Below are positions 1-64,000 of a stretch of 64,000 bases of DNA, piece after piece. The notes under the pieces were generated by a model. That model saw only the letters and a program-made list of their open reading frames with translations, was not told the origin of the DNA and ran no database searches. Position 1 is the stretch's first letter. The number at the start of each line of letters is the position of its first letter. The position numbers were made by a program, and so were the translations under genes. This stretch comes from Terriglobus roseus (GTDB taxonomy: Bacteria > Acidobacteriota > Terriglobia > Terriglobales > Acidobacteriaceae): assembly GCF_900105625.1 (NCBI RefSeq), contig NZ_FNSD01000001.1, positions 3,162,001 through 3,226,000 of the forward strand. The letters run 5' to 3'.

Positions 1-1833
1 GCGCGGTCGAATGGTGCGTGCCTGCAGATCGATGGAGAAGGTATCCACCTGTCCAAGCAGGAAGCTGGCGAGTGCATTGCCACCCGTCGCGCCTGTTGCT
101 CCCTGGATGTTGGTGCCCGTCGTGGTGAAGGCAAAGGAGCCCGTCGGGTTCGGCGGTGCGATGGCATTCAACTCGTAGCGGCGCAGATCGAAGCCGGCTT
201 TTACCGAATGCGCTCCACGCACCCACTGCACCGTATCGACGAGTTCACCTACGGCAGTCTGGTACTGCGAGAAGGTGCTGGCACTGGGCCCAAGCTGTGC
301 GAATCCCGTCAGCGTGAAGAGCGGCAGAGCGTTGTTGAACGCCGCATTCGTCGGAATACCCGGAATGCCCAGCGAGTTGGAAGCGGTGTTGCCCAGGCTG
401 GTGCCCGCCTGCGTGTTGCCACGCCGCGTGTAGCCGAGGCGGAAGTTATTCAGCACCGCGCCGTTGAAGGTGTGCGTCTCGTTCAGCACCACTTGCTGCC
501 CCGTGATGTGGGTCAGGCCTGTGACATTGCCTGCGCCCAACACCGATCCGCTGATGGCGCCGGAACCGTCCGGCAGCGGTGTCGCCGGCTGTTCGACCTC
601 GTGGTAGTACGTGTAGCGGGCGAAGCCGCGGTCACGCTGTCCATGTGCCGCATCGATGCGTGTATCGAACTGCTGCTGATGATCGTCATCGTTCGCCGTG
701 CGTGTGTAGTTGTTGGCTGCGCCTGAAGAGGTTGGCAGTGGGAAGCGGGCCAGGAGAGCGACTGCCGCGGGGTCCAGCGGCACGTTGATGACGTCGTTCG
801 GGAACTCGGTGCGCGTCAGTCGTCCGCCAACGGTCGTCGTGGTGCTGGGGTTGTAGATGTGTGTGCCGGTGAAGATGCCGGCGCGCTGCGCGACGGTGGG
901 CACCGTTGAGATACGCGTGACGCCGATGCGCTGCAGAACGCCCTGGTAGTCGCCGAAGAAGAACAGGCGGTCATGCAGGATGGGAGCGCCCAGCGTTGCA
1001 CCGAACAGGTTGCGGCGATACATCGGCTTGCGCGCGGTGGATGTTGCAAACCAGTTGCGTGCGTTCAGGTCTTCATTCCGGAAGTACTCAAACAGGCTGC
1101 CGTGGATCTGGTTCGATCCGCTGCGTGTGGCGACGTTGACGACGCCACCATTGAACCGGCCATACTCTGCGGGCACGTTGTTTGCCTCCACAGTGAACTC
1201 GCTGATCGAGTCCACAATGGGGAAGAAGGCGACCTGGCCCGGCTCCGGCTGCAATGCGCTGATGCCGTCGAAGAGATATTCATTCGTGCGCGGCCGGCCA
1301 CCGTTGATGCGCGGCAGCAGCGTACCGGGCGGCAGCGCCACACCGGGTGCAAGCTGCGCAAGCTGGATGAAATTGCGTGTGTTGAGTGGCAGCGCCTGCA
1401 CGGTGCCGCTGGCGACGGTGGTGGCGATGTTGGAGGTCTGCGACTGCAACAGCGGCGCGTCGGAATTAACGGTTACAGCGTCGGATCCCGATGCGGCAAG
1501 TGGAGCATCGAGTCCGACCGTGCCACCCGTGGCAATGGTGATCCCGCTGCGATCATAGGTGGCAAAGCCCGGGCTCTCGACATGCAGGCTGTATGTGCCG
1601 GAGACCAGCTGCGGAAAGTCATACAGGCCGTCCGCGCTGCTGGTTGCAGACTGGCGAATGCCGGTGGCGGTCTGCGTCAGGGTGACGTGCGCGCCGGCGA
1701 CTGCGGCGCCCGTGACGTCGAGGACGCGACCGCGTAGTTCCCCCGCTACCTGGGCTTGCGCAAAGGGAAGCGTACAGGCAGCGAGAGCAAGCGCGCCAAC
1801 GCGCAGGGTGGTACGTGCATTCCGGAAAGGCAT
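1..1833 (-). CDS. TonB-dependent receptor, Oar-like (3' end outside window)
   Basis: The 611 visible residues begin with a signal peptide (MPFRNARTTLRVGALALAAC, then an AQAQ cleavage region). A carboxypeptidase-regulatory-like beta-sandwich follows at roughly residues 30-110 (ELRGRVLDVTGAAVAGAHVT). Next comes a plug-type region with NTRNFIQLAQLAPG, PRTNEYLFDG and EYGRFNGGVVNVATRSGS, as in Oar/SusC-like outer-membrane receptors. The barrel continues beyond base 1, so total length is unknown. The start is the first ATG after an in-frame TAG four codons upstream. Such receptors take up large substrates through the outer membrane with TonB energy and are highly expanded in Acidobacteriota. The substrate cannot be inferred. 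Confidence 0.93.
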   Translation of the reverse strand, partial: MPFRNARTTLRVGALALAACTLPFAQAQVAGELRGRVLDVTGAAVAGAHVTLTQTATGIRQSATSSADGLYDFPQLVSGTYSLHVESPGFATYDRSGITIATGGTVGLDAPLAASGSDAVTVNSDAPLLQSQTSNIATTVASGTVQALPLNTRNFIQLAQLAPGVALPPGTLLPRINGGRPRTNEYLFDGISALQPEPGQVAFFPIVDSISEFTVEANNVPAEYGRFNGGVVNVATRSGSNQIHGSLFEYFRNEDLNARNWFATSTARKPMYRRNLFGATLGAPILHDRLFFFGDYQGVLQRIGVTRISTVPTVAQRAGIFTGTHIYNPSTTTTVGGRLTRTEFPNDVINVPLDPAAVALLARFPLPTSSGAANNYTRTANDDDHQQQFDTRIDAAHGQRDRGFARYTYYHEVEQPATPLPDGSGAISGSVLGAGNVTGLTHITGQQVVLNETHTFNGAVLNNFRLGYTRRGNTQAGTSLGNTASNSLGIPGIPTNAAFNNALPLFTLTGFAQLGPSASTFSQYQTAVGELVDTVQWVRGAHSVKAGFDLRRYELNAIAPPNPTGSFAFTTTGTNIQGATGATGGNALASFLLGQVDTFSIDLQARTIRPR

Positions 1834-1934
1834 GCTACGAATCTATGCGATTCTATCCGTATAGCCAAGAGATTCTGTCGGCGTGCTTTCAGTCCCTGAA
1901 CGTACCGCGTAACCAGGCCATGCGAGTTTCTCCG

Positions 1935-2165
1935 CTAGCTGTCTTTGCGATACAGCATGTTGCGGATGGTGTCGCGGCGCGCTGCATCCATCTCGCTCTT
2001 TTCGCGGCGCTGGTCCGCGTCCATGCCAGTCTTCTTGGCAGCCTCAGCGGCTGCTTCCTGCTCTTCTGCAGTGCACTCGGGACAGCGATTGGCGAAGCCC
2101 GGTTTGTCGGGCTTCAGCTCGAACTCTTCGCCACACACGGCGCATTTCTTGATGGGGAACGGCAT
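1935..2165 (-). CDS. small zinc-ribbon protein
   Basis: This 76-residue protein starts MPFPIKKCAVCGEEFELKP and carries two CxxC knuckles (CAVC near residues 8-11, CPEC near 28-31), so it probably binds one zinc ion. The C-terminal half is charged and probably helical (AEEQEAAAEAAKKTG, DQRREKSEMDAARRD). An ATG three codons upstream (base 2174) is an alternative start; neither has a strong Shine-Dalgarno. It is divergent from the secreted protein at 2287, leaving a compact shared promoter region. Function unknown; it may be an accessory nucleic-acid or protein-binding factor. Confidence 0.72.
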   Translation of the reverse strand: MPFPIKKCAVCGEEFELKPDKPGFANRCPECTAEEQEAAAEAAKKTGMDADQRREKSEMDAARRDTIRNMLYRKDS

Positions 2166-2286
2166 AGCTCCCATGATAAATCCGGTGCAGAACGTCTGCG
2201 GTGCCAGGGGACGCCTGCGAACAATTTCGCATCCAATAGTGACGCACAGCGAGACGTGCGGCTCTCGCCCGGAACGGATCCCACAC

Positions 2287-3078
2287 GTGCACCGATCGCT
2301 GTCGCTCTTTCTTTGCTCCCTTCTGTCTGTTGGTCTTGCCTCCGGCGAAACCATTCCCGCGAAGCAGCAGCAGGGTTCCCTGCATGCCATGCTGCTGATC
2401 TATACCGAATCCGGCAAGCTGGTTGGCGTAGCGGACGATACCAACGTGGCTCATGGCAAAACGTGGACCGCGCGCTTGACGTTGCGCTTTCGCGACGGAT
2501 CCGTGGATGACGACACCACCGTGTACACGCAGAGACCCGATCTGCATGTCATCAGCGATCACCACATCCAGAAGGGGCCATCCTTTCCGAAGCCGATGGA
2601 CATGACCGTGGACACAGCCAGCGGCCAGGTGACCTACCACGAGGTGAAAGGCGGCAAGGATGAGGTGAAGACAGACCACCTGGACGTGCCGCAGGATCTG
2701 GCCAACGGGCTGCTTGGGCTCGTAGTGCAGAACTTTCCGCGCGGTGTCGATGAGGTGAAGGTCGGTTACATTGTTGCGGCACCCAAGCCGCGACTGGTGA
2801 AGCTGGCCATCTCACGCGATGGCCAGGTCGGTTTCACGATTGGCGGCGAGCGTCGCAAGGCAAACAACTTCAAAATCCACTTCGAACTCGGTGGTATCGC
2901 GCGCGTGATTGCGCCCATCATCGGCAAGGAACCGGGCGACCTGCACATCTACGCCCTGGGCGGAGAAGCACCGACGTTCATGCGACTGACGGGCGAACTG
3001 TACAACGGTGGCACCGTGTACGACCTGGAACTTTCCGGGCCCACGTGGGCTAAGAACGCACCGGCTGCCGCAAAGTAA
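2287..3078 (+). CDS. secreted protein of unknown function
   Basis: A GTG start gives 263 residues with a good signal peptide (VHRSLSLFLCSLLSVGLASG). Earlier in-frame starts would be antisense to the zinc-ribbon gene and lack a signal sequence. The mature protein is rich in beta-type segments (TWTARLTLRFRDGSVDDDTT, KPMDMTVDTASGQVTYHEVK, DLHIYALGGEAPTFMRLTGE). No catalytic motif is recognisable. It is likely periplasmic or surface-exposed. The reading frame and signal peptide are well supported; the function is not. Confidence 0.75.
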   Translation: MHRSLSLFLCSLLSVGLASGETIPAKQQQGSLHAMLLIYTESGKLVGVADDTNVAHGKTWTARLTLRFRDGSVDDDTTVYTQRPDLHVISDHHIQKGPSFPKPMDMTVDTASGQVTYHEVKGGKDEVKTDHLDVPQDLANGLLGLVVQNFPRGVDEVKVGYIVAAPKPRLVKLAISRDGQVGFTIGGERRKANNFKIHFELGGIARVIAPIIGKEPGDLHIYALGGEAPTFMRLTGELYNGGTVYDLELSGPTWAKNAPAAAK

Positions 3079-3233
3079 TTGCAGAATCGCCTGCATGCCC
3101 TGTTGGCCACGGTTAAACCGTCGTCAATAGGGCATTTCTTCGTATTTCCCTGAGAATTTCCTTGCGGCCCCGCAGCGCGCGGCTCAGTATGGACACATCC
3201 CCCGCATACCCGCAGATGGATGGAGTCCGCACG

Positions 3234-3965
3234 ATGGCCACCACCACGTTTCCCCATATCGTTAAACAGCGCGATGCCGTGCTGTACCCGCATGCGCACT
3301 GGTACTTCCTGCTGGCCATCGCCACCACGTGGCTTGGCTTTGCGCAAAGCTATTTTGTTGTGATCCGCACCCAGCCGTTGCTGCACCACATCCACGGGGC
3401 ACTCATGGGTGGGTGGATCGCGCTGCTTATCGTGCAGCCCATCCTGTATCAGCGTGGCAAGATGCGGCTGCACCGCACACTTGGTCGATGGGGCGCTTTC
3501 GCGCTGGTGCCGGCGATCATGGTGGTTGGCTTCCTCATGATGCGCAGCGCGCTTATCGCTACGGCGATTCCACCCTTTCTGATAGACCATCTGCTTTTTC
3601 TGGATTTCACAGCGCTGTTGCTGTTGCCGACCTACGTGGGACTGGCCATCTATTACGGCCGCAATATCGATCTGCATGCGCGTTATATCGTCTCCACGGT
3701 GCTGCTGCTGTTGCCGCCCGCCATCGTGCGCGCGATGCCCATCCTGCCCATCTTCCGGAAGAGTTTCCACGCAGATATCAACATGGGAGTCGGGCTGATG
3801 AGCCTGATCCTCGTCGTTCTGCTGATCGACGATGCCCGTCGCGGCAAAGTGCGTGCGCCGTACATGGTGGCACTCGTTGCCAATACGGCCGTCGGCGTCG
3901 CCGCCAATTACGCAAAGGACTGGGCCTGGTGGCACGCGCTGACCGCATGGATGGTGCGGTTGTAA
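3234..3965 (+). CDS. multi-pass membrane protein (about 7 TM)
   Basis: The 243 residues are dominated by hydrophobic helices: YFLLAIATTWLGFAQSYFVV, a helix after HHIHGALMGGWIA, FALVPAIMVVGFLMM, LLLPTYVGLAIYY and others. Conserved-looking histidines sit at helix ends (HAHW, HHIHG, HRTLGRWG, HARY). The HRTLGR pattern is reminiscent of DUF2306-type or cytochrome-b561-like membrane proteins, but haem binding is only a possibility. The start at 3234 is preferred because GGAG lies 8 bases upstream; an ATG at 3189 would add 15 residues. A DUF2892 gene follows closely, so co-transcription is plausible. Confidence 0.78.
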   Translation: MATTTFPHIVKQRDAVLYPHAHWYFLLAIATTWLGFAQSYFVVIRTQPLLHHIHGALMGGWIALLIVQPILYQRGKMRLHRTLGRWGAFALVPAIMVVGFLMMRSALIATAIPPFLIDHLLFLDFTALLLLPTYVGLAIYYGRNIDLHARYIVSTVLLLLPPAIVRAMPILPIFRKSFHADINMGVGLMSLILVVLLIDDARRGKVRAPYMVALVANTAVGVAANYAKDWAWWHALTAWMVRL

Positions 3966-4031
3966 CGAAGAGTTTCCCGGGCTGTGATGACCGTCACTGC
4001 CGCGCTGGACGTATCGCCGTACAACATTGCC

Positions 4032-4250
4032 ATGACGAGCGATCCGGTGGCGATGAATGTGGGGCGCGTGGATATGCTGATGCGCTTTGGCATGGCGGCG
4101 GTACTGTTCAGCGCGAATGCCGTGCTGGATGAAGGGCAACGGTGGGTAGCTGTGGCGGGCTTTCTGCCGCTGATGACGGGGCTCTTCCGCTTCTGCCCGC
4201 TGTATGACCTGCTGGGCGTTCGGACATGCGGCGCGGAACTGCGTAAGTAA
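4032..4250 (+). CDS. DUF2892 family small membrane protein (copy 1)
   Basis: The 72-residue protein has two hydrophobic segments and the family signature NVGRVDMLMRF near the N-terminus and RFCPLYDLLGVRTC at the C-terminus. This matches the YgaP-type transmembrane domain (DUF2892), in which a short hairpin ends in a Cys-Pro motif. The start is uncertain: GTG at 3984, ATG at 4032 and ATG at 4053 are all in frame. The last aligns best with the paralogue at 6702. Two paralogues lie within 3.1 kb. The role is unknown; no rhodanese partner is encoded nearby. Confidence 0.75.
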   Translation: MTSDPVAMNVGRVDMLMRFGMAAVLFSANAVLDEGQRWVAVAGFLPLMTGLFRFCPLYDLLGVRTCGAELRK

Positions 4251-4302
4251 CCGACAACCCCGCGCACCCCCAGGGAAAGTGCCGACTGATTAGACTCGAA
4301 GC

Positions 4303-5472
4303 ATGAAGTTTCTTTCCGCCCTGGTGCTTTCGTTTCTTGCGGTCGGTACGTGCCGCGTGCAGGCACAGCCTGCTTCGGCTCTCGCTCCGCTCGTGACCAA
4401 CCAGCGCATTACGCATCCAGCAGAAGGCGCGACCAGCGAGCACGGCGATCTTGGCGGCGTACCCTACCGCATTGAGATACCGGCGCACTGGAACGGATCG
4501 CTGGTGGTCTTCTACCACGGCTATTCCTATGTTCCCTTTGGTCCGGAGCTGGACAGGCCGCTCACCAGCCAGGAAACGCCGGAGTACAACCGCGGCTACG
4601 CCATCGCGCAGTCAGCCTACTCGCGCACAGGATGGGCGCTGGAGCAGGCCCTGCCGGAGACCGATCGCCTGCGCGAATACTTTGTGAAGCAGTACGGCAA
4701 ACCGAAGCAGACGTTCGTTACGGGCGGCAGCATGGGCGGTGCGCTGACGATGGTCACCATGGAGCAGCGGCCCGAGGTGTACGACGGCGCACTCGCACTC
4801 TGTGGCCGGCTCGGACCCACCGACCCGCCCATGCAGCAGCGCTTCTCCTTCCGCGCGGCCTTCGACTATTACTTTCCCGGTGTCATGCCGCCGCTGGTGC
4901 CCACTCCTGCGGACTACATGGACTCCGATGCAAATCGCGCCAAGGTCACCGCAGCCTTGAAGTCCGATCCGGCGAAGGCGCGCAAGATCCGCAACCTGAT
5001 GCGTCTTCACAACGACGAGGACGTCGCGCACATGATCTCGTACATCGGCTTCATCATTGCCGATTATCAGCAGCGCGCGGGCGGCAATCCGTTTGATAAC
5101 CGGGACCTCGTCTACAACGGCACGGACCCGGACGACTCGGCCAGCGACAACGATCTGAACGACCACGTGGCCCGCTACGCCGCCGATCCCGTTGCGCATC
5201 AGTATCTCGTGCGCAATGTAACGCCGACGGGAAAAGTTCTGAAGCCGATGCTGGCGCTTACAACGACTTACGATCCATTAATCCCTGCGGCGACCATCTC
5301 AAGTTATCCGCAGATGATTGCCGCTGCAGGGTTCAGCCAAAACTTCGTGCAGCAGTATGTCAAGCGCGACGGGCACTGCACCATGTCCGGCGAAGAGACG
5401 GGTCGCGCCTTCGATGAGCTGGTGAACTGGGTCAACCACGGCAAGCAGCCGAAGGCCGGCCTGCTGCCCTGA
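4303..5472 (+). CDS. secreted alpha/beta hydrolase
   Basis: The protein has 389 residues with a signal peptide (MKFLSALVLSFLAVGTCRVQ, then AQP). The nucleophile elbow is GGSMGG with Ser143. An acid candidate is Asp324 in TTYDPLIPA and the catalytic His is His358 in RDGHCTM. An oxyanion-region motif FYHGYSY lies at about residues 70-76. The fold resembles prolyl-oligopeptidase or dienelactone-hydrolase-like serine hydrolases, but no specific substrate is indicated. The protein is probably periplasmic or exported. The triad is read from the sequence; the substrate is unassigned. Confidence 0.85.
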   Translation: MKFLSALVLSFLAVGTCRVQAQPASALAPLVTNQRITHPAEGATSEHGDLGGVPYRIEIPAHWNGSLVVFYHGYSYVPFGPELDRPLTSQETPEYNRGYAIAQSAYSRTGWALEQALPETDRLREYFVKQYGKPKQTFVTGGSMGGALTMVTMEQRPEVYDGALALCGRLGPTDPPMQQRFSFRAAFDYYFPGVMPPLVPTPADYMDSDANRAKVTAALKSDPAKARKIRNLMRLHNDEDVAHMISYIGFIIADYQQRAGGNPFDNRDLVYNGTDPDDSASDNDLNDHVARYAADPVAHQYLVRNVTPTGKVLKPMLALTTTYDPLIPAATISSYPQMIAAAGFSQNFVQQYVKRDGHCTMSGEETGRAFDELVNWVNHGKQPKAGLLP

Positions 5473-5513
5473 GCATTCGATAAGGCTTGGCTCACCGGGC
5501 TAGAATGGCCCGC

Positions 5514-6530
5514 ATGTTGAATCGTCGTGAGTTCATGGTGCGGGGAGCCAGTGCGGGTGTCGCCGCGTCTGCGCTGCCGAGCCTGTCGTATGCAGATGCC
5601 GTTACGCCGCCAGCAGCATTGGCACCGGTAACCGGTGCGATGCCGTGGAAGATTGATATCTACAGCAAGCACCTCCAGTTCCTGCGCGATCCTCATGAGG
5701 TTGCAGCAGCCGCAAAGGCCATGGGCTACGACGGCCTGGACATCACGATCCGGCCCTATCCCGGCCACATTGATCCAGCCCGAGTGAGGCAGGATCTGCC
5801 GCCGTTTGTGAACGCCGTTCGCAGCCATGGGGTCGAGGTCCACATGGTGACAGCGCCCATTGCAGATGCCGACTCGCCTCATGCGGAAGCCATCCTGGAG
5901 ACGGCTGCGTCGCTTGGCATTCATTCCTATTGGTGGGGTTCGTTTCTGTACGTCAAAGGCCAGCCCATCCTGCCGCAGCTTGAGGCGATGCGGCCACGCG
6001 TGGCGAAGCTGGCGCGTTTGAATGAGAAGTACGGCATGACCGCCATGTATCACTGCTACGGCGGGGAGCACACTGTGAACGACAAGGTCTACGTCAGCGG
6101 GCCCATGTGGGATCTGCTCCACGTGCTGAAGGACCAGGATCCGCGCTTCGTCGGCATCCAGTGGGATAGCTGCCACATGACCAACGCCGGCGGCATGCGG
6201 ACATGGGAACTGAACCTGCGCGCGGCTGGTCCGTACATCCGCGGCGTCTCCTGGAAGGATTCACTGCCGGAGAAGGCGGCAGACGGCCGCTGGCTGCCGC
6301 ACTATCTGCCGCTCGGCCACGGCAACGTGGAACTCGCACGAGCCAACGCCGTCCTGCGCGAGATCGGCTTCAACGGCCCCATGGAAATTCAGCCGGAGCA
6401 TATGAAGGGTGCCGCAGGCGACGGCAAAGACACGCTCACCGAGCCCAAAGAATGGGTTTTCGCCACCATGACCGAGGATCTGCGCATGCTGCGTGCGGCG
6501 ATCGCGGAGAGCGAGAGTTACAAGCTCTAG
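5514..6530 (+). CDS. Tat-exported sugar phosphate isomerase/epimerase-like TIM barrel
   Basis: The 338-residue product opens with a twin-arginine-type leader (LNRREFMVRGASAGVAASAL). A xylose-isomerase-like/AP-endonuclease-2 TIM barrel follows. Probable metal ligands sit in GIQWDSCHMTNAGG (Asp, His) and in PMEIQPEHMKG (Glu). These proteins isomerise or dehydrate sugars and cyclitols. Export via Tat suggests a folded, metal-loaded periplasmic enzyme. An in-frame ATG at 5505 is an alternative start. It sits 41 bases after the alpha/beta hydrolase, so the two may act on the same extracellular carbohydrate or ester; this is inference. Confidence 0.84.
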   Translation: MLNRREFMVRGASAGVAASALPSLSYADAVTPPAALAPVTGAMPWKIDIYSKHLQFLRDPHEVAAAAKAMGYDGLDITIRPYPGHIDPARVRQDLPPFVNAVRSHGVEVHMVTAPIADADSPHAEAILETAASLGIHSYWWGSFLYVKGQPILPQLEAMRPRVAKLARLNEKYGMTAMYHCYGGEHTVNDKVYVSGPMWDLLHVLKDQDPRFVGIQWDSCHMTNAGGMRTWELNLRAAGPYIRGVSWKDSLPEKAADGRWLPHYLPLGHGNVELARANAVLREIGFNGPMEIQPEHMKGAAGDGKDTLTEPKEWVFATMTEDLRMLRAAIAESESYKL

Positions 6531-6701
6531 ATCGCTGGAGTGGGTGCTGAGCAAGCATCGTCTCCGCACACCGCGAGAGGCTCGCATTCGCCGGGAAGAG
6601 CAGTCATCACTTCGGCTGCGGCAGGTAGCCAACTGCCCCGAGTGATGGAGGTCACTGACAGAGCCTTTCCGCTGCCCTAGAACAGGCGTAGAGGTTATGC
6701 C

Positions 6702-6902
6702 ATGAGGAATGTTGGAGTGGTGGATATGGTGGTGCGCCTGGTGCTGGCGGCGGTGCTACTCAGTCTGTTCATCCTGCTGCCGGGAAATCTGCGATGGATC
6801 GGGCTGATCGGCTTCGTGCCGCTGGTGACGGCGATCTTTCGCTTCTGCCCGCTGTATACCCTGCTCGGTGTGCAGACGCGCGGCGCGCGGTTCAGTCGAT
6901 AA
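6702..6902 (+). CDS. DUF2892 family small membrane protein (copy 2)
   Basis: This 66-residue protein has the DUF2892 plan: RNVGVVDMVVRLVLAAVLL, a short loop with LPGNLRWIGLIG, a second hydrophobic helix, then RFCPLYTLLGVQTRG. A GAGGT element about 6 bases upstream supports the ATG. It is close in sequence to the copies at 4032 and 7090 but, unlike them, lacks a second Cys after the CP motif (VQTRG against VRTCG and WSTCD). Function unknown. Confidence 0.8.
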   Translation: MRNVGVVDMVVRLVLAAVLLSLFILLPGNLRWIGLIGFVPLVTAIFRFCPLYTLLGVQTRGARFSR

Positions 6903-7089
6903 AGCTGGATCTTCTGCCGACGAGCAATTTATTAACTCTCTCGCGTAACCAGTTTTGCTTGCAGGTGCTTCACAGTCCCTGAACGTTAGTCGGGGACGAT
7001 AAGTGAGGAAACACCTCTGGACAAGAATTTATGAGAGGGAGTACAAGATCATCGCCGGTCGTGGATGCGGCCGTGCGGAGGTGAGTGCC

Positions 7090-7317
7090 ATGGACCAGGT
7101 TAATGTCGGTGCTCTCGATATGTTTTTACGCTTTTTATTGGCAATGATGCTGTTCACGCTTGCGACGTTCCTGCAGGGTGACTGGCGATGGCTGGCGCTG
7201 CTGGGCCTGGTGCCGCTCTTTAACGCAGTCTTCCGCTTCTGCCCGATCTATGCCGCGCTCGGCTGGTCAACGTGCGATGAGGGCCGCCAGAAGCGTCATC
7301 TGCACGCTGCTCACTAA
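7090..7317 (+). CDS. DUF2892 family small membrane protein (copy 3)
   Basis: The 75-residue product shows MDQVNVGALDMFLRFLLAMM, a second helix (WRWLALLGLVPLFNAVF) and RFCPIYAALGWSTCDEG. A strong GGAGGTGA Shine-Dalgarno lies 5 bases before the ATG, which rules against the longer GTG reading from 7003. It is the third DUF2892 paralogue in the region and ends with a His/Arg-rich tail (RQKRHLHAAH) not found in the other two. The role is unknown. Confidence 0.8.
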   Translation: MDQVNVGALDMFLRFLLAMMLFTLATFLQGDWRWLALLGLVPLFNAVFRFCPIYAALGWSTCDEGRQKRHLHAAH

Positions 7318-7464
7318 GGTAGTCGCTCACGAATATCTTGCCGAATAATCCAGCCTCAGGACTGGGTTAACCTGGCGGCGCTGCTTCGCAGCTTGCGATC
7401 ATTCGGCGGGGAGCGGATGGCTTACTTCGAAAATGGATGCTGCGAGAGCGACCGACGCCGCAAA

Positions 7465-7494
7465 GAAAGCCCGCTGCATCAGCAGCGGGCTTTC
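7465..7494. terminator. intrinsic terminator hairpin, 13-bp stem
   Basis: GAAAGCCCGCTGC and GCAGCGGGCTTTC form a perfect 13-bp stem with an ATCA loop. It lies just downstream of the aspS stop on the minus strand, with T-rich flanks on both strands. It probably ends aspS transcription and may also stop rightward transcription from the DUF2892 gene. Confidence 0.8.
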
Positions 7495-7516
7495 TCTTGC
7501 GAAGAATGATGAGGAT

Positions 7517-9370
<1,854 letters not shown>

Positions 9371-9377
9371 GATGCTT

Positions 9378-10748
9378 CTATTGTACGAACTTCGGGGCCT
9401 CTGGTTGGTCCCGTCGCGCCGCTTTCCGCATGGTTGCGATGATTGCGGCGCATCCGAGGGCCGGCAGGGCCATCGCCGCGATGCCCCGGCCGTAGCTGCC
9501 GGTCAAGTCGCGCATGAACCCGATCCAGTACGGACCCAGGAAACCGCCAAACATGGCGATCATGTTGATGACCGCCACGCCCACCGCCGCCCTGCGTCCT
9601 GTGGGGTCACGCAAAAATGAAGCCGGCAGTGCCCAGGCCGGCCCCTGCATCCCGTTGAAGCCCAGTATGACGATGCCCAGGCCAAGGATCGCCGAGACCG
9701 GCGTATGGCCCAGACCGTAGACCAGGAAGCCGCCCGCCAGCAGGCCGCACCACGGCAGAATGTGCGCGTACCGGTCAGCCTGCGTGCCGAGTGCGCGCGC
9801 GGCTCGCTGCCGGCTGTCGGAGAAGCGAGCTCCCAGCAGCATCGCCCCGGCTCCAAGCAGGGAAAGCGCGGCCACAATGTAGCCGATGCGGGCCGAACTG
9901 AAGCCTGTGGCCGCTTGCAGCACGGAGGGTGCCGAGAACGTGTAGGCGTAGGAGCAGCCAAGGCACATCAGGTTGAAGAAGCCTAATTGCCAGATCCGCC
10001 GGTTGCGGAGGGCTGCGGCGATAGCGCCGTGGCTATGCGTCACGGAGGCGGCGTCTTCCGTGGTTCTCTGGTGGATCCACTGTTTCTCCGCGGTCGTCAG
10101 CCACTTGGCATCTGCCGGGCTGGATGGCAGGAAGAACAGGAACACGATGCCCAGCAGGATGGGCGGTAGTCCCTCCACCAGGAAGAGCCACTGCCAGCCG
10201 TGCAGCCCGGCGCGGCCTTCCAGACCCAGCAGCGCGCCTGCGGCGGCCCCCATGAAGACCGAGGAGAGCGGCAGCGCGATGTAGAACTGGCTGAAGGCGC
10301 TGGCGCGCAGCTCCGGTGGGAACCACCGCATGAAGTAGTAGACGACGCCAGGGAAGAAGCCTGCCTCCGCCATGCCCAGCAGGAATCGTGCCAGGTAGAA
10401 CTGGTGCGGCGTGCGGACCAGCATCATGCCCATGGCCAGCAGACCCCACGTGATCATGATGCGCGACAGCCAAACCCGGGCGCCAAAGCGATGCAGCGCC
10501 AGGTTCGAAGGGATCTCGCTGGCTGCGTAGCTCAGGAAGAACAGCCCCGCGCCGAAGCCGTAGACGGTCGCGCTCAGGTGCAGATCGCGGTTCATGCCCA
10601 GCGCGGCAAAGCTGATGTTGACGCGGTCGATGTACGCCGCGCAGTAGCCAAGGCCGATGAGCGGCACAATGCGCAGGCGCACCTTGCGCATGGCTGATCG
10701 GCCGACGGCTTCGGCAGTATCCACTTCAGGGTGCAGCGATGTTGGCAC
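9378..10748 (-). CDS. MFS transporter, anion:cation symporter (ACS) type
   Basis: The protein has 456 residues and about 12 hydrophobic helices. Hallmarks of the ACS subfamily (tartrate, phthalate and hexuronate symporters) are seen: [21 protein letters not shown]-type helix 1 with Tyr-x-x-x-Arg-x-Asn, [20 protein letters not shown], and [20 protein letters not shown]. Long cytoplasmic N-terminal and central regions carry charged residues. It likely imports organic anions in the inner membrane. It lies immediately upstream of aspS, probably by chance of operon layout. The promoter region is shared with the divergent gene at 10920. Confidence 0.92.
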
Positions 10749-10919
10749 GGTTCTCCTGCGGGGATGGCGTGAGTTTGCTGCGTGGGATTGGGTGATTGGA
10801 GTGAGCTTACTGCATCTGATGGCAAACCGGGTTCAGGCTCTGCGCGATGTTGCCCAGGAAGCATCCAAACAGCCTGCGCGTGAACGTAGCGAGCAGAGGT
10901 GCATACGGTGAGGCAAGCG

Positions 10920-11726
10920 ATGACGGGGACACAGCGATCAAGATGGATGGGGATCGCGCTGGCTGCGGCAGGCTGGTCGCTTTGTGCGCACGGTCAGACG
11001 GCAGAGATGAATCCGACGCGCCCCACCGTCGCCAACAGCGCCGCCATCCAGGGCAAGGGCACGGTGCAGGTTGAGACTGGCTACGATGCCTATCCCGGAG
11101 CCATGCAGACGGTCGACACCGCCCTCTACTACGCCCCGCTCGATCGCTTGAGGCTCGACTTCATCTGGTCTGCGTTCTCGCACGAGGTGAACGACGACAA
11201 CACGACGACCAACGGCATCAGCACGCTGCAGATCGGTGGCAAGGTCGAGCTCAAGAAAGAGGACTATCACCGCTGGGCGCCGGGCATCGCGGTGCAGTAC
11301 GAAGCGGAGTTGCCGACAGCCTCAAAGAGCGATCTGCAGGGCTACGGGCAGCAGGCCATCCTGCTCCTGAACCACCATTACGGCAAGAACGGCGACCTCG
11401 ACATCATGCTCAACGGGTCCATCGTGCAGGAGGGCTGCCGTGACGCCACCGGCTGCCGCTACGGCGGTCAGCAATCCTTCGCTGTGAGCTACCACGTCAC
11501 TAAGTCGACGCGCCTCTACGGCGAGGTCTTCGGGCAGAACAACTCGCAGTCCAATACACCGCCGGGAACGTATGTCTTCGCGGGTTTTTACCACCCCTTG
11601 AGCGACTCCTTCGGCATCGACGGCGGCATGCGCTTCGGCGTCACGCCAGGCTCAAGCTCCTATGGGACAACAGTGGGACTTGTCTTCGGAAGACACGTGC
11701 ACGGCAACGACAAGCCGTCACACTAA
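10920..11726 (+). CDS. outer-membrane beta-barrel protein of unknown function
   Basis: The 268 residues start with a signal peptide (TGTQRSRWMGIALAAAGWSL, cleavage near AHGQT). Alternating-hydrophobicity strands fill the rest (GTVQVETGYDAYPG, RLRLDFIWSAFSHEV, TLQIGGKVELKKED, FAVSYHVTKSTRLYGEVFG, GTTVGLVFGRHVHG), as in transporter-like porins of the MetA-pathway/DUF type. TGAGG lies 6 bases before the ATG; an in-frame GTG at 10899 is less likely. It is divergent from the MFS gene. The substrate is unknown. Confidence 0.8.
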   Translation: MTGTQRSRWMGIALAAAGWSLCAHGQTAEMNPTRPTVANSAAIQGKGTVQVETGYDAYPGAMQTVDTALYYAPLDRLRLDFIWSAFSHEVNDDNTTTNGISTLQIGGKVELKKEDYHRWAPGIAVQYEAELPTASKSDLQGYGQQAILLLNHHYGKNGDLDIMLNGSIVQEGCRDATGCRYGGQQSFAVSYHVTKSTRLYGEVFGQNNSQSNTPPGTYVFAGFYHPLSDSFGIDGGMRFGVTPGSSSYGTTVGLVFGRHVHGNDKPSH

Positions 11727-11747
11727 TTGAACTGCGGTGGTCAACTG

Positions 11748-11966
11748 CTACAGATCTTTCGGTTGCAACCCCGTCTGCTTCGCGATCCTTGCAAGCATCT
11801 TCGGTCCGATCTCTTCTCCATCGTGGAAGGCCCACGTAAAGGGCGGGAAGCCAGGTCGAAGAAGTTGAAGATGAGAGCCGACCGCAGGACGGCTACCTTC
11901 GACCCAACCGATGGACTTGAGCGCGCGCAGAACTCGCTTCGATTTACTACTCGGCCAGACACTCAC
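11748..11966 (-). CDS. hicA: HicA-type toxin (mRNA interferase)
   Basis: The 72-residue protein has the double-stranded-RNA-binding-like HicA pattern KSKRVLRALKSIGWVEGSRP, then GSHLQLL. His32 is in the position of the catalytic histidine of HicA. The C-terminal helix (IGPKMLARIAKQTGLQPKDL) is also typical. The GTG start overlaps the hicB stop as GTGA, indicating translational coupling. HicA family members cleave mRNA and are neutralised by HicB. Here the antitoxin gene comes first, the reverse of the E. coli order but known in other phyla. The catalytic residue is intact, so it may be active. Confidence 0.85.
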   Translation of the reverse strand: MSVWPSSKSKRVLRALKSIGWVEGSRPAVGSHLQLLRPGFPPFTWAFHDGEEIGPKMLARIAKQTGLQPKDL

Positions 11967-12163
11967 GCGGCGGCGAAGCCGACGTGATCGGTGGTCGCCT
12001 GATCGCGCTCCAGCTGGTCTGCCGTGACACGTAATGCCAACGCCTGGACTCTTGATGCGGCCTCTGCCTTCGTCGCGCCGTAGACCATCACGCCGGGCAA
12101 AGAAGGAATCTCGGCGATCCAGCGGCCGTCGTCTTCCTGCTCGAACTCGATTTCATAGTCCAT
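11963..12163 (-). CDS. hicB: HicB-type antitoxin (short form)
   Basis: This 66-residue acidic protein shows the HicB/UPF0150 fold signature: YEIEFEQEDDGRWIAEIPSL, then PGVMVYGATKAEAASRVQAL. The family forms a partial RNase H-like fold that binds and blocks HicA. There is no C-terminal ribbon-helix-helix or HTH extension, so the antitoxin itself probably cannot bind operator DNA through that route. It is the first gene of a two-gene operon with hicA. Confidence 0.87.
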   Translation of the reverse strand: MDYEIEFEQEDDGRWIAEIPSLPGVMVYGATKAEAASRVQALALRVTADQLERDQATTDHVGFAAA

Positions 12164-12183
12164 GCGGGAAGTATAGCTCCGCT

Positions 12184-12774
12184 CTACCGCAGTAAAGCGG
12201 CATCCTTCCCCTTCGGCAGGATCTTCCGGAAGTCGGCATGCGTCAGCGCCTCAGCACCCCGCGCAAACTCCATCGCGGCACGGTACCGCTTCGCTTTAAG
12301 CGCCACAACAGCAGCACGCGACATGCTGCGATAAATGGTCTGAATGGCGCGAGGAGCCTCCGCGCAGGCGCCATGATCCTCGGCACGCTGCAGCAGATGT
12401 TCCACCTCTTCGTGCAGTGCCGAGAGGAGTGATGCAGCAACGCTTTCATCCGCGGGCTGCGTGTTCTGCAGGATCGCAAAAAGATTGTGCTCAGACGCCC
12501 GCAGCAGCTCCGCAGCATCCTTCGCCTGTTCGGCGCGCATGGCATTCTGCGCATGGGTTGCAAGCGTCTGTGCGTCTTCCGTCCCGCCGGGCAGCGCCGC
12601 TGCCAGTGACTGAATGCGGCCAAGATGTTCGTAGGCCCGGCGAGTGTCCTTGCCCGGGTTGCCGTGCGCGGACTTCTTCGCAGCATGTTTGGCTGCGTGT
12701 TTCGCGGGTGCTTTCTTGGCCGCCTTTTTCGCGGACTTCTTTGCTGCCGTTCCTGCTATCTGCTTCAGAGCCAC
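12184..12774 (-). CDS. protein with Lys/Ala/His-rich histone-H1-like N-terminus
   Basis: A GTG start preceded by GAAGGTGG gives 196 residues; a longer GTG start at 12807 lacks such a site. Residues about 8-40 are a low-complexity basic tract (AAKKSAKKAAKKAPAKHAAK, HAAKKSAHG) like bacterial H1-type or SWIB-tail sequences. The remaining 150 residues are helical and Ala-rich, with a pattern of helical repeats (RAEQAKDAAELLRASEHNLF, SALHEEVEHLLQRAEDHGAC). The basic tail suggests nucleic-acid binding, but the globular part is unrecognised. Confidence 0.7.
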   Translation of the reverse strand: MALKQIAGTAAKKSAKKAAKKAPAKHAAKHAAKKSAHGNPGKDTRRAYEHLGRIQSLAAALPGGTEDAQTLATHAQNAMRAEQAKDAAELLRASEHNLFAILQNTQPADESVAASLLSALHEEVEHLLQRAEDHGACAEAPRAIQTIYRSMSRAAVVALKAKRYRAAMEFARGAEALTHADFRKILPKGKDAALLR

Positions 12775-12869
12775 AATCCCACCTTCAACGCGAGCGCCTA
12801 CAGGCACGCGTGACTTGTCGGAGCGCAGCGACGCCGAAGGGGTTGCACGTGTGGCGGAAGGGTGCGCGA

Positions 12870-13529
12870 CTACCCCAGGCCGCGTTCCACCATGTCCAGC
12901 AGACGCTTGCCAAACTGCTGTGCCGTCGGCGCATCGATGCCGCGCAGCGGACCGTCCAGCATCAGGATCGACATGCCATGCACGGTTGACCAGGCCAGGA
13001 ACTCGGCGCCGGGCCGATCCTTCGCCTTCAGAATGCCGGCATCGACCATACGATCCAGCGCAAGGCTTAGCAGTTGAAAGGGATTCATCCCGGTCTGACC
13101 GGCGTTCGCAGGATTCGGTGGTTGCTGAAAGACCGGCGCGGGCACGCTGAATGCTGTGTGGAAGAGACCCGGCTCGCGCAGCGCGAAGTCCATGTACGCC
13201 TTACCCACGGCACGCAGGCTGCGCCGCGCGTAGCTGGCAGCATCTTTGCCGGGGCGGATGGCGCTGAGTTCGGCTTCAATCGCCACAGCCAATGCGGCGA
13301 TGGAGGCCGAGCGCACGGCGGAGAGCAGCTCTGCCTGGTTGTGAAAGTGACGGTACGCCGCGTTCGGCACCACGCCCGCCCGCCGTGTCGCCTCCCGCAG
13401 AATCACCGCCTCCGGCCCACCCGTGCGAGCCATGTCCAGACCCGCGTCCAGCAGCGCGCGTCGCAGGTCGCCGTGGCGAAACGTAGTCCGTGCCGCAGAT
13501 TCTGCGCGTGGTGAGGTGGGTCGTGGCAT
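12870..13529 (-). CDS. TetR/AcrR family transcriptional regulator
   Basis: The protein has 219 residues. The N-terminal helix-turn-helix spans about residues 18-65 (RHGDLRRALLDAGLDMARTG, AVILREATRRAGVVPNAAYRHF). The C-terminal ligand domain contains WSTVHGMS, matching the WHG-type TetR C-terminal domain. Such proteins repress adjacent genes until a small ligand binds. It is divergent from the VOC protein at 13641 with 111 bases between the starts, so that gene and its own are the probable targets. Confidence 0.93.
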   Translation of the reverse strand: MPRPTSPRAESAARTTFRHGDLRRALLDAGLDMARTGGPEAVILREATRRAGVVPNAAYRHFHNQAELLSAVRSASIAALAVAIEAELSAIRPGKDAASYARRSLRAVGKAYMDFALREPGLFHTAFSVPAPVFQQPPNPANAGQTGMNPFQLLSLALDRMVDAGILKAKDRPGAEFLAWSTVHGMSILMLDGPLRGIDAPTAQQFGKRLLDMVERGLG

Positions 13530-13593
13530 CCAGTTATTTCCAAGTCTAACGAAAATTCATAGTCCTGCATCTGGACAGAGTCTGCCTTCTTGC

Positions 13594-13613
13594 GTACATT
13601 GTGGACGTTGTAC
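13594..13613. promoter_or_regulatory. candidate TetR operator
   Basis: GTACATTGTGGACGTTGTAC is an imperfect 20-bp inverted repeat with 7 of 10 arm positions matching. It lies in the intergenic space between the TetR gene and the VOC gene, 28 bases upstream of the VOC ATG. Position and symmetry suit a TetR-family operator overlapping the VOC promoter. No direct evidence of binding. Confidence 0.35.
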
Positions 13614-13640
13614 ACATAGGGACAGACGGTGGGGTGAGTT

Positions 13641-14438
13641 ATGACCAAAAGTGGATTTGTCTGGTACGAGTTGATGACGAACGGCGCCCTGGACGCCGCG
13701 GTTTCGTTCTACAAGCACGTAGCTGGCTGGGATATCCGGGACAGCGGCATGCCGGGCATGCAGTACATGATCTTCGGCAAGGATGGCAAAGACGTCGGCG
13801 GCATGATGAGCTGGAAGGCCGTTGGCCAGCCGGACATGCCCACCGAGTGGGTCGCACACATCTACACCGCGAACGTCGACGCTGAGGTCGAAGCCGTTGT
13901 GAAAGACGGTGGCACGCAGATCCAGCCGCCACGTGACATCCCCGGTGTCGGCCGCTTCGCCGTCGTGACCGACCCGCAGGGTGCGAAGTTCCTGCTCTTC
14001 CAGCCGGGCCAGGCGTATGCACCGCCGCGCCTTGCGCAGAACGAGGTCGGCAACGTGGGCTGGCACGAACTGATCACGACCGACTGGGAGAAAGCATGGG
14101 AGTTCTACAGCAAGCACTACGGCTGGCAGAAGGACTTCGCCATGGACATGAAGGAGATGGGCATCTACCAGACCTTCCGTATCGACACCGACCGGTACAT
14201 CGGCGCCATGATGAACATTCCGCCCTTCATGAAAGATCTGAAGCCCGGCTGGCTCTTCTACTTCCAGGTTGCGGATGCCGACGCCGGCGCAAAACGCATC
14301 ACGGAGAACGGCGGCACGATAACGCACGGGCCAATGGATGTCCCCGGCGGCTCACGCATCGTGCAGGGCATCGATCCGCAGGGCGGTCGCTTCGCACTGG
14401 TGTCCACCAGCAGCACAGCCCCGGCCTACGGCGCATAA
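13641..14438 (+). CDS. VOC family protein, two glyoxalase-like domains
   Basis: The 265 residues contain two vicinal-oxygen-chelate modules. The first runs from about residue 7 (FVWYELMTNGALDAAVSFYK) to 125, the second from about 137 (VGWHELITTDWEKAWEFYSK) to 258. Both end in the same strand pattern (AVVTDPQGAKFLLFQP and QGIDPQGGRFALVSTS). Similar double-domain proteins bind small hydrophobic or metal-chelated molecules; enzymatic activity is unproven. GGGTGAG precedes the ATG. The gene is divergent from a TetR regulator, which suggests ligand-induced expression. Confidence 0.9.
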   Translation: MTKSGFVWYELMTNGALDAAVSFYKHVAGWDIRDSGMPGMQYMIFGKDGKDVGGMMSWKAVGQPDMPTEWVAHIYTANVDAEVEAVVKDGGTQIQPPRDIPGVGRFAVVTDPQGAKFLLFQPGQAYAPPRLAQNEVGNVGWHELITTDWEKAWEFYSKHYGWQKDFAMDMKEMGIYQTFRIDTDRYIGAMMNIPPFMKDLKPGWLFYFQVADADAGAKRITENGGTITHGPMDVPGGSRIVQGIDPQGGRFALVSTSSTAPAYGA

Positions 14439-14446
14439 GCGGGCGC

Positions 14447-14469
14447 CCCACATCCTGCAGGGATGTGGG
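14447..14469. terminator. hairpin downstream of VOC gene
   Basis: CCCACATCC pairs with GGATGTGGG around a 5-base loop, followed on the plus strand by TTCCTTCTT. It lies 8 bases after the VOC stop codon and is a likely intrinsic terminator. Confidence 0.6.
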
Positions 14470-14563
14470 TTCCTTCTTGCGAGTCCTTGATGCTGGAATG
14501 TGCTCTCCGGCGGGGCCGTGGCGTCAGCCGCGCCGGATCAGCACGCAAATCTTGACGCAGGTT

Positions 14564-14603
14564 CTTTCGGAGGGGCATGGCTGAAGCCATACCCCTCCGA
14601 AAG
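14564..14603. repeat. REP-like palindrome
   Basis: A 40-base near-perfect palindrome: CTTTCGGAGGGG on the left, a GGCTGAAGCC core, and CCCCTCCGAAAG on the right. It resembles the REP copies at 16.4 and 56.4 kb (CGGAAGGGCA-n-GCT/AGC-n-TGCCC). It sits between the convergent VOC and trmFO genes, four bases from the trmFO stop, so it may also act as a bidirectional terminator. Confidence 0.7.
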
Positions 14604-14606
14604 CTT

Positions 14607-15953
14607 CTACGCAGTGACAGTGACAGCCTCGGGCACACCGGACAACCAATCGCGCCACGCATTCAGACCGCGCTCGCACTGGATCCGGTGGCGTTCCTTC
14701 TTGTCGCGAATCTTCTTGCGCAGCTCTTCCTCCAGCGGCATCAGCAGGTCGAACGTGACGTTCGCCGGCTGGAAGCGCTTCGCATCCGTATGGGTAATGT
14801 AGTGAACCAACGACCCATGCGCCGACAGGCGCGGCGCGGGTGTCGGCTGCTCCCCGCGCACAAGAGCCGCGGCAAAACGGCCCGCCAGCATGCCTCCTGC
14901 GATCGATTCCGTATAACCCTCCACACCGCTCAACTGTCCGGCAATCATCACCTGTGGATGCGCACGCAGCTGCAGCGTCTCCGTCAGCAGTGTGGGGCTG
15001 TTGATGTAGGTGTTGCGATGGATCTGGCCGAAGCGCAGGAAGGTCGCATTCTCCAGCCCGGGGATCAGCCGCAGGATGCGCTGCTGGTCGCCGTACTTGA
15101 TGTGGTTCTGAAAGCCCACCAGGTTATAGCTGTCCGCGCGCAGATTCTCCTGGCGCAGCTGGACGACGGCGTACGGCGTGATCTCCGTGCCCGGGTAGCG
15201 CAGGCCCACGGGCTTCATGCAGCCGAAGCGCAGTGTGTCCTTGCCGCGGCGCGCGATCTCCTCAATCGGCAGGCAGCCTTCGAAGTAGTCGAGCTTCTCC
15301 CAATCCTTCGCTTCGACTTCCTGCGCAGCAATCAGCGCGTCGTAAAAGACGTCGTACTCTTCCTTCGTGAAGGGGCAGTTGATGTAGTCCGCGCTGCCTT
15401 TGTCCCAACGCGCCTTGAAGTACACGCGATCCATGTTGATCGTCGTCGCGTCCACCACGGGAGCGATCGAGTCATAGAACGAAAGGTGATCGGCGCCTGT
15501 CAGCCGCTGCAGATCCGTCGTCAATGACGGCGAGGTCAGCGGCCCGCTGGCCAGCACGGTAATGTGATCGCCGTTCTCTTCAATGGAGGTGACTTCCTCG
15601 CGAACCACGGTGATCCGCGGCTCGGCTGCGATGCGCTCGGCAACGCGCCGCGAAAACTCCACGCGATCGACCGCCAGCGCATGGCCCGCAGGTACGGCGC
15701 AGGCATCGGCCTCCGCCAGCAGGACCGATCCGGCGAGCCGCATCTCCTGTTTCAGCAGCCACGGCGCGGTGTTCTCGCTTTCGCTCTTCAAGCTGTTGGA
15801 GCAGACAAGTTCGGCAAAGTCGCTGGTCTGGTGCGCTTCGGTGGAACGGTGGGGGCGCATCTCGTACAGCGTGACCTCACAGCCAGCACGCGCCGCCTGC
15901 AAAGCGGCCTCGGGGCCGGCGAGTCCGCCGCCAATTACTTTGATCTTCTTCAC
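14607..15953 (-). CDS. trmFO: methylenetetrahydrofolate-tRNA-(uracil-5-)-methyltransferase TrmFO
   Basis: The 448-residue flavoprotein makes ribothymidine at position 54 of tRNAs using methylenetetrahydrofolate and FAD. The N-terminus has the FAD-binding motif KVIGGGLAGPEAALQAARAG followed by the TrmFO signature YEMRPH. Downstream are FAELVCSNSLKSE, FKARWDKGSADYINCPF and NYVITHTD-like residues near the C-terminus (VHYITHTDAKRFQP). The GTG start at 15953 places the Rossmann motif at the usual N-terminal position; longer readings run antisense to the Tyr-rich gene. It ends next to a REP palindrome. Confidence 0.97.
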   Translation of the reverse strand: MKKIKVIGGGLAGPEAALQAARAGCEVTLYEMRPHRSTEAHQTSDFAELVCSNSLKSESENTAPWLLKQEMRLAGSVLLAEADACAVPAGHALAVDRVEFSRRVAERIAAEPRITVVREEVTSIEENGDHITVLASGPLTSPSLTTDLQRLTGADHLSFYDSIAPVVDATTINMDRVYFKARWDKGSADYINCPFTKEEYDVFYDALIAAQEVEAKDWEKLDYFEGCLPIEEIARRGKDTLRFGCMKPVGLRYPGTEITPYAVVQLRQENLRADSYNLVGFQNHIKYGDQQRILRLIPGLENATFLRFGQIHRNTYINSPTLLTETLQLRAHPQVMIAGQLSGVEGYTESIAGGMLAGRFAAALVRGEQPTPAPRLSAHGSLVHYITHTDAKRFQPANVTFDLLMPLEEELRKKIRDKKERHRIQCERGLNAWRDWLSGVPEAVTVTA

Positions 15954-16055
15954 ACTTCTATTGTCTCGCGGATTTCTTTTGAACTTTTTACGGCGGAAAG
16001 CGTAGGAATATCTGTGCGGACGTAGGCTTCTGGAAACCCGCACCGAGGCCCATTG

Positions 16056-16265
16056 ATGCTTTGCCTGATCCTGATTGTCCTGTTCTTCAGCCGCCGGTAC
16101 TACTGGAATGGCTACGGGCCATACAACTATTACGGCGCACCCTATTGTGGCGGATACCCCTACAACGCTTATCCGTACGGCGCCTACAGCTACTACGATC
16201 CCTATTGGCGCTACGCCCGCTACTACGGCTACCGCGGCGTCTACCAGCCGTATCGGGGTTACTAA
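16056..16265 (+). CDS. Tyr/Gly-rich micro-protein with hydrophobic N-terminus
   Basis: The 69-residue ORF begins with a single hydrophobic segment (MLCLILIVLFFS). A tail with very high Tyr, Pro and Gly content follows (RRYYWNGYGPYNYYGAPYCG, YNAYPYGAYSYYDPYWRYAR). GAGG lies 7 bases before the ATG. The tail resembles YXG-type low-complexity regions of envelope-anchored small proteins. It is divergent from trmFO with 102 bases between starts. The composition is too regular for chance coding, but no function is known. Confidence 0.6.
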   Translation: MLCLILIVLFFSRRYYWNGYGPYNYYGAPYCGGYPYNAYPYGAYSYYDPYWRYARYYGYRGVYQPYRGY

Positions 16266-16347
16266 CGCGCCGCAGGCGTCGCGACAGGTCTGCTGACACG
16301 GCACGAGTGTAGGCAGACCTGCTGATGCGGCACAGGTGCACTTTGTT

Positions 16348-16519
16348 CGGAAGGGCATCGCTTCAGCGATGCCAGCAAACCTTTCGGCACAAACGTCGGC
16401 TTTAGCCGCTGAGGTTTAGCTTTTCGCTCTTGCAGGCAAGGAAGAGAAAGCGGCCGTCAGCGGCGAAAGCCAGTCCCCTTGACCGTGTTTGTTGGCGCGG
16501 CTGAAGCCGTGCCCTTCCG
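16348..16519. repeat. REP-like cluster without adjacent transposase
   Basis: Three elements occur in this gene-free stretch (16266-16667). First, CGGAAGGGCATCGCTTCAGC begins a palindrome at 16348-16373. Second, GTCGGCTTTAGCCGCTGAGG lies at 16395-16415. Third, an inverted copy spans 16494-16519 and ends in GCCCTTCCG. The first two repeat, in the same order and spacing, the composite found left of the transposase at 56.4 kb. Nothing else was recognised in this stretch. Confidence 0.72.
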
Positions 16520-16667
16520 AAAGCAGGAAGATCGAAGGCAGCAGGGGATTAGCGTAGGACGGGCTAAAGCTCAGAAGTTTAAACTCTTGTGCGAACACCC
16601 ACTCTTCCGCAAAACGCCACGAAAAAAACAGGGCACTTGATTCGAGTGGCGGTCCGTGTCGCGACGG

Positions 16668-17153
16668 TTAGCGCGTTGATCCGGCTAATGCCTGCAACGC
16701 ATCCCCGGTCACCCGCAGGTTCAGCCACTCCCGCAGCACCTTGGCCCCGGCGTTCTCATAGAAGTCGAGCGCAGGCTGATTCCAGTCGAGGCACTCCCAC
16801 TGGAAGCGCGTGCATTGCCGCTCCAGCGCAATCTGTGCCAGCCGCTGGAAGAGCGCAAGTCCGATGCCGCGCTTGCGAAACGGTTCGCGGACGTACAGGT
16901 CTTCCAGATAAAGCGCGGGCCGGCCCTCCCATGTGGAGTACTGGAAGAAGAAGAGCGCGAACCCGGCCACGGCACCGTCCCACTCCGCCATGATGCAGCG
17001 GAAGTACGGCTCCGGCCCGAAGCCGTCGCGCAGCAGATCCGCCTCCGTGGCAATGGCAGCGTCCGGCTCGTTCTCATAGATGGCCAGGTCGCGAATCAGC
17101 GCAAGAATCTCAGGCACATCGGCCGACACGGCATCACGAATCAGAAGGCTCAC
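16668..17153 (-). CDS. GNAT family N-acetyltransferase
   Basis: The 161-residue protein has the GNAT fold: LLIRDAVSADVPEILALIRD at the N-terminus, LYLEDLYVREPFRKRGIGLA with the acetyl-CoA-binding R-x-x-G-x-G motif, and FQWECLDWNQPALDFYENAG. The YLEDLYV and WN-x-x-A-x-x-FY motifs are typical of the diamine/spermidine acetyltransferase-like group, so a small amine may be acetylated. Its ATG overlaps the stop of the upstream gene by ATGA, so translation is coupled to the secreted protein at 17150. Confidence 0.92.
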   Translation of the reverse strand: MSLLIRDAVSADVPEILALIRDLAIYENEPDAAIATEADLLRDGFGPEPYFRCIMAEWDGAVAGFALFFFQYSTWEGRPALYLEDLYVREPFRKRGIGLALFQRLAQIALERQCTRFQWECLDWNQPALDFYENAGAKVLREWLNLRVTGDALQALAGSTR

Positions 17154-17962
17154 GGTCGGTTTCCTGGGGTGGTGCTGTTGGGTGCCGCCGGGGTGCCTGG
17201 CGTGGTCGTGCTTGCCTTTGCAGCGTCTTTCTCGGCCTTGGCTTCCGCAGCTTCCGCGTCAGCCTCAGCCTTGGCGCGGGCCGCGGCTTTCTCCTCGTTC
17301 TTTTTGGCGTCGGCGACGGCCAGGTACTTGTCAAAGGGAACGCTAAAGCCGAACAGCTCGGTATCCTTCGTCTCAGCCTTCGAGTGAATCATCTTGACGT
17401 ACAGTTCCGCGCCCCGCAGCGGCGGATCATCCAGGTCCTTGATGTCGTAGAAGAGGAAGCCGCTGGCCGTGGTGTGCGGCGGAATCACTGTCTGCGAAAA
17501 GCCGAAGTCCTTGTCGTCATCCAGGATCTTCTTATCGACAGGCGTTGGCCGGTACGCGATGGGCGTGCCGGGGATGTGCTTTTCCTTGATGTCCTTGAAG
17601 CGGAACAGGCGGCGATTCAACTCGTCCGGTGTCGCCGCGGGCAGCTTCGTACCATCGGAGGCGATGAACTGGATGCGTGCCTGGTTCAGGTCCAGCGGTG
17701 CATCGCTGTCGTTGGCGATGACCAGCCGCACCGGCAGAACGCTGTGTCCCAGGTAGTCGAGCCGGAAGAAGTCACCCTGACCGCGCCCGTCGAGCGGCTC
17801 AGCGGCAATGGTGACGTGTTCCTTCTCATGCGTCTCGTGCGCGGGATAGGCGGTGGCAGCCAGCGCGGGCGGCGCTTTCTTCGCGGCGGCGAAGGCAGCA
17901 GGGCTCACCAGCAGCAGCGCGGCCAGCAGTGAGAGTCGACTTGGGGGCAGGGAAAAGCGCAT
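17150..17962 (-). CDS. secreted protein with Ala/Lys/Glu-rich tail
   Basis: The 270-residue product has a signal peptide (RFSLPPSRLSLLAALLLVSP, AAFAAA). The central domain contains FFRLDYLGHSVLPVRLVIAN, LRGAELYVKMIHSKAE and other beta-strand-like segments. The C-terminal 50 residues form a charged, coiled-coil-like tract (KNEEKAAARAKAEADAEAAE) and a Thr/Pro end. Longer in-frame starts exist (to 18079) but place the signal peptide internally. The stop overlaps the GNAT start by four bases. Function unknown; probably periplasmic or surface-associated. Confidence 0.72.
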   Translation of the reverse strand: MRFSLPPSRLSLLAALLLVSPAAFAAAKKAPPALAATAYPAHETHEKEHVTIAAEPLDGRGQGDFFRLDYLGHSVLPVRLVIANDSDAPLDLNQARIQFIASDGTKLPAATPDELNRRLFRFKDIKEKHIPGTPIAYRPTPVDKKILDDDKDFGFSQTVIPPHTTASGFLFYDIKDLDDPPLRGAELYVKMIHSKAETKDTELFGFSVPFDKYLAVADAKKNEEKAAARAKAEADAEAAEAKAEKDAAKASTTTPGTPAAPNSTTPGNRP

Positions 17963-18097
17963 ATCGGTGAGACGTGCGGGCAGTCGCGCTGGTTCACGCG
18001 GCTGGCTGCGCCGTCTTGCCATTATCAGTCGGCCCGCTCGAGAGGGTAAAGTGACCTTGCGGCGGTGCAACTCTGCCACTGTGGTGATCTGCCCGGA

Positions 18098-19372
18098 ATG
18101 ATGATGCTTTACAGCCTTGCGGTGACCGTGGCGCTGGTGCTTAGCGCACCGGTGTGGGGCTGGCGCATGCTGCGGCAGGGCCGCTATCGGCAGGGTCTGC
18201 AGCAGCGTCTGGGTGATGTTCCGTTACGTCTGCGCGACTTTGTAAGGGACCGTCCCGTCCTCTGGCTGCACGCTGTCTCCGTGGGCGAGACACTGGCCGC
18301 GACCCGGCTCATCGCGGAGCTGGAAGCCGCCCTGCCGGGCTATGCCGTCGTCATCTCGACCACAACCCCCACCGGCCAGCAGGTCGCGCGCGAGCGCTTC
18401 GGCGTGGATCGTGTCTTCTTCTACCCATTGGATCTTGCCTTCGCCGTACGACCCTACCTGCGCGCCCTGCAGCCAAAGCTTGTCATCCTGATGGAGAGCG
18501 AGCTCTGGCCACGCATGCTGGTCGAGTGTGAACGCGCGGGCGTCCCCGTGGCCGTGGTGAACGCACGTGTCAGCGACCGATCCCTCCCGCGCTATATGCG
18601 TTTGCGAGTCCTCTGGAAGCCACTGCTCGGCAAGCTGTCGTTGCTGCTGGCGCAGAGCGATGAGGATGCGCGGCGCTGGCGCAGCATCGGCGCGCCCGCA
18701 GAGCGTGTGCTGTCTACCGGCAATCTCAAGTACGACATCCGTGCGGCCAACGAGACACCACTGACTGTCCTCGTCAGAAAGCATCTGCCCGCAGACGCGA
18801 GGGTGCTGGTTTGCGGCAGCACGCATGACGGTGAAGAGTCGTTGCTGCTCGATTGCTGGAAGTCCCTCTCGCAGAATCGAGTGATGATCCTTGCACCGCG
18901 CCATCCCGAGCGCACCGCCGCCGTCGAGCATCTGGCACGTGAGCGCGGACTTACGGCGACACCCCTAAGCCAATGGCGGCTTGCTGCTGCGACGACCGCG
19001 CCGGGCGCCGTCTTATTGGTCGATACCGTTGGCGAACTCTCGTCGCTCTACGCTCTCGCGACAATCGCCTTCGTCGGCGGGTCGCTCATCCCGCACGGTG
19101 GACAGAATCCCCTGGAGCCCGCGAGCTTTGGTGTGCCTGTTGTGATGGGACCGAGCTATGCGAACTTTCGCGGCATGGTCGATGCAATGGTGCAGGCGCA
19201 CGCAATTCGCATGGTCGCGCGGGAAGACCTCTGCGTGTCGCTGGAGCAACTGCTGACGACGCACGATGAGGAGCTCGGAGAGCGCGGGCGTCTCTTCGCC
19301 GCATCCATGACCGGAGCAACGGATCGCACCGTCGCTGCGCTGGTTCAGTTGCTCGAGCGGGGCGCAAGATGA
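18098..19372 (+). CDS. waaA: 3-deoxy-D-manno-octulosonic acid (Kdo) transferase
   Basis: The 424-residue GT30-family enzyme adds Kdo from CMP-Kdo to lipid IVA at the inner-membrane face. An N-terminal membrane anchor (MLYSLAVTVALVLSAPVWGW) is followed by WLHAVSVGE with the catalytic-type Glu64. Further family motifs are TTTPTGQQVARERFG, ESELWPRML and, C-terminally, FVGGSLIPHGGQNPLEPASF. The lpxK ATG overlaps its stop by four bases (ATGA). It is the first gene of a five-gene envelope operon and is divergent from the secreted-protein gene at 17150. Confidence 0.95.
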   Translation: MMMLYSLAVTVALVLSAPVWGWRMLRQGRYRQGLQQRLGDVPLRLRDFVRDRPVLWLHAVSVGETLAATRLIAELEAALPGYAVVISTTTPTGQQVARERFGVDRVFFYPLDLAFAVRPYLRALQPKLVILMESELWPRMLVECERAGVPVAVVNARVSDRSLPRYMRLRVLWKPLLGKLSLLLAQSDEDARRWRSIGAPAERVLSTGNLKYDIRAANETPLTVLVRKHLPADARVLVCGSTHDGEESLLLDCWKSLSQNRVMILAPRHPERTAAVEHLARERGLTATPLSQWRLAAATTAPGAVLLVDTVGELSSLYALATIAFVGGSLIPHGGQNPLEPASFGVPVVMGPSYANFRGMVDAMVQAHAIRMVAREDLCVSLEQLLTTHDEELGERGRLFAASMTGATDRTVAALVQLLERGAR

Positions 19373-20391
19373 AGCGTCCCATACTGCTGCCATTGGTTCC
19401 GCTCTACGCAGCCGGTGTCGCCTGGAAGTCAAGCGCCTTCGACCGGCATCCGGACCGTGCGCAGCGACTGCAGCAGCCGGTCATCAGCGTAGGCAGTCTT
19501 TCCGCTGGCGGAGCCGGGAAGACACCCTTCGTCATTGCACTCGGCGAGGCCCTGCGCCGCGCCGGTCATGGTATCGACGTCCTGTCGCGCGGCTACGGCC
19601 GCACGTCGGACGAGGTCCTGCGTGTGAATCCACTGGGCAGCGCGGCCGACTTTGGCGATGAGCCCTTGCTGATCGCCCAACGGCTCGGCTGCCCCGTCTA
19701 TGTCGCACGCAAACGCTTCGATGCCGGCCGATGGGCGGAGCGCGATCGACACCATCTTCGCGAGGACAAGACCCTCTCGCTGCACCTGCTCGATGACGGC
19801 TTTCAGCATCGGCAACTCGCACGCGCGGTCGACATCGTGCTCTTCACCGCGGACGATGCGCGCGACACGCTGCTGCCCGCAGGTGATCTGCGCGAGCCGT
19901 TGCGTGCGCTTCGCCGTGCGTCGATCATCGCTCTGCGCGCAGATGAGGCGGATGCATTGCGGCCGTTGCTGGATCGCTTCAACAAGGGAAAAGCAGTGCC
20001 GCCAATCTGGATCGCAGATCGGGCATTCGCCTTGGTTGAGGGGCAACCAGCGAGCAAGCCTTTGGCCTTCTGTGGCATCGCTCGCCCCGATGGCTTTCGT
20101 GCTTCGCTCACGAGCAAGCATGTCTCGCCCGCAGACTTTGTTGCACTGCGCGACCATCAGGCCTATGACGCGCCGACGATTCAAAGGCTCATCGCACGTG
20201 CGAAGGCATGCCATGCCAACGGCTTCGTAACGACAGCCAAGGATGCGGTGAAGCTCACGCCGCCCTTGCGTCGCTTGCTGGAGGATGTGGGGCCGCTGTC
20301 TGTCGGCGATGTGCGAGTCACGTTGCGGGATGAAACCCGGTGCGTCGCCGATCTGATCGCGCAGGTGCAGACATGGTGGTCGAAGTTATGA
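19369..20391 (+). CDS. lpxK: tetraacyldisaccharide 4'-kinase
   Basis: The 340-residue LpxK phosphorylates the 4' position of the lipid A precursor disaccharide. The P-loop is GSLSAGGAGKTP at residues 42-53. The family motifs VLSRGYGR, DDGFQHRQLARAVDIVLF and FVTTAKDAVKL are in order. A hydrophobic N-terminus (PILLPLVPLYAAGVAW) fits membrane association. The ATG overlaps waaA's stop by four bases, and its own TGA overlaps the next ATG in the same way. Confidence 0.96.
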   Translation: MKRPILLPLVPLYAAGVAWKSSAFDRHPDRAQRLQQPVISVGSLSAGGAGKTPFVIALGEALRRAGHGIDVLSRGYGRTSDEVLRVNPLGSAADFGDEPLLIAQRLGCPVYVARKRFDAGRWAERDRHHLREDKTLSLHLLDDGFQHRQLARAVDIVLFTADDARDTLLPAGDLREPLRALRRASIIALRADEADALRPLLDRFNKGKAVPPIWIADRAFALVEGQPASKPLAFCGIARPDGFRASLTSKHVSPADFVALRDHQAYDAPTIQRLIARAKACHANGFVTTAKDAVKLTPPLRRLLEDVGPLSVGDVRVTLRDETRCVADLIAQVQTWWSKL

Positions 20392-21449
20392 GCGAGCCTA
20401 TGCGCATCCTGATCGTCCGCGTTGGTGCGATGGGCGATGTACTGCATGCCATGCCTGCTGTTGCTGCATTGCGCAAAGCAGTGCCCGATGCGGAGATTGG
20501 CTGGGCGATTGAGCCGAAGTGGTCACCGCTATTACGCGCAGGGGAGGATGCTCTGCCATCCTCCCCCGCGATGCCGCTGGTGGACCGTGTGCATCTTGTG
20601 GCGACGAAGGAGTGGTCGAAGAAGCCGTTCTCATTGGCCACGCTGCGCAGTGTGCTCGCGCTGCGCCGGGAACTGCGTGCGCGGCACTACGACATCGCCA
20701 TCGATCTGCAGGGCTCCATCCGCTCGTCGGTGATTGCACGCATGAGTGGTGCGCGCCGCGTCGTAGGCAGTGCCACCACACGCGAGTCGCAGGCACGCTG
20801 GCTCTACAGCCAGAGCGTGGGCCTGCAACGCGCCCATGTGGTGGAGCAGGCAGCGGAGATCGTCTCTGCCGTACTGGAATCGCCGGTCAAATCTGCCATC
20901 GCGCCGCTACCCATCGATCCGGCAGCAGAGCAGTGGTGCCACGATCTCCTGCGAGATCGCCCTCACGGCCCCTTGGTGGTGTTAGCTCCTACCGCCGGAT
21001 GGGGTGCCAAGGAGTGGCCCGCCGAGCGATACCGTGCTGTCGCGCAGGCGCTCGCCGCGCGGGGATGCACGGTGCTTGTGAACGCGTCGCCCGTTGGTAT
21101 CGATGCCGTGGCGGATCTCGTCGTTGCGGGCAGCAATGGCGCAGCATCGGCGGTGGCCTGCACGCTGCCGCAACTCACGTCGCTGCTTCGCCACACATCG
21201 GTACTCATCGCAGGTGACTCCGGCCCGCTGCATCTCGCGGCCGCGCTGCGCGTGCCCGTCGTCAGCATCTTCGGACCGACCGACCCAGTGCGGACCGGGC
21301 CATGGGGATCGCCCTCGCGTGTCCTGCGCCATGCCACCAGCATCACCGACCATCGACGTCATCGCGAGCCCGAGGCCGGGCTGTTGCAGATCGGTGTCGA
21401 ACAGGTTGTGAGTGCCGCAGAAAGCCTTCTGCTGCTCGCGCGTGGATAA
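20388..21449 (+). CDS. lipopolysaccharide heptosyltransferase (GT9)
   Basis: The 353-residue protein is a GT9 ADP-heptose:LPS heptosyltransferase, either WaaC- or WaaF-like. It begins MRILIVRVGAMGDVLHAMPA and carries YDIAIDLQGSIRSSVIARMS, APTAGWGAKEWPAERY and the nucleotide-binding motif IAGDSGPLHLAAALRVPVVS. The ATG at 20388 overlaps lpxK's TGA by four bases, which matches the operon pattern better than the in-frame ATG at 20373. It presumably adds the first inner-core heptose to Kdo-lipid A. Confidence 0.92.
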   Translation: MSEPMRILIVRVGAMGDVLHAMPAVAALRKAVPDAEIGWAIEPKWSPLLRAGEDALPSSPAMPLVDRVHLVATKEWSKKPFSLATLRSVLALRRELRARHYDIAIDLQGSIRSSVIARMSGARRVVGSATTRESQARWLYSQSVGLQRAHVVEQAAEIVSAVLESPVKSAIAPLPIDPAAEQWCHDLLRDRPHGPLVVLAPTAGWGAKEWPAERYRAVAQALAARGCTVLVNASPVGIDAVADLVVAGSNGAASAVACTLPQLTSLLRHTSVLIAGDSGPLHLAAALRVPVVSIFGPTDPVRTGPWGSPSRVLRHATSITDHRRHREPEAGLLQIGVEQVVSAAESLLLLARG

Positions 21450-21459
21450 TGACAGAGGC

Positions 21460-22041
21460 ATGGCAGCAGAGATGAGCAGAGGCGAGCGGTTGGTGAGGCG
21501 CATACGTGTGCCGTTGGGTTTCGTCTTTGCGGCGATTTTTCTGTGGCGTGCAAGGCCTTCAATGACGTCGCTGGCGCTCAGTCTGTTGCTGGTGATTCCC
21601 GGCCTGTGGCTGCGTGGCTATGCTGCGGGTTATGTGAAGAAGAACGCAGAACTCACGCAGACCGGCCCCTACGCCTACACACGCAACCCGCTCTATCTGG
21701 GCTCCATCCTGGCAGCCTTTGGCTTCGCCTTTGCGTCGCGGCAGTGGTACCTGGTGGTGCTGCTGGCGGTGCTGTTCCTTGTGATCTATGGGCCGGTGAT
21801 CCTGTCGGAGGAGCGTTTTCTACGAGGTCATTTCCCCGACTTTGATGCCTATGCCGCGCGTGTCCCGCGTCTGCTGCCACGGCTGACCGCAGCGCCCACA
21901 GGCCAAAGCGCGCCAGTCGCGGCGTTTTCACCCGAGCGATACCGCAAACACCGCGAGTACAATTCTGTGATGGGCGCGGCTGCCCTGTACGCTACGCTGC
22001 TTCTGCTCATGTTCGCCCGCATGCACTATGGCGCGCACTGA
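21460..22041 (+). CDS. isoprenylcysteine carboxyl methyltransferase-like membrane protein
   Basis: The 193-residue protein has about five hydrophobic helices and the ICMT/phospholipid-methyltransferase signature TGPYAYTRNPLYLGSI. Upstream are ALSLLLVIPGLWLRGYAAGY and downstream LSEERFLRGHFPDFDAYAAR. Relatives methylate lipids or small amphiphiles with S-adenosylmethionine. Bacteria do not generally prenylate proteins, so the substrate is probably a lipid or polyketide-like molecule. It lies 10 bases after the heptosyltransferase, suggesting a role in envelope lipid or LOS modification. Confidence 0.82.
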   Translation: MAAEMSRGERLVRRIRVPLGFVFAAIFLWRARPSMTSLALSLLLVIPGLWLRGYAAGYVKKNAELTQTGPYAYTRNPLYLGSILAAFGFAFASRQWYLVVLLAVLFLVIYGPVILSEERFLRGHFPDFDAYAARVPRLLPRLTAAPTGQSAPVAAFSPERYRKHREYNSVMGAAALYATLLLLMFARMHYGAH

Positions 22042-22061
22042 AGGGATGCAGTTTCAGACCA

Positions 22062-22904
22062 ATGAGAAGGGGCAACGACGGCTTGCAATCGCTTAGAAAA
22101 GCCCTTCTGCTGGCAGCGTGCCTGCTCGTCTCCAGTGCTCGCGCACAGAAGGAAGGCGTGCCTCCTGCCTCTGCGCCGCCCGTGATCCCGCCCATGCAGG
22201 GCTATAGCTTTCCGCAACATCAGACACTGACCTTCGCAGTCGACTGGCGCGTCTTCACCGCCGGCAGTGTCACCTTCCAGTTAGACCAGCAGGGACCGTT
22301 GATGAAGGTGGGGGCGACGGCTGACACGGTGGGCGCGACCAATATGATCTACCAGGTCATCGACCGCTTCCAGTCCAGCTTCAACATGGCAACCGGCTGC
22401 TCCGCAGGCTTCAGCAAACAGACACAGGAGGGCCGTCGCAAGGTCTCCAGCGACCTGGTCTTTACGCCCGGTGCAACGGCTCCCGCACCCGGCAGCAGCT
22501 CCACGCCGGTGCTTGGAACGCAGAGCCTCAACGAACGCAACCTGGTGAAGAACACGACCAAGCACCAGGAAGGTCAGATTCCCGCGTGCGCGATTGATTC
22601 GCTCTCGGGAATCTTCTACGTCGGCTCGCAGAAGCTGACCGTGGGCCAGGACTTCAAGCTGCCACTGGCCGATGCGATGCGTACTGTCGCCGTCACCATG
22701 AAGGTCGAGGCGCGTGAGGATGTGAAGACACCGGCCGGCACCTTCAGTGCGATCCGCGTCCAGCCAACGGCGGATGCCGGTGTGGTGAAGAACCGCGGCA
22801 CCATCACCATCTGGTACTCCGACGACGCGCGGCATCTCCCCGTGCAGATCCGCGCCAAGCTGCTGTGGGGAACCATCACGTTCCACCTGCAGTCCGTCTC
22901 CTAG
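22062..22904 (+). CDS. DUF3108 domain-containing secreted protein
   Basis: The 280-residue product has a signal peptide (LRKALLLAACLLVSSARAQK). The DUF3108 pattern follows: LTFAVDWRVFTAGSVTFQL, SLSGIFYVGSQKLTVGQDFK, and C-terminal GTITIWYSDDARHLPVQIRA. Proteins of this family are periplasmic and of unknown function. It begins 20 bases after the ICMT-like gene and is probably the last gene of the lipid A/core operon. A repeat pair follows. Confidence 0.85.
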   Translation: MRRGNDGLQSLRKALLLAACLLVSSARAQKEGVPPASAPPVIPPMQGYSFPQHQTLTFAVDWRVFTAGSVTFQLDQQGPLMKVGATADTVGATNMIYQVIDRFQSSFNMATGCSAGFSKQTQEGRRKVSSDLVFTPGATAPAPGSSSTPVLGTQSLNERNLVKNTTKHQEGQIPACAIDSLSGIFYVGSQKLTVGQDFKLPLADAMRTVAVTMKVEAREDVKTPAGTFSAIRVQPTADAGVVKNRGTITIWYSDDARHLPVQIRAKLLWGTITFHLQSVS

Positions 22905-22932
22905 ACGCTCTTCGGTCCCATCATAACCATTG

Positions 22933-23084
22933 GCATCCTGAGCGGAGCGCAGCGTAGTCGAAGGATGCATTCCGCTTGTGCAGCCATCGATGTGGTGAGG
23001 TCCGACCGTGCGTCGTGGAGCAGCCGCAGGGCGGAATACAGTCCTTCGACTGCACTCCGCTGACGCTCCATTCGCTCAGGATGA
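22933..23084. repeat. inverted pair of dispersed CATCCTGAGCG-type repeats
   Basis: One copy (22933-22980) starts GCATCCTGAGCGGAGCGCAG and ends in GCATTCCGCTTG. A second copy in opposite orientation occupies 23031-23084 and ends in TCGCTCAGGATGAC. A third copy lies at 34727-34784. Each contains GTCGAAGGA. The inverted pair could form a long hairpin at the end of the envelope operon. Similar sequences are common intergenic repeats in bacteria. Confidence 0.75.
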
Positions 23085-23110
23085 CACCGGGGACGGCGGA
23101 AGACGATCGG

Positions 23111-23455
23111 CTAGCCCGGGGGCCACGTCATCGAACGCCCGCCCAGCACATGCAGGTGCAGATGATCGACGGTCTGGCCGCCGTCTGCGCCGGTGTTAGC
23201 AACCACTCGGAAGCCATTGGACAGGTCTTCCTGCCCGGCCACCTTCGCAGCCGTCAGCATCAGGTGTCCCAGCAACGCTTCGTGGCTTTCCAGAGCATGT
23301 GCGGTCGATGCGATGTGCTCTTTCGGGATCACCAGCACATGGACAGGCGCGGCCGGATGAAGATCGCGAAAGGCAAGTGCGCGGTCGTCCTCAAAGACTT
23401 TGGTTGACGGGATGGTCCCGGCAACAATGCGGCAGAAGATGCAGTCAGCAGCCAT
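23111..23455 (-). CDS. HIT family protein (nucleotide phosphohydrolase)
   Basis: The 114-residue protein shows CIFCRIVAGTIPSTKVFEDD at the N-terminus, HVLVIPKEHI, and the histidine triad HLHLHV at residues 98-103. HIT proteins hydrolyse nucleotide phosphoramidates and dinucleoside polyphosphates in the cytoplasm. The ATG at 23455 matches the usual MxxCIFC start; the open frame upstream belongs to a different, degraded gene. Confidence 0.95.
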   Translation of the reverse strand: MAADCIFCRIVAGTIPSTKVFEDDRALAFRDLHPAAPVHVLVIPKEHIASTAHALESHEALLGHLMLTAAKVAGQEDLSNGFRVVANTGADGGQTVDHLHLHVLGGRSMTWPPG

Positions 23456-23457
23456 AT

Positions 23458-23770
23458 CTAGAAGTGTAGCGACTCCAGGTTCGCATTGGGATCGAGTCCA
23501 AGCAGAACGGGGACTGTGAGCATGCGCAGTCGAGGAAATCGTATGATAGCGACCGACCACGCGAGCAAGATCGACGCCTTCATACTGATGCGCGATCCGG
23601 TTCCTCATTCCAATGGTTCGACCGAGTTCTGAGCGTCCGTTGTCCTGCAGCAAATCCGGATCTTCATCGCGTATTCGCTTGGCGATCTCTCCGAGAACTT
23701 CGAGCTGCCGAATGACGACGTCCTGAGCAAACCTCGCGGATAGTGTCTCGCATGCATCGCGTTGTGACCA
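23458..23770 (-). pseudogene. HepT-like HEPN toxin remnant
   Basis: In the same frame as the HIT gene but upstream of it are HepT (DUF86) motifs: RQLEVLGEIAKRI, then RTIGMRNRIAHQYEGVDLAR with the HEPN R-x4-H motif. The normal N-terminus is compressed, with DACETLSARF running almost directly into VVIRQLEVLG. After VDLARVV the expected continuation moves to another frame (AIIRFPRLRMLTVPVLLG, ending LESLHF-stop). No start codon, no MNT nucleotidyltransferase partner. It is best read as a decayed toxin gene with a frameshift and an internal deletion. Confidence 0.55.
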
Positions 23771-23780
23771 GAACGAAAGG

Positions 23781-24611
23781 CTAGTCCAGCCGCACCAGGT
23801 ACGCCTGCGCGTCGGGCTCTGCAGCATGAATTGCGGACGCGATCTGCAGCGCCTGTGTGCGCGATGCGCTGATGGGATTGATGCGAACCCAGTGGCCGGT
23901 CGGTCCCTGGAACTCGATGACCTTTGCGCTGGTGGCGTAGCGTCGTTGCAGATCGCTCTGCAGGCGCCAGGCGTTGTTCTTATCGAGGAAGGCCCCGATC
24001 TGGACGCACCACTTACCACCCAGGTCGGCGCCGGGGCGCTGTTCGAGCACCTCAACCCGCACCTTCGCCAGGCCCATCCGGTAGATGCCTGTCTCTTTCG
24101 CGGCTGCAAGCGACAGGTCGATCAGGCGTCCGTGCACGAACGGTCCACGGTCGGTGATCTTGACGGTCACGCTCTGCGATGTGGTTAGGTTGGTTACCCG
24201 AACCACCGTGCCCATGGGCAGCGTGCGGTGCGCGGCGGTCATTGCATTCTGGTCGTAGACCTCGCCGTTCGCGCCCTGGCGGTTGTGGTAGGGCGGACCA
24301 TACCAACTGGCCAATCCAGTCTCGGTAGAGTTTGTGTGACCCGAGGCGATTGCGTTGTCATCGACGTTCGGATCCGGGATGGCGTAGGAGGGCAGCGGCC
24401 CGCCGTGCAGGCCACGCTGCGCGGTGCTGGTTGAGGGTGCCGCTCGCGATGGGGAACGGGTGGGCGGCGGCGGTGGATAGTGACGACTGACCTTCGCCTT
24501 GTGGTGGCAGCCGGTGGTCAGCAGAGCCACGAAAAGCGCCATGCATGCGAAGGCGCACCGGTGCACCAGCAGCCCGGTGTCCGAGCGGTTGCCGGTATTA
24601 CTTGCGGTCAT
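23781..24611 (-). CDS. rlpA: RlpA-like lipoprotein with SPOR domain
   Basis: The 276-residue product has an N-terminal hydrophobic segment ending in LFVALLTTGC, a probable but unusual lipobox with Thr at -3. A Pro/Ser-rich linker follows, then the double-psi beta-barrel of RlpA: TGLASWYGPPYHNRQGANGE, MTAAHRTLPMGTVVRVTNL, TDRGPFVHGRLIDLS. A SPOR domain (WCVQIGAFLDKNNAWRLQSD) ends the protein. RlpA is a lytic transglycosylase that acts on denuded septal glycans. Its ATG lies inside the end of the 60-residue gene upstream. Confidence 0.92.
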   Translation of the reverse strand: MTASNTGNRSDTGLLVHRCAFACMALFVALLTTGCHHKAKVSRHYPPPPPTRSPSRAAPSTSTAQRGLHGGPLPSYAIPDPNVDDNAIASGHTNSTETGLASWYGPPYHNRQGANGEVYDQNAMTAAHRTLPMGTVVRVTNLTTSQSVTVKITDRGPFVHGRLIDLSLAAAKETGIYRMGLAKVRVEVLEQRPGADLGGKWCVQIGAFLDKNNAWRLQSDLQRRYATSAKVIEFQGPTGHWVRINPISASRTQALQIASAIHAAEPDAQAYLVRLD

Positions 24612-24780
24612 CCATCTTCTCCGCCAGCTTGCTGAGCTGCTCTGCGGCAGACCGCAGGGCGCTGGAGCTGTGCTGGCGTACTTCCGGAACCACTTCATCG
24701 TTCAGATAACGGATGAGCCGCTTCACCTCGGCCTCGGCGCGCTCTGCGGCATCGGTTACTTCCTTGTTCCAGTCCGTCAT
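24598..24780 (-). CDS. small charged helical protein
   Basis: The 60-residue product (TDWNKEVTDAAERAEAEVKR, then LIRYLNDEVVPEVRQHSSSA, AAEQLSKLAEKMDDRK) looks entirely alpha-helical and amphipathic. AAAGGAG lies 7 bases before the ATG, a strong site. Its 3' end overlaps the rlpA start by 14 bases in another frame, so the two are likely translated from one mRNA. Function unknown; a role as an RlpA-linked envelope factor is only inferred. Confidence 0.75.
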   Translation of the reverse strand: MTDWNKEVTDAAERAEAEVKRLIRYLNDEVVPEVRQHSSSALRSAAEQLSKLAEKMDDRK

Positions 24781-25051
24781 GGTCAGCTCCTTTGCGCGCG
24801 GGGTGGGGCCGCTGGCGCAGGTTCCCCCAGTAATTAGAGCGAAGTCCACAGGCGTCACTTCGTGGAAATACGACCGCAGTGCCGCGTTGGTTACTGGCCG
24901 TGCGAGCACCTTTTTGAACTCAACTCACCCGAAAGGGCTATTCAGCGCGGCCGTCCACTATGCAACTTAGTGGGTCTTCAGGGACTCAAAGTACTAAATC
25001 ACGTGAAACGCGGGCCTTCGAGGCATGCCTCACCACTACCAAAGGAAATAC

Positions 25052-25885
25052 ATGACTCGTTCGCTCTCGCTCGCAGCACTGCTCGCATTCGCACCGATCC
25101 TCACGGCCCAGTCTGTTCCTGCGTCACCCTCCATGACCCCACTCCAGGTGGCGTCGGTGGAGACGCCTTCGCTCCTGCCGACCGAGGCTGGTATGTCTTC
25201 CAGCAACCTGCCCGATGCGCCCAGCGCCGTGGCTGCTATGGCCGCTGAACCAATGGAAGCCGCAGCACCTGCGTTTGATTTTGGCCAGGCACCCTCCGGC
25301 GTAGGCACTGGCGCGGTTGCACCCCGATTCTCGACCATCATTCTGCCGGGTCAGACCGCAGTGCCACTGCATGGCATGGAGAAGGTCGTCTACGGTCTGC
25401 ACGATTCGTTCAACCTGACGCAGCTTGCCGGCATCACCATCTCCGCAGGCTGGTCGCAGCTGATTGACTCGCAGCCGCACTACGGTCGGGACGCGGAAGC
25501 CTTTGGCAAGCGGGAAGGTGTTGCAGCCCTTCGCAGCACCGTGCAAACCCTGGCAACCGACGCAGTGTTCTCGCCCATGTTTCACGATGACCCTCGGTAT
25601 TACGCGCTCGGCGACGGCCATAGCTTTGTTAACCGCGTCGTCTATGCGGCATCGCGCGTTGTGGTCACGCGGTCGTCGTACAGCATGAAGAACAAGATCA
25701 ATGTGCCACTGCTGCTGGGCTACGGTTCGGCTGCCGGTCTCAACAATCTCTACTACCCGGATGGAGATCGTGGCGGCAAGAACACCATGGAGAACTGGGG
25801 CACGTCGCTGGTTGGCGCCGCTCTCGGCTTTGAAGTCAGCGAGTTTCTCGATGACGCGCTGAAGATGGTTCACCTGCGTAAGTAG
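25052..25885 (+). CDS. secreted protein with SNLPDAPSA motif
   Basis: The 277-residue product has a signal peptide (TRSLSLAALLAFAPILTAQS). A disordered Pro/Ala-rich stretch follows with SNLPDAPSA, a motif frequently seen in acidobacterial exported proteins. The C-terminal two-thirds contain hydrophobic and Gly-rich segments (LAGITISAGWSQLIDSQPHY, DAVFSPMFHDDPRYYALGDG, NWGTSLVGAALGFEVSEFLD). AAAGGA lies 6 bases before the ATG. It lies upstream of the radical SAM gene on the same strand, separated by a terminator. Function unknown. Confidence 0.78.
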   Translation: MTRSLSLAALLAFAPILTAQSVPASPSMTPLQVASVETPSLLPTEAGMSSSNLPDAPSAVAAMAAEPMEAAAPAFDFGQAPSGVGTGAVAPRFSTIILPGQTAVPLHGMEKVVYGLHDSFNLTQLAGITISAGWSQLIDSQPHYGRDAEAFGKREGVAALRSTVQTLATDAVFSPMFHDDPRYYALGDGHSFVNRVVYAASRVVVTRSSYSMKNKINVPLLLGYGSAAGLNNLYYPDGDRGGKNTMENWGTSLVGAALGFEVSEFLDDALKMVHLRK

Positions 25886-25912
25886 TCGATATACCCAGCG
25901 ACATATCGCGCC

Positions 25913-25941
25913 AAAGGGTCAGCCATATTGGCTGGCCCTTT
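25913..25941. terminator. terminator after secreted-protein gene
   Basis: AAAGGGTCAGCCA pairs with TGGCTGGCCCTTT (one T-G wobble) around a 3-base loop, 28 bases after the stop at 25885. It separates the secreted-protein gene from the radical SAM gene. The rest of the 306-base gap (25886-26191) shows only a short GCCTC/GAGGC hairpin and the ribosome site of the next gene. Confidence 0.7.
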
Positions 25942-26191
25942 GCTTCGAAGGAAGGGCGCAGATTCCCGTTCGCTGCTCGTCCTCGCACTTCGCTGCGCTA
26001 TGTTGCGGTTCGGTAAATCCCCCTGCCCAATCAGAGCCTGTGCAGTTAGCCTCGAGGAGGCTCAAACCGCTGTAACTGTGCGGGTTCGCCGATAAGATTA
26101 GAGACGTACCAGTGCACCGGAGCATCCTAATCTCGTCATAGGAAGCGTTCGGAATCCACCGTACGCAGCACCATCATTTTCAGGAGAAGCA

Positions 26192-28339
26192 ATGGCCAAG
26201 GCATCGAAGCTCGCAGAAAAGTCCCTCACACTCGTCGCAAAGGCAGGTTGGGCGGTGTTTGAAAAGCTGAACGCGTTCAGCCCAAACGCCTCATTCACGC
26301 CGCGCTGGTCGGACAAGCCCCTGCTCAAGAGCTACCAGAAGGAGAAGCCGCCCCTCGGCTGGCCGCGTACCACTGACTCTCTTTGCCCGCGTTGCGTTCC
26401 CGAGATCCGTCAGCAGATCATCGACGGCAAGCTCCCCCACGAGATCCTGCTGAACGAGAAGGTCGGCGAGATCAAGGCGCAGATCATCGAGCGCGACGGT
26501 CAGATCCTGATGGTGAAGGACTGCCCGATTCACGGCCACTTCGAAGACGTTATGTCCATCGATCCGCCGATGATGCAGCACCTGGAAGAAGTCTTCCCCG
26601 GCCGCGACATCCGCGCGCACAACGATGAGAAGCTGCACAACCACGGCACGTCGACTGTTACCCACGGCCGCGGTTCGGTTCTCACGATCGATCTGACCAA
26701 CCGTTGCAACATGATGTGCGATCCCTGCTTCATGGACGCGAACCAGGTCGGCTTCGTTCACGAACTGACATGGGACGAGATCAAGACCATGCTGGACAAC
26801 GCCGTCCAGATCAAGCCCAAGCGCCAGATGTCCGTGCAGTTCTCCGGTGGTGAGCCGACGCTGAGCCCGTACTTCCTGGATGCTGTCGCTTACGCCCGTA
26901 AGGTCGGTTACACCTCCGTGCAGGCTGCGACCAACGGCATCGAGTTCGCCAAGAGCAAGGAATTCGCAAAGGCAGCGGCAGAAGCCGGTCTGCGTTACGC
27001 CTACCTGCAGTTCGACGGCATCGGCAACGCAGCCAACAGCCACCGCAAGGTCGGCAACTCGTTCGACGTGAAGCTGCAGGCCATTCACAATCTGCACGAG
27101 GCCGGCGTCGACATCGTTCCCGTCACCTGCATCATCAACGGCATCAACAACGAGCAGGTTGGCCGCATCATCGAGTTCGCGCTCGACAACCCGAAGAAGA
27201 TCAACTTCCTCTCGTTCCAGCCGGTCTCCTTCACGGGCCGCGATGAGGCTGTCAGCGATGAGCGCCGCATGGCGCAGCGCTACACCCTGAGCCACCTGGC
27301 ACACGACGTCAAGACGCAGACTGGCCTCGGCGAGTCCACGCGCGACTGGTTCCCCATCTCGTTCATGTCGACGTTCTCCGACTGGGCCGATCTGGTTCAC
27401 GGACCGGATCACGACTGGGGCCAGCTCTCCTGCGGTTGCCACCCGAACTGCGGTATCGGCATGGCCCTGATGATCGATAAGGAAACCAAGGAAGCCGTTC
27501 CCGTCACCGCATTCCTCAACGCCGATCGTCTGGCGAAGGACGTTGCGAAGGTGAACGACGCTGCCCGCGGCAAGTTCCTCTCGATCCTGGGTGTGTCGCT
27601 TGCGCTGCTGCGCAATTACGATCCGTCCAAGGCACCGACCCACTTCAAGATCAAGGATCTGCTCCTGAAGTTCGACAAGTGCTTCGGCGCCACCGGCCGT
27701 AACTACGGCAAGGTGACTGCAGACCGCACCATGGAAGACATCAAGATGCGCCGCGCGGATCGTTGGAACTTCCTCTTCATCGCCGGCATGTGGTTCCAGG
27801 ATCTGTTCAACTACGACTTCCGTCGCACCGAGCAGTGCATCATCCCGTACGCCACGCAGGAAGGTGAGATCAGCTTCTGCGCGTACAACACGGGCGTTGG
27901 CTGGCGCAACATCATCGAGAAGATGCACATGACGTCGTCCCTCACCAAGTGGTACGAGGAGCACGGCCGTCACGAGATCTTCGCCGGTGGCAAGAAGGTT
28001 TCGATCGAGAAACAGGAGAAGTACGACCTGGTTCTGAACGAGGCGCACGTCAACTCGGCTGCAAACGACACCTTCGACAAGAGCGGTATCGCCAAGAATG
28101 CGCGCGAAGAGAAGATCCGCGCACGCGACGCGAAGCTGAAGCAGGATGCAGAGAACGCCCGCATGGCGAAGCTCTACCGCAAGGAAATCCTGAAGGAACC
28201 CGAGACCCCCGGCGGCTTCGTCGCCATCGGCGAGATCGGTGGACTCGGCGGCATCAAGCCAGCAGCGCCCGCTCCGGCAGCTTCGAACGTCGAAGTCGTC
28301 AACATGATCAACAAGGACGAGCTCGTCGCAGGCGACTAG
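26192..28339 (+). CDS. radical SAM protein, tetraether/membrane-spanning lipid synthase (Tes)-like
   Basis: The 715-residue protein has the radical SAM cluster motif in LTNRCNMMCDPCF (C172, C176, C179) and GGEPT at 219-223. Extra metal sites match archaeal Tes: an N-terminal CPRC pair (C65, C68) followed by CPIHGHFED (C111), a central SCGCHPNC (C414, C416, C420), and C-terminal C497, RTEQCIIPYATQEG (C549) and SFCAYNTG (C563). Tes joins alkyl chains tail to tail to make membrane-spanning lipids. Acidobacteriota make iso-diabolic acid, so that coupling is the best guess; it is unproven. GGAG lies 6 bases before the ATG. The last 100 residues are a charged helical and Ala/Pro tail. Confidence 0.85.
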   Translation: MAKASKLAEKSLTLVAKAGWAVFEKLNAFSPNASFTPRWSDKPLLKSYQKEKPPLGWPRTTDSLCPRCVPEIRQQIIDGKLPHEILLNEKVGEIKAQIIERDGQILMVKDCPIHGHFEDVMSIDPPMMQHLEEVFPGRDIRAHNDEKLHNHGTSTVTHGRGSVLTIDLTNRCNMMCDPCFMDANQVGFVHELTWDEIKTMLDNAVQIKPKRQMSVQFSGGEPTLSPYFLDAVAYARKVGYTSVQAATNGIEFAKSKEFAKAAAEAGLRYAYLQFDGIGNAANSHRKVGNSFDVKLQAIHNLHEAGVDIVPVTCIINGINNEQVGRIIEFALDNPKKINFLSFQPVSFTGRDEAVSDERRMAQRYTLSHLAHDVKTQTGLGESTRDWFPISFMSTFSDWADLVHGPDHDWGQLSCGCHPNCGIGMALMIDKETKEAVPVTAFLNADRLAKDVAKVNDAARGKFLSILGVSLALLRNYDPSKAPTHFKIKDLLLKFDKCFGATGRNYGKVTADRTMEDIKMRRADRWNFLFIAGMWFQDLFNYDFRRTEQCIIPYATQEGEISFCAYNTGVGWRNIIEKMHMTSSLTKWYEEHGRHEIFAGGKKVSIEKQEKYDLVLNEAHVNSAANDTFDKSGIAKNAREEKIRARDAKLKQDAENARMAKLYRKEILKEPETPGGFVAIGEIGGLGGIKPAAPAPAASNVEVVNMINKDELVAGD

Positions 28340-28363
28340 TTATTCCCCGCATCAAGCAGTGCA

Positions 28364-28387
28364 AAGGCCGCCCGAAAGGGCGGCCTT
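28364..28387. terminator. terminator between convergent genes
   Basis: AAGGCCGCCC and GGGCGGCCTT form a 10-bp stem with a GAAA loop, 24 bases after the radical SAM stop and 15 bases from the stop of the convergent DUF4239 gene. The downstream T content is modest. It probably works in both directions. Confidence 0.75.
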
Positions 28388-28401
28388 CCTGTTGCTCATC
28401 A

Positions 28402-29205
28402 TCACTTGATCAACTGGGAATACACGCGCTCCAGCGCCACCGGGCTTACGCTCACCTTGCCGCGGAAGGGATTGTCCAGTGTCGCGATCAGGAAGATCAT
28501 CAGACCCAGCAGGCCGCTCATCAATGCCGTCATCCAGACGTGCATGCTGAAGCTGCGCAGGTCAAAGAACATGGTCGTCGTAATCGAGACAAGCGCGCCG
28601 AGGATGACCATCCACCACATGGAGCGCGGCAGTGAGGTCGTCACGCTGTCCAGCCGCGCGCGGCGGCTTTCGACCAGTTCGTTGAACTGGTGATAACTCT
28701 CCTGATAGATGACCTGCTGGCCAGACGTCTGCGGCGAATACTGCAGCATGTGCTCCTGCAGGTGATCGATAAAGACGCCGGACCCACTCGGCACAAGTCC
28801 CCTGCGCTGCTGCGGCCAGCTATGGTCGATGACTTCAAGAACATAGTCCTTCAAATCCTGACGAAGCTCGGAACGAACCGGCTCGGGATAGCTGCTGACA
28901 TCGCGGTAGAGCGACGCAACGTTTTGCGCCTCGTGGTCGACCTTGTCCTGAATGGCGGAGTAGTTGTTCCATGTGCCAATGGCGACCAGGCCCAGCGTCA
29001 CGCCGTAGAAGACAGTGATCGCCGCGAGAAAGTAACCGACGATGTCATTGTGCGAGTGATCCTCGCGATGCACGCGCTTCACAAAGTCGCGTGACAGGTA
29101 AGTGCCGAGGACGCCGAAAAGAACAAAGGCAACTGTGCAAAGAACTCCAAAAAGCCAGTTGGGAATGCTGTAAATCCAGTAAAGCGTCATTTGAAAAAGA
29201 CTCAT
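28402..29205 (-). CDS. DUF4239 (bestrophin-like) membrane protein
   Basis: The 267 residues hold four hydrophobic helices: two N-terminal (WLFGVLCTVAFVLFGVLGTY, FLAAITVFYGVTLGLVAIGT) and two C-terminal (MWWMVILGALVSITTTMFF, TALMSGLLGLMIFLIATLDN). Between them is a soluble helical section containing EAQNVASLYRDVSSYPEPVR. This layout and the NNYSAIQDKVDHEA-type motif are those of DUF4239 proteins, regarded as bestrophin-like channels. Ion transport is a family-level inference. Confidence 0.85.
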   Translation of the reverse strand: MSLFQMTLYWIYSIPNWLFGVLCTVAFVLFGVLGTYLSRDFVKRVHREDHSHNDIVGYFLAAITVFYGVTLGLVAIGTWNNYSAIQDKVDHEAQNVASLYRDVSSYPEPVRSELRQDLKDYVLEVIDHSWPQQRRGLVPSGSGVFIDHLQEHMLQYSPQTSGQQVIYQESYHQFNELVESRRARLDSVTTSLPRSMWWMVILGALVSITTTMFFDLRSFSMHVWMTALMSGLLGLMIFLIATLDNPFRGKVSVSPVALERVYSQLIK

Positions 29206-29403
29206 TCAGGGGGAAGATGCGAACGCGGTTCCATGTGGTGTCCGTCGTTAGGCAGATGCGATGCAGAACAAAGGAGGTGTACCGCAGCCGGTCGGCCGGC
29301 ATTCCTTCTCTCGCGTTCATCACTTGCCGCGCATATTTGACGTGACCTTCCGCAGGGCAAGGCGTACTTTGGGTGCGAATACGAACAGAGGGAGAGGAAC
29401 GCC

Positions 29404-30237
29404 ATGAGCACACCACCGCAGGCAGCACCCCCGATGGATCAGATCAAGCAGGCCATGCGCGCCACGTGGATGGCCGGCGACTTCGGGGTGATTGCGAAGA
29501 CGATCGAAGGCAGTGCGCAGGAACTGGTGCGCCGGCTCGCCATACCGCCGGGACAGCATGTGCTGGATGTGGCCACGGGCACAGGTAATGTAGCGCTGCC
29601 GCTGGCTCGTTCCGGCTGCATCGTCGCCGGCGTGGACATTGCGCCAAACCTGCTGGAACAGGCGCGCGCACGTGCCGCGGAGGCAGGCCTGACGATCCAG
29701 TTCGATGAGGGAGATGCAGAGGCGATGCCATATCCCGATGCCAGCTTCGACGCAGTGACCACAATGTTCGGAGCAATGTTTGCGCCACGACCGGAGCGCG
29801 TCGCGGCAGAATTGGCCCGAGTGCTGAAACCAGGTGGCCTGTTGGCGATGGCCAACTGGAATCCCGAGAGCTTCACTGGCAGAATGTTCCGCACCGGCGC
29901 GAAGCATGTACCGCCGCCACCGGGTGTTCCACCGCCCGTACAGTGGGGCGATCCAGAGAAGGCGCGCGAGCGTCTTAGCGCCGGCTTCGACGATATCCAG
30001 ACCGAACTGATCCCGCTGAACTTCGAGATGGATACAAACGTTGCGGGCGCGGTCGAAACCTTCCGCACATACTTTGGTCCGACCAAGATGGCCTTCGCGC
30101 GGTTGGATGACGCCGGCAAGTCCGCGCTCGAGGCGGACCTTGTGGATCTATGGACTTCCGCGAACACCGCAGCCGATCCGGACCATGCAACGGTTGTTCC
30201 CAACACCTATCTGCTGGTCACCGCCCGGAAGCGATAG
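29404..30237 (+). CDS. class I SAM-dependent methyltransferase
   Basis: The 277-residue protein has the SAM-binding motif HVLDVATGTGNVALPLARSG, then VDIAPNLLEQARARA, the DGDAEAMPYPD-like motif (DEGDAEAMPYPDASFDAV) and RVLKPGGLLAM. This is the UbiE/type-11 methyltransferase class. The substrate is unknown; lack of a membrane segment suggests a cytosolic small molecule or lipid headgroup. GGGAGAGG lies 6 bases before the ATG, predicting strong translation. Confidence 0.92.
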   Translation: MSTPPQAAPPMDQIKQAMRATWMAGDFGVIAKTIEGSAQELVRRLAIPPGQHVLDVATGTGNVALPLARSGCIVAGVDIAPNLLEQARARAAEAGLTIQFDEGDAEAMPYPDASFDAVTTMFGAMFAPRPERVAAELARVLKPGGLLAMANWNPESFTGRMFRTGAKHVPPPPGVPPPVQWGDPEKARERLSAGFDDIQTELIPLNFEMDTNVAGAVETFRTYFGPTKMAFARLDDAGKSALEADLVDLWTSANTAADPDHATVVPNTYLLVTARKR

Positions 30238-30239
30238 GC

Positions 30240-31490
30240 CTACGCCAGCGCCGACAGCAGTGCCTGGATATCGCCCTCGTGGTTGTACACAGAGGGTGAG
30301 ACCCGCATGCGTCCCGGGTTCAGCGAGACATCGACGTTTGCGGCCTTCAGCTTTGCAGCCGTCTTTGCTGCATCCGCCACACGGAAGCTGAGGATGGACG
30401 CACCCGCATCCTCCGGCGTGATGCACTCATAGCCCAGTCGCGGCATCTCTCGGCGCAGCGTGGTGTTCAGGGTGTGTGCGTGTGCCTGGATGTTGGCAAC
30501 GCCCATGCGCTGGATCCACGGCAGGGAATCACTCAGCGTTGCCAGCACCGCATTCGCATACGTTCCCAGTTCGAAGAAGCCTGCGGCCGTCTGCAGTTGA
30601 TCGAACGTGGCAGGGTACGGCCCGGGCGGGTCTCCCGGCAGTGCGTGATACTGCATCTCGCTAAACTGCCGGAAGCTCCACTGCGTGCGTTCCAGCGTCG
30701 GCAGCACGTCCGCGCGCGCATACAGAAAGCCGAGTCCGAAGTCGCCCATCAGCCACTTGTAACTTGCCGATGCAAGGAAGTCGACGCCACTCGCGCGGAC
30801 ATCGATGGGCATACAGCCTGCCGCCTGTACGGCATCCAGGAACAGCTTCGCACCATGCGCATGCGCAAGGTCGGCAAGCCACTTCGCATCATGAGTGAAG
30901 CCGTTGATCCATGACACCTGCGAGACGGCTATCAGTCGCGTGTTCTTGTCGACCGCACGTTCGATGTCAGCCCTGTCGATCACCCATCCGCGCGGCTTCA
31001 CGATGCGAACGTCCACGCCGCGCTTCCTCAGTTCGCTGTAGAGATACAGCGAGCCCTCGAAGTGCATGGCATCTGTCACGATGTTAGGCTGCGGCCCGGA
31101 GGTCGCGGGACGCGTGAGTCCAAGTGCGGCAACCACCAGGTTCTCACCCGCCGTGGTGCTGTTCACAAAGGCAACTTCATCGGCATGCGCGTTGATGAGC
31201 GAAGCGAAGCCCTGACGTACTGCGATCGATGTGGGGCTCGTCAGGCTGGTCTGGTTAAAGACACCGCGCGCCTTGTAGTCCAGATAGGATTCCGTCGCTT
31301 TGCGTGCACTGTTGCTTAGCGGATGCCAGCGCGCGTTGTTCAGACACACCTCGAACTGCGGTGTCACGAAGGCATCGCGAACAGGCAATGTTGTCGCGCC
31401 CTCCGCGCTTGCGATCGGAGCGGAAAGAAGCGACTTTGCTGCAACTATCGCGGCACCACTGTTCTTTATGAGCGATCGTCTCGAGAGCAT
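30240..31490 (-). CDS. aminotransferase class V-fold PLP enzyme with Tat-like leader
   Basis: The 416-residue protein has the class V fold seen in cysteine desulfurases and isopenicillin N epimerases. The PLP lysine is Lys245 in ASASYKWLMGDFG, and the ring-stacking Asp219 is in KLFLDAVQAAG. STTAGENLVVAAL is the phosphate-binding region. The N-terminus (SRRSLIKNSGAAIVAAKSLL) looks like a twin-arginine leader, so the enzyme may be exported. An ATG at 31499 would add three residues. Desulfurase, racemase or lyase activity cannot be told apart from sequence alone. Confidence 0.88.
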   Translation of the reverse strand: MLSRRSLIKNSGAAIVAAKSLLSAPIASAEGATTLPVRDAFVTPQFEVCLNNARWHPLSNSARKATESYLDYKARGVFNQTSLTSPTSIAVRQGFASLINAHADEVAFVNSTTAGENLVVAALGLTRPATSGPQPNIVTDAMHFEGSLYLYSELRKRGVDVRIVKPRGWVIDRADIERAVDKNTRLIAVSQVSWINGFTHDAKWLADLAHAHGAKLFLDAVQAAGCMPIDVRASGVDFLASASYKWLMGDFGLGFLYARADVLPTLERTQWSFRQFSEMQYHALPGDPPGPYPATFDQLQTAAGFFELGTYANAVLATLSDSLPWIQRMGVANIQAHAHTLNTTLRREMPRLGYECITPEDAGASILSFRVADAAKTAAKLKAANVDVSLNPGRMRVSPSVYNHEGDIQALLSALA

Positions 31491-31519
31491 GTGCCTCACA
31501 GGTTATTTGGGTAGTGAGG

Positions 31520-31894
31520 TTAATTATCCTTCACCGCGATGCCCATCAACTCAAACCGCGCACCAAACAGCAGCGTGCCCGAGCCAAGAAAGGCGCGGGG
31601 TGGCAGGGGACCGGTAAAGTACGTGCGATAGATCGCGTTGAAGGATTCCCACAACGACACGTCAGAGCTGAACACCTGTAACGAGACGAGATCATCCATC
31701 GTCATCCCTGCCATGGCAAGCACGCCCTGCAGGTCGCGCAGTACGGCATGCGCTTCCTCTTCCATGGTGTCGGGAATGGTCGTTGTTCCCGGCACGAAGC
31801 CAATGCGGCCGGAGATGTAAAGGGTCTTGCCGTCGATCAGAACGGCGTCGGCAAAGGGATACTGCGGATTGCGTGCGAAGTACTCGCGGCTCAC
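31520..31894 (-). CDS. RidA/YjgF family protein
   Basis: The 124-residue protein shows YISGRIGFVPGTTTIPDTME, VLAMAGMTMDDLVSLQVFSS and GPLPPRAFLGSGTLLFGARF. Arg100 is in the position of the conserved substrate-binding arginine of RidA, which hydrolyses reactive enamine/imine intermediates. The GTG start has AAGGAG 7 bases upstream. It lies next to a PLP-dependent enzyme on the same strand, which fits a role in clearing PLP-derived imines. Confidence 0.92.
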   Translation of the reverse strand: MSREYFARNPQYPFADAVLIDGKTLYISGRIGFVPGTTTIPDTMEEEAHAVLRDLQGVLAMAGMTMDDLVSLQVFSSDVSLWESFNAIYRTYFTGPLPPRAFLGSGTLLFGARFELMGIAVKDN

Positions 31895-31942
31895 AGGGCA
31901 CTCCTTGAAATGCGAGAATGCCCTTGAGTGTAGCGGAGGCGC

Positions 31943-32725
31943 TTAGTTCTTCTTCAGGTCGTCGACCATCTTTAGGAAGACGTCGGTCGTTCGCAGGTCG
32001 GCGAACTCCTTGTCATGCAGCAGCCGGTTGCGATCGTTGAAGCCTTCACCGATAGCCTTGCGCAGATAGTCCAGCGCCATGGCGCGGCTGCCCGCCTGCG
32101 CGTAGGTCATGGCCATGTGATAGTGCAGCTCGCTCGCGGCATCGGCCTTTGACGTGGTCTGAATGCCGGTGTGAGCGCTGTGCTCCAGGATCTGCGGGTC
32201 AATGGCAAGGGCTTCCTTGTAGGCCGCATCACCCTTCTTGTACTTGCGTTGCGTGTAGTACAGCGCACCCAGATTCTGCAGGGTGTTGGCCGCGTGCGGC
32301 TTTAGCTTCAATGCCTTCTTGTACATCTTTTCCGCGCGGCCCAGGTCGCCCAGGCTATGGAAGAGTGTGCCCATGTTGTTATAGGCCTCGGCGTAGCCGG
32401 GGTTGATCTTCAGTGCGGCTTCGAAGCTGCTCCGCGCGCGGTCGAACATCAGCATGTGTTCGCAGGCGATGCCGGTCTTGTTAAGGATCGGTGCAGTCGG
32501 CGGCAGTTGCTCAAAGACTCGGATCGCGGCAAGATAGCGACCTCGCGCCATCATCACGTCGCCAATGCCTTCGCTCGGCGGCAGCGAGAGCGCGGGCTCT
32601 GAGGCTGCGGCAGGCGTGGGTGCCGGGGCGGCGACAGGCTGCGTGCCCGTGGCTTGTTGAGAAAACAGGTTTACCGGGAGAAGGAGTGCTAGCGTGATCA
32701 GGGTCGTTCGGAGTGGGGATACCAT
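31943..32725 (-). CDS. secreted TPR-repeat protein
   Basis: A signal peptide (VSPLRTTLITLALLLPVNLF, then SQQ) starts the 260-residue protein, followed by a Pro/Ala-rich linker. Four or five tetratricopeptide repeats span about residues 85-215 (MFDRARSSFEAALKINPGYA, AYNNMGTLFHSLGDLGRAEK, TLQNLGALYYTQRKYKKGDA). TPRs mediate protein contacts; the partner is unknown. GGGAGG lies 5 bases before the ATG. The C-terminus (DLRTTDVFLKMVDDLKKN) resembles the C-terminal part of other periplasmic TPR proteins. Confidence 0.88.
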   Translation of the reverse strand: MVSPLRTTLITLALLLPVNLFSQQATGTQPVAAPAPTPAAASEPALSLPPSEGIGDVMMARGRYLAAIRVFEQLPPTAPILNKTGIACEHMLMFDRARSSFEAALKINPGYAEAYNNMGTLFHSLGDLGRAEKMYKKALKLKPHAANTLQNLGALYYTQRKYKKGDAAYKEALAIDPQILEHSAHTGIQTTSKADAASELHYHMAMTYAQAGSRAMALDYLRKAIGEGFNDRNRLLHDKEFADLRTTDVFLKMVDDLKKN

Positions 32726-32954
32726 AACGCCTCCCATACAACTGGGGCTCAGGACAGATATAGTGCGCCGGTGCATGCGAACTTCGCAAGTACTGTTTGC
32801 AGAGCGAAACAAGGCTCCCGAGGGTGACAGGATGGGGAGATAAAAGTCGCTCGTGGCGACATGGAAATCAGCTGTTCGCAGAGGCTGCGTGGCGCACTCC
32901 AGCGCTGCCGCGGATCGTTTCCGTTCGCATCCAACTGTGCCGAGGAGACAGAAG

Positions 32955-33797
32955 ATGCCTTATCTGCAGACGAAGGACAAGACCGCGATCTACTACTACG
33001 ACTGGGGCACCGGTGCCCCGGTCGTGCTGATTCATGGATGGCCCCTCAGCTCCGCCAGTTGGGAGGCGCAGGCGCGCGTGCTGGCGGATAACGGCTATCG
33101 TGTCATCGCGTATGACCGCCGCGGGTTTGGCCGCAGCGACTGGGCCGGATCCGGTTATGACTACAACACGCTCGCCTCGGATTTGAATGACCTGATGCAG
33201 GCGCTCGATCTGAAGGGCGCTACGTTGGTCGGCTTCTCCATGGGCGGTGGCGAGGTGGCGCGCTACCTCGCAACGTACGGCAGTGCACGCGTCAGCAAGG
33301 CGGTCCTCATCAGCGCAGTGACGCCCTACCTGCTGAAGACCGATGACAATCCGGATGGTCTGCCAAAGGAAATTTTCGACGGGATCGTCGAGAAGCTGGA
33401 GCAGGACAGGCCCGACTTTCTGAAGGCCTTCGGCAAGATGTTCTATGGCGTCGGACTTGTAAGTCATCCGGTGTCGGAGTCATTCCTGGAGTTCTCGCAG
33501 GGCATGGCGCTGACGGGTTCGCCGCTCGCAACCGTGAAGCTCGTGCGCACGTGGAGCGAGACTGACTTTCGCGACGACCTGACAAAGATCACGGTGCCAA
33601 CGCTTGTCATCCACGGCACAAGCGACAAGACCGTTCCGATCGAGAACAGTGCCCGCCGCGCCATCAAGCTGCTCGCCAACGGCGAACTGCTGGAATACGA
33701 CGGCCAGCCGCATGGCCTGACCGCCACCGTGCCGCAGAAGCTCAATGATGATCTGCTTGCGTTCCTCGCGCGGCCCGCAGCAACGGCTGCGCTCTAA
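32955..33797 (+). CDS. alpha/beta hydrolase, chloroperoxidase-like
   Basis: The 280-residue protein begins MPYLQTKDKTAIYYYDWGTG and has VLIHGWPLSSASWE, the nucleophile elbow GFSMGGGEVARY with Ser95, an acid region VIHGTSDKTVPIENSARR and a C-terminal His in YDGQPHGLTATVPQ. This is the pattern of cofactor-free non-haem haloperoxidases/arylesterases. GAGGAG lies 8 bases before the ATG. There is no signal peptide, so it is cytosolic. The natural reaction is probably ester or lactone hydrolysis. Confidence 0.92.
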   Translation: MPYLQTKDKTAIYYYDWGTGAPVVLIHGWPLSSASWEAQARVLADNGYRVIAYDRRGFGRSDWAGSGYDYNTLASDLNDLMQALDLKGATLVGFSMGGGEVARYLATYGSARVSKAVLISAVTPYLLKTDDNPDGLPKEIFDGIVEKLEQDRPDFLKAFGKMFYGVGLVSHPVSESFLEFSQGMALTGSPLATVKLVRTWSETDFRDDLTKITVPTLVIHGTSDKTVPIENSARRAIKLLANGELLEYDGQPHGLTATVPQKLNDDLLAFLARPAATAAL

Positions 33798-33823
33798 GTT
33801 AACGATCCAACATGTTGTCGCGA

Positions 33824-33869
33824 GATGCCGCGGGCCGGTGAGGGGTGGATTCCCTTAGCCCGCGGCATC
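33824..33869. terminator. long hairpin between hydrolase and SDR genes
   Basis: GATGCCGCGGGC and GCCCGCGGCATC form a perfect 12-bp stem around a 22-base loop. There is no T-run after it, so it is a weak candidate terminator or an mRNA stability element between the two same-strand genes. Confidence 0.4.
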
Positions 33870-33916
33870 GGACTTAGTGGAATGATTCGCGGACGGAGCG
33901 TCCGCAGGAGAGCACT

Positions 33917-34711
33917 ATGGCAAATCCATTGGCATTCGTTACCGGCGCATCGGCTGGTATTGGTTACAACCTCGCAAAGGTGCTGGCCGAACGCGGCTAC
34001 GACCTGATCATCACAGCGGAGAGTCAACGACTGGACGAGGCAGAGGCCGACTTTCGCGCGCTGGGTGCCAACGTCTTCGCCGTGAAGGCGGACGCACGCA
34101 AGCGGGAGGAGGTGGACCGCGTCTGGAATTACGTGAAAGAGACCGGCCGTCCGCTGGATATCGCCTGCATCAATGCTGGCATCGGCGAAGGTGGTCTGTT
34201 TGCCACGGAATCATCCCTGGATCAGGAGTTGGATATCGTGCAGCTCAACTGCGCTTCGACCGTTCATTTTGCGAAGCATGTCACCCGGCAGATGGCCGCA
34301 CGCAAAGCAGGTCGGATCCTTTTCACGGCATCGGTCGCCAGCGAAATGGTGGCGCCACGCGAGGCGGTCTACGCTGCCTCCAAGGCATTCGTCCTGTCGC
34401 TTGCGAAGTCCCTGCGTTATGAACTCAAGGATGAAGGCGTGACCGTCACGGCATTGCAGCCCGGCCCGACTGACACCGACTTCTTCAACCGCGCGCATCT
34501 GGGGAACACCAAGGTTGGCACAGAAGGGAAGAAGCAGTCGGAGCCCTACGATGTCGCAGTGGATGGCATCGAGGCGCTGCTCGCTGGCGAGGAGCATGTC
34601 TATGCGCACGCTACCGCCCTGAAGATCGAGGGCGCGCTGATGGGCATTGTTCCGGATGCGGTTCAGGGCGCGATGCATGACAAGCAGGCAAAGCCGAACG
34701 AACGAGAGTAA
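33917..34711 (+). CDS. short-chain dehydrogenase/reductase
   Basis: The 264-residue protein has the cofactor motif TGASAGIGY at residues 9-17, the NAG motif CINAGIG at 85-90, and the active-site pair Tyr152 and Lys156 in AVYAASKAF with Ser139 nearby. AGGAG lies 7 bases before the ATG. SDRs oxidise or reduce small alcohols or ketones with NAD(P); the substrate is unknown. It follows the chloroperoxidase-like hydrolase on the same strand. Confidence 0.93.
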   Translation: MANPLAFVTGASAGIGYNLAKVLAERGYDLIITAESQRLDEAEADFRALGANVFAVKADARKREEVDRVWNYVKETGRPLDIACINAGIGEGGLFATESSLDQELDIVQLNCASTVHFAKHVTRQMAARKAGRILFTASVASEMVAPREAVYAASKAFVLSLAKSLRYELKDEGVTVTALQPGPTDTDFFNRAHLGNTKVGTEGKKQSEPYDVAVDGIEALLAGEEHVYAHATALKIEGALMGIVPDAVQGAMHDKQAKPNERE

Positions 34712-34726
34712 GCCATTCAACACCTT

Positions 34727-34784
34727 GTCATCCTGAGCGGAACGCAGCAAAGCGGAGTGCAGTCGAAGGACCTGCATTCCGCTC
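34727..34784. repeat. dispersed repeat, third copy
   Basis: GTCATCCTGAGCGGAACGCA at the left and GCATTCCGCTCG at the right match the inverted pair at 22933-23084, including GTCGAAGGA. It lies just after the SDR stop codon. Confidence 0.75.
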
Positions 34785-34876
34785 GCGCGGTTACAAATGC
34801 GCATGGCGATCCTTCGATGTTCTCCCGCAGAAATTGAATGCGGCATCGAGCGGTAGACGGCTATACTGCGGCCACC

Positions 34877-35554
34877 ATGCCTGCCTCTACCTCCGCAAAG
34901 CCCACGGCAAAACCCGCAGAGAAATCCAGCATCGGCAGCACGAATCCAGCCGTCGATGCCGTGATCGCCAAAGCGCCAGCCTTCGCGCAACCCATCCTCC
35001 GGCAATTACGCGCACTGGTGCATGAGGCCGCGCCGGACGCCGTCGAAGAGATCAAGTGGAGCCGCCCGTTCTTCTCGGTCAACAGTGTGCTCGTCTGCCA
35101 GATGTCGGCGTTCACAAAGCACTGCGGCTTCGGCTTCTGGTCGCCGGAGATGACGGCGCTCCTGACTGCAGATGGGGTGAGGGGCCAGGATGCGTCGGGG
35201 TCCTTCGGCCGGATCAGCTCGATGGACGACCTGCCACCGCGTGAAAAGTTACTCGGATACATCCGGCACGCGGCTGACCTGGCGCGCTCTGGTACAGCGG
35301 GAAGCCCTGTTGCCGGCCGGGCCCGCACGTCGGCGAAAGCACCGATCCCCATCCCGCCGGAGTTCGCGGCGCTCCTTGCGAAATCAAAGTCTGCAACGGC
35401 TACCTTTGAGGCGTTTCCGCCGAGCTGCAAACGGGAATACCTGGAGTGGATCACCACGGCCAAACGGCAGGAGACGCGCGAGCGCCGCATGACCGAGGCC
35501 GTCAACCGGATGGCGGCCGGACGTCGCTTCAACGAGGAATATCAGTCGAAGTAG
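34877..35554 (+). CDS. DUF1801/YdeI-OmdA-like protein
   Basis: The 225-residue protein has an N-terminal DUF1801-type domain (ILRQLRALVHEAAPDAVEEI, KWSRPFFSVNSVLVCQ, FGFWSPEM). The C-terminus has the OmdA/YdeI motif (PEFAALLAKSKSATATFEAF, PPSCKREYLEWITTAKRQET, RRMTEAVNRMAAGR), in a family linked to envelope stress or bacteriocin protection. An ORF from 34838 lacks support; ATG 34877 begins a Lys/Ser-rich leader. A TATACT hexamer lies at 34862. Function is family-level only. Confidence 0.85.
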   Translation: MPASTSAKPTAKPAEKSSIGSTNPAVDAVIAKAPAFAQPILRQLRALVHEAAPDAVEEIKWSRPFFSVNSVLVCQMSAFTKHCGFGFWSPEMTALLTADGVRGQDASGSFGRISSMDDLPPREKLLGYIRHAADLARSGTAGSPVAGRARTSAKAPIPIPPEFAALLAKSKSATATFEAFPPSCKREYLEWITTAKRQETRERRMTEAVNRMAAGRRFNEEYQSK

Positions 35555-35617
35555 CTCCAGCGAAATAAGGCAGGTCGGACGCACTGCAAGCTCGCGCCGG
35601 AGCGCGTCCAACGTTGC

Positions 35618-36061
35618 ATGCAGTGGTTTGCCATCGTTTTCGCGCTGGTCGCCGGCGCCGCCAATCCCTTTCAGTCCGGCTCGAACGCGGCCTTGAAGAC
35701 ACAGCTCGGACAGCCCCTCTGGGCGACGGTGTGGGTCTATGGCACGGGCCTGCTCGGCGTGCTCCTGATGCAGGCGATTCTGCGTCAGCCACTGCCTTCC
35801 GGTGCGCAGGTATCCACGGTGTCGTGGTGGGCCTGGACGGGCGGCCTGATCTCCATCATCGCCACCGTCATCGGTCTGATGCTGGCACAGAAGCTAGGAT
35901 CGGGCGTCTTCACCGGTGTCAGCATTACCGCATCGGTCGTCGTGAGTATTCTGCTGGATCACTTCGGCATGCTTGGTTTGAAGCAGCATACCGCGTCGCC
36001 GATGCGGCTTGTGGGTGGGGCCTTGATGGTGTGTGGCGTCTGGCTGGTCGCGCGGTTCTAG
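35618..36061 (+). CDS. DMT/DUF606 family membrane protein
   Basis: The 147-residue protein has five hydrophobic helices, starting MQWFAIVFALVAGAANPFQS and including WWAWTGGLISIIATVIGLML and SITASVVVSILLDHFGMLGL. This matches DUF606/YdcZ-type five-TM members of the drug/metabolite transporter superfamily, which usually work as dimers. The substrate is unknown. A strong hairpin terminator follows at 36075. Confidence 0.9.
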   Translation: MQWFAIVFALVAGAANPFQSGSNAALKTQLGQPLWATVWVYGTGLLGVLLMQAILRQPLPSGAQVSTVSWWAWTGGLISIIATVIGLMLAQKLGSGVFTGVSITASVVVSILLDHFGMLGLKQHTASPMRLVGGALMVCGVWLVARF

Positions 36062-36074
36062 CGACCTCAAAGAA

Positions 36075-36103
36075 GACGGCCTGCCCCAAAAGGACAGGCC
36101 GTC
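36075..36103. terminator. terminator between convergent genes
   Basis: GACGGCCTG pairs with CAGGCCGTC around an 11-base loop, followed by GTTTCATTC. It lies 14 bases after the DUF606 stop and before the convergent secreted-protein gene ending at 36146. Confidence 0.7.
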
Positions 36104-36145
36104 GTTTCATTCTGAGACGATTCAACGTTCGGAGGTTCGGCGACC

Positions 36146-36541
36146 TTATCGAGGTCCGCCGGGGCCGCCCATGCGGGAATGATCCCAGAAAGCGCGGTAG
36201 CCGCGTTCGAATGCCATGCGATACGCGCGACGCTCCGGTCCACGGTAGTTGCGGTATTCATCCCGGTTGTTTACGTTCGGCCGGCGGCGATTTTCAAGGT
36301 CGCGTCGTGCTCCCTCCAGGCCGTCATGGAACGCATTGCGCTGCAGGTCACGCGTGAACTCAGAGGGCGGTGCGTCCCATCCGCCCGGTCCACCCGGTCC
36401 GCGACCATAGCCTGGGCCCTGGCCATATCCCGGGCCCTGGCCGTATCCCGGAGGCGGTGGTCCCTGTGCAAGGGTGACTGCCGGCAAAACAAAAAGACCG
36501 GCGCTAAGAACAACAGTGGCGAATCGTGCGGTGATCTTCAT
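36146..36541 (-). CDS. secreted Gly/Pro/Tyr-rich protein
   Basis: The 131-residue product has a signal peptide (KITARFATVVLSAGLFVLPA) followed by a short repetitive tract of GYGQGPGYGQGPGYGRGPGG type. The C-terminal part is charged (DLQRNAFHDGLEGARRDLEN, RRAYRMAFERGYRAFWDHSR). GGGGGAG lies 5 bases before the ATG. The C-terminal arrangement resembles small exported proteins of Acidobacteriota with unknown function. No catalytic motif. Confidence 0.8.
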   Translation of the reverse strand: MKITARFATVVLSAGLFVLPAVTLAQGPPPPGYGQGPGYGQGPGYGRGPGGPGGWDAPPSEFTRDLQRNAFHDGLEGARRDLENRRRPNVNNRDEYRNYRGPERRAYRMAFERGYRAFWDHSRMGGPGGPR

Positions 36542-36678
36542 GGAGCTCCCCCTCTTCCGAAAACACTGCGCGATGGCAGCAACGGAAAGAACACCTTCTT
36601 TGAGGGAAGGTCGCGGTGCGCTGTTGCCTTTCTGGTGTTCGATTTTGGGTTGCCTGAGGAAGCCGTATCGCTCTGTGA

Positions 36679-38763
36679 TCACCAGACCTTGCAGACGTTT
36701 GCCTTCACCATGGGCGCCGTCTTCGGGCAGCTAAATGCGGTGGCGAACTGCGGCAGGTTCGTCACGATGCCGTTGATGCGTGCCTCGCCTGGCGAATGTG
36801 GATCGGTGGCCGCATGGACGCGCAGTTGTTCCGGCCGCTGGTTCTCACAGGCCCACTGCGCAAAGCCGAGGAAGAAACGTTGGTCGGGAGTGAAGCCGTC
36901 CACCGGCGCCAGCCGCTCAGCCTTGGTCGCGTCGCGCCACGCAAGATAGGCGAGCAGAGTTCCGCCCAAGTCCGCAACATCCTCGCCGCTCGTCAGCTTG
37001 CTGTTGATGTGAATGTCATCCACGACCGTGTAGGTCGCGAACTGGTCGCGCACACAGTTGATGCGGTCTTCGAAGCCCTTGGCATCGTCCTTGGTCCACC
37101 AGTCGCGCAGGTTGCCGTTCGAGTCAAACTGTCGGCCCTGGTCGTCGAAGCCATGCGTTAGTTCGTGCCCGATGGTCGATCCCGTGTTGCCATAGTTCAC
37201 GGCATCGTCTTCCTTCGGGTCGTAGAGCGGCGGTTGCAGGACGCCTGCGGGAAAGTTGATGTCATTCATCTGCGGATCGAAGTACGCGTTCACCGTCGGT
37301 GGCGTCATGCCCCATTCGTTACGGTCCACGGGCTTACCGATCTTCGCGAATTGCCGCTTGCTTTCGAACTCCACCGCCCGATGCCAATCGCCAAAGTAGT
37401 CGTCGCGATCCACCTTGAGCGCGCTGTAGTCGCGCCAGTGATCGGGATATCCCACCTTGTTGCGGATGGTCGACAGCTTCCGCAGCGCTTCCGCCTTGGT
37501 GGCCGGACTCATCCAGTCCAGTTGCTCGATCTCGAGCTTCATGGCGTCTTCGATCTCTTTGGTCATCAGGACAGTCTTCGCCTTGGTATCTGCGGAGAAG
37601 GTGCGGCGAACAAACTCCTGCCCGAGCGCTTCGCCAAGATAGGCGTCCACCTGGCGCGTGCAGCGGCGCCACTTGGGAGCCAGTGTCGGTGTGCCGCGCA
37701 GCGTATGGCTGAAGAACTCAAACTGCGCATCCTGCCAGGGCTTGCTCATCGCGGGCGCGGCTTCCGTCAGCGCGTGGAAGCGCTCGTAGGCCTGCAGGGC
37801 GGGCAGCGGTGTCGTGGTCAACACGGTCTGAACGGCGGCATTCAGAGCGGGCTGCTGAATGTTCATGGTCGTGAACGCGGGCGCGCCAGAGTGGCGGAAG
37901 AACTCGGTCCAATCCATCGCAGGAATCTGCTTCTGCAGGTCCGCGAGTGTCAGCTTGTGGAAGGTCTTGTACGGATCGCGAAGGTCCACGCGCGACAGCG
38001 CTGCCGTCGCCAGGGCTGTCTCAAGTTTCAGAACAGCATCCGCATCGGCCTTCGCCGAGGCTGCGGGCTCACCTGCCATGACGAACAGTTGCGCGATATA
38101 TGCGACGTACTTCTGGCGGATCTCGATGCTCTTCGCGTCGGTCTTCAGGTAGTAGTCGCGATCCGGCAGCCCCAGCCCTCCCGCAGACTGTTCGGCGATG
38201 ACCTTGTCGGAGTCGTCAGGATCCTGCGTCGATCCTGCATTGAAGAAGAAGGATCCATCGACATCGGCAGCGAAGGCGGGCAGATCGCGCAGCAATGCCT
38301 CGCGAGACCTGTAGGCAGCGATCCGCGCCAGCACAGGACGGATGGGCGCGTCCCCGCGACGGTCGATGGCGGCTTCATCGATGCACGCGGCAAAATAGTC
38401 GCCGATCTTTTGCTGCGTCGCATCGCGATCCTTCATGGCAGCGGCGTCGCGCAGAATGCCCCACAGAAACTGCTGGTTGTCGTAGGCCAGCTTGCCGTAG
38501 ACGCTCCAGGACGACTGGTCCGCCGGGATCGGATTGTTCTTGATCCAACCACCGCAGCTGAACTTATAAAAGTCCGTGCAAGGGTCGACACTGCGGTCGA
38601 GGTTGTTCACATTCAGCACGGGCGAGTAGGGAAGCTTCTCCAGCGGCACCTGGATGGTCGCGGCAACAGCCGTGGGCGAGCCTGCCGCAGGGGTCTGCGC
38701 CCCGATCGACAGGGCGGAAGAGACTAAGGCGACGGCCGATAGAGCCTGCAGTAGAGAACGCAT
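36679..38763 (-). CDS. M13 family zinc metallopeptidase (neprilysin/PepO-like)
   Basis: The 694-residue protein has a signal peptide (RSLLQALSAVALVSSALSIG). The M13 order follows: an N-terminal peptidase M13 domain with CTDFYKFSCGGW, then NAYFDPQMNDINFPAGVLQP with the substrate-binding NAYF, HELTH at about 533-537 supplying two zinc ligands, EDVADLGGTL supplying the third and the support Asp, and a C-terminal FSCPKTAPMVKANVCKVW. It degrades oligopeptides in the periplasm. A TTG start three codons upstream is less likely. Confidence 0.95.
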   Translation of the reverse strand: MRSLLQALSAVALVSSALSIGAQTPAAGSPTAVAATIQVPLEKLPYSPVLNVNNLDRSVDPCTDFYKFSCGGWIKNNPIPADQSSWSVYGKLAYDNQQFLWGILRDAAAMKDRDATQQKIGDYFAACIDEAAIDRRGDAPIRPVLARIAAYRSREALLRDLPAFAADVDGSFFFNAGSTQDPDDSDKVIAEQSAGGLGLPDRDYYLKTDAKSIEIRQKYVAYIAQLFVMAGEPAASAKADADAVLKLETALATAALSRVDLRDPYKTFHKLTLADLQKQIPAMDWTEFFRHSGAPAFTTMNIQQPALNAAVQTVLTTTPLPALQAYERFHALTEAAPAMSKPWQDAQFEFFSHTLRGTPTLAPKWRRCTRQVDAYLGEALGQEFVRRTFSADTKAKTVLMTKEIEDAMKLEIEQLDWMSPATKAEALRKLSTIRNKVGYPDHWRDYSALKVDRDDYFGDWHRAVEFESKRQFAKIGKPVDRNEWGMTPPTVNAYFDPQMNDINFPAGVLQPPLYDPKEDDAVNYGNTGSTIGHELTHGFDDQGRQFDSNGNLRDWWTKDDAKGFEDRINCVRDQFATYTVVDDIHINSKLTSGEDVADLGGTLLAYLAWRDATKAERLAPVDGFTPDQRFFLGFAQWACENQRPEQLRVHAATDPHSPGEARINGIVTNLPQFATAFSCPKTAPMVKANVCKVW

Positions 38764-38898
38764 GTTGGACAACCCCCGGGAAAGCTTTTCCGTTGGATCT
38801 GTTGTATCAACTACGCAGGATGCAGGGGGCAGTGCAAGCGGAATGTTTCCTGTCAGGGCGATGCTGGCGGCGCGAAACTGCTGCCGGCGGGGTGCGAT

Positions 38899-39177
38899 GT
38901 GCCCCAGACCGGTACATTGACGATCACGCAGCCTGCGGAGATCTTGCAGGACATCCAGGACCGCGTGGACGCTGGCGGATTCCGGTCGGCAGCGAACTGG
39001 TCGAGAGCCGCCTTGTCGATGGCGAATCCATCACACAACGTGCAGACCGAATGCTCGCCAAGAATCAGGACGGCGTGCGATACGCCAGGCGATGCGCCGC
39101 TTCGAGGTTCGGTCAGGAAAGAACTCCGTCCCTATCTTCGAATTATCAGTTCGCGGCCGGGTAGCACTGCTCTTTAG
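38899..39177 (+). pseudogene. ParD-like antitoxin remnant
   Basis: A GTG frame reads PQTGTLTITQPAEILQDIQD, then RVDAGGFRSAANWSRAALSM. This resembles the ribbon-helix-helix N-terminus of ParD/CC2985-type antitoxins (strand, then P-x3-I-x2-RV-x-G-F-S-x4-WSR). The rest of the frame is not recognisable. The ParE-like remnant follows at 39092 in another frame. It is the start of the 489-base stretch after the M13 gene that holds no other gene. Confidence 0.45.
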
Positions 39178-39256
39178 CGTTGGAGAGGACGCTGTGACGA
39201 TTCTGGATATTCGTTATGCCGGCTGGGATCACGCGCTATCGCGTCAGGAACGCTAG
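39092..39256 (+). pseudogene. ParE/RelE-like toxin C-terminal remnant
   Basis: This frame reads RRFEVRSGKNSVPIFELSVR, then GRVALLFSVGEDAVTILDIR, and YAGWDHALSRQER-stop. The GRVALLF-x-VGEDAVTILDIRYAG-x-DH pattern resembles the last three strands of ParE/RelE-fold toxins. Most of the N-terminal half is missing: only 92 bases separate it from the ParD-like core, so an internal deletion is likely. Its stop overlaps the convergent gene ending at 39253. Confidence 0.4.
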
Positions 39257-39798
39257 TCGCTATGCGAACGTAGCCGAGCGGGCATCTCATCCCGCGTCAG
39301 ATCGTGGCCGCACTGGACGCAGTACACGTCCGTGATGTGGACGCCGCGGAAGCACTGGCCGCACACTGGCTTCATCTGGAACTGGCACTGTGGGCAGAAG
39401 TGAAAACCGCTGGCGACCTCCGTCCGGCAGGACGGGCAGCGGGTCATCATCGGTTGCCGCAGCATGAAGTAGACGATTGCCCCGATGCCGCCGGGCATCA
39501 CCAGGACAATCAGCATCCAGATGCCGGCGCTCATGTTGCGACGTTTCACATCACGACTGATGTAACCGATCAGCAGCACGTAGCTCGCCAGCGCAGCTCC
39601 CCAGCTATAGCTGCCCACCACATGCATCACGGGGTTCCCGCGATGTGGCATGGAGTTCTGACGGCCCCAGAAGCTGAGAACCTGGATGCCCGCAAAGACG
39701 ACGAGCGACAGGATCACCGACCACAGCGGGATCATCTTCAGCTCGTTGCCCTCGTCCTCAACATCCGGACGCGATGGCGGATCGATTCCCCAGGCCAT
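39253..39798 (-). CDS. membrane protein with double zinc ribbon
   Basis: The 181-residue product has three hydrophobic segments (IPLWSVILSLVVFAGIQVLS, GAALASYVLLIGYIS, GIWMLIVLVMPGGIGAIVYF) followed by four CxxC pairs (CPSC, CPQC, CGQC, CVQC) that fit two zinc ribbons. The TAATG overlap with the upstream gene indicates coupled translation. Third gene of an ECF sigma operon; it may sense or scaffold envelope stress but this is inference. It ends beside the ParE-like remnant. Confidence 0.85.
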   Translation of the reverse strand: MAWGIDPPSRPDVEDEGNELKMIPLWSVILSLVVFAGIQVLSFWGRQNSMPHRGNPVMHVVGSYSWGAALASYVLLIGYISRDVKRRNMSAGIWMLIVLVMPGGIGAIVYFMLRQPMMTRCPSCRTEVASGFHFCPQCQFQMKPVCGQCFRGVHITDVYCVQCGHDLTRDEMPARLRSHSD

Positions 39799-40181
39799 TA
39801 GCGCGGTACCTCGTCGTTGCGGTCGTGGCTGCGGCTGCGACGCAGCATGACGATGGCCGCTGTAATCACGGAAAGTGGCAGGAACCACACGAGCACGATG
39901 CTGATGGAGCTGCCGGCGTCGCCGCCGAACTCAAGAACGCGCTTGCCCAGTCCGCCTTCAAACTCTGCCAGACTCTCATCGCCCAGCGACCACACAGCGC
40001 TCGCGATCAGCAGCAGGATGGTGGAGCAGATCGCAAAGGGGACGATCAGATCCTGAACGGTACGCTTACGTGCCTGCATGGCGGCCGCACGTGCTCGCAC
40101 GACGCGGCGGGTGCGATTCACAATCGCAGCACGTGCATCGAACACCGGTCGAGCCCCGTGCTGGTCGTCTGTAATCGCCAT
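39798..40181 (-). CDS. small two-TM protein in sigma-factor operon
   Basis: The 127-residue protein has an Arg-rich N-terminus (AAIVNRTRRVVRARAAAMQA) and two hydrophobic helices (LIVPFAICSTILLLIASAVW, SISIVLVWFLPLSVITAAIV). GGAGGG lies about 12 bases ahead of the ATG, and the sigma-factor stop lies 2 bases upstream. Anti-sigma factors often sit in this position as a cytosolic domain plus one TM helix, but no known anti-sigma motif is seen. Confidence 0.75.
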   Translation of the reverse strand: MAITDDQHGARPVFDARAAIVNRTRRVVRARAAAMQARKRTVQDLIVPFAICSTILLLIASAVWSLGDESLAEFEGGLGKRVLEFGGDAGSSISIVLVWFLPLSVITAAIVMLRRSRSHDRNDEVPR

Positions 40182-40183
40182 GC

Positions 40184-40894
40184 TCAACAAAACCCTCCGC
40201 TCACGACTTGCCGCCGCACCTGGTTACGCTCGCCGCGCAGTTTCTCAAGCTGCGGCTTCAGCGCAGCCAGACCACGGTAGAGACGGGATTTCACGGTCGA
40301 CAGGGGCGCCCGTGTGACGGCTGCAATCTCCTCCAGCGCCATCTCCTCGTGGAAGCGTAGCACCAGCACCTCTCGATAGCTGGCGTGCAATTCCAGAAGT
40401 ACGGCAGAAACTTCCGCGGCATCCTCGCGGGAGCAGAACTGCTCAAAAGGCGAAGGGCCATCGATGGCAATCTCAAAAGGACGCTCGTCCTTTGTGGGGT
40501 CCTGCAGTTCATCCAGGGAAGCCATCGTACGCTTACGTGACAGGTCAATCACCAAATTGCGGGCGATCGTAAACAGCCATGTATCGAACCGGGCCTTGCC
40601 GTTGTACTGGCCGCCACGCATCAGCACACGCATCCATGTCTCCTGGAACAGGTCTTCCGCAACCTCGCGTTTGCCGGTCAGGAAGGTCAGGTAGCGCATC
40701 AGGCGATGTTGATAGGTATCGATCAGGCGATCCAGCAGCTCCGGGTCCTGCTGCTTCAACCCGCGTGCAATGTCGGCGTTCTCGGCCTCATTGGCCTCGA
40801 TCATTGCCGCCGTCATGGGCAGGGTCTGCACGCCCTTGTTGACGCGATATTTTGTGGGAAAGACGCGGACAGCGAAAGATTTTTCTTCCAGCAT
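40184..40894 (-). CDS. RNA polymerase sigma factor, ECF subfamily
   Basis: The 236-residue protein has sigma region 2 (LDRLIDTYQHRLMRYLTFLT, AEDLFQETWMRVL, ARFDTWLFTIARNLVIDLSR) and region 4 (HASYREVLVLRFHEEMALEE, IAAVTRAPLSTVKSRLYRGL). It lacks regions 1 and 3. It would direct RNA polymerase to a stress regulon. ATG 40894 has GAGG 8 bases upstream; ATG 40816 has none. It is followed by two short membrane-protein genes that probably form its regulatory operon. Confidence 0.94.
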   Translation of the reverse strand: MLEEKSFAVRVFPTKYRVNKGVQTLPMTAAMIEANEAENADIARGLKQQDPELLDRLIDTYQHRLMRYLTFLTGKREVAEDLFQETWMRVLMRGGQYNGKARFDTWLFTIARNLVIDLSRKRTMASLDELQDPTKDERPFEIAIDGPSPFEQFCSREDAAEVSAVLLELHASYREVLVLRFHEEMALEEIAAVTRAPLSTVKSRLYRGLAALKPQLEKLRGERNQVRRQVVSGGFC

Positions 40895-41051
40895 GGGTTT
40901 CGCCTCGGGGAATCAACTGCGCAGGGGGACGCTGGCGCGATTATAGGATTGGCTTCCGACCGCTGTGGGTAACGATTTGTAACAAGTAGACTTGAAGAGT
41001 GGCGAACGATTTCAGCGCATTGCGCTCGCGCCTTTCGGAGCGGTCTAGCTG

Positions 41052-41843
41052 ATGGAAATAATCTTCGGTGTTCATCCCGTAACTGAGGCCGTCCGCATGC
41101 GGCCGGCAGACCTGGACCACGTTACGGTGCTGTCCGGCGCGCCGAACCCCCGTGTGGCGGCGCTGGCGGACCTGTGCCGCGCCTCGAAGATTCGCGTGAG
41201 CTCAGCCAGCCGCGAAGAGCTGCAGCGGATGAGCCGCAGCGAAAATCATGGTGGGGCCGTCGCCTTTCTGCGGGAGCGCAAGGCACTGACCATTGAGGAC
41301 CTGCTAAAGCCCGTCGCAACCAAGCGCTTTCTGCTGGCGCTGGACGGTGTCGAAGACCCGCATAACCTGGGCGCTCTGCTGCGTACAGCGGATGGTGCCG
41401 GTGTTGATGGCGTCCTGATCCCCGAGCGCCGCGCCGCGTCCATTACCGGGACAGTCGCCAAAGCGAGCGCGGGCGCAACGGAACACGTTCGTGTGGCGAA
41501 GGTAACCAACCTGGTCCGGTCGCTGGAAGACCTGAAAAAACAGAACATCTGGATCATCGGCCTCGACGAGCGCGGGACGATGGATTACGACCAGTTCGAC
41601 TTCAACGCCGACATTGCGCTGGTGCTGGGCCGCGAGGGCGCCGGTCTGCACGACCTGACCAAGCGCACCTGCGATTTCCTGCTGCGCGTCCCCATGGCGG
41701 GCGCCGTGCCTTCGTTGAACGTTTCCGTCGCGGGAGCCGTCGTCATGTACGAGGCGGCACGCCAGCGCCGGCACGCCGCTACCCCGGCCGCTGCCGAAGC
41801 TGACCCCAAGCCGTCCAAACCAAGGAAGGGCCTGGGCTCCTGA
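41052..41843 (+). CDS. rlmB: 23S rRNA (guanosine-2'-O)-methyltransferase RlmB-like
   Basis: The 263-residue SpoU/TrmH-family enzyme starts MEIIFGVHPVTEAVRMRPAD, an L30e-like substrate-binding domain. The SPOUT knot follows: ALDGVEDPHNLGALLRTADG, VLGREGAGLHDLTKRTCDFL, and RVPMAGAVPSLNVSVAGAVV. RlmB methylates G2251 of 23S rRNA. A short Pro/Lys tail extends the C-terminus. The symbol is the best family match, though other TrmH-type enzymes look alike. Confidence 0.9.
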   Translation: MEIIFGVHPVTEAVRMRPADLDHVTVLSGAPNPRVAALADLCRASKIRVSSASREELQRMSRSENHGGAVAFLRERKALTIEDLLKPVATKRFLLALDGVEDPHNLGALLRTADGAGVDGVLIPERRAASITGTVAKASAGATEHVRVAKVTNLVRSLEDLKKQNIWIIGLDERGTMDYDQFDFNADIALVLGREGAGLHDLTKRTCDFLLRVPMAGAVPSLNVSVAGAVVMYEAARQRRHAATPAAAEADPKPSKPRKGLGS

Positions 41844-41932
41844 GCCGAGGTCCGCTGGTGCAAATGTCCCCAAGTAAGCCAAATCACGCGGTAGCGGGTC
41901 TCGCATGTCTTGCCCCTGAGACGCTGGATCCG

Positions 41933-44314
41933 ATGACGGACTCTCCCACATTTCCAACGTGCGCCCGTAAGTCCCCACATCCGTTCAGGATGTGGAGCGC
42001 CCGCGTCTTCGGTGCGTTGGCGCTGGCGACAGTGACTTGCAGTGCCCAGCAGCAGACCCCTCCTGCCGATCCCCAGCCGCCGCTCCCCAAGGGCAAAGTT
42101 CTATTTGAGCGGCACGAGCCACCGGCGCCGCCGGACGAGGATCCTGCGCAAACGGCTCCAGCAGCCGATCCTGCGACCCAACCCAAGCCCAAATCTGGTG
42201 TGTCCACCAGCAGCCGCCATCCGCGCTCGCTGAAGCGCCGAACAGACACGCCGGAGGAACCGGCAGTCGAGTCGCCTCCGGTCATCGTGACAGAAGCTCC
42301 GGCAGAGGCAGTTTCCAGCAGCACGGACGCCCCCGAAGCCATCGTCCTCACGGCTGCGGATCTTGCCGCGTCGGCCAACGTGACGGTGGCCGAGCGGGCT
42401 GCACCGCAGATCGCCCGCACCTATCTTGACCTCCATCTGAACTCGCACACAGGCGAGATCGAGACGCGCGCACAGCTCCTGGTCCGCAATACCGGTTCCT
42501 CGCCCATGACACGCCTGCCGCTGCGCGTCTCCGGCGCCCTGCAGTGGGAGAGCGCCCGAGCGGCGAATGCGCCGCTGAAGCTTGAGCAGCACCACATCGC
42601 GGATGACCTGGACCACACCGGCGTCGGCACGGAACTGCTGCTGACGCTGCCGGAGCCGCTGGGCCCGGGCGCGATGGTTGCGCTGGACCTCTATTACGGT
42701 GGGACGATCACCGCCAGCACAGGCCGCCTGACCGCCATGGGCGCACCAGCCGGTCGTGCAGCATCAACTGACTGGGATACCGTCACGGATACCTTTACCG
42801 GTCTCCGCGGCCTGGGAGATGTGCTTTGGTATCCGGTCACGACAGCACCAGCGCTCCTTCGAAATGGTGATGCGGTGCCTCAGTCCGTCGCTGCCGCTCG
42901 CATCGCAGACGCGGCCAGTCCCTTCCGCCTGGATCTCACGGTGGAATACACCGGAACCCGCCCGGACGCAGCGTTCTTCACCGGAGAGCGAGCTGTCCTG
43001 CGGCCCCTCGGCGGCAGCCAGGCTGCGGCAGGGAACACCGCGGACGGTGCCGGCGTCGTCACGGCCAGCTGGTCCCGCGCGGCAATGGGGCCGCACACGC
43101 CATCCCTCTTCATCGCGCAGGCTGCGCCGCACCTGGCTGCGAACGGTCTGCTGCGCGTAGTCACCGACCGGGCGGATACCGTTGCTGCATTAGGTGAGGC
43201 CGCCACCCGCCTGCGACCCATGATGTCAGAATGGCTCGGCGCCGCGCCTCTGTCCGCGATCGATGTCATCGATCTGCCAATCCGAAGTGCCGCTGGCTAT
43301 TCCGATGGCACGCTGCTAGTGGCTCCACTCGGAACCGCGCCCGCTGCCGCTCTGGCGCCTACGCTGGTCCAGCCGGTGGCTGCCGCGTGGCTGCCGCCCG
43401 ATGTTGCGGCCGCATGGCTTCGCGAGGGCATTCCCACGTTCCTGCAGGCGGTCTGGTCGGAGCGGTCGCAGGGCAGGGCCGTCGCCCTCAACGGTCTTGC
43501 CTCCAACGCCACCGCGCTCCAGGCGCAGGCTGCTCCATTACCGTCGCCGACCTCTTCTTCGTCGCAGGACGCCTTCACGACACAGACACTTCCGCCCCTG
43601 GCGACATGCGCCGATCCTGCCTGCGCCCGCGCCCGTGCGGCGTATGTCTTTGAGATGCTGCGCGGCATGCTGGGTGACAGTGGCCTGCAGCAGGCTATCT
43701 CCGGCTGGCGCCAGCGCCTGGCACCCTCGGACGCGACAGGTCAGATTCGGTCAACGGATGGCGCATCTGGCGGCGCTGCGCTAGCAGAGACAACTGCGAT
43801 GGAGCAGATGCTGCAGCAGGTTGCCGGCAAGCGCGATCTCGGCTGGTTCTTCCGGAGCTGGATCGACGCGGGGCATAGCCTGCCTGACCTGTCGATCGTG
43901 ACCGTCGCGCCGCGTCGCGTGGAGCGGAATGCCCCCGTGGACTACCTGCCTGCAAAGAAGCCCGTCGGTGGCCCGATCGGCCCGGAACCCGTGCCGCAGG
44001 TCGGTGACCCCACGTACGAGGCGGAGCGCAAGCCCATCGCGCCCGGCGATCGCATCGCCCCGGCCGTTGGTTCCTGGCTCGTAGCAGTAGAGGTTCAGAA
44101 TGCCGGTGAGACAGAGGCTGAGGTCCCCGTTACTGTTCGCGCCGGCGACCTGACCAACACGCTGCCTCTGCGTGTTCCGGCTCATGGCCGCGCCACGATC
44201 CGCGTGCCGTTTGAGGCGGATCCGCAGGAGGTCGTCGTGAATGACGGCTCTGTGCCGGAAGCGCGCGCGACGACACATCGCCGTTCCATCACAAACCTTC
44301 CGCCTGCCCGATAG
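41933..44314 (+). CDS. M1 aminopeptidase-like secreted protein without zinc ligands
   Basis: The 793-residue product carries a signal-peptide-like segment (WSARVFGALALATVTCSAQQ), a Pro/Thr-rich linker (to about residue 140), a beta-sandwich M1-type N-domain (YLDLHLNSHTGEIETRAQLL) and a C-terminal helical region (DLGWFFRSWIDAGHSLPDLS) like M1 C-domains. Aligned to the active site, VQPVAAAWLPP replaces HExxHxW, so both zinc histidines and the catalytic Glu are lost. The downstream AWLREGIPTFLQA keeps the EG-x-T pattern. It is probably non-catalytic. The start could also be ATG 41990; a short hairpin overlaps that codon. Confidence 0.75.
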   Translation: MTDSPTFPTCARKSPHPFRMWSARVFGALALATVTCSAQQQTPPADPQPPLPKGKVLFERHEPPAPPDEDPAQTAPAADPATQPKPKSGVSTSSRHPRSLKRRTDTPEEPAVESPPVIVTEAPAEAVSSSTDAPEAIVLTAADLAASANVTVAERAAPQIARTYLDLHLNSHTGEIETRAQLLVRNTGSSPMTRLPLRVSGALQWESARAANAPLKLEQHHIADDLDHTGVGTELLLTLPEPLGPGAMVALDLYYGGTITASTGRLTAMGAPAGRAASTDWDTVTDTFTGLRGLGDVLWYPVTTAPALLRNGDAVPQSVAAARIADAASPFRLDLTVEYTGTRPDAAFFTGERAVLRPLGGSQAAAGNTADGAGVVTASWSRAAMGPHTPSLFIAQAAPHLAANGLLRVVTDRADTVAALGEAATRLRPMMSEWLGAAPLSAIDVIDLPIRSAAGYSDGTLLVAPLGTAPAAALAPTLVQPVAAAWLPPDVAAAWLREGIPTFLQAVWSERSQGRAVALNGLASNATALQAQAAPLPSPTSSSSQDAFTTQTLPPLATCADPACARARAAYVFEMLRGMLGDSGLQQAISGWRQRLAPSDATGQIRSTDGASGGAALAETTAMEQMLQQVAGKRDLGWFFRSWIDAGHSLPDLSIVTVAPRRVERNAPVDYLPAKKPVGGPIGPEPVPQVGDPTYEAERKPIAPGDRIAPAVGSWLVAVEVQNAGETEAEVPVTVRAGDLTNTLPLRVPAHGRATIRVPFEADPQEVVVNDGSVPEARATTHRRSITNLPPAR

Positions 44315-44335
44315 CGACAGCCGGGAGCTCGGTTT

Positions 44336-46108
44336 TTAACGGCGTCGGCGCGAACGTGGTTCGGGCTTGGCGGGTGTTGCTGCGGTCCATGTCTGCGGAC
44401 CGCCCCACGGGCGCTGGACCTCAAGTGCAGTCCCGGTGTCGGGCGTGGGCATGCCGTCGCCCAGTGGCGGCAGCAGTGCGGCAGCCTGTTCTGCGGTGGC
44501 CCGTGTGCTGTAGATGAGGGTGTAGCCGTTCCGGCTCAGCTGGCCTGACACAGCTGCATCGCCATAGGACTTTGCCACGACAGGCTCTGTGCCCACATCC
44601 GTGGGAGATGGCCTGTAGGCATTCACGGCGATCGCGCCGGCAGGTGTGTCCCCGTGTGCGCCCAGCGCGCCATAGGTCAGCACCAGGTTCCAGCGGTTGG
44701 CCTTCTGATTCGTAACGCTTGTTGGGGCCGTCTCGCTGCCTGCTGTCGTGTCGCTCTTTGCGGCAGGTGGCGGCGGCAGCGTGCAGGCGCAGACCAGCGT
44801 GCCGCCCCAGCGATCGCTCGACGAACCGTTGTCTTCCTTCCACGCTGTAAGGTCCAACGTTCCGCCAAGCCCAGCGTCACGCGGAATCCGCTTGGAGAAG
44901 AGGCGAAGCCACGCCAGCGCGTAATTCGCCTTGGCGTTTTTTAGAGAAGCCTGCAAATTCACCGTCTGCCAATGCATCACGTCCGGCACGTCACCACGCA
45001 GCAGCAGTACGCCGGGCTTTGCCGAAGCATCCGGCAGGTCATGTCCGCTGGGCACCGTCCGGCGCAGAAACTCCATGGCGCTGAAGATCGAGGTTTCTTC
45101 ATCGGTCGGCACCGCGCACTTGATCTCATGCAGGCTGCCCAGCAGACCATTCGTGTTCGCTTCGCAGTGGGCGTTGATCTCCGCGGTATGTTCGGGAACA
45201 AAGTCGGCACGGCGCAGCGATAGCAGGTGAAGATCGCCTGTCAGCTTTGCCAGCGCCAGCGTTCCCTTCAGCGAAGCCTCAGCAGATGCTTCGCCGCGCC
45301 AGCCCATGTCGTGACCAAAAGTCAGCTTGCCCGCCTCGCCCAGCGGTGTGGGCTTCCAGCTTGCCTGTAGTTCAATGGGCGCTGCCTGCAGGCTGGTGCC
45401 TTTGCCCAGCGTGGCCTCAACCTTCAGCAGGCCGACGTCGCTCACATCGGTGTCTGTCCGGACGGGCTTGCCGCTGAAGCGGAGGTGCCATTCGTCCGGT
45501 TCCGGCAGCCATAGGGAGAACTGGGCTTCCTTCACGCTGAACGGCATCTTGGTATCGCCGTTCTTGATGTTGAAGCGGGCGTCAGTCGCCTCGATGTAGG
45601 GGAAGCGTGGAGCGTCACCGGCCGCGGTCTGCGCCGTGGGTGCCGAGGTGATCTGCGACGCCTGCGTCACAATGCCCTGCAGATTCCAGCGGCCCGTATC
45701 GGTGCGGCGCACCAGATTAATGCTGGGCGCCTCCATCGAGATCCGCGAGACCTCGATCCGGCGTCGCCACAGCGAACTGATGCGCAGCCGCGCTTCCACC
45801 GTGTCGGAGACCATCACGGGCTCTGAGCCGAACTCCGGCAGTTCGCTGACGACCAGGTACTTGATCGTGAGTCCGGGCAGCGGCAGCAGGTGCATCTGGA
45901 TGCTGGAAAAGTGCACCGGTCGGCCAAGCTCGCCGGAGATAGCGGCGGCCACACGCCGCTGATAGCGGCTGATCGAGATATAGGGCGGCAGAATCACCAG
46001 CAGGAGCAGCACCACCACGGCGGCGCCTGCGTAGGTAGCGCGGCGTTTCCGTATCGGCGTCCACAGCGGGTCGTCCTCGTCGTGCACTTGGGGCGTACTG
46101 CTCTGCAT
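44336..46108 (-). CDS. AsmA-like envelope protein
   Basis: The 590-residue product has a single TM segment near residues 24-44 (TYAGAAVVVLLLLVILPPYI). The AsmA/YhdP pattern follows: LGRPVHFSSIQMHLLPLPGL and RRIEVSRISMEAPSINLVRR near the N-terminus, and long beta-rich repeats beyond. AsmA-like proteins bridge inner and outer membranes and are thought to carry phospholipids. The ATG lies 5 bases after the lepB stop, so it is co-transcribed with lepB. A Ser/Arg-rich tail (EPRSRRRR) is unusual for the family. Confidence 0.88.
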   Translation of the reverse strand: MQSSTPQVHDEDDPLWTPIRKRRATYAGAAVVVLLLLVILPPYISISRYQRRVAAAISGELGRPVHFSSIQMHLLPLPGLTIKYLVVSELPEFGSEPVMVSDTVEARLRISSLWRRRIEVSRISMEAPSINLVRRTDTGRWNLQGIVTQASQITSAPTAQTAAGDAPRFPYIEATDARFNIKNGDTKMPFSVKEAQFSLWLPEPDEWHLRFSGKPVRTDTDVSDVGLLKVEATLGKGTSLQAAPIELQASWKPTPLGEAGKLTFGHDMGWRGEASAEASLKGTLALAKLTGDLHLLSLRRADFVPEHTAEINAHCEANTNGLLGSLHEIKCAVPTDEETSIFSAMEFLRRTVPSGHDLPDASAKPGVLLLRGDVPDVMHWQTVNLQASLKNAKANYALAWLRLFSKRIPRDAGLGGTLDLTAWKEDNGSSSDRWGGTLVCACTLPPPPAAKSDTTAGSETAPTSVTNQKANRWNLVLTYGALGAHGDTPAGAIAVNAYRPSPTDVGTEPVVAKSYGDAAVSGQLSRNGYTLIYSTRATAEQAAALLPPLGDGMPTPDTGTALEVQRPWGGPQTWTAATPAKPEPRSRRRR

Positions 46109-46113
46109 GCGCC

Positions 46114-46914
46114 CTACTGTATCCGGTGGAAGGTCCGCTTCCAACGTGTATCGCTGAAGAAGTGCGTCGCCTCATGGCCGATCCACGCAAGCGTACTGCC
46201 TGCACCGGTCTTCAATTCCTGGTCAGACGGAGTGAGGAAGGACCAGTAGACGAACATCGGTCGGCCGATCAGGTTCTGCATGGGCACGAAGCCCCAGAAG
46301 CGGCTGTCAAGACTCTGCAGGCGGTTGTCGCCCATCGCGAAGACTGAATTCGGAGGAACGATCAGCTCGCCATTCTGCACATGATTCCGAATCTCAAGCG
46401 ACCAGCCGGCAGCGTTGTTGTTGGCGGCCGCTGCGGCGATGCCTTCCAGATCGCGCGGGAAGTCGTCGCGTGCTGTCTCGTATTCGTGTCCTTCGGATCC
46501 ATCGGGCATCGAGATCTGAGGCTCATTGACGCGCTCGCCGTTGCGATACAGGACGCCGTGCTCCAGGTGAATGCGGTCGCCGGGCAGGCCGATGGCGCGC
46601 TTAACCAGGATCATGTCCGGGATTTCAGTGTTCGGCTTCACGAAGACGATCACATCGCCGCGCTGTACCGGGCGCTGATGTTCCAGCGGCATCCAGGCGG
46701 TTCGCGGTGCCAGCGTGATGCGATCCACGACCACATGGTCGCCGATCAGCAGCGTGTTCTCCATGGAACCGGAGGGGATGGCGAAGTTCTGAAAGAGAAA
46801 CGTCATCACAAACAGGCCGATGACAAGTACGTAGGCCAGTCCCGCGAGGGACTCCGGCAGGGTCTCGTGCCGCTCTTCCGCTGCGGTCGCTGGGACCAGT
46901 GTGTTCTCTTCCAT
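46114..46914 (-). CDS. lepB: signal peptidase I
   Basis: The 266-residue protein has an N-terminal TM segment (LAYVLVIGLFVMTFLFQNFA), the nucleophile Ser50 in IPSGSMENTL, and the general-base Lys105 in MILVKRAIGLPGD. Region E is seen as VPPNSVFAMGDNRLQSLDSR. It cleaves signal peptides on the outer face of the inner membrane. An insertion at about residues 128-170 (EYETARDDFPRDLEGIAAAA) lies between the catalytic blocks. It precedes the AsmA-like gene by 5 bases. Confidence 0.96.
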   Translation of the reverse strand: MEENTLVPATAAEERHETLPESLAGLAYVLVIGLFVMTFLFQNFAIPSGSMENTLLIGDHVVVDRITLAPRTAWMPLEHQRPVQRGDVIVFVKPNTEIPDMILVKRAIGLPGDRIHLEHGVLYRNGERVNEPQISMPDGSEGHEYETARDDFPRDLEGIAAAAANNNAAGWSLEIRNHVQNGELIVPPNSVFAMGDNRLQSLDSRFWGFVPMQNLIGRPMFVYWSFLTPSDQELKTGAGSTLAWIGHEATHFFSDTRWKRTFHRIQ

Positions 46915-46993
46915 GACGGGATTTAGTCTATCGCGGCAAAGGCCTCAACGCCGAAACAGGCATACATACGGGCACCGTTACGGGTGCGCGAAA

Positions 46994-47027
46994 CAGAATG
47001 GCCCCGGATTACTCCGGGGCCATTCTG
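46994..47027. terminator. strong terminator downstream of TPR gene
   Basis: CAGAATGGCCCCGGA pairs with TCCGGGGCCATTCTG around a TTAC loop (15-bp stem). On the minus strand it is followed by TTTCG. It ends the transcript of the TPR gene (47045-48160) before lepB. Confidence 0.85.
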
Positions 47028-47044
47028 CTTCCTGATGCTGTTGA

Positions 47045-48160
47045 CTACTTCTTCTTGTTCTTGGCGTTCGCCTTGAAGTCCGATACCTGCTTCTGGTCGA
47101 AGGCGCTGACAATGCCCTGGACATCCGCAGCGTGCGAGCCGGTGGGAGCAAGCTCCAGGTACTTCAGATAGGCCTCGAGGCAGCCTTCCGGAGCCGTCAT
47201 CTTCTGCGTCTTCGAGTCGATCGAAGCCTTGTCGATCAGGCTCTGGCCCTTGATGTAGTAGGCGTCGGCCTTGGTCGGATCGGCAGCGATGGCCTTGTCG
47301 GCGGCCTGCGCGCTCTGGTCATGGGCACCGGCGTTGTACATCACGGCAGCCTCGTTGTAGTAGTAGGTCGCAGCCTTTGCAGGCTCAGCCTGGGCAGCCT
47401 TGTCATACGCTGCAAGTGCTTCCTGCGACTTCTTGTTGGCAACCAGGGCCTGGCCCATGTTGTTGTACGCGCTGCCGGATACAGCCGGGTTCGGCTTCTT
47501 GCTGGCTGCGTTCAGATCAGCGGCCTTCTGGAAGGAGACGACGGAATCGTCATACTTCTTTGCGCCAAGCTGCGCGTTGCCCAGTTCAAGCCACAGGATG
47601 GCTTCGTTCGGGCCCTGCTGCGTTGCCTGCTGCATCTCCGTGATGGCGTCGTCGAATTTGCCGGCCTTCTCATTCTCGCGAGCCTGGGTCAGCAGCGCGT
47701 TCATGTTGCCGACGGCCTTATTTGCGGCCATGGTGGCTGCATTCTGCTTCTTGAACTCTTCGATCTGCTTCTTCATCTCCGGCGTCATGGCCTTCACGAA
47801 CTCTTCGCGGGTCATGTCGTCGTTCTGCGCCAGGTCAACACCACTCTTGATCTCGACGTTGTCGATGTAATCGACCGAATCGCCCTTGACGATGTAGAAG
47901 AGGATGTACTTGCCCGGAGCAATGTCCGTTCCCTTGAAGTCGCCATTCGCGTCGACCGGGAAGGAGTACTGATACTTGCGGGCCTTCGCATCCGAGTTGC
48001 GGTCGGTCGTCAGCTTGATATCGCCGGTTGCCTGGGGCATGCCGGCAGCGTTCTGCACGTGACCATGGATGCTGCCCGGTGCGGGTGCCTGCGCAAGAAC
48101 AAGAGCGGCCGGCGACAGCAGTGCCAGCAGTGCGGTAGAGGAAAGGAAGCGGCGGTTCAT
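47045..48160 (-). CDS. secreted carboxypeptidase-regulatory/TPR fusion protein
   Basis: The 371-residue product has a signal peptide (NRRFLSSTALLALLSPAALV). A carboxypeptidase-regulatory-like beta domain (residues about 25-105: GSIHGHVQNAAGMPQATGDI) is followed by several TPRs from about 165 (ARENEKAGKFDDAITEMQQA, SAYNNMGQALVANKKSQEAL, YYYNEAAVMYNAGAHDQSAQ). AGGAG lies 6 bases before the ATG. The Lys-rich C-terminus (FKANAKNKKK) is unusual. It is probably a periplasmic scaffold; partners are unknown. It follows queC on the same strand. Confidence 0.88.
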   Translation of the reverse strand: MNRRFLSSTALLALLSPAALVLAQAPAPGSIHGHVQNAAGMPQATGDIKLTTDRNSDAKARKYQYSFPVDANGDFKGTDIAPGKYILFYIVKGDSVDYIDNVEIKSGVDLAQNDDMTREEFVKAMTPEMKKQIEEFKKQNAATMAANKAVGNMNALLTQARENEKAGKFDDAITEMQQATQQGPNEAILWLELGNAQLGAKKYDDSVVSFQKAADLNAASKKPNPAVSGSAYNNMGQALVANKKSQEALAAYDKAAQAEPAKAATYYYNEAAVMYNAGAHDQSAQAADKAIAADPTKADAYYIKGQSLIDKASIDSKTQKMTAPEGCLEAYLKYLELAPTGSHAADVQGIVSAFDQKQVSDFKANAKNKKK

Positions 48161-48269
48161 GTCGTACTCCTTGGCTGGGCGGCGCAGCGGCCGTCCCATG
48201 GGTTCAAACGCAATCTTGTGGGCCTTGTTGCGCCCCGGTTCAGGGCCGGTCGCGCCCTGTTTCGGCACG

Positions 48270-48968
48270 TCAGCTTTGGGCGTAGGGTATGGGATCCGTT
48301 GTGCCGGCCTCCCGAAATGCCCGCAACCGAAGCACGCAGCTTTCGCACACGCCGCAGGCGAAATCCTCGCCTGAGTAGCAGGACCAACTTACATGTAACG
48401 GCGCACCAAGTTCAACACCCAGCGCCACGATCTCACGCTTTCTCATGTGGATGAGCGGTGTTTCCACCCGGATATCGCCCACCGCGGTGCCCTGCCGGAT
48501 CAGCGCGTTGAAGGCATCGTAGTACGCCGGACGACAGTCCGGATAGCCGGAGCTGTCCTGTTCGACTGCGCCAATCAGGATCACTTTTGCCCCGATCACC
48601 TCAGCCCAACTGACCGCGGCAGAAAGGAAGTGCGCATTGCGAAACGGGACATAGGTCACCGGAATGGCATCGCCGATGGCCGACTCTTCAGCCGGAGCGT
48701 CAGGAACTGCAATGGACGCATCCGTCAGCGCCGAGCCGCCAATCTGACGGAACAGGTCCATTCGCAGCGGCAGGAACTGCTTGAAACCCAATGCCTCCGC
48801 AACGCCGCGGGCTGAGAGCAGCTCACGCGCCTCCGTCCGTTGGCCGTACGAAAAGTGCAGGGCATAGGCATCATAATCGCGGGCGGCCAGCGCTGCACAG
48901 ACGGTGGAATCCATCCCGCCAGAGAGGCAGACGACGGCCTTCTCGCGTGGCTTTATTTGGGAACTCAT
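48270..48968 (-). CDS. queC: 7-cyano-7-deazaguanine synthase
   Basis: The 232-residue enzyme makes preQ0, the precursor of queuosine, from CDG, ATP and ammonia. The ATP-pyrophosphatase loop is SGGMDST at residues 16-22. The zinc site is the Cys cluster in CYSGEDFACGVCESC. ALHFSYGQRTEARELLSARG and YVPFRNAHFLSAAVSWAEVI are family motifs. Other queuosine genes are not in the window. It shares the strand and a short gap with the DUF2007 gene upstream. Confidence 0.96.
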   Translation of the reverse strand: MSSQIKPREKAVVCLSGGMDSTVCAALAARDYDAYALHFSYGQRTEARELLSARGVAEALGFKQFLPLRMDLFRQIGGSALTDASIAVPDAPAEESAIGDAIPVTYVPFRNAHFLSAAVSWAEVIGAKVILIGAVEQDSSGYPDCRPAYYDAFNALIRQGTAVGDIRVETPLIHMRKREIVALGVELGAPLHVSWSCYSGEDFACGVCESCVLRLRAFREAGTTDPIPYAQS

Positions 48969-49027
48969 AGCTTGATTCTAGGCGCTCTCGGCGGACACCG
49001 GCCTGGGTGCCCGCCATCGCGAAGCCG

Positions 49028-49321
49028 TTACAGATCGTCACCGTTGTCCGCCAGCGACGCGCCCACGCGGGAGCTGCCGCTATCCACGCCATCTGCATCC
49101 GTCACAGTCGGTACGGTGTTCAAAAGCTCGCGAGCTGTCTCTACGTCCGACACCTTCACCTGCAGGCGTGCGCCGCTCATCGGCAGAAGGATGTTCGCTT
49201 CTTCGCCGCTCAGGAAGGAGTCCACGCCCGCGCCGTCCAGCACGCTCTGCGCCAGGGCCGCCTCACCCACCTCCGAGTAGCTTGCTACTGTCACAAAATC
49301 GTCTTCATCGCGCTCTGCCAT
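49028..49321 (-). CDS. DUF2007-like signal-transducing protein
   Basis: The 97-residue protein starts AERDEDDFVTVASYSEVGEA and contains LAQSVLDGAGVDSFLSGEEA and LQVKVSDVETARELLNT. This matches DUF2007 (a GlnB-like fold related to putative signal transduction). GGAGG lies 8 bases before the ATG. It is 59 bases upstream of queC on the same strand; whether the two are functionally linked is unknown. Confidence 0.85.
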   Translation of the reverse strand: MAERDEDDFVTVASYSEVGEAALAQSVLDGAGVDSFLSGEEANILLPMSGARLQVKVSDVETARELLNTVPTVTDADGVDSGSSRVGASLADNGDDL

Positions 49322-49435
49322 GCTGATTGCCTCCACGTTCTAGATTCCGTATGACGCGCCCACAGCCAGAGCGGGTGCCCCGGATCCTGGGCATATGCCC
49401 CCTGGTATGCCGCAGCACGTTCTCCGAGACAGCTT

Positions 49436-50941
49436 CTAGGGTCTGCTTAAAACGGACTTCCAGAACGTAGCACGCAGGCTGTCGAGCTTTGACTCCACCT
49501 TGAACGTGTCGCCCAGCACGTTGAACGGACCGCCACCATTGCGTGCAGGGATCCACGGCGGTCCGGGCGTGCCGGTCTCCGCGAAGTGGACCCAGGCCAT
49601 GACAGCTTCTCGGCTGACCGCACGATCCGTCGCATCGTAGTCACGGTCCTTCACGCGGTCCAGCGTCCCGAAAAAGTACGGGATCTCTGCAGTGTGATGG
49701 GCACCGAACTCCGGATGCGCCTTCCACGGCGGCACCCGGCTGAAGTCGTACAGAAAGACCTCCGAAGTGCGTCGGCGTACGTATGCGTCAGCGTAAAGGG
49801 CTGCCACGGCGTAGTTGCGATCTCTGCCCGCAGCGACCTGCGACTTCGCTGCCTGCGCGTCGTCGTTGCCGGGATACAGCTTCAGGAATCTTGCCGCGTC
49901 CGCGCCCAGCTTCTTCTCAGCGTCCGCGCGATAAGCCTCAGCGGTCTTGCCGTTAGGCACAGTCGTGCCGCCCTCATCGCCATTCCAGCCTGCGATGACA
50001 GGCACATCGCTGCCCACGGGACTGCGAAGGTCATCGCCCGGCTCCTCGGTCAGCCACCATCCATCCACCACGGGCCTGCGCGGCGGAGTGTCCTTTGCAT
50101 TCATCAGGTCCTCCGCTGACATCGCCCGTAGGGCCGCCAGGCTGCCGCCGTGTGCGTGCGTGAACCTGTCGCCTGCAGCCTCAGCCTCGGGCAGAGGTGT
50201 GATCGATGTCGCCGGCCACACCGGCGGTCCGCTGTTCATGATCGCGCGGGCGAAGAGGCCCTTTGCACGCGGGGATGCGATCAGCTGCGCGACACTCTGC
50301 GCACCGGCAGACTGACCCGCGATGGTGACACGAGACGGATCGCCGCCAAAGGCTGCGATGTTTCGTTGCACCCAGCCGAGCGCCGCGATCTGGTCAGCCA
50401 GGCCGTAGTTCCCGGCGCTGTCATGGCCTGATTCAGCTGCTAACGCAGTCGTGGCCAGGTAGCCGAAGACGCCCAGGCGGTAGTTCGCGTCCACGACGAT
50501 CACGCCGTGCTCGGCCAATGTTGTGCCGTCATAACCGGCGACACTGTTGGAACCTTCATTGAAGCCGCCGCCGTGGAAGAAGACGAGTACGGCATGCCGA
50601 CCGCCCTTTGCAGGCGCCCAAATATTGACGGACAGGCAGTCCTCGCTGGCGTTGTTCTGCACCATGAAGGCTTCCGTCCAGGGCAGTCGACTGCGGGACA
50701 GCACCTGCATGCACGCGGAACCAGGCTTGTCTGCCGGCAACAGCGTCGCGCTCCGAACAACGGGCCGCGGCGCCTTCCAGCGCAGGTCGCCAACAGGTGG
50801 CGCGGCAAACGGCACTCCAAGGAACGCGCGCACATTGCCGCTGCGAACACCGGCAAGATCGCCGCTCTCTGTCTTCACCGCGGTCTGCGCCACACAAACC
50901 GACACGGACAAACCCACTAGGAACGCTGCAAACAAACGCAC
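49436..50941 (-). CDS. secreted type-B carboxylesterase
   Basis: A GTG start with AGAGGTG upstream gives 501 residues and a clean signal peptide (VRLFAAFLVGLSVSVCVAQT). An ATG at 50974 would add 11 residues. The oxyanion-hole motif is FFHGGGFNEG. The nucleophile Ser211 lies in the elbow TIAGQSAGAQSVAQ. Downstream a catalytic His is in EFGAHHTAEIPYFFG, with the acid in the WNGDEGGTTV region. The SEDCLSVNIWAP signature is also present. It hydrolyses esters outside the cytoplasm; the substrate is unknown. Confidence 0.93.
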   Translation of the reverse strand: MRLFAAFLVGLSVSVCVAQTAVKTESGDLAGVRSGNVRAFLGVPFAAPPVGDLRWKAPRPVVRSATLLPADKPGSACMQVLSRSRLPWTEAFMVQNNASEDCLSVNIWAPAKGGRHAVLVFFHGGGFNEGSNSVAGYDGTTLAEHGVIVVDANYRLGVFGYLATTALAAESGHDSAGNYGLADQIAALGWVQRNIAAFGGDPSRVTIAGQSAGAQSVAQLIASPRAKGLFARAIMNSGPPVWPATSITPLPEAEAAGDRFTHAHGGSLAALRAMSAEDLMNAKDTPPRRPVVDGWWLTEEPGDDLRSPVGSDVPVIAGWNGDEGGTTVPNGKTAEAYRADAEKKLGADAARFLKLYPGNDDAQAAKSQVAAGRDRNYAVAALYADAYVRRRTSEVFLYDFSRVPPWKAHPEFGAHHTAEIPYFFGTLDRVKDRDYDATDRAVSREAVMAWVHFAETGTPGPPWIPARNGGGPFNVLGDTFKVESKLDSLRATFWKSVLSRP

Positions 50942-51110
50942 GTGGCACCTCTGACACCGACGAGAGGCGATCATAACGCGGTCCTTATAAATCCCGCACC
51001 ACTGTTCCCAATTCCGGAAAGATTGTCCGCGCTACGACAGCATAAGCACCGAGGTCCAGCGTCCGGCTGGAAAAGGAATCTTGCCAACCCGCAAGCGCAT
51101 CGGATTGCGC

Positions 51111-51800
51111 ATGCGAGTTGTCATCTTCGGCGCCAGTGGCATGGTTGGCCAGGGTATTCTCCGCGAGTGTCTGCTGGACCCCGGAGTGGTTGAAGTGCTC
51201 ACGGTCAGCCGCAGTGCGCTCGATGCATCGGTCGACACGGCCGTCGACCGTAAGAGTCCAAAGCTGCGCGAACTGGTTCGGCCCGATGTCTTTTCAGACC
51301 TCGACTTCACGCCCATCGCCCGCGAACTGACCGGCTTCGACGCGTGCTTCTTCCCGCTGGGCGTCTCGTCGTTCCGCATGAAAGAAGCCGCCTACAAGCG
51401 CGTTACGCGCGACCTGACGCTGGCCGCGGCGCGTGTCCTGGCGAAGCAGAACCCCGCCATGGTCTTCCTCTACGTCTCAGGCGAAGGGACCGACGTCCGC
51501 AGTAAGACGATGTGGGCGCGTGTGAAGGGGGCAACGGAAAATGCGCTGCTGTCCATGCCATTTCGCGCGGCATACATGTTCCGACCGGGACTGATCCTGG
51601 CGAAGAACGGCATCCGGTCAAAGGTGGCCATCTACAACCTGCTGTATCGCGCGCTCTTGCCTCTGGTAGCGCTGCTTGGCCGCTTCCCCAAGCTGGCAAC
51701 CGACACGCAAACGGTCGGCCGCGCCATGCTGCGTGCTGCACGCGAAACGCCTGCGGAACGCATCTGGAACACGGCCGGGATCAATCGCCTGGGCCGGTAA
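51111..51800 (+). CDS. NAD(P)-dependent epimerase-like protein (atypical SDR)
   Basis: The 229-residue protein begins MRVVIFGASGMVGQGILREC, a Rossmann GxxGxxG motif. FFPLGVSSFRMKEAAYKRVT, FLYVSGEGTDVRSKTMWARV and MFRPGLILAKNGIRSKVAIY follow, as in HTATIP2/NAD(P)H-binding atypical SDRs. The usual Tyr-x3-Lys of classical SDRs is not obvious. The function is unknown. Its stop abuts the stop of asnS (convergent, no gap). Confidence 0.85.
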   Translation: MRVVIFGASGMVGQGILRECLLDPGVVEVLTVSRSALDASVDTAVDRKSPKLRELVRPDVFSDLDFTPIARELTGFDACFFPLGVSSFRMKEAAYKRVTRDLTLAAARVLAKQNPAMVFLYVSGEGTDVRSKTMWARVKGATENALLSMPFRAAYMFRPGLILAKNGIRSKVAIYNLLYRALLPLVALLGRFPKLATDTQTVGRAMLRAARETPAERIWNTAGINRLGR

Positions 51801-53150
51801 CTACGGGTAGATCCGGTTCAGCGTCCGCGCGAACGGAATTGTTTCGCGTACGTGATCCAGCCCGCAGATCCACGCGACGCAGCGCTCAATGCCCATACCG
51901 AAGCCACTGTGCGGCACGCTGCCATACTTGCGCAGATCCAGGTACCACTCAAATGCTTCCAGCGGCAGACCATGCGACAGGATGCGCTCCTTCAGCAGGT
52001 CATAGTCGTCCACGCGCTGCGATCCGCCGATGATTTCTCCATAGCCTTCGGGCGCCAGAACGTCCACGCAGAGCGCCTTCCGGGGATCCTTCGGATCGGG
52101 CTGCATATAGAAAGCCTTCACCTCCGCCGGGTAGCGATGCACCATCACCGGCCGGTCGAACTGGTTCGAGATGTAGGTCTCATCGGGCGCGCCGAAGTCA
52201 TCGCCATAGACATGCGGCTTCTCGATCAGGCCTTCGGCGAACGCCTTCTCCAGCATGGCGTGCGCATCGTCATAACTCACACGCGGGAAGGGTGCGCTGA
52301 TCTTCTCAAGCCTTGCAGCCTTATCGTCTGCGCCCGTGATTGTCTTCAGGTCGATGCGGTGCTTCTCCAGCACGCGTGTGACGATGTGCGACAGGAAGTT
52401 CTCCGCCAGCACCATCAGGTCATCCAGGTCGGCGTAAGCGACCTCCGGCTCGATCATCCAGAACTCAGTCAGGTGGCGGCGTGTCTTGCTCTTCTCTGCG
52501 CGGAAGGTGGGGCCGAAGCTGTACACCTTACCCAAAGCCAGTGCCGTGGCTTCGATATAGAGCTGGCCGCTTTGCGTCAGGTAGGCATTGCCTTCGTCGA
52601 AGTACTTCATCTCGAAGAGTTCGCTTGTGCCTTCGCAGGCTGCAGGTGTCAGGATGGGTGGATCGGTGCGCGTGAAGTCCTGGTCGTCGAAGAACTCTGC
52701 CGCCGCCCGCATGATGGTCGCGCGGACGCGCAGAATGGCCGACTGGCGCGGCGTGCGCATCCACAGGTGACGATGCTCCATCAGGAAGTCCGGACCGTGC
52801 TCCTTCAGCGTGATGGGGAAGGGCTGGTCAGCACGCACGGCCTGCTGCACCTTCACGTCTTCGACGTCGAGCTCAAAGCCCGAGGGAGCGCGCGAATCGG
52901 CACGCACCTTGCCCGTGACGGTCAGGCTCGACTCAAGCTGCAGATCCTTCAGCGTCTCGAAGACTTCGGGCGATACGGCAGCCTTCGGCACAATGCCCTG
53001 GATGGTCCCGGTGCCATCGCGAAAGATAGGGAACAGCAGCTTTCCGCTGGCGCGCAGGTTGTACAGCCAGCCGCGCACGGTGACTGTCTGGCCGACGTGG
53101 GTGCCGATGTTTGCAATGGACGTGATGGGGGCGCTGGATTCGGTGCTCAT
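51801..53150 (-). CDS. asnS: asparaginyl-tRNA synthetase
   Basis: The 449-residue class IIb synthetase has an N-terminal OB fold ([20 protein letters not shown]). Motif 2 is [20 protein letters not shown] with [10 protein letters not shown], and motif 3 is in [16 protein letters not shown] near the C-terminus. It charges tRNA-Asn directly. The gene is separate from aspS at 7.5 kb, whose AspRS has features of the non-discriminating type. No promoter was recognised. Confidence 0.96.
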
Positions 53151-53429
53151 GACACTGTTCAGTGTATTCCCGCGCGTATTCCTGCACTGCCACCGGGGCC
53201 AGCGGGCATGGTGTTATCAGGTGTTTGCGCACTCGGCGACGCGCAGGCAGTTGCAAAACAGGCGCTGCCCCGTAGGTGTTAGCGGTGCAACGTACAGGCG
53301 TAGGCGCCGATACACGAACGATATTTTGCGACACGCCTTTGGGCAATGGTTGCAGTAAGGCAAACAGGCGATTCTAAGTCTGTCAGGAGAGGGCACTGAA
53401 CCTCACCGGCAAAGCAACAGGAGACCAGG

Positions 53430-53519
53430 ATGCATGACTTATTTGTAGCAATTGCTTTTCTTACCATGCTGCTTCTTCCGTGCGTTGTCGCCACCCTCAG
53501 CGGCACCAGCGAAGTTTAG
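53430..53519 (+). CDS. 29-residue putative membrane peptide
   Basis: The ORF encodes MHDLFVAIAFLTMLLLPCVV followed by ATLSGTSEV, a single TM-length hydrophobic helix with short tails. GGAG lies 6 bases before the ATG, and a strong terminator follows 33 bases after the stop. The neighbouring frames do not read as protein. This combination makes it a probable small membrane protein in the otherwise empty stretch between asnS and the TIM-barrel gene (53151-53615). It may act as a regulatory subunit; this is unproven. Confidence 0.55.
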   Translation: MHDLFVAIAFLTMLLLPCVVATLSGTSEV

Positions 53520-53551
53520 ATCTTGGGCGCGAGCATCTGCTCTGCGCAAAG

Positions 53552-53596
53552 AAAAAAGGGCAACATGCGCCAAGCATGTTGCCCATTATTTTTTTG
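53552..53596. terminator. strong bidirectional terminator
   Basis: GGGCAACATGC (53558-53568) pairs with GCATGTTGCCC (53574-53584) around a 5-base loop. ATTATTTTTTT follows on the plus strand and a TTTTTTC run on the minus strand. It serves both the 29-residue ORF and the convergent TIM-barrel gene. Confidence 0.9.
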
Positions 53597-53615
53597 TCCG
53601 CTGACCGCCCTGGAG

Positions 53616-54464
53616 CTACTTCTGGCCTACCGGCTGCTCCAGCATATGAAATGCCGTCGCAGCGTTCGCGCTCATGGACTTCGCGTCAATCTCAGGCTCG
53701 TAGCGAATTTCCAGTGTGCCCGTAGGAGGCTGCTTCAGCGCTGCAATGCCTGCCCGAACCTCGTCCCACTTCACGGTTCCTTCGCCCGGCCAGCAATGCT
53801 CATCCTTCTCGCCGCCGTTGTCGTGCAGATGCAACTGCTTGATACGGTCGCCGAGGATCTCATAAGCTGCCGCAACACCACCCATGCCATGCAGATTCAT
53901 GTGACCCACATCAAGGCAAACGTTCACGGAATCCAGGTGGCCGATGCGCAGCATCTCCATCAGGTGTTCGGGCGTGGTCACGTCGTTGGGGAGGGTCTCA
54001 ATCAGCGTCTTCACACCCAGCGGTGCGGCAAATGCCTTGATGTGTTCGACGGCAGTCATCGAAATGTCGAGCGTGCGCTCGTTCCAGGTGTCGTTCGCTG
54101 TTCCCAGGTGCAGAACCATGCTGTCAATGTCGATCTGCTCGGCTGCTTCCAGGGCGCGCTTGACCTCATCCATCGCATCGATGCGGCGGGTCTTCTCAAC
54201 ATCAATCAAGTTGATGGACGGTGGCACGTGCTTGCTCCAGTTGGAGCCCCGGCCATCGAAGATGGGCTGGTGCAGGGTGGCGCGACAGTCGTTGCTGCGA
54301 AACCACTTCGCCAGCTCCTTCACCTCGGTGCGGTCGGCGTAGTCGAAGTGGTGGCGCGCCGCAAATAACTCAATCGACTGGGCGCCGGCGCCGACCATCG
54401 CATCCAGCAGGCCTGCGTGAAGTCGTTGTTGCAAGAACACGTGGGTACTGATGGAACGCTTCAT
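53616..54464 (-). CDS. sugar phosphate isomerase/epimerase family TIM barrel
   Basis: The 282-residue cytosolic protein begins MKRSISTHVFLQQRLHAGLL and has the AP-endonuclease-2-like metal-binding pattern: HLGTANDTWNERTLDIS, LIETLPNDVTTPEHL (Glu), VNVCLDVGHMNLHGMGG (Asp, His) and LHLHDNGGEKDEHCWPGEG. ATG 54464 is used; a double ATG lies upstream (54470). A sugar, inositol or DNA AP-site substrate is possible; none is indicated by its neighbours, though xth lies nearby. Confidence 0.88.
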   Translation of the reverse strand: MKRSISTHVFLQQRLHAGLLDAMVGAGAQSIELFAARHHFDYADRTEVKELAKWFRSNDCRATLHQPIFDGRGSNWSKHVPPSINLIDVEKTRRIDAMDEVKRALEAAEQIDIDSMVLHLGTANDTWNERTLDISMTAVEHIKAFAAPLGVKTLIETLPNDVTTPEHLMEMLRIGHLDSVNVCLDVGHMNLHGMGGVAAAYEILGDRIKQLHLHDNGGEKDEHCWPGEGTVKWDEVRAGIAALKQPPTGTLEIRYEPEIDAKSMSANAATAFHMLEQPVGQK

Positions 54465-54544
54465 CATCACCCAAAACGATAGCAGGGACGGCGGGGCAGC
54501 GGAGCATCAGCGATGGTTCGCGCCCCGCACGCTCGAAACGGCGG

Positions 54545-55363
54545 CTAGTGAGCAGGCAGTGTGCGGTCGATGGCTGCCTGCGCCAGCGGCGCCATGATGG
54601 CGTACCCGGCTGCCGTGGGGTGCACGCCGTCGAGAGCGGTGCCGGGCTTCATGCCACCTGCCGGTGTCGCCAGTGCCGTGTAGTAGTCCAGGTAGGTGAA
54701 GCCGTTGGCCGCGCAGTATTGCTGAATCCACGCGTTCATGGTGCGAATTTTCTCTGCCGGTCCAAGACCGCGACGCCATGGGTAATCGTCTGCGGGCAGC
54801 ACGCTGGCAAGGATGACCTTGATGCCGTGCGCCTTCGCCAGCTCCGCCATGGATCGCAGGTTATCCTGCGTGCTCTCGGCCGACGCGATACCGGTGTTGC
54901 CAGCAATGTCGTTGGTGCCTGCAAGGATCAGGACGGCTGCAGGCTTCAGTGCGATCACGTCCTGCTGAAAGCGGATCACCATCTGCGGCGTGGTCTGGCC
55001 CCCGATGCCGCGATTGATATACGGCTTGCCGGGGAAGAACGGGACGGTCTTATCGCGGTGAGACCAGCCGTCCGTGATGCTGTCGCCATAAAAGACAACG
55101 CGACCCGGCTCCGTAGCCGCCAGAGTTTTATTCTCTTCGCGATAGCGCGCAAGCTGCGCAAAGTCTGCCAGCTTCGTTTGCAGGCCCTTGATCTCGGCGG
55201 GTGTCAGCGTCGCCGGATCCTTTGTCAGAACGGGGTCGATCGGCTGCGGTGCGGACACAGCGGTTGCTGCTGGTGCTGGAGCGACAGTGGTCGTGCTTTG
55301 TGCGCTCAGGACGAGACAAGAAGTGAATGCAGCTGCCGAAGCGATGGCGAGAGAACGAATCAT
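54545..55363 (-). CDS. secreted SGNH/GDSL hydrolase
   Basis: The 272-residue product has a signal peptide (IRSLAIASAAAFTSCLVLSA, then QS). Block I is RVVFYGDSITDGWSH with the nucleophile Ser. Block II contributes a Gly in RGIGGQTTPQMV, block III is LILAGTNDIAGN, and block V supplies the Asp and His in LDGVHPTAAGYAIMAPLA. It probably deacylates lipids or polysaccharide esters in the periplasm. A longer ORF reading to 55417 lacks support. Confidence 0.92.
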   Translation of the reverse strand: MIRSLAIASAAAFTSCLVLSAQSTTTVAPAPAATAVSAPQPIDPVLTKDPATLTPAEIKGLQTKLADFAQLARYREENKTLAATEPGRVVFYGDSITDGWSHRDKTVPFFPGKPYINRGIGGQTTPQMVIRFQQDVIALKPAAVLILAGTNDIAGNTGIASAESTQDNLRSMAELAKAHGIKVILASVLPADDYPWRRGLGPAEKIRTMNAWIQQYCAANGFTYLDYYTALATPAGGMKPGTALDGVHPTAAGYAIMAPLAQAAIDRTLPAH

Positions 55364-55429
55364 GAAGCCGATACCCCTGTGGTTCGCAAGTGTACGAACT
55401 CGAGCGCACACATGCAACGCCGCGTCGCG

Positions 55430-56203
55430 TTACGCCAGGGTTACCAGTAGCGGCGTATGGTCGCTCGGCTTCTCCTGGGCCCGCGGCGTCTTGTCGATCT
55501 CGCATGCGGTCAGGCGCGGAGCAAGCCCCGGCGACAGCAGAAAGTGGTCGATGCGGATGCCGCGATTGCGCTCAAACGCCTGCCGGAAGTAATCCCAAAA
55601 GGTAAACGCATCCCTGGTATCGGGGTAGAGCGCACGGAATGCATCGACAAAGCCCATCGCCTTCATTGCGCGATAACGGTCACGGGGCTCCGGCTGAAAG
55701 AGCGCGTCACGCAACCAGTTCGCTGGCTTGTCGCAATCGATGTCTTCCGGAATCACATTGAAGTCGCCGCCAATGATCGTCGGGATTGGATCGTTTTTCC
55801 AAACCATCATCTGCTGGATCAGCCGATCCATCCACGCCAGCTTGTAGAAGAATTTCTCCGTGCCCACAGGATTACCGTTCGGCAGGTAGATGTTCACGAC
55901 GCGCAGCTTCGTAGGCATATCGAGGATGGTCTCGAGGTAGCGCGCATGGGTGTCTTCGTCATCCCCCGCGAGCTTGTTCGTGACCATCTCAATCGGCAAC
56001 CGCGAAAGGATCGCGACACCGTTGTAACTCTTCTGCCCAATGGCGACCGACTCATAGCCAACGGCGCGAAATTCCTCCACGGGGAACTCGAGACCCTTCA
56101 ACTCCTGCAGCAGCAGAACATCCGGCTGGCGCGTCTCAAGGAAAGCCAGCGCATGCGTCATCCGCGCGCGGATCGAATTCACATTCCAGGTTGCAATAAC
56201 GAT
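55430..56203 (-). CDS. xth: exodeoxyribonuclease III, apparent ATC start
   Basis: The 257-residue enzyme cleaves AP sites and digests duplex DNA from 3' ends. The conserved N-terminus IATWNVNSIRARM (catalytic Asn) and LLLQELK (Glu) are followed by SYNGVAILSR, IIGGDFNVIPEDID (Asp, Asn) and SDHTPLLVTL (Asp, His). No ATG, GTG or TTG exists in frame before TWN; a TAG lies 8 codons further up. ATC at 56203, 8 bases after AAGGAG, gives MVIATWN, the normal family N-terminus. Starting at the first GTG (56182) would delete the catalytic Asn. Confidence 0.92.
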   Translation of the reverse strand: MVIATWNVNSIRARMTHALAFLETRQPDVLLLQELKGLEFPVEEFRAVGYESVAIGQKSYNGVAILSRLPIEMVTNKLAGDDEDTHARYLETILDMPTKLRVVNIYLPNGNPVGTEKFFYKLAWMDRLIQQMMVWKNDPIPTIIGGDFNVIPEDIDCDKPANWLRDALFQPEPRDRYRAMKAMGFVDAFRALYPDTRDAFTFWDYFRQAFERNRGIRIDHFLLSPGLAPRLTACEIDKTPRAQEKPSDHTPLLVTLA

Positions 56204-56399
56204 GGCCAGTTCTCCTTGCGTGCGCTATCAGGATAACGGCTTGCTCGGTGAGGCATCGTCCAAGGCCCAACAAACCATCTTTAGCGTCCGACGATCCTGA
56301 CGCCTGACCGCCGCCGATCCGGGTGACGAATGCTTCGACGATGCATCCGCATAGCTTTAGCTGCTCGAACATAACCTTTATTGCGTAGATCTATCCGCT

Positions 56400-56464
56400 C
56401 GGAAGGGCACAGCTTAAGCTGTGCCACAACGACCCCACAAAAAGCCGGCTTTAGCCGCTGAGGT
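56400..56464. repeat. left REP composite of the transposase locus
   Basis: Two elements occur. CGGAAGGGCACAGCTTAAGC begins a palindrome (56400-56425). Then GCCGGCTTTAGCCGCTGAGG occupies 56444-56464 and overlaps the stop codon of the transposase gene. The inverted equivalents lie at 56904-56923 and 56942-56967. Confidence 0.85.
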
Positions 56465-56891
56465 CAGCTTGCTTACGATGCGCCGACGACCACGGATAGT
56501 CCCCGAGATCTTCGACCAACCGTCGCGACACGGGATTCTGCTCGAGGTAAGTCTTCCGTGCAAGGTAATCGATACGGTCGCGCACGCGATGATCCGCGAA
56601 GCCACGTTGCCAAACCGGCGAATGCTTGCCACCCGCATGGTGATATCGCTTGGAGAAGCCGCCCTTGATGCACTGCATCGCTCGCTCCAGCGTAACCGTC
56701 GGAGTCAGGAAGACGTGAAGATGCTCCGGCATGATGACAAAGGCGTGCAGTTTGTAGATGGACCGGTAATGCTGCAGGACATCGAACATCAGCTGCGCGG
56801 CGGTGTCCCTCTGGAAGACCCGCTTCCGTTCCGCGCATACGGCGGTCACGAAAAATGTACCTTCCTGACTGGTCCTCGTGGGCGCGGACAT
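56451..56891 (-). CDS. REP-associated tyrosine transposase (RAYT, IS200-like)
   Basis: The 146-residue protein has the IS200/Y1 fold: TFFVTAVCAERKRVFQRDTA, the HUH-type motif MPEHLHVFLTP (His-x-His), FSKRYHHAGGKHSPVWQRGF, then the catalytic-Tyr region YLARKTYLEQNPVSRRLVED with DYPWSSAH. It is a single-copy domesticated type (RAYT) thought to recognise REP palindromes as single-stranded DNA. Inverted REPs immediately flank it on both sides, and the left REP provides its stop codon. Confidence 0.92.
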   Translation of the reverse strand: MSAPTRTSQEGTFFVTAVCAERKRVFQRDTAAQLMFDVLQHYRSIYKLHAFVIMPEHLHVFLTPTVTLERAMQCIKGGFSKRYHHAGGKHSPVWQRGFADHRVRDRIDYLARKTYLEQNPVSRRLVEDLGDYPWSSAHRKQADLSG

Positions 56892-56903
56892 CGCGAAAGC
56901 TCA

Positions 56904-56967
56904 ACCTCAGCGGCTAAAGCCGGGATTCGAACAAGAGTATTGGCACAGCTAAAGCTGTGCCTTTCCG
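56904..56967. repeat. right REP composite of the transposase locus
   Basis: ACCTCAGCGGCTAAAGCCGG (56904-56923) and GGCACAGCTAAAGCTGTGCC (56942-56961, followed by TTTCCG) are the reverse complements, in mirrored order, of the left composite. The inner element starts 13 bases from the transposase start codon. Confidence 0.85.
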
Positions 56968-57232
56968 TGCAGCGAGCAGCGTGCCCAATGGAAGCGATGT
57001 TGACGCAGGAAGCTGTGCTCTTTCGATCAAAGACATCAGTCGACCCAGCTGAAGCTGCGCCTTTCCGTGCAACGAGCAACGTGCCCAACGGAAGCGATGT
57101 TGACTCAGGAAGGCGTGCTCTTTCGAGCAAAAACATCAGTCGACCCAGCTGAAGCTTAGCCCTTCCGATCAACGAGCATCGTCCCTCACGACCATCCGAC
57201 TGAACCCATGTTGGCACAGCTAAAGCTATGCC
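56961..57232. repeat. 100-bp tandem repeat plus solo REP
   Basis: Two adjacent copies with a period of exactly 100 bases start at 56961 and 57061, both with CTTTCCGTGC and both containing GGAAGCGATGTTGAC and ACATCAGTCGACCCAGCTGA. A partial third copy begins near 57162. Another REP core, GGCACAGCTAAAGCTATGCC, lies at 57213-57232. The whole 404-base interval 56892-57295 is repeat DNA and carries no gene. Confidence 0.85.
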
Positions 57233-57295
57233 ACACCGACCGACTGCCCTTCGCCGAAATCAGTAATCCCGATTTGGATCCGAACAGGGCAAACT

Positions 57296-59071
57296 TCAAT
57301 ACCCGCTCGCCTTTCCAAAGCCCTTGCGGGTGTCATGTCCGCCGAGCAGTTCGCCTGTCTTCGGATCGACTGCGATCAACTCGCTGTCGCCCCAGATGCC
57401 GGGGTTGTGCTCGTCGAACTCGCCGGATCGTTTGATGTTGTAGCCGTCCGCCTTCAGCACCTCGCCGGCGGCAGCTGGGAAGCGCTTCTCCACCTGCAGT
57501 TCGTCCGGCAGGTACTGGTTGTGAAAGCGCGGAGCGTCCGCTGCTTCCTGCACATTCAGGCCGTTATCCAGCACGCTGATCAGGTCGTTGGTCACGGTCG
57601 AGATGATGGTCGGTCCGCCCGGCGATCCAGCGACGAGCACAAGCTTGCCCTTCTTCGTGACCACCGTCGGGGTCATCGCAGAGAGAGGCCGCTTGTGCGG
57701 TGCGATCGCGTTGTTCGGTCCCTGGATGAGGCCAAAGCCGTTGGGCACGCCGACTTTGCTGGTGAAGTCGTCCATCTCGTCATTCATTGCGAAGCCGAGA
57801 CCCTTCACCACCACACCGGAACCGAAGTAGAAGTTAAGCGTGTAGGTGTTGCTGACGGCGTTACCATCTGCATCCACAACGGAGAAATGCGTCGTCTCTG
57901 TGTGATCGGTGACGCCTTTCTGTTTTGGAGGTTCGGGCATGAAGCCCGCGGGCCGGACCAGGTCCTTCGACAGGCTAGCCTTCACCGGGTCAATCGTCTT
58001 GCGCCATGCCTTCGCGTACTTGCCATTGCTCATCTCTTTTAAGGGCATCTTTGTGAAATCGGGATCGCCAAGGTAATCACTGCGATCCATAAATGCGCGG
58101 CGAAAGGCCTCTGTGATCAGGTGCACCTGTTCCGGAGAGCGGTCGCCGCCCATCTTTTTCAGGTCATAGCCCGTGAGAATGTCCAGGGTTTCGAGCAGGA
58201 CGATACCGCCGGAGGACGGAGGAGGCGCCGTCGTGATTTCGTAGCCGTGATAATGACCTATCAGCGGCTTGCGGTCCTTTACCGAGTAGCCTTCCAGATC
58301 GGCCCTGGTGATGGTGCCGCCGCCGGACGCCATCTCTGCCGCGATCTGGTCGGCCATGTGGCCGTGATAAAACTCATTCGGATCGGCGGCGATGCGCTCC
58401 AGCGTCGCGGCCAGTTCGGGCTGCCTGATGACCTCGCCTGCCTTGTAGAAGTCGCCGTTCCGCTGGTAGATGCGGTAGCCCTCAGCGTTCTTCTTCAGCA
58501 GTGCCGAGTGCCATACATTCAGCTCTTCCTCGGTACCCACAAAGCCATCCCGCGCCAGTCTGATAGCGGGTTGCATCGCCGCTTTAAGTCCCAGCTTCCC
58601 AAAGTGCTGCTCTGCATAGGCCATACCGGCAACGGTCCCAGGTACGCCACTGGCTGCGTAGCCCTGAATGCTCATGCCTTTGGTGACGTTGCCGGTTTTA
58701 TCCAGGTACATGTCACGACTTGCAGTGGCCGGTGCCTCTTCGCGATAGTCGATGAAGTGCGCCTTGCCATCGCCCAGCTTCTTCGCTCCTGTGGCATGCG
58801 CCGGCTTGATCAGCATGAATCCGCCACCGCCAATGTTGCCCGCCTCGGGAAAGACCACGGCCAGCGCGAAGGCCACTGCAACGGCTGCATCCACCGCGTT
58901 GCCGCCCTGCTTTAGAACGGCAAGGCCTGCGTCGGAAGCTTCATGATGCACGCTCACCACCATGGCATGCTGGGCGCGTGCGGGCGGCGGTGTTGGCAGT
59001 GTCTGAGCCCAGCAGGTTGCGGCCAAAGACAAGATCGACATGACGGCACAAGGCCGGGCCAACGCATTCAT
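57296..59071 (-). CDS. ggt: gamma-glutamyltransferase
   Basis: The 591-residue precursor has a signal peptide (NALARPCAVMSILSLAATCW) and the Ntn-hydrolase pattern. The autocatalytic site is in DHTETTHFSVVDADGNAVS, with Thr393 the likely nucleophile after self-cleavage. NIGGGGFMLI and VPGTVAGMAYAE are family motifs in the large subunit. GGT transfers or hydrolyses gamma-glutamyl groups, for example from glutathione, in the periplasm. The upstream region contains only the MHYT kinase on the opposite strand. Confidence 0.95.
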   Translation of the reverse strand: MNALARPCAVMSILSLAATCWAQTLPTPPPARAQHAMVVSVHHEASDAGLAVLKQGGNAVDAAVAVAFALAVVFPEAGNIGGGGFMLIKPAHATGAKKLGDGKAHFIDYREEAPATASRDMYLDKTGNVTKGMSIQGYAASGVPGTVAGMAYAEQHFGKLGLKAAMQPAIRLARDGFVGTEEELNVWHSALLKKNAEGYRIYQRNGDFYKAGEVIRQPELAATLERIAADPNEFYHGHMADQIAAEMASGGGTITRADLEGYSVKDRKPLIGHYHGYEITTAPPPSSGGIVLLETLDILTGYDLKKMGGDRSPEQVHLITEAFRRAFMDRSDYLGDPDFTKMPLKEMSNGKYAKAWRKTIDPVKASLSKDLVRPAGFMPEPPKQKGVTDHTETTHFSVVDADGNAVSNTYTLNFYFGSGVVVKGLGFAMNDEMDDFTSKVGVPNGFGLIQGPNNAIAPHKRPLSAMTPTVVTKKGKLVLVAGSPGGPTIISTVTNDLISVLDNGLNVQEAADAPRFHNQYLPDELQVEKRFPAAAGEVLKADGYNIKRSGEFDEHNPGIWGDSELIAVDPKTGELLGGHDTRKGFGKASGY

Positions 59072-59227
59072 TCAAAACCTCACCGCAATTTGTGGCAGAA
59101 CTGAAGAATAACGCGCAGGTATACAGTCCTGTAACCCTGATGGGGTACAGAGCAGTGCGGCTCGCAGAATCGAAGCCGCGTCTTACTACCTGCCGCACTC
59201 TCACTGTGTACAGAAAGCAGAACCACA

Positions 59228-60724
59228 TTGCCTGGAACCTTCGACACCTGGACGATTCTGTTCTCATTCAGCATCGCCACGCTGGCAGGATTTGTCGCAT
59301 TTGAATCGATTGATCACATGCGCGACAGTCCTCGCCCGGCGGTGTGGACCTTTGTCAGTGGCGCGATGCTGGGACTAGGCATCTGGTCCATGCATTTCGT
59401 CGGCATGCTTGCATGGCAGCCGCCCTTCCCGCTGTATTACACGGTCCTCCCGACGGTGTTGAGTGTGCTGGTCGCCATCTTGTCGTCGTGGCTTGCGATG
59501 CACATCACCGTCAGCCATCAAGCTGGCGCGTCACAGCGGAACCTTATCGGCGGCGCATTGCTGGTTGGGCTGGGCATCTGCACCATGCATTACCTGGGCA
59601 TGTGTGCACTGCATTTTACGCAGCCCGTCATGTGGAGCTGGCCAGGTGTTGGCCTCTCCTTCCTGATTGCGGTCCTGGCATCGTTAGGCGCCATGGCCAT
59701 GATGCAGCGGAGTCAATCAGAAGCTCTCAGCCTCGCCCGTCAGACCGGCGCATCGCTTGTGATCGGGCTTGCGATCTGCGGAATGCACTACACCGGCATG
59801 CTCGCCATGATGCTGCCTGCTGGAGCCGTCAGTATTGCGCTGCCCGGATCTTTCTCCGGCCCAGTACTTGCCCGCATCGGTGTTGGCAACTCATTGCTGT
59901 TCATGGCCTGCCTTCTGGTCGTCTTTCAGCGCGACAAGGTTCGGCTGATGCGTCTGGCCAATGAAGCGCGCTTCGCGCTGCAGGAAGCCGCCCGCAACTC
60001 CGAACGATTGGTAACTGCCAACAAGATCGCTGCCACCATCTCACACGAGATCAACAATCCCCTGGAAGCCGTGACCAACCTGCTGTACCTCGCGGAAAGT
60101 GGAATGATCGGCGATACGGAGCGGACGTACATCCAGGCAGCGCAGACTGAAATTCGCCGCATTGCGGAGATCACAACGCATACGCTGAAGTTCTATCGCA
60201 ACGGAAACTCGCTGGTGGAGACAAAGCTGCCCGATCTGTTTGAGTCGGCCCTCGTCGTCTTCGACAAGCGTCTGACGCAGGCCGGCATCAAGATCGAGAA
60301 GCACTGGGCGTCCAATGCACCGGCGATAGTCTGCCGGCCGGGAGAGATTCGCCAGGTCTTCGCAAACCTGGTCAGCAACGCGATGGATGCCATGCCAAAT
60401 GGCGGCTTGCTCTGGGTGGCAGTGCTGCCCTGCGAAGGCGGCGCCTGCGTGGAAGTTGCAGACTCCGGCACGGGCATCCCTGAGGATGCCCGTGCGCATA
60501 TCCTGGAGCCATTCTTCACGACCAAAGGCCTCAGCGGAACGGGGCTGGGGCTGGCGCTGTGCGCGGAGATCGTGCAACGTCACAACGGCAGACTTGACTT
60601 CATGAGTAACACCGCCCCTGGCCGCAGCGGAACAAAGTTCACGCTGTTCCTGCCCACGCGTGGCGCTACTTCCGAGACTGCGGAGACTTCATCGGGCTCG
60701 TCCCAGCCCGCCAGGCAAAGCTAG
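59228..60724 (+). CDS. MHYT-domain sensor histidine kinase
   Basis: A TTG start gives 498 residues. The N-terminal MHYT sensor has three repeats (MHFVGM at 55-60, MHYLGM at 120-125, MHYTGM at 186-191) in about seven TM helices; such domains may bind copper and sense oxygen, CO or NO. The kinase core has the phosphoacceptor His273 in ISHEINNPLEAVTNLLYLAE, an N-box (RQVFANLVSNAMDAMPNGG), and a G-box (DSGTGIPEDARAHILEPFFT, GTGLGLALC). No response regulator is adjacent. Its last 59 bases overlap the DUF885 gene on the opposite strand. Confidence 0.93.
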   Translation: MPGTFDTWTILFSFSIATLAGFVAFESIDHMRDSPRPAVWTFVSGAMLGLGIWSMHFVGMLAWQPPFPLYYTVLPTVLSVLVAILSSWLAMHITVSHQAGASQRNLIGGALLVGLGICTMHYLGMCALHFTQPVMWSWPGVGLSFLIAVLASLGAMAMMQRSQSEALSLARQTGASLVIGLAICGMHYTGMLAMMLPAGAVSIALPGSFSGPVLARIGVGNSLLFMACLLVVFQRDKVRLMRLANEARFALQEAARNSERLVTANKIAATISHEINNPLEAVTNLLYLAESGMIGDTERTYIQAAQTEIRRIAEITTHTLKFYRNGNSLVETKLPDLFESALVVFDKRLTQAGIKIEKHWASNAPAIVCRPGEIRQVFANLVSNAMDAMPNGGLLWVAVLPCEGGACVEVADSGTGIPEDARAHILEPFFTTKGLSGTGLGLALCAEIVQRHNGRLDFMSNTAPGRSGTKFTLFLPTRGATSETAETSSGSSQPARQS

Positions 60725-62444
60725 CCGGGATCGCCGGAACGTCGCTCTTGTCTCCCAGCAGCTCCCAGCGCTGCAGGCTGAAGGGAACGCTGCCATTCAA
60801 CCACACGAAGTCCTGGTACGCCTGCAGGTTGAACTTGTCGCCCTGCTGCAGCTTCGCCATCGTCAAGCCCTTCAGGATGTCCATCTTGCCAATCTGGTAG
60901 GTGATGGCCTGGCCCGGTGTGCAGGCGAACATGAACGATTCGTCGCGCGCCGTCGCCTCATCCATTGGAACGGTTTTCGTCATGTAGGCCTGTGCCTCCG
61001 GCTGCGTGAACTCACCGAGAGCCAGCTTTACATCCACCGCGACGCGCAGCGTGCGCAGGCGGTTCAGAGCGTAGATAGCTTCCTTCATCTTCGGCGTGTT
61101 CTCGTACAGGCCGGCGATCATCATCATCTCTTCCGCGTAGAAGCCGATGCCCTCCTGCGCCTCGGAGTCATAGTAGTGGCGCCGCACCGGGTCCGGATGG
61201 TGCATGCTCCACGCCATCTGGAAGTAGTGGCCGGGCATGCCTTCATGGTTGGTCAGCGGCCGCACATCGCGCGAGGTGATGTTGGCCCAGAAGCCGCCCA
61301 GTCGTGGTGTTCCCTTGTAGCTGCTTCCGTCCTCGTTCAGCCGCATCGGGTTCGTCAGGTCGTCCTCGACACCCAGAAAGCCAAGCGCGCCAATGTAGGG
61401 CGGCGTCGGCACATAGTAGTAGTGCTTCACACCGGCAGGATCACCGGTCAGCAGGCCGTGATCGGTCAGGTATTTGCGCATGGCAAGCTCCTGCTTCTTC
61501 TCATCCGCGATCTGGGCATCCAGCGAGGGGTAAACAGGCAATTCCGGCATGCCCTTATCCGCCGCCTGCTGCAGCGCCTCAAAGCCCACGGCGCGCTGAA
61601 ACTCGATCTCGCCATCCTGAAGAATCTGTTCCGGCGTATAAGGCAGCAGAGCGACGTTCCGCAGGAAATAGAGGTAGCCCTCGCGGCCCACCGCCGTCTC
61701 CTTCTTCATGCCTGCCACCTGTGGCTTCAGCCACTCGCGGTAGGCGACAAGGGACTTCGCGGCAGCCTCTTCGGCCTTGTCGAAGGCGGCAAGATTTTCC
61801 GGGCTGAAACCAGCCGCGGAGTGTACGCCGTCGCGAAAGCGCTCCATCCGGGTTTCAATCTGCGCCAGGTTTCCCATGGCGATTGCGGCATACGGCTGAC
61901 GCATGTCGGTCAGGTTGGAGCGGCCCTCGTCCAGCAGGCGTGGAATGCTCTCCAGCCGCAGAACAATCTCATGCTGGCGCGCCGTGCTGATCGGCGCTTT
62001 CTCCAGCGCCAGGGTATACGTCGCCGTCAGACCCTGATCCACATAGAAGAACGGATTCCGTTTCCAGTCCGGAATGACCTCAAGTTCCCAGCGCACACGT
62101 GCGATCGCTGACCCGATCAGGCGATAGTCCACCTGCACCGGCACGGGCGCAGCGCTTACATCCAGCGCGCGCCACTGCTTTTCAAATTCCGCGATGCGAG
62201 CCTCATATCCGGCAACATCCTTCGGGGACCACCGGCCGACATAGCCCGCCGGTCGTGCGAGCCGTGGAATGTCGTCATTGGTAAACGGCTGCTCCGTCGC
62301 CCGCCAATCCCAGAACGTCTCACTCAACGCCTGCACCTTGGCCTCAGCCGTCTGTGCCGGCAGGGTGGTCGTAAAGGCAATCGCAAGGGCCGACGTGATG
62401 ATGCACGCGGCAAAGGCGCGGGGCAGAGCAGGTAAGAATCGCAT
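60666..62444 (-). CDS. DUF885 family secreted protein (metallopeptidase-like)
   Basis: The 592-residue product has a signal peptide (RFLPALPRAFAACIITSALA). The family motif NHEGMPGHYFQMAWSM (HEG-x-PGH) is expected to bind metal, with QEGIGFYAEEMMM supplying a possible acid ligand downstream. The C-terminal helical region includes TPGQAITYQIGKMDILKGL. DUF885 proteins are thought to be carboxypeptidase-like. Its 3' end overlaps the kinase gene by 59 bases in convergent orientation. Confidence 0.92.
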   Translation of the reverse strand: MRFLPALPRAFAACIITSALAIAFTTTLPAQTAEAKVQALSETFWDWRATEQPFTNDDIPRLARPAGYVGRWSPKDVAGYEARIAEFEKQWRALDVSAAPVPVQVDYRLIGSAIARVRWELEVIPDWKRNPFFYVDQGLTATYTLALEKAPISTARQHEIVLRLESIPRLLDEGRSNLTDMRQPYAAIAMGNLAQIETRMERFRDGVHSAAGFSPENLAAFDKAEEAAAKSLVAYREWLKPQVAGMKKETAVGREGYLYFLRNVALLPYTPEQILQDGEIEFQRAVGFEALQQAADKGMPELPVYPSLDAQIADEKKQELAMRKYLTDHGLLTGDPAGVKHYYYVPTPPYIGALGFLGVEDDLTNPMRLNEDGSSYKGTPRLGGFWANITSRDVRPLTNHEGMPGHYFQMAWSMHHPDPVRRHYYDSEAQEGIGFYAEEMMMIAGLYENTPKMKEAIYALNRLRTLRVAVDVKLALGEFTQPEAQAYMTKTVPMDEATARDESFMFACTPGQAITYQIGKMDILKGLTMAKLQQGDKFNLQAYQDFVWLNGSVPFSLQRWELLGDKSDVPAIPASFAWRAGTSPMKSPQSRK

Positions 62445-62747
62445 GTTTGGACAGTAGCGCAACGGACGCATAAGCCAAAGCAATTTCAAGAACTCGCAGT
62501 TCAGTCGACGAGACCGAGTATCCAAGAGATTCGGTTTCCCACCCTTTCGCGACGAAGCCGTCGAAGAATGGGTCACGCGGCCAGTCGCCGCCGAGGCGTC
62601 ACGAGGAATTGCAGCAGCCCCTCAGGTCAGCATTGTCCTGCTCCCCGTACCCGTACCGGTACACCGGCGCCACAGCACCGAGTCCGAAACGCTACCATGC
62701 AAGGGATGGCCGTACGCGCGTTGCCGCGTGCGCAAGGGGAGATTCCG
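62445..62747. other. intergenic region between DUF885 and ddl genes
   Basis: No gene, repeat or terminator was recognised here. The strands carry the divergent 5' ends of both genes, so their promoters must lie here. A short GTACCGGTAC palindrome occurs near 62652. Confidence 0.5.
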
Positions 62748-63884
62748 TTGGCAAAGAAGCTGCGCGTGGGTGTGTTGTTTGGTGGCAAGTCGGGCGAGCA
62801 TGAGGTGTCGCTGCGCTCGGGCGCATCGATTCTGCTGGCCATCGACAAGAGCAGGTACGACGTGGTGCCCATGGGCATCGCCAAGACCGGCCAGTGGCTG
62901 CCCGCCGAAGCGTCCACCGCTATGCTTGGCGGCGACTTCGCGCCGAAGCTCGGTAAGACCTCCACAAAGAAGAAAGCGGCTGACACCAGCATCGCTTCGC
63001 AGGCACCAGGCACCGCCGGCCTCGACGTCGTCTTCCCTGTGTTGCACGGCACCTTCGGTGAAGACGGCACCATCCAGGGCATGCTCGAACTTGCCGACGT
63101 TGCCTACGTCGGCTCGGGTGTTCTCGGCTCCTCAGTGGGCATGGACAAAGACGCCATGAAGAAGATGTTCGCCGTGGCCGGCCTGCCCATCGTGAAGCAC
63201 GTCACCCTTCTGCGCGGCGAGTGGAAGGCCAATCCGAAGAAGTGCACCAAAACCATCGAAGACAAGCTGAAGTACCCGGTTTTCGTAAAGCCCGCAAACC
63301 TCGGCTCCTCGGTCGGCATCAGCAAGGTGCGCGAACGCGCCGAACTTGCCAGGGCCATGGATGAGGCCGCGTCCTTCGATCGCAAGATCGTTATCGAAGA
63401 AGGTGTCAGCGGCACCGGCAAGCTGAAGGGGAAGGGCAAGCCACGCGAGCTTGAGATCGCCGTGCTGGGCAATGACGATCCCATCGCCAGCGTCGTCGGC
63501 GAGATCGTGCCCGACCGCGAATTCTACGACTACGCCAGCAAGTACGACAGCACCAGCACCAGCGAACCGGTCATCCCGGCGAAGATCACCAAGGCACAGT
63601 CGAAGCAGATTCAGGCGATGGCCATCGCCGCCTTCAAGTCCTGCGACTGCAGCGGCCTGGCCCGCGTCGACTTCCTCATGGAAGCCGTCGAACCCGGCTC
63701 AAAGAAGGAACCAAAGATCTTCCTGAATGAGATCAACACCATGCCCGGCTTCACCAGCATCAGCATGTACCCCAAGCTGTGGGAAGCCACGGGCATCGGC
63801 TACAGCGAACTGATCGACCGTCTGATCGCACTCGCCATCGAACGCCACGACGAGCGTGCTGCGACGACGTTTTCAAAGTCGTAG
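62748..63884 (+). CDS. ddl: D-alanine-D-alanine ligase
   Basis: The 378-residue ATP-grasp enzyme makes D-Ala-D-Ala for peptidoglycan. N-terminal LRVGVLFGGKSGEHEVSLRS is followed by DVVFPVLHGTFGEDGTIQGM, FVKPANLGSSVGISKVRERA and the C-terminal FLNEINTMPGFTSISMYPKL. The TTG start has GGGGAG 6 bases upstream and gives a standard N-terminus (AKKLRVGV); ATG 62697 or 62706 would add 14 to 17 residues. Two Lys-rich insertions (KTSTKKKAADTS and TGKLKGKGKPREL) are unusual. Its 3' end overlaps the next gene. Confidence 0.95.
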   Translation: MAKKLRVGVLFGGKSGEHEVSLRSGASILLAIDKSRYDVVPMGIAKTGQWLPAEASTAMLGGDFAPKLGKTSTKKKAADTSIASQAPGTAGLDVVFPVLHGTFGEDGTIQGMLELADVAYVGSGVLGSSVGMDKDAMKKMFAVAGLPIVKHVTLLRGEWKANPKKCTKTIEDKLKYPVFVKPANLGSSVGISKVRERAELARAMDEAASFDRKIVIEEGVSGTGKLKGKGKPRELEIAVLGNDDPIASVVGEIVPDREFYDYASKYDSTSTSEPVIPAKITKAQSKQIQAMAIAAFKSCDCSGLARVDFLMEAVEPGSKKEPKIFLNEINTMPGFTSISMYPKLWEATGIGYSELIDRLIALAIERHDERAATTFSKS

Positions 63885-64000
63885 CCGACAGAGCAGATTC
63901 CGATAAGCCGACTCGTCGTGATCTGCTTCGGGGAGCGCATCGGCGAGCGGGAATGTGAGATCCCGCTTCGTCTGCACTTCTCGCGCCCTTGCGCACCCTT
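63873..64000 (-). CDS. C-terminal part of an unknown gene (cut by window edge)
   Basis: Reading leftward from the edge, one minus-strand frame stays open (GCARAREVQTKRDLTFPLAD, then ALPEADHDESAYRNLLCRLR) and stops at 63873. It would overlap ddl's end by 12 bases in convergent orientation. The amino-acid composition is plausible for a protein, while the other frames are less so. Only about 41 residues are visible and no family is recognised. Confidence 0.35.
   Translation of the reverse strand, partial: GCARAREVQTKRDLTFPLADALPEADHDESAYRNLLCRLRL

Follow-up and report, generated by a model that had tools for sequence, protein, structure and literature searches.

The Tes-type gene and its surroundings

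The window, that is, the whole stretch of 64,000 nucleotides of the Terriglobus roseus genome that was analysed, contains a single open reading frame for a Tes-type radical SAM protein of 715 residues, hereafter the query, whose features are collected in Table 1. When it is set against MjTes (Tes/GDGT-MAS, MJ0619; PDB 7TOL and 7TOM), to which it is about 30% identical, the query differs in an N-terminal extension that places its first cysteine at residue 65 rather than 9, and in a long C-terminal tail, the last 41 residues of which (675-715) have a pLDDT below 50 in the predicted model. The extension contains a helix; residues 1-18 of the query have a moderate hydrophobic moment (0.46), and that the helix touches the membrane is something we only infer. 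The motifs quoted in the initial annotation of this DNA are all present in the frame, and its view of both ends as additions agrees with their being longer than those of canonical bacterial Tes; as the latter has the shorter ends, the additions belong to the subfamily of the query.

Table 1. Positions of the Tes-type gene, its features and nearby frames in the window
Feature	Position	Strand	Remarks
LpxK overlapping a family 9 glycosyltransferase (heptosyltransferase type)	19369-21449		lipopolysaccharide genes, about 5 kb upstream of the Tes-type gene
Upstream neighbour	25025-25885		no Pfam match
AGGAG, likely ribosome-binding site	26182..26186	+	5 nt spacer to ATG; direct reading
Tes-type radical SAM protein, 715 aa	26192..28339	+	single ORF including stop
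N-terminal helix, residues 2-28	26195..26275	+	within the extension absent from MjTes
Antisense ORF	26291-28048		overlaps the Tes-type gene
Rubredoxin-like site C65, C68, C111, H114	26384..26533	+	ligand roles by homology to MjTes C9, C12, C33, H36
HxHG(S/T)S...GRG loop, residues 140-162	26609..26677	+	replaces the N-terminal [Fe4S4] motif
Radical SAM cluster C172, C176, C179 (CX3CX2C)	26705..26728	+	60/60 rows
Q343..S346..R350	27218..27241	+	counterpart of the MjTes SAM-closing loop Q268, S271, R275; all three invariant in 60 rows
C414, C416; C420	27431..27451	+	first two extra relative to MjTes; C420 a C-cluster ligand by homology
M533, C549, Y553, C563	27788..27880	+	counterparts of labile Met439, two C-cluster Cys and Tyr459
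C-terminal tail, residues 596-715	27977..28336	+	past the Tes-aligned part
Bestrophin-like domain protein	28402-29205	-	directly downstream of the Tes-type gene, opposite strand

The antisense frame looks like a mechanical shadow. No conserved gene neighbourhood emerged among 131 stretches including the window, those of L001-L031 having flanks of only 1.5 kb; the most widely shared neighbour, the upstream frame of Table 1, recurs in 17 of the 131, the window included.

Assignment to the Tes family

Among 18950 NCBIfam models, the Tes profile NF045702 is the top match of the query, with 317.8 bits, a score below the curated cut-off of 450. Other variant proteins likewise reach at most 333 bits in the family sample considered below, 342 in one further genome (G025) and 350 in Minicystis rosea, as against 487-619 bits for canonical acidobacterial Tes homologues. 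The second profile, that of the radical SAM (seleno)protein TrsS, gives 205 bits, far under its own cut-off of 490. The predicted model matches 7TOL and 7TOM over its whole length, and a zinc ribbon match (PF23545) covers residues 58-122. The initial annotation had proposed a Tes-type enzyme in an acidobacterium; both the ranking of the profiles and the predicted fold bear this out, as does the conservation of the active-site parts. We conclude that the query is a real and well-conserved variant of the Tes-type enzymes.

Metal sites and the loss of one cluster motif

The MjTes structure (Lloyd 2022, PMC9433317) is described as having four metal sites: a rubredoxin-like iron held by C9, C12, C33 and H36; an N-terminal surface [Fe4S4] cluster held by C73, C77, C80 and a histidine; the radical SAM cluster; and a C-terminal [Fe4S4] cluster with the labile Met439, which carries the substrate carbon. 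By alignment, the query appears to retain the C-terminal site, with C420, C549, C563 and M533, the corresponding cysteines of MjTes being assigned from the alignment and not from Lloyd 2022. In 60 rows, made up of the query plus 59 of the 80 named loci that were the best of 580 stretches, these four residues, the ligands of the rubredoxin-like and radical SAM sites and the SAM loop are invariant, with Y553 excepted. Deviations outside or beside these rows are Asn at the Y553 position in L108 and L109, a gap at H114 in L086, and CPNCGG in L029 where the others have CPxHG.

The N-terminal [Fe4S4] motif, CPxxCGxCxxH, occurs in no row of the subfamily, neither in a set of 50 nor in one of 75; both sets include the query and they have some contigs in common (e.g., those of L073 and L082). 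The motif is kept in 13/13 canonical acidobacterial Tes, in 9/9 more distant paralogues and in MjTes. The subfamily has a conserved HxHG(S/T)S...GRG stretch at this place. The first alignment was made after dropping L001 (the window's own copy) and L044, L046, L047, L054, L060, L061 and L081 as own, duplicate or partial copies, with L002 and L052 absent for want of a match; six partial loci (L085, L103, L105, L113, L115 and L117) were dropped from the motif count. The initial annotation holds in part: the three further metal sites that it proposed to test are not supported, because the ligands of the N-terminal [Fe4S4] are absent, and the rubredoxin-like site and the C-terminal cluster align. 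Going by these residues, the subfamily would use two [Fe4S4] clusters and one rubredoxin-like iron, as against the four sites of MjTes.

Of the cysteines that are extra relative to MjTes, Cys416 is invariant and Cys414 nearly so in the 60 rows, but residue 416 is Ser in L066 and residue 414 is Val in L132. A cysteine at the 416 position, lacking in MjTes, also occurs in 9/13 canonical acidobacterial copies. Further acidobacterial Tes-like paralogues (L048-L051 and L055-L059) have CPxxCGxCxxH and lack several of the C-cluster residues.

Divergence and descent of the subfamily

The variant differs from canonical Tes in several other respects. Between the rubredoxin knuckles it has 42 residues (up to 48), as against 20 in canonical Tes and in MjTes; after the last C-cluster cysteine the median is 134 or 87 residues in two sets of subfamily rows, as against 31; and before the first cysteine it is 83 or 90, as against 52, these last values being upper bounds from stop-to-stop frames. 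The canonical acidobacterial Tes (L032-L043 and L053) belong to the same family, and in addition to keeping the motif and scoring higher on the Tes profile they are closer to MjTes, with 36.8-47.7% identity to an MjTes fragment as against 29.5-32.8% for the subfamily.

In a tree of 71 rows, built by a quick method and rooted on nine paralogues, the 48 rows of the subfamily group together in a single clade (SH-aLRT 100), nested within the grade of canonical Tes. The branch to this clade is long (1.97) and L043 drew a long-branch warning; the exact canonical sister is unsure. Because the N-terminal motif is present in all canonical rows and all paralogues of the set, a single loss is the simplest account.

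Distribution across genomes

Matches to the query at E <= 1e-10 occur in 187 of 297 Acidobacteriota genomes. The variant, taken as E <= 1e-190 to the query, is present in 143 of them, from 40 family groups, and a match above the Tes cut-off in 34, 12 of which are also in the variant list. The classes used for the 297 genomes follow E-values (for the canonical type, E <= 1e-125 to the Tes profile) and not a reading of the motif; 22 genomes with weaker matches were placed in neither class, so that fragments (e.g., the likely ones in G207 and G290) were missed. Over the same genomes a COX3 marker (PF00510, E <= 1e-15) is present in 75/131 with the variant only, 6/22 with canonical Tes only, 8/12 with both and 67/132 with neither. 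The comparison of the first two classes gives a Fisher p of 0.011, uncorrected for kinship and with a marker that missed the window's own genome at its threshold; from these counts we conclude nothing on a loss of the cluster with aerobic life.

Within the family group of the window, which includes 'Acidobacteriaceae bacterium ZG23-2', a first sample had the variant in 32/32 genomes, its own included, and canonical Tes also in three. In a wider sample of 120 genomes of the family, 105 have a Tes-profile match at E <= 1e-25, 15 have one above the cut-off, and 90, counted by eye, lie in the variant range (308-333 bits, frame of at least 640 aa); two (G351 and G385) have a canonical match alone. 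At the same threshold 15 of the 120 gave no Tes-profile match, six of them among the 88 genomes of good quality. The variant is therefore not universal in the family. Several members have weaker Tes-like paralogues (e.g., G080 and G163), so that the variant is not always the sole candidate; the window's own genome has one Tes-profile match. Several genomes carry two variant copies, for example with identities to the query of 92% and 87% (G059), 66% and 54% (G108) and 64% and 60% (G226).

A scan of named species genomes gave 580 confirmed stretches. Of the best 80, 67 are labelled as acidobacterial, and the remaining 13 come under other names: Planctomycetota, KSB1, Gemmatimonadota, five 'Deltaproteobacteria', Minicystis rosea, Latescibacterota, Calditrichaeota and two Rhodanobacteraceae. 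In the myxobacterium Minicystis rosea (DSM 24000) a single gene matches the Tes profile at E <= 1e-25; it belongs to the variant type and scores under the cut-off. The genes from the Rhodanobacteraceae-labelled MAGs (L137 and L142) have 86-88% identity to the query and adjoin it in the tree, a closeness that makes binning errors or recent transfer the probable explanation of these labels. The genes of L120 and L124, from Gemmatimonadota and Latescibacterota MAGs, are very close to each other (end branches of 0.025 and 0.044), and at least one of the two labels is doubtful.

A candidate iso-diabolic acid synthase

We consider it probable that the query is a Tes-fold synthase of membrane-spanning lipids that couples iso-C15:0 tails to iso-diabolic acid, its substrate, product and chemistry being read from its relatives. 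By homology to MjTes, two phospholipids would be bound with their tails entering a hydrophobic pocket; a SAM-derived radical would abstract a hydrogen at the methyl end of one iso-C15:0 chain; a sulfur of the C-terminal [Fe4S4] cluster would then hold the substrate carbon; and in a second round this carbon would be bonded to the methyl end of the other chain. The product would be a chain of 13,16-dimethyl octacosanedioic (iso-diabolic) acid, still attached to glycerol.

The analysis establishes the family, the fold, the conserved ligands and SAM loop, and the absence of the N-terminal cluster motif. The variant is also widespread in the window's family, and 29/32 genomes of the first family sample have it without canonical Tes beside it. 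The coupling that yields iso-diabolic acid links the methyl ends of two chains, as the Tes reaction does. In a 2026 description of a Terriglobales species, iso-diabolic acid, released by acid methanolysis, is given as 26.8-49.2% in five strains of one table (PMC12935467). DUF2229, the sole marker of ether formation examined, has no match in the window's own genome, while 4/14 control genomes were positive, Thermotoga maritima among them; this fits an ester- rather than an ether-linked product. The Tes-type variant is a good candidate for the iso-diabolic acid synthase.

Several points count against this explanation: the Tes-profile score lies under the cut-off, some genomes of the family lack the variant or have further Tes-like paralogues, Mss may perform the step instead, and the N-terminal cluster motif is gone, so that the activity might differ. 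The retained Met and Tyr are weak evidence, since the M439A, Y459F and Y459L variants of MjTes are reported to stay active (PMC9433317).

A further step, which we take tentatively and with a little less than even confidence, is to see here a separate subfamily of membrane-spanning-lipid synthases that arose when canonical Tes lost its surface N-terminal [Fe4S4] cluster, once, and that makes the iso-diabolic acid of Acidobacteriaceae-type bacteria. It would carry out the same coupling on two [Fe4S4] clusters plus one iron, the Cys414/Cys416 pair perhaps assisting, and would occur in Acidobacteriota as well as under several other phylum labels of bacteria.

Alternative functions

It is unlikely, though worth weighing, that the enzyme applies the same radical chemistry to lipid tails for another product, such as chain cross-links (as in archaeal Gms), a ring closure or the coupling of other chains, while another enzyme, for example Mss, makes iso-diabolic acid. 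Radical SAM lipid enzymes are diverse, judging by the Gms literature, and Solibacter usitatus, with two Tes homologues, is reported to make brGDGTs with iso-diabolic acid undetectable (PMC10087280). The genomes with two subfamily copies (e.g., G059, G108 and G226) suggest that roles may have split, and the family members that lack the variant or have other paralogues point the same way. Against this stand the agreement of fold and catalytic site with Tes over the whole length and the absence of canonical Tes beside the variant in most of the first family sample.

We regard it as quite improbable that the enzyme mainly couples ether lipids or finishes brGDGTs rather than making ester-linked iso-diabolic acid. 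A diether condensation route has been proposed for Solibacter usitatus (PMC10087280) and the MjTes substrates are ether lipids (PMC9433317); however, the window's own genome has no DUF2229 match, iso-diabolic acid is a major fatty acid of the five Terriglobales strains on acid methanolysis (PMC12935467), and the MjTes pocket also contained density read as phosphatidic acid (PMC9433317).

A non-lipid substrate, as in TrsS-type or pterin-type relatives, seems very improbable. The profile of TrsS ranks second, and MJ0619 was originally presented as a methanopterin biosynthesis methylase, going by a reference title in PMC9433317; but TrsS scores 112 bits worse than Tes, MJ0619 itself proved to be Tes (PMC9433317), and the C-cluster cysteines, Met and SAM loop of the query follow Tes, whereas nine paralogues lack several C-cluster residues. 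That the loss of a whole metal site left an enzyme with little or no activity is hardly credible, given ligands that are otherwise invariant over the 60 rows and a gene retained in 143 of the 297 sampled phylum genomes.

Relation to earlier proposals and implications

Zeng 2022 counts 456 Tes homologues in bacteria, among which it singles out for a possible role in brGDGT synthesis those of Edaphobacter aggregans (32% identity, E 4e-61 to the archaeal query), Koribacter (42%) and Solibacter (40%) (PMC8941075), and Halamka 2022 proposes one or both Solibacter homologues for the same synthesis (PMC10087280). As brGDGT synthesis needs the same tail coupling, the main idea of the initial annotation, an iso-diabolic acid synthase, was already in print, and it is supported here only by inference. 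A 2025 survey treats the activity of bacterial Tes homologues as unconfirmed (PMC11868695). The identities suggest that the Edaphobacter aggregans match is of the variant type and the Koribacter and Solibacter matches canonical; the former protein is known to us by description, with the absence of its N-terminal motif deduced, and since the queries of Zeng 2022 and ours may differ, its assignment is a lead.

A second candidate for the step is Mss, a membrane-spanning lipid synthase known from Bacillota and further bacterial groups. It has been put forward as the enzyme that joins iso-C15 tails into iso-diabolic acid, and its models were superposed on the Tes structure (PMC13274423). It is counted apart from bacterial Tes in the 2025 survey (PMC11868695). 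Mss may do this job in Acidobacteriota too, and it is a guess that the paralogues L048-L051 and L055-L059 are where Mss-type enzymes lie.

The Tes-type subfamily is without one metal-site motif; no description of this N-terminal cluster loss was found in the open-licence literature searched. In surveys, the absence of CPxxCGxCxxH, with HxHG...GRG in its place, is a signature that separates the variant from canonical Tes. According to the authors of the MjTes structure, it is not clear what the remaining metallocofactors do (PMC9433317), a question that a natural subfamily lacking one cluster makes testable; if the subfamily is indeed the acidobacterial synthase, the N-terminal cluster would be dispensable for coupling. 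Iso-diabolic acid is the likely building block of brGDGTs, lipids from which past temperature and pH are reconstructed in sediments, and the subfamily provides a sharply defined candidate gene for its synthase in Acidobacteriota.
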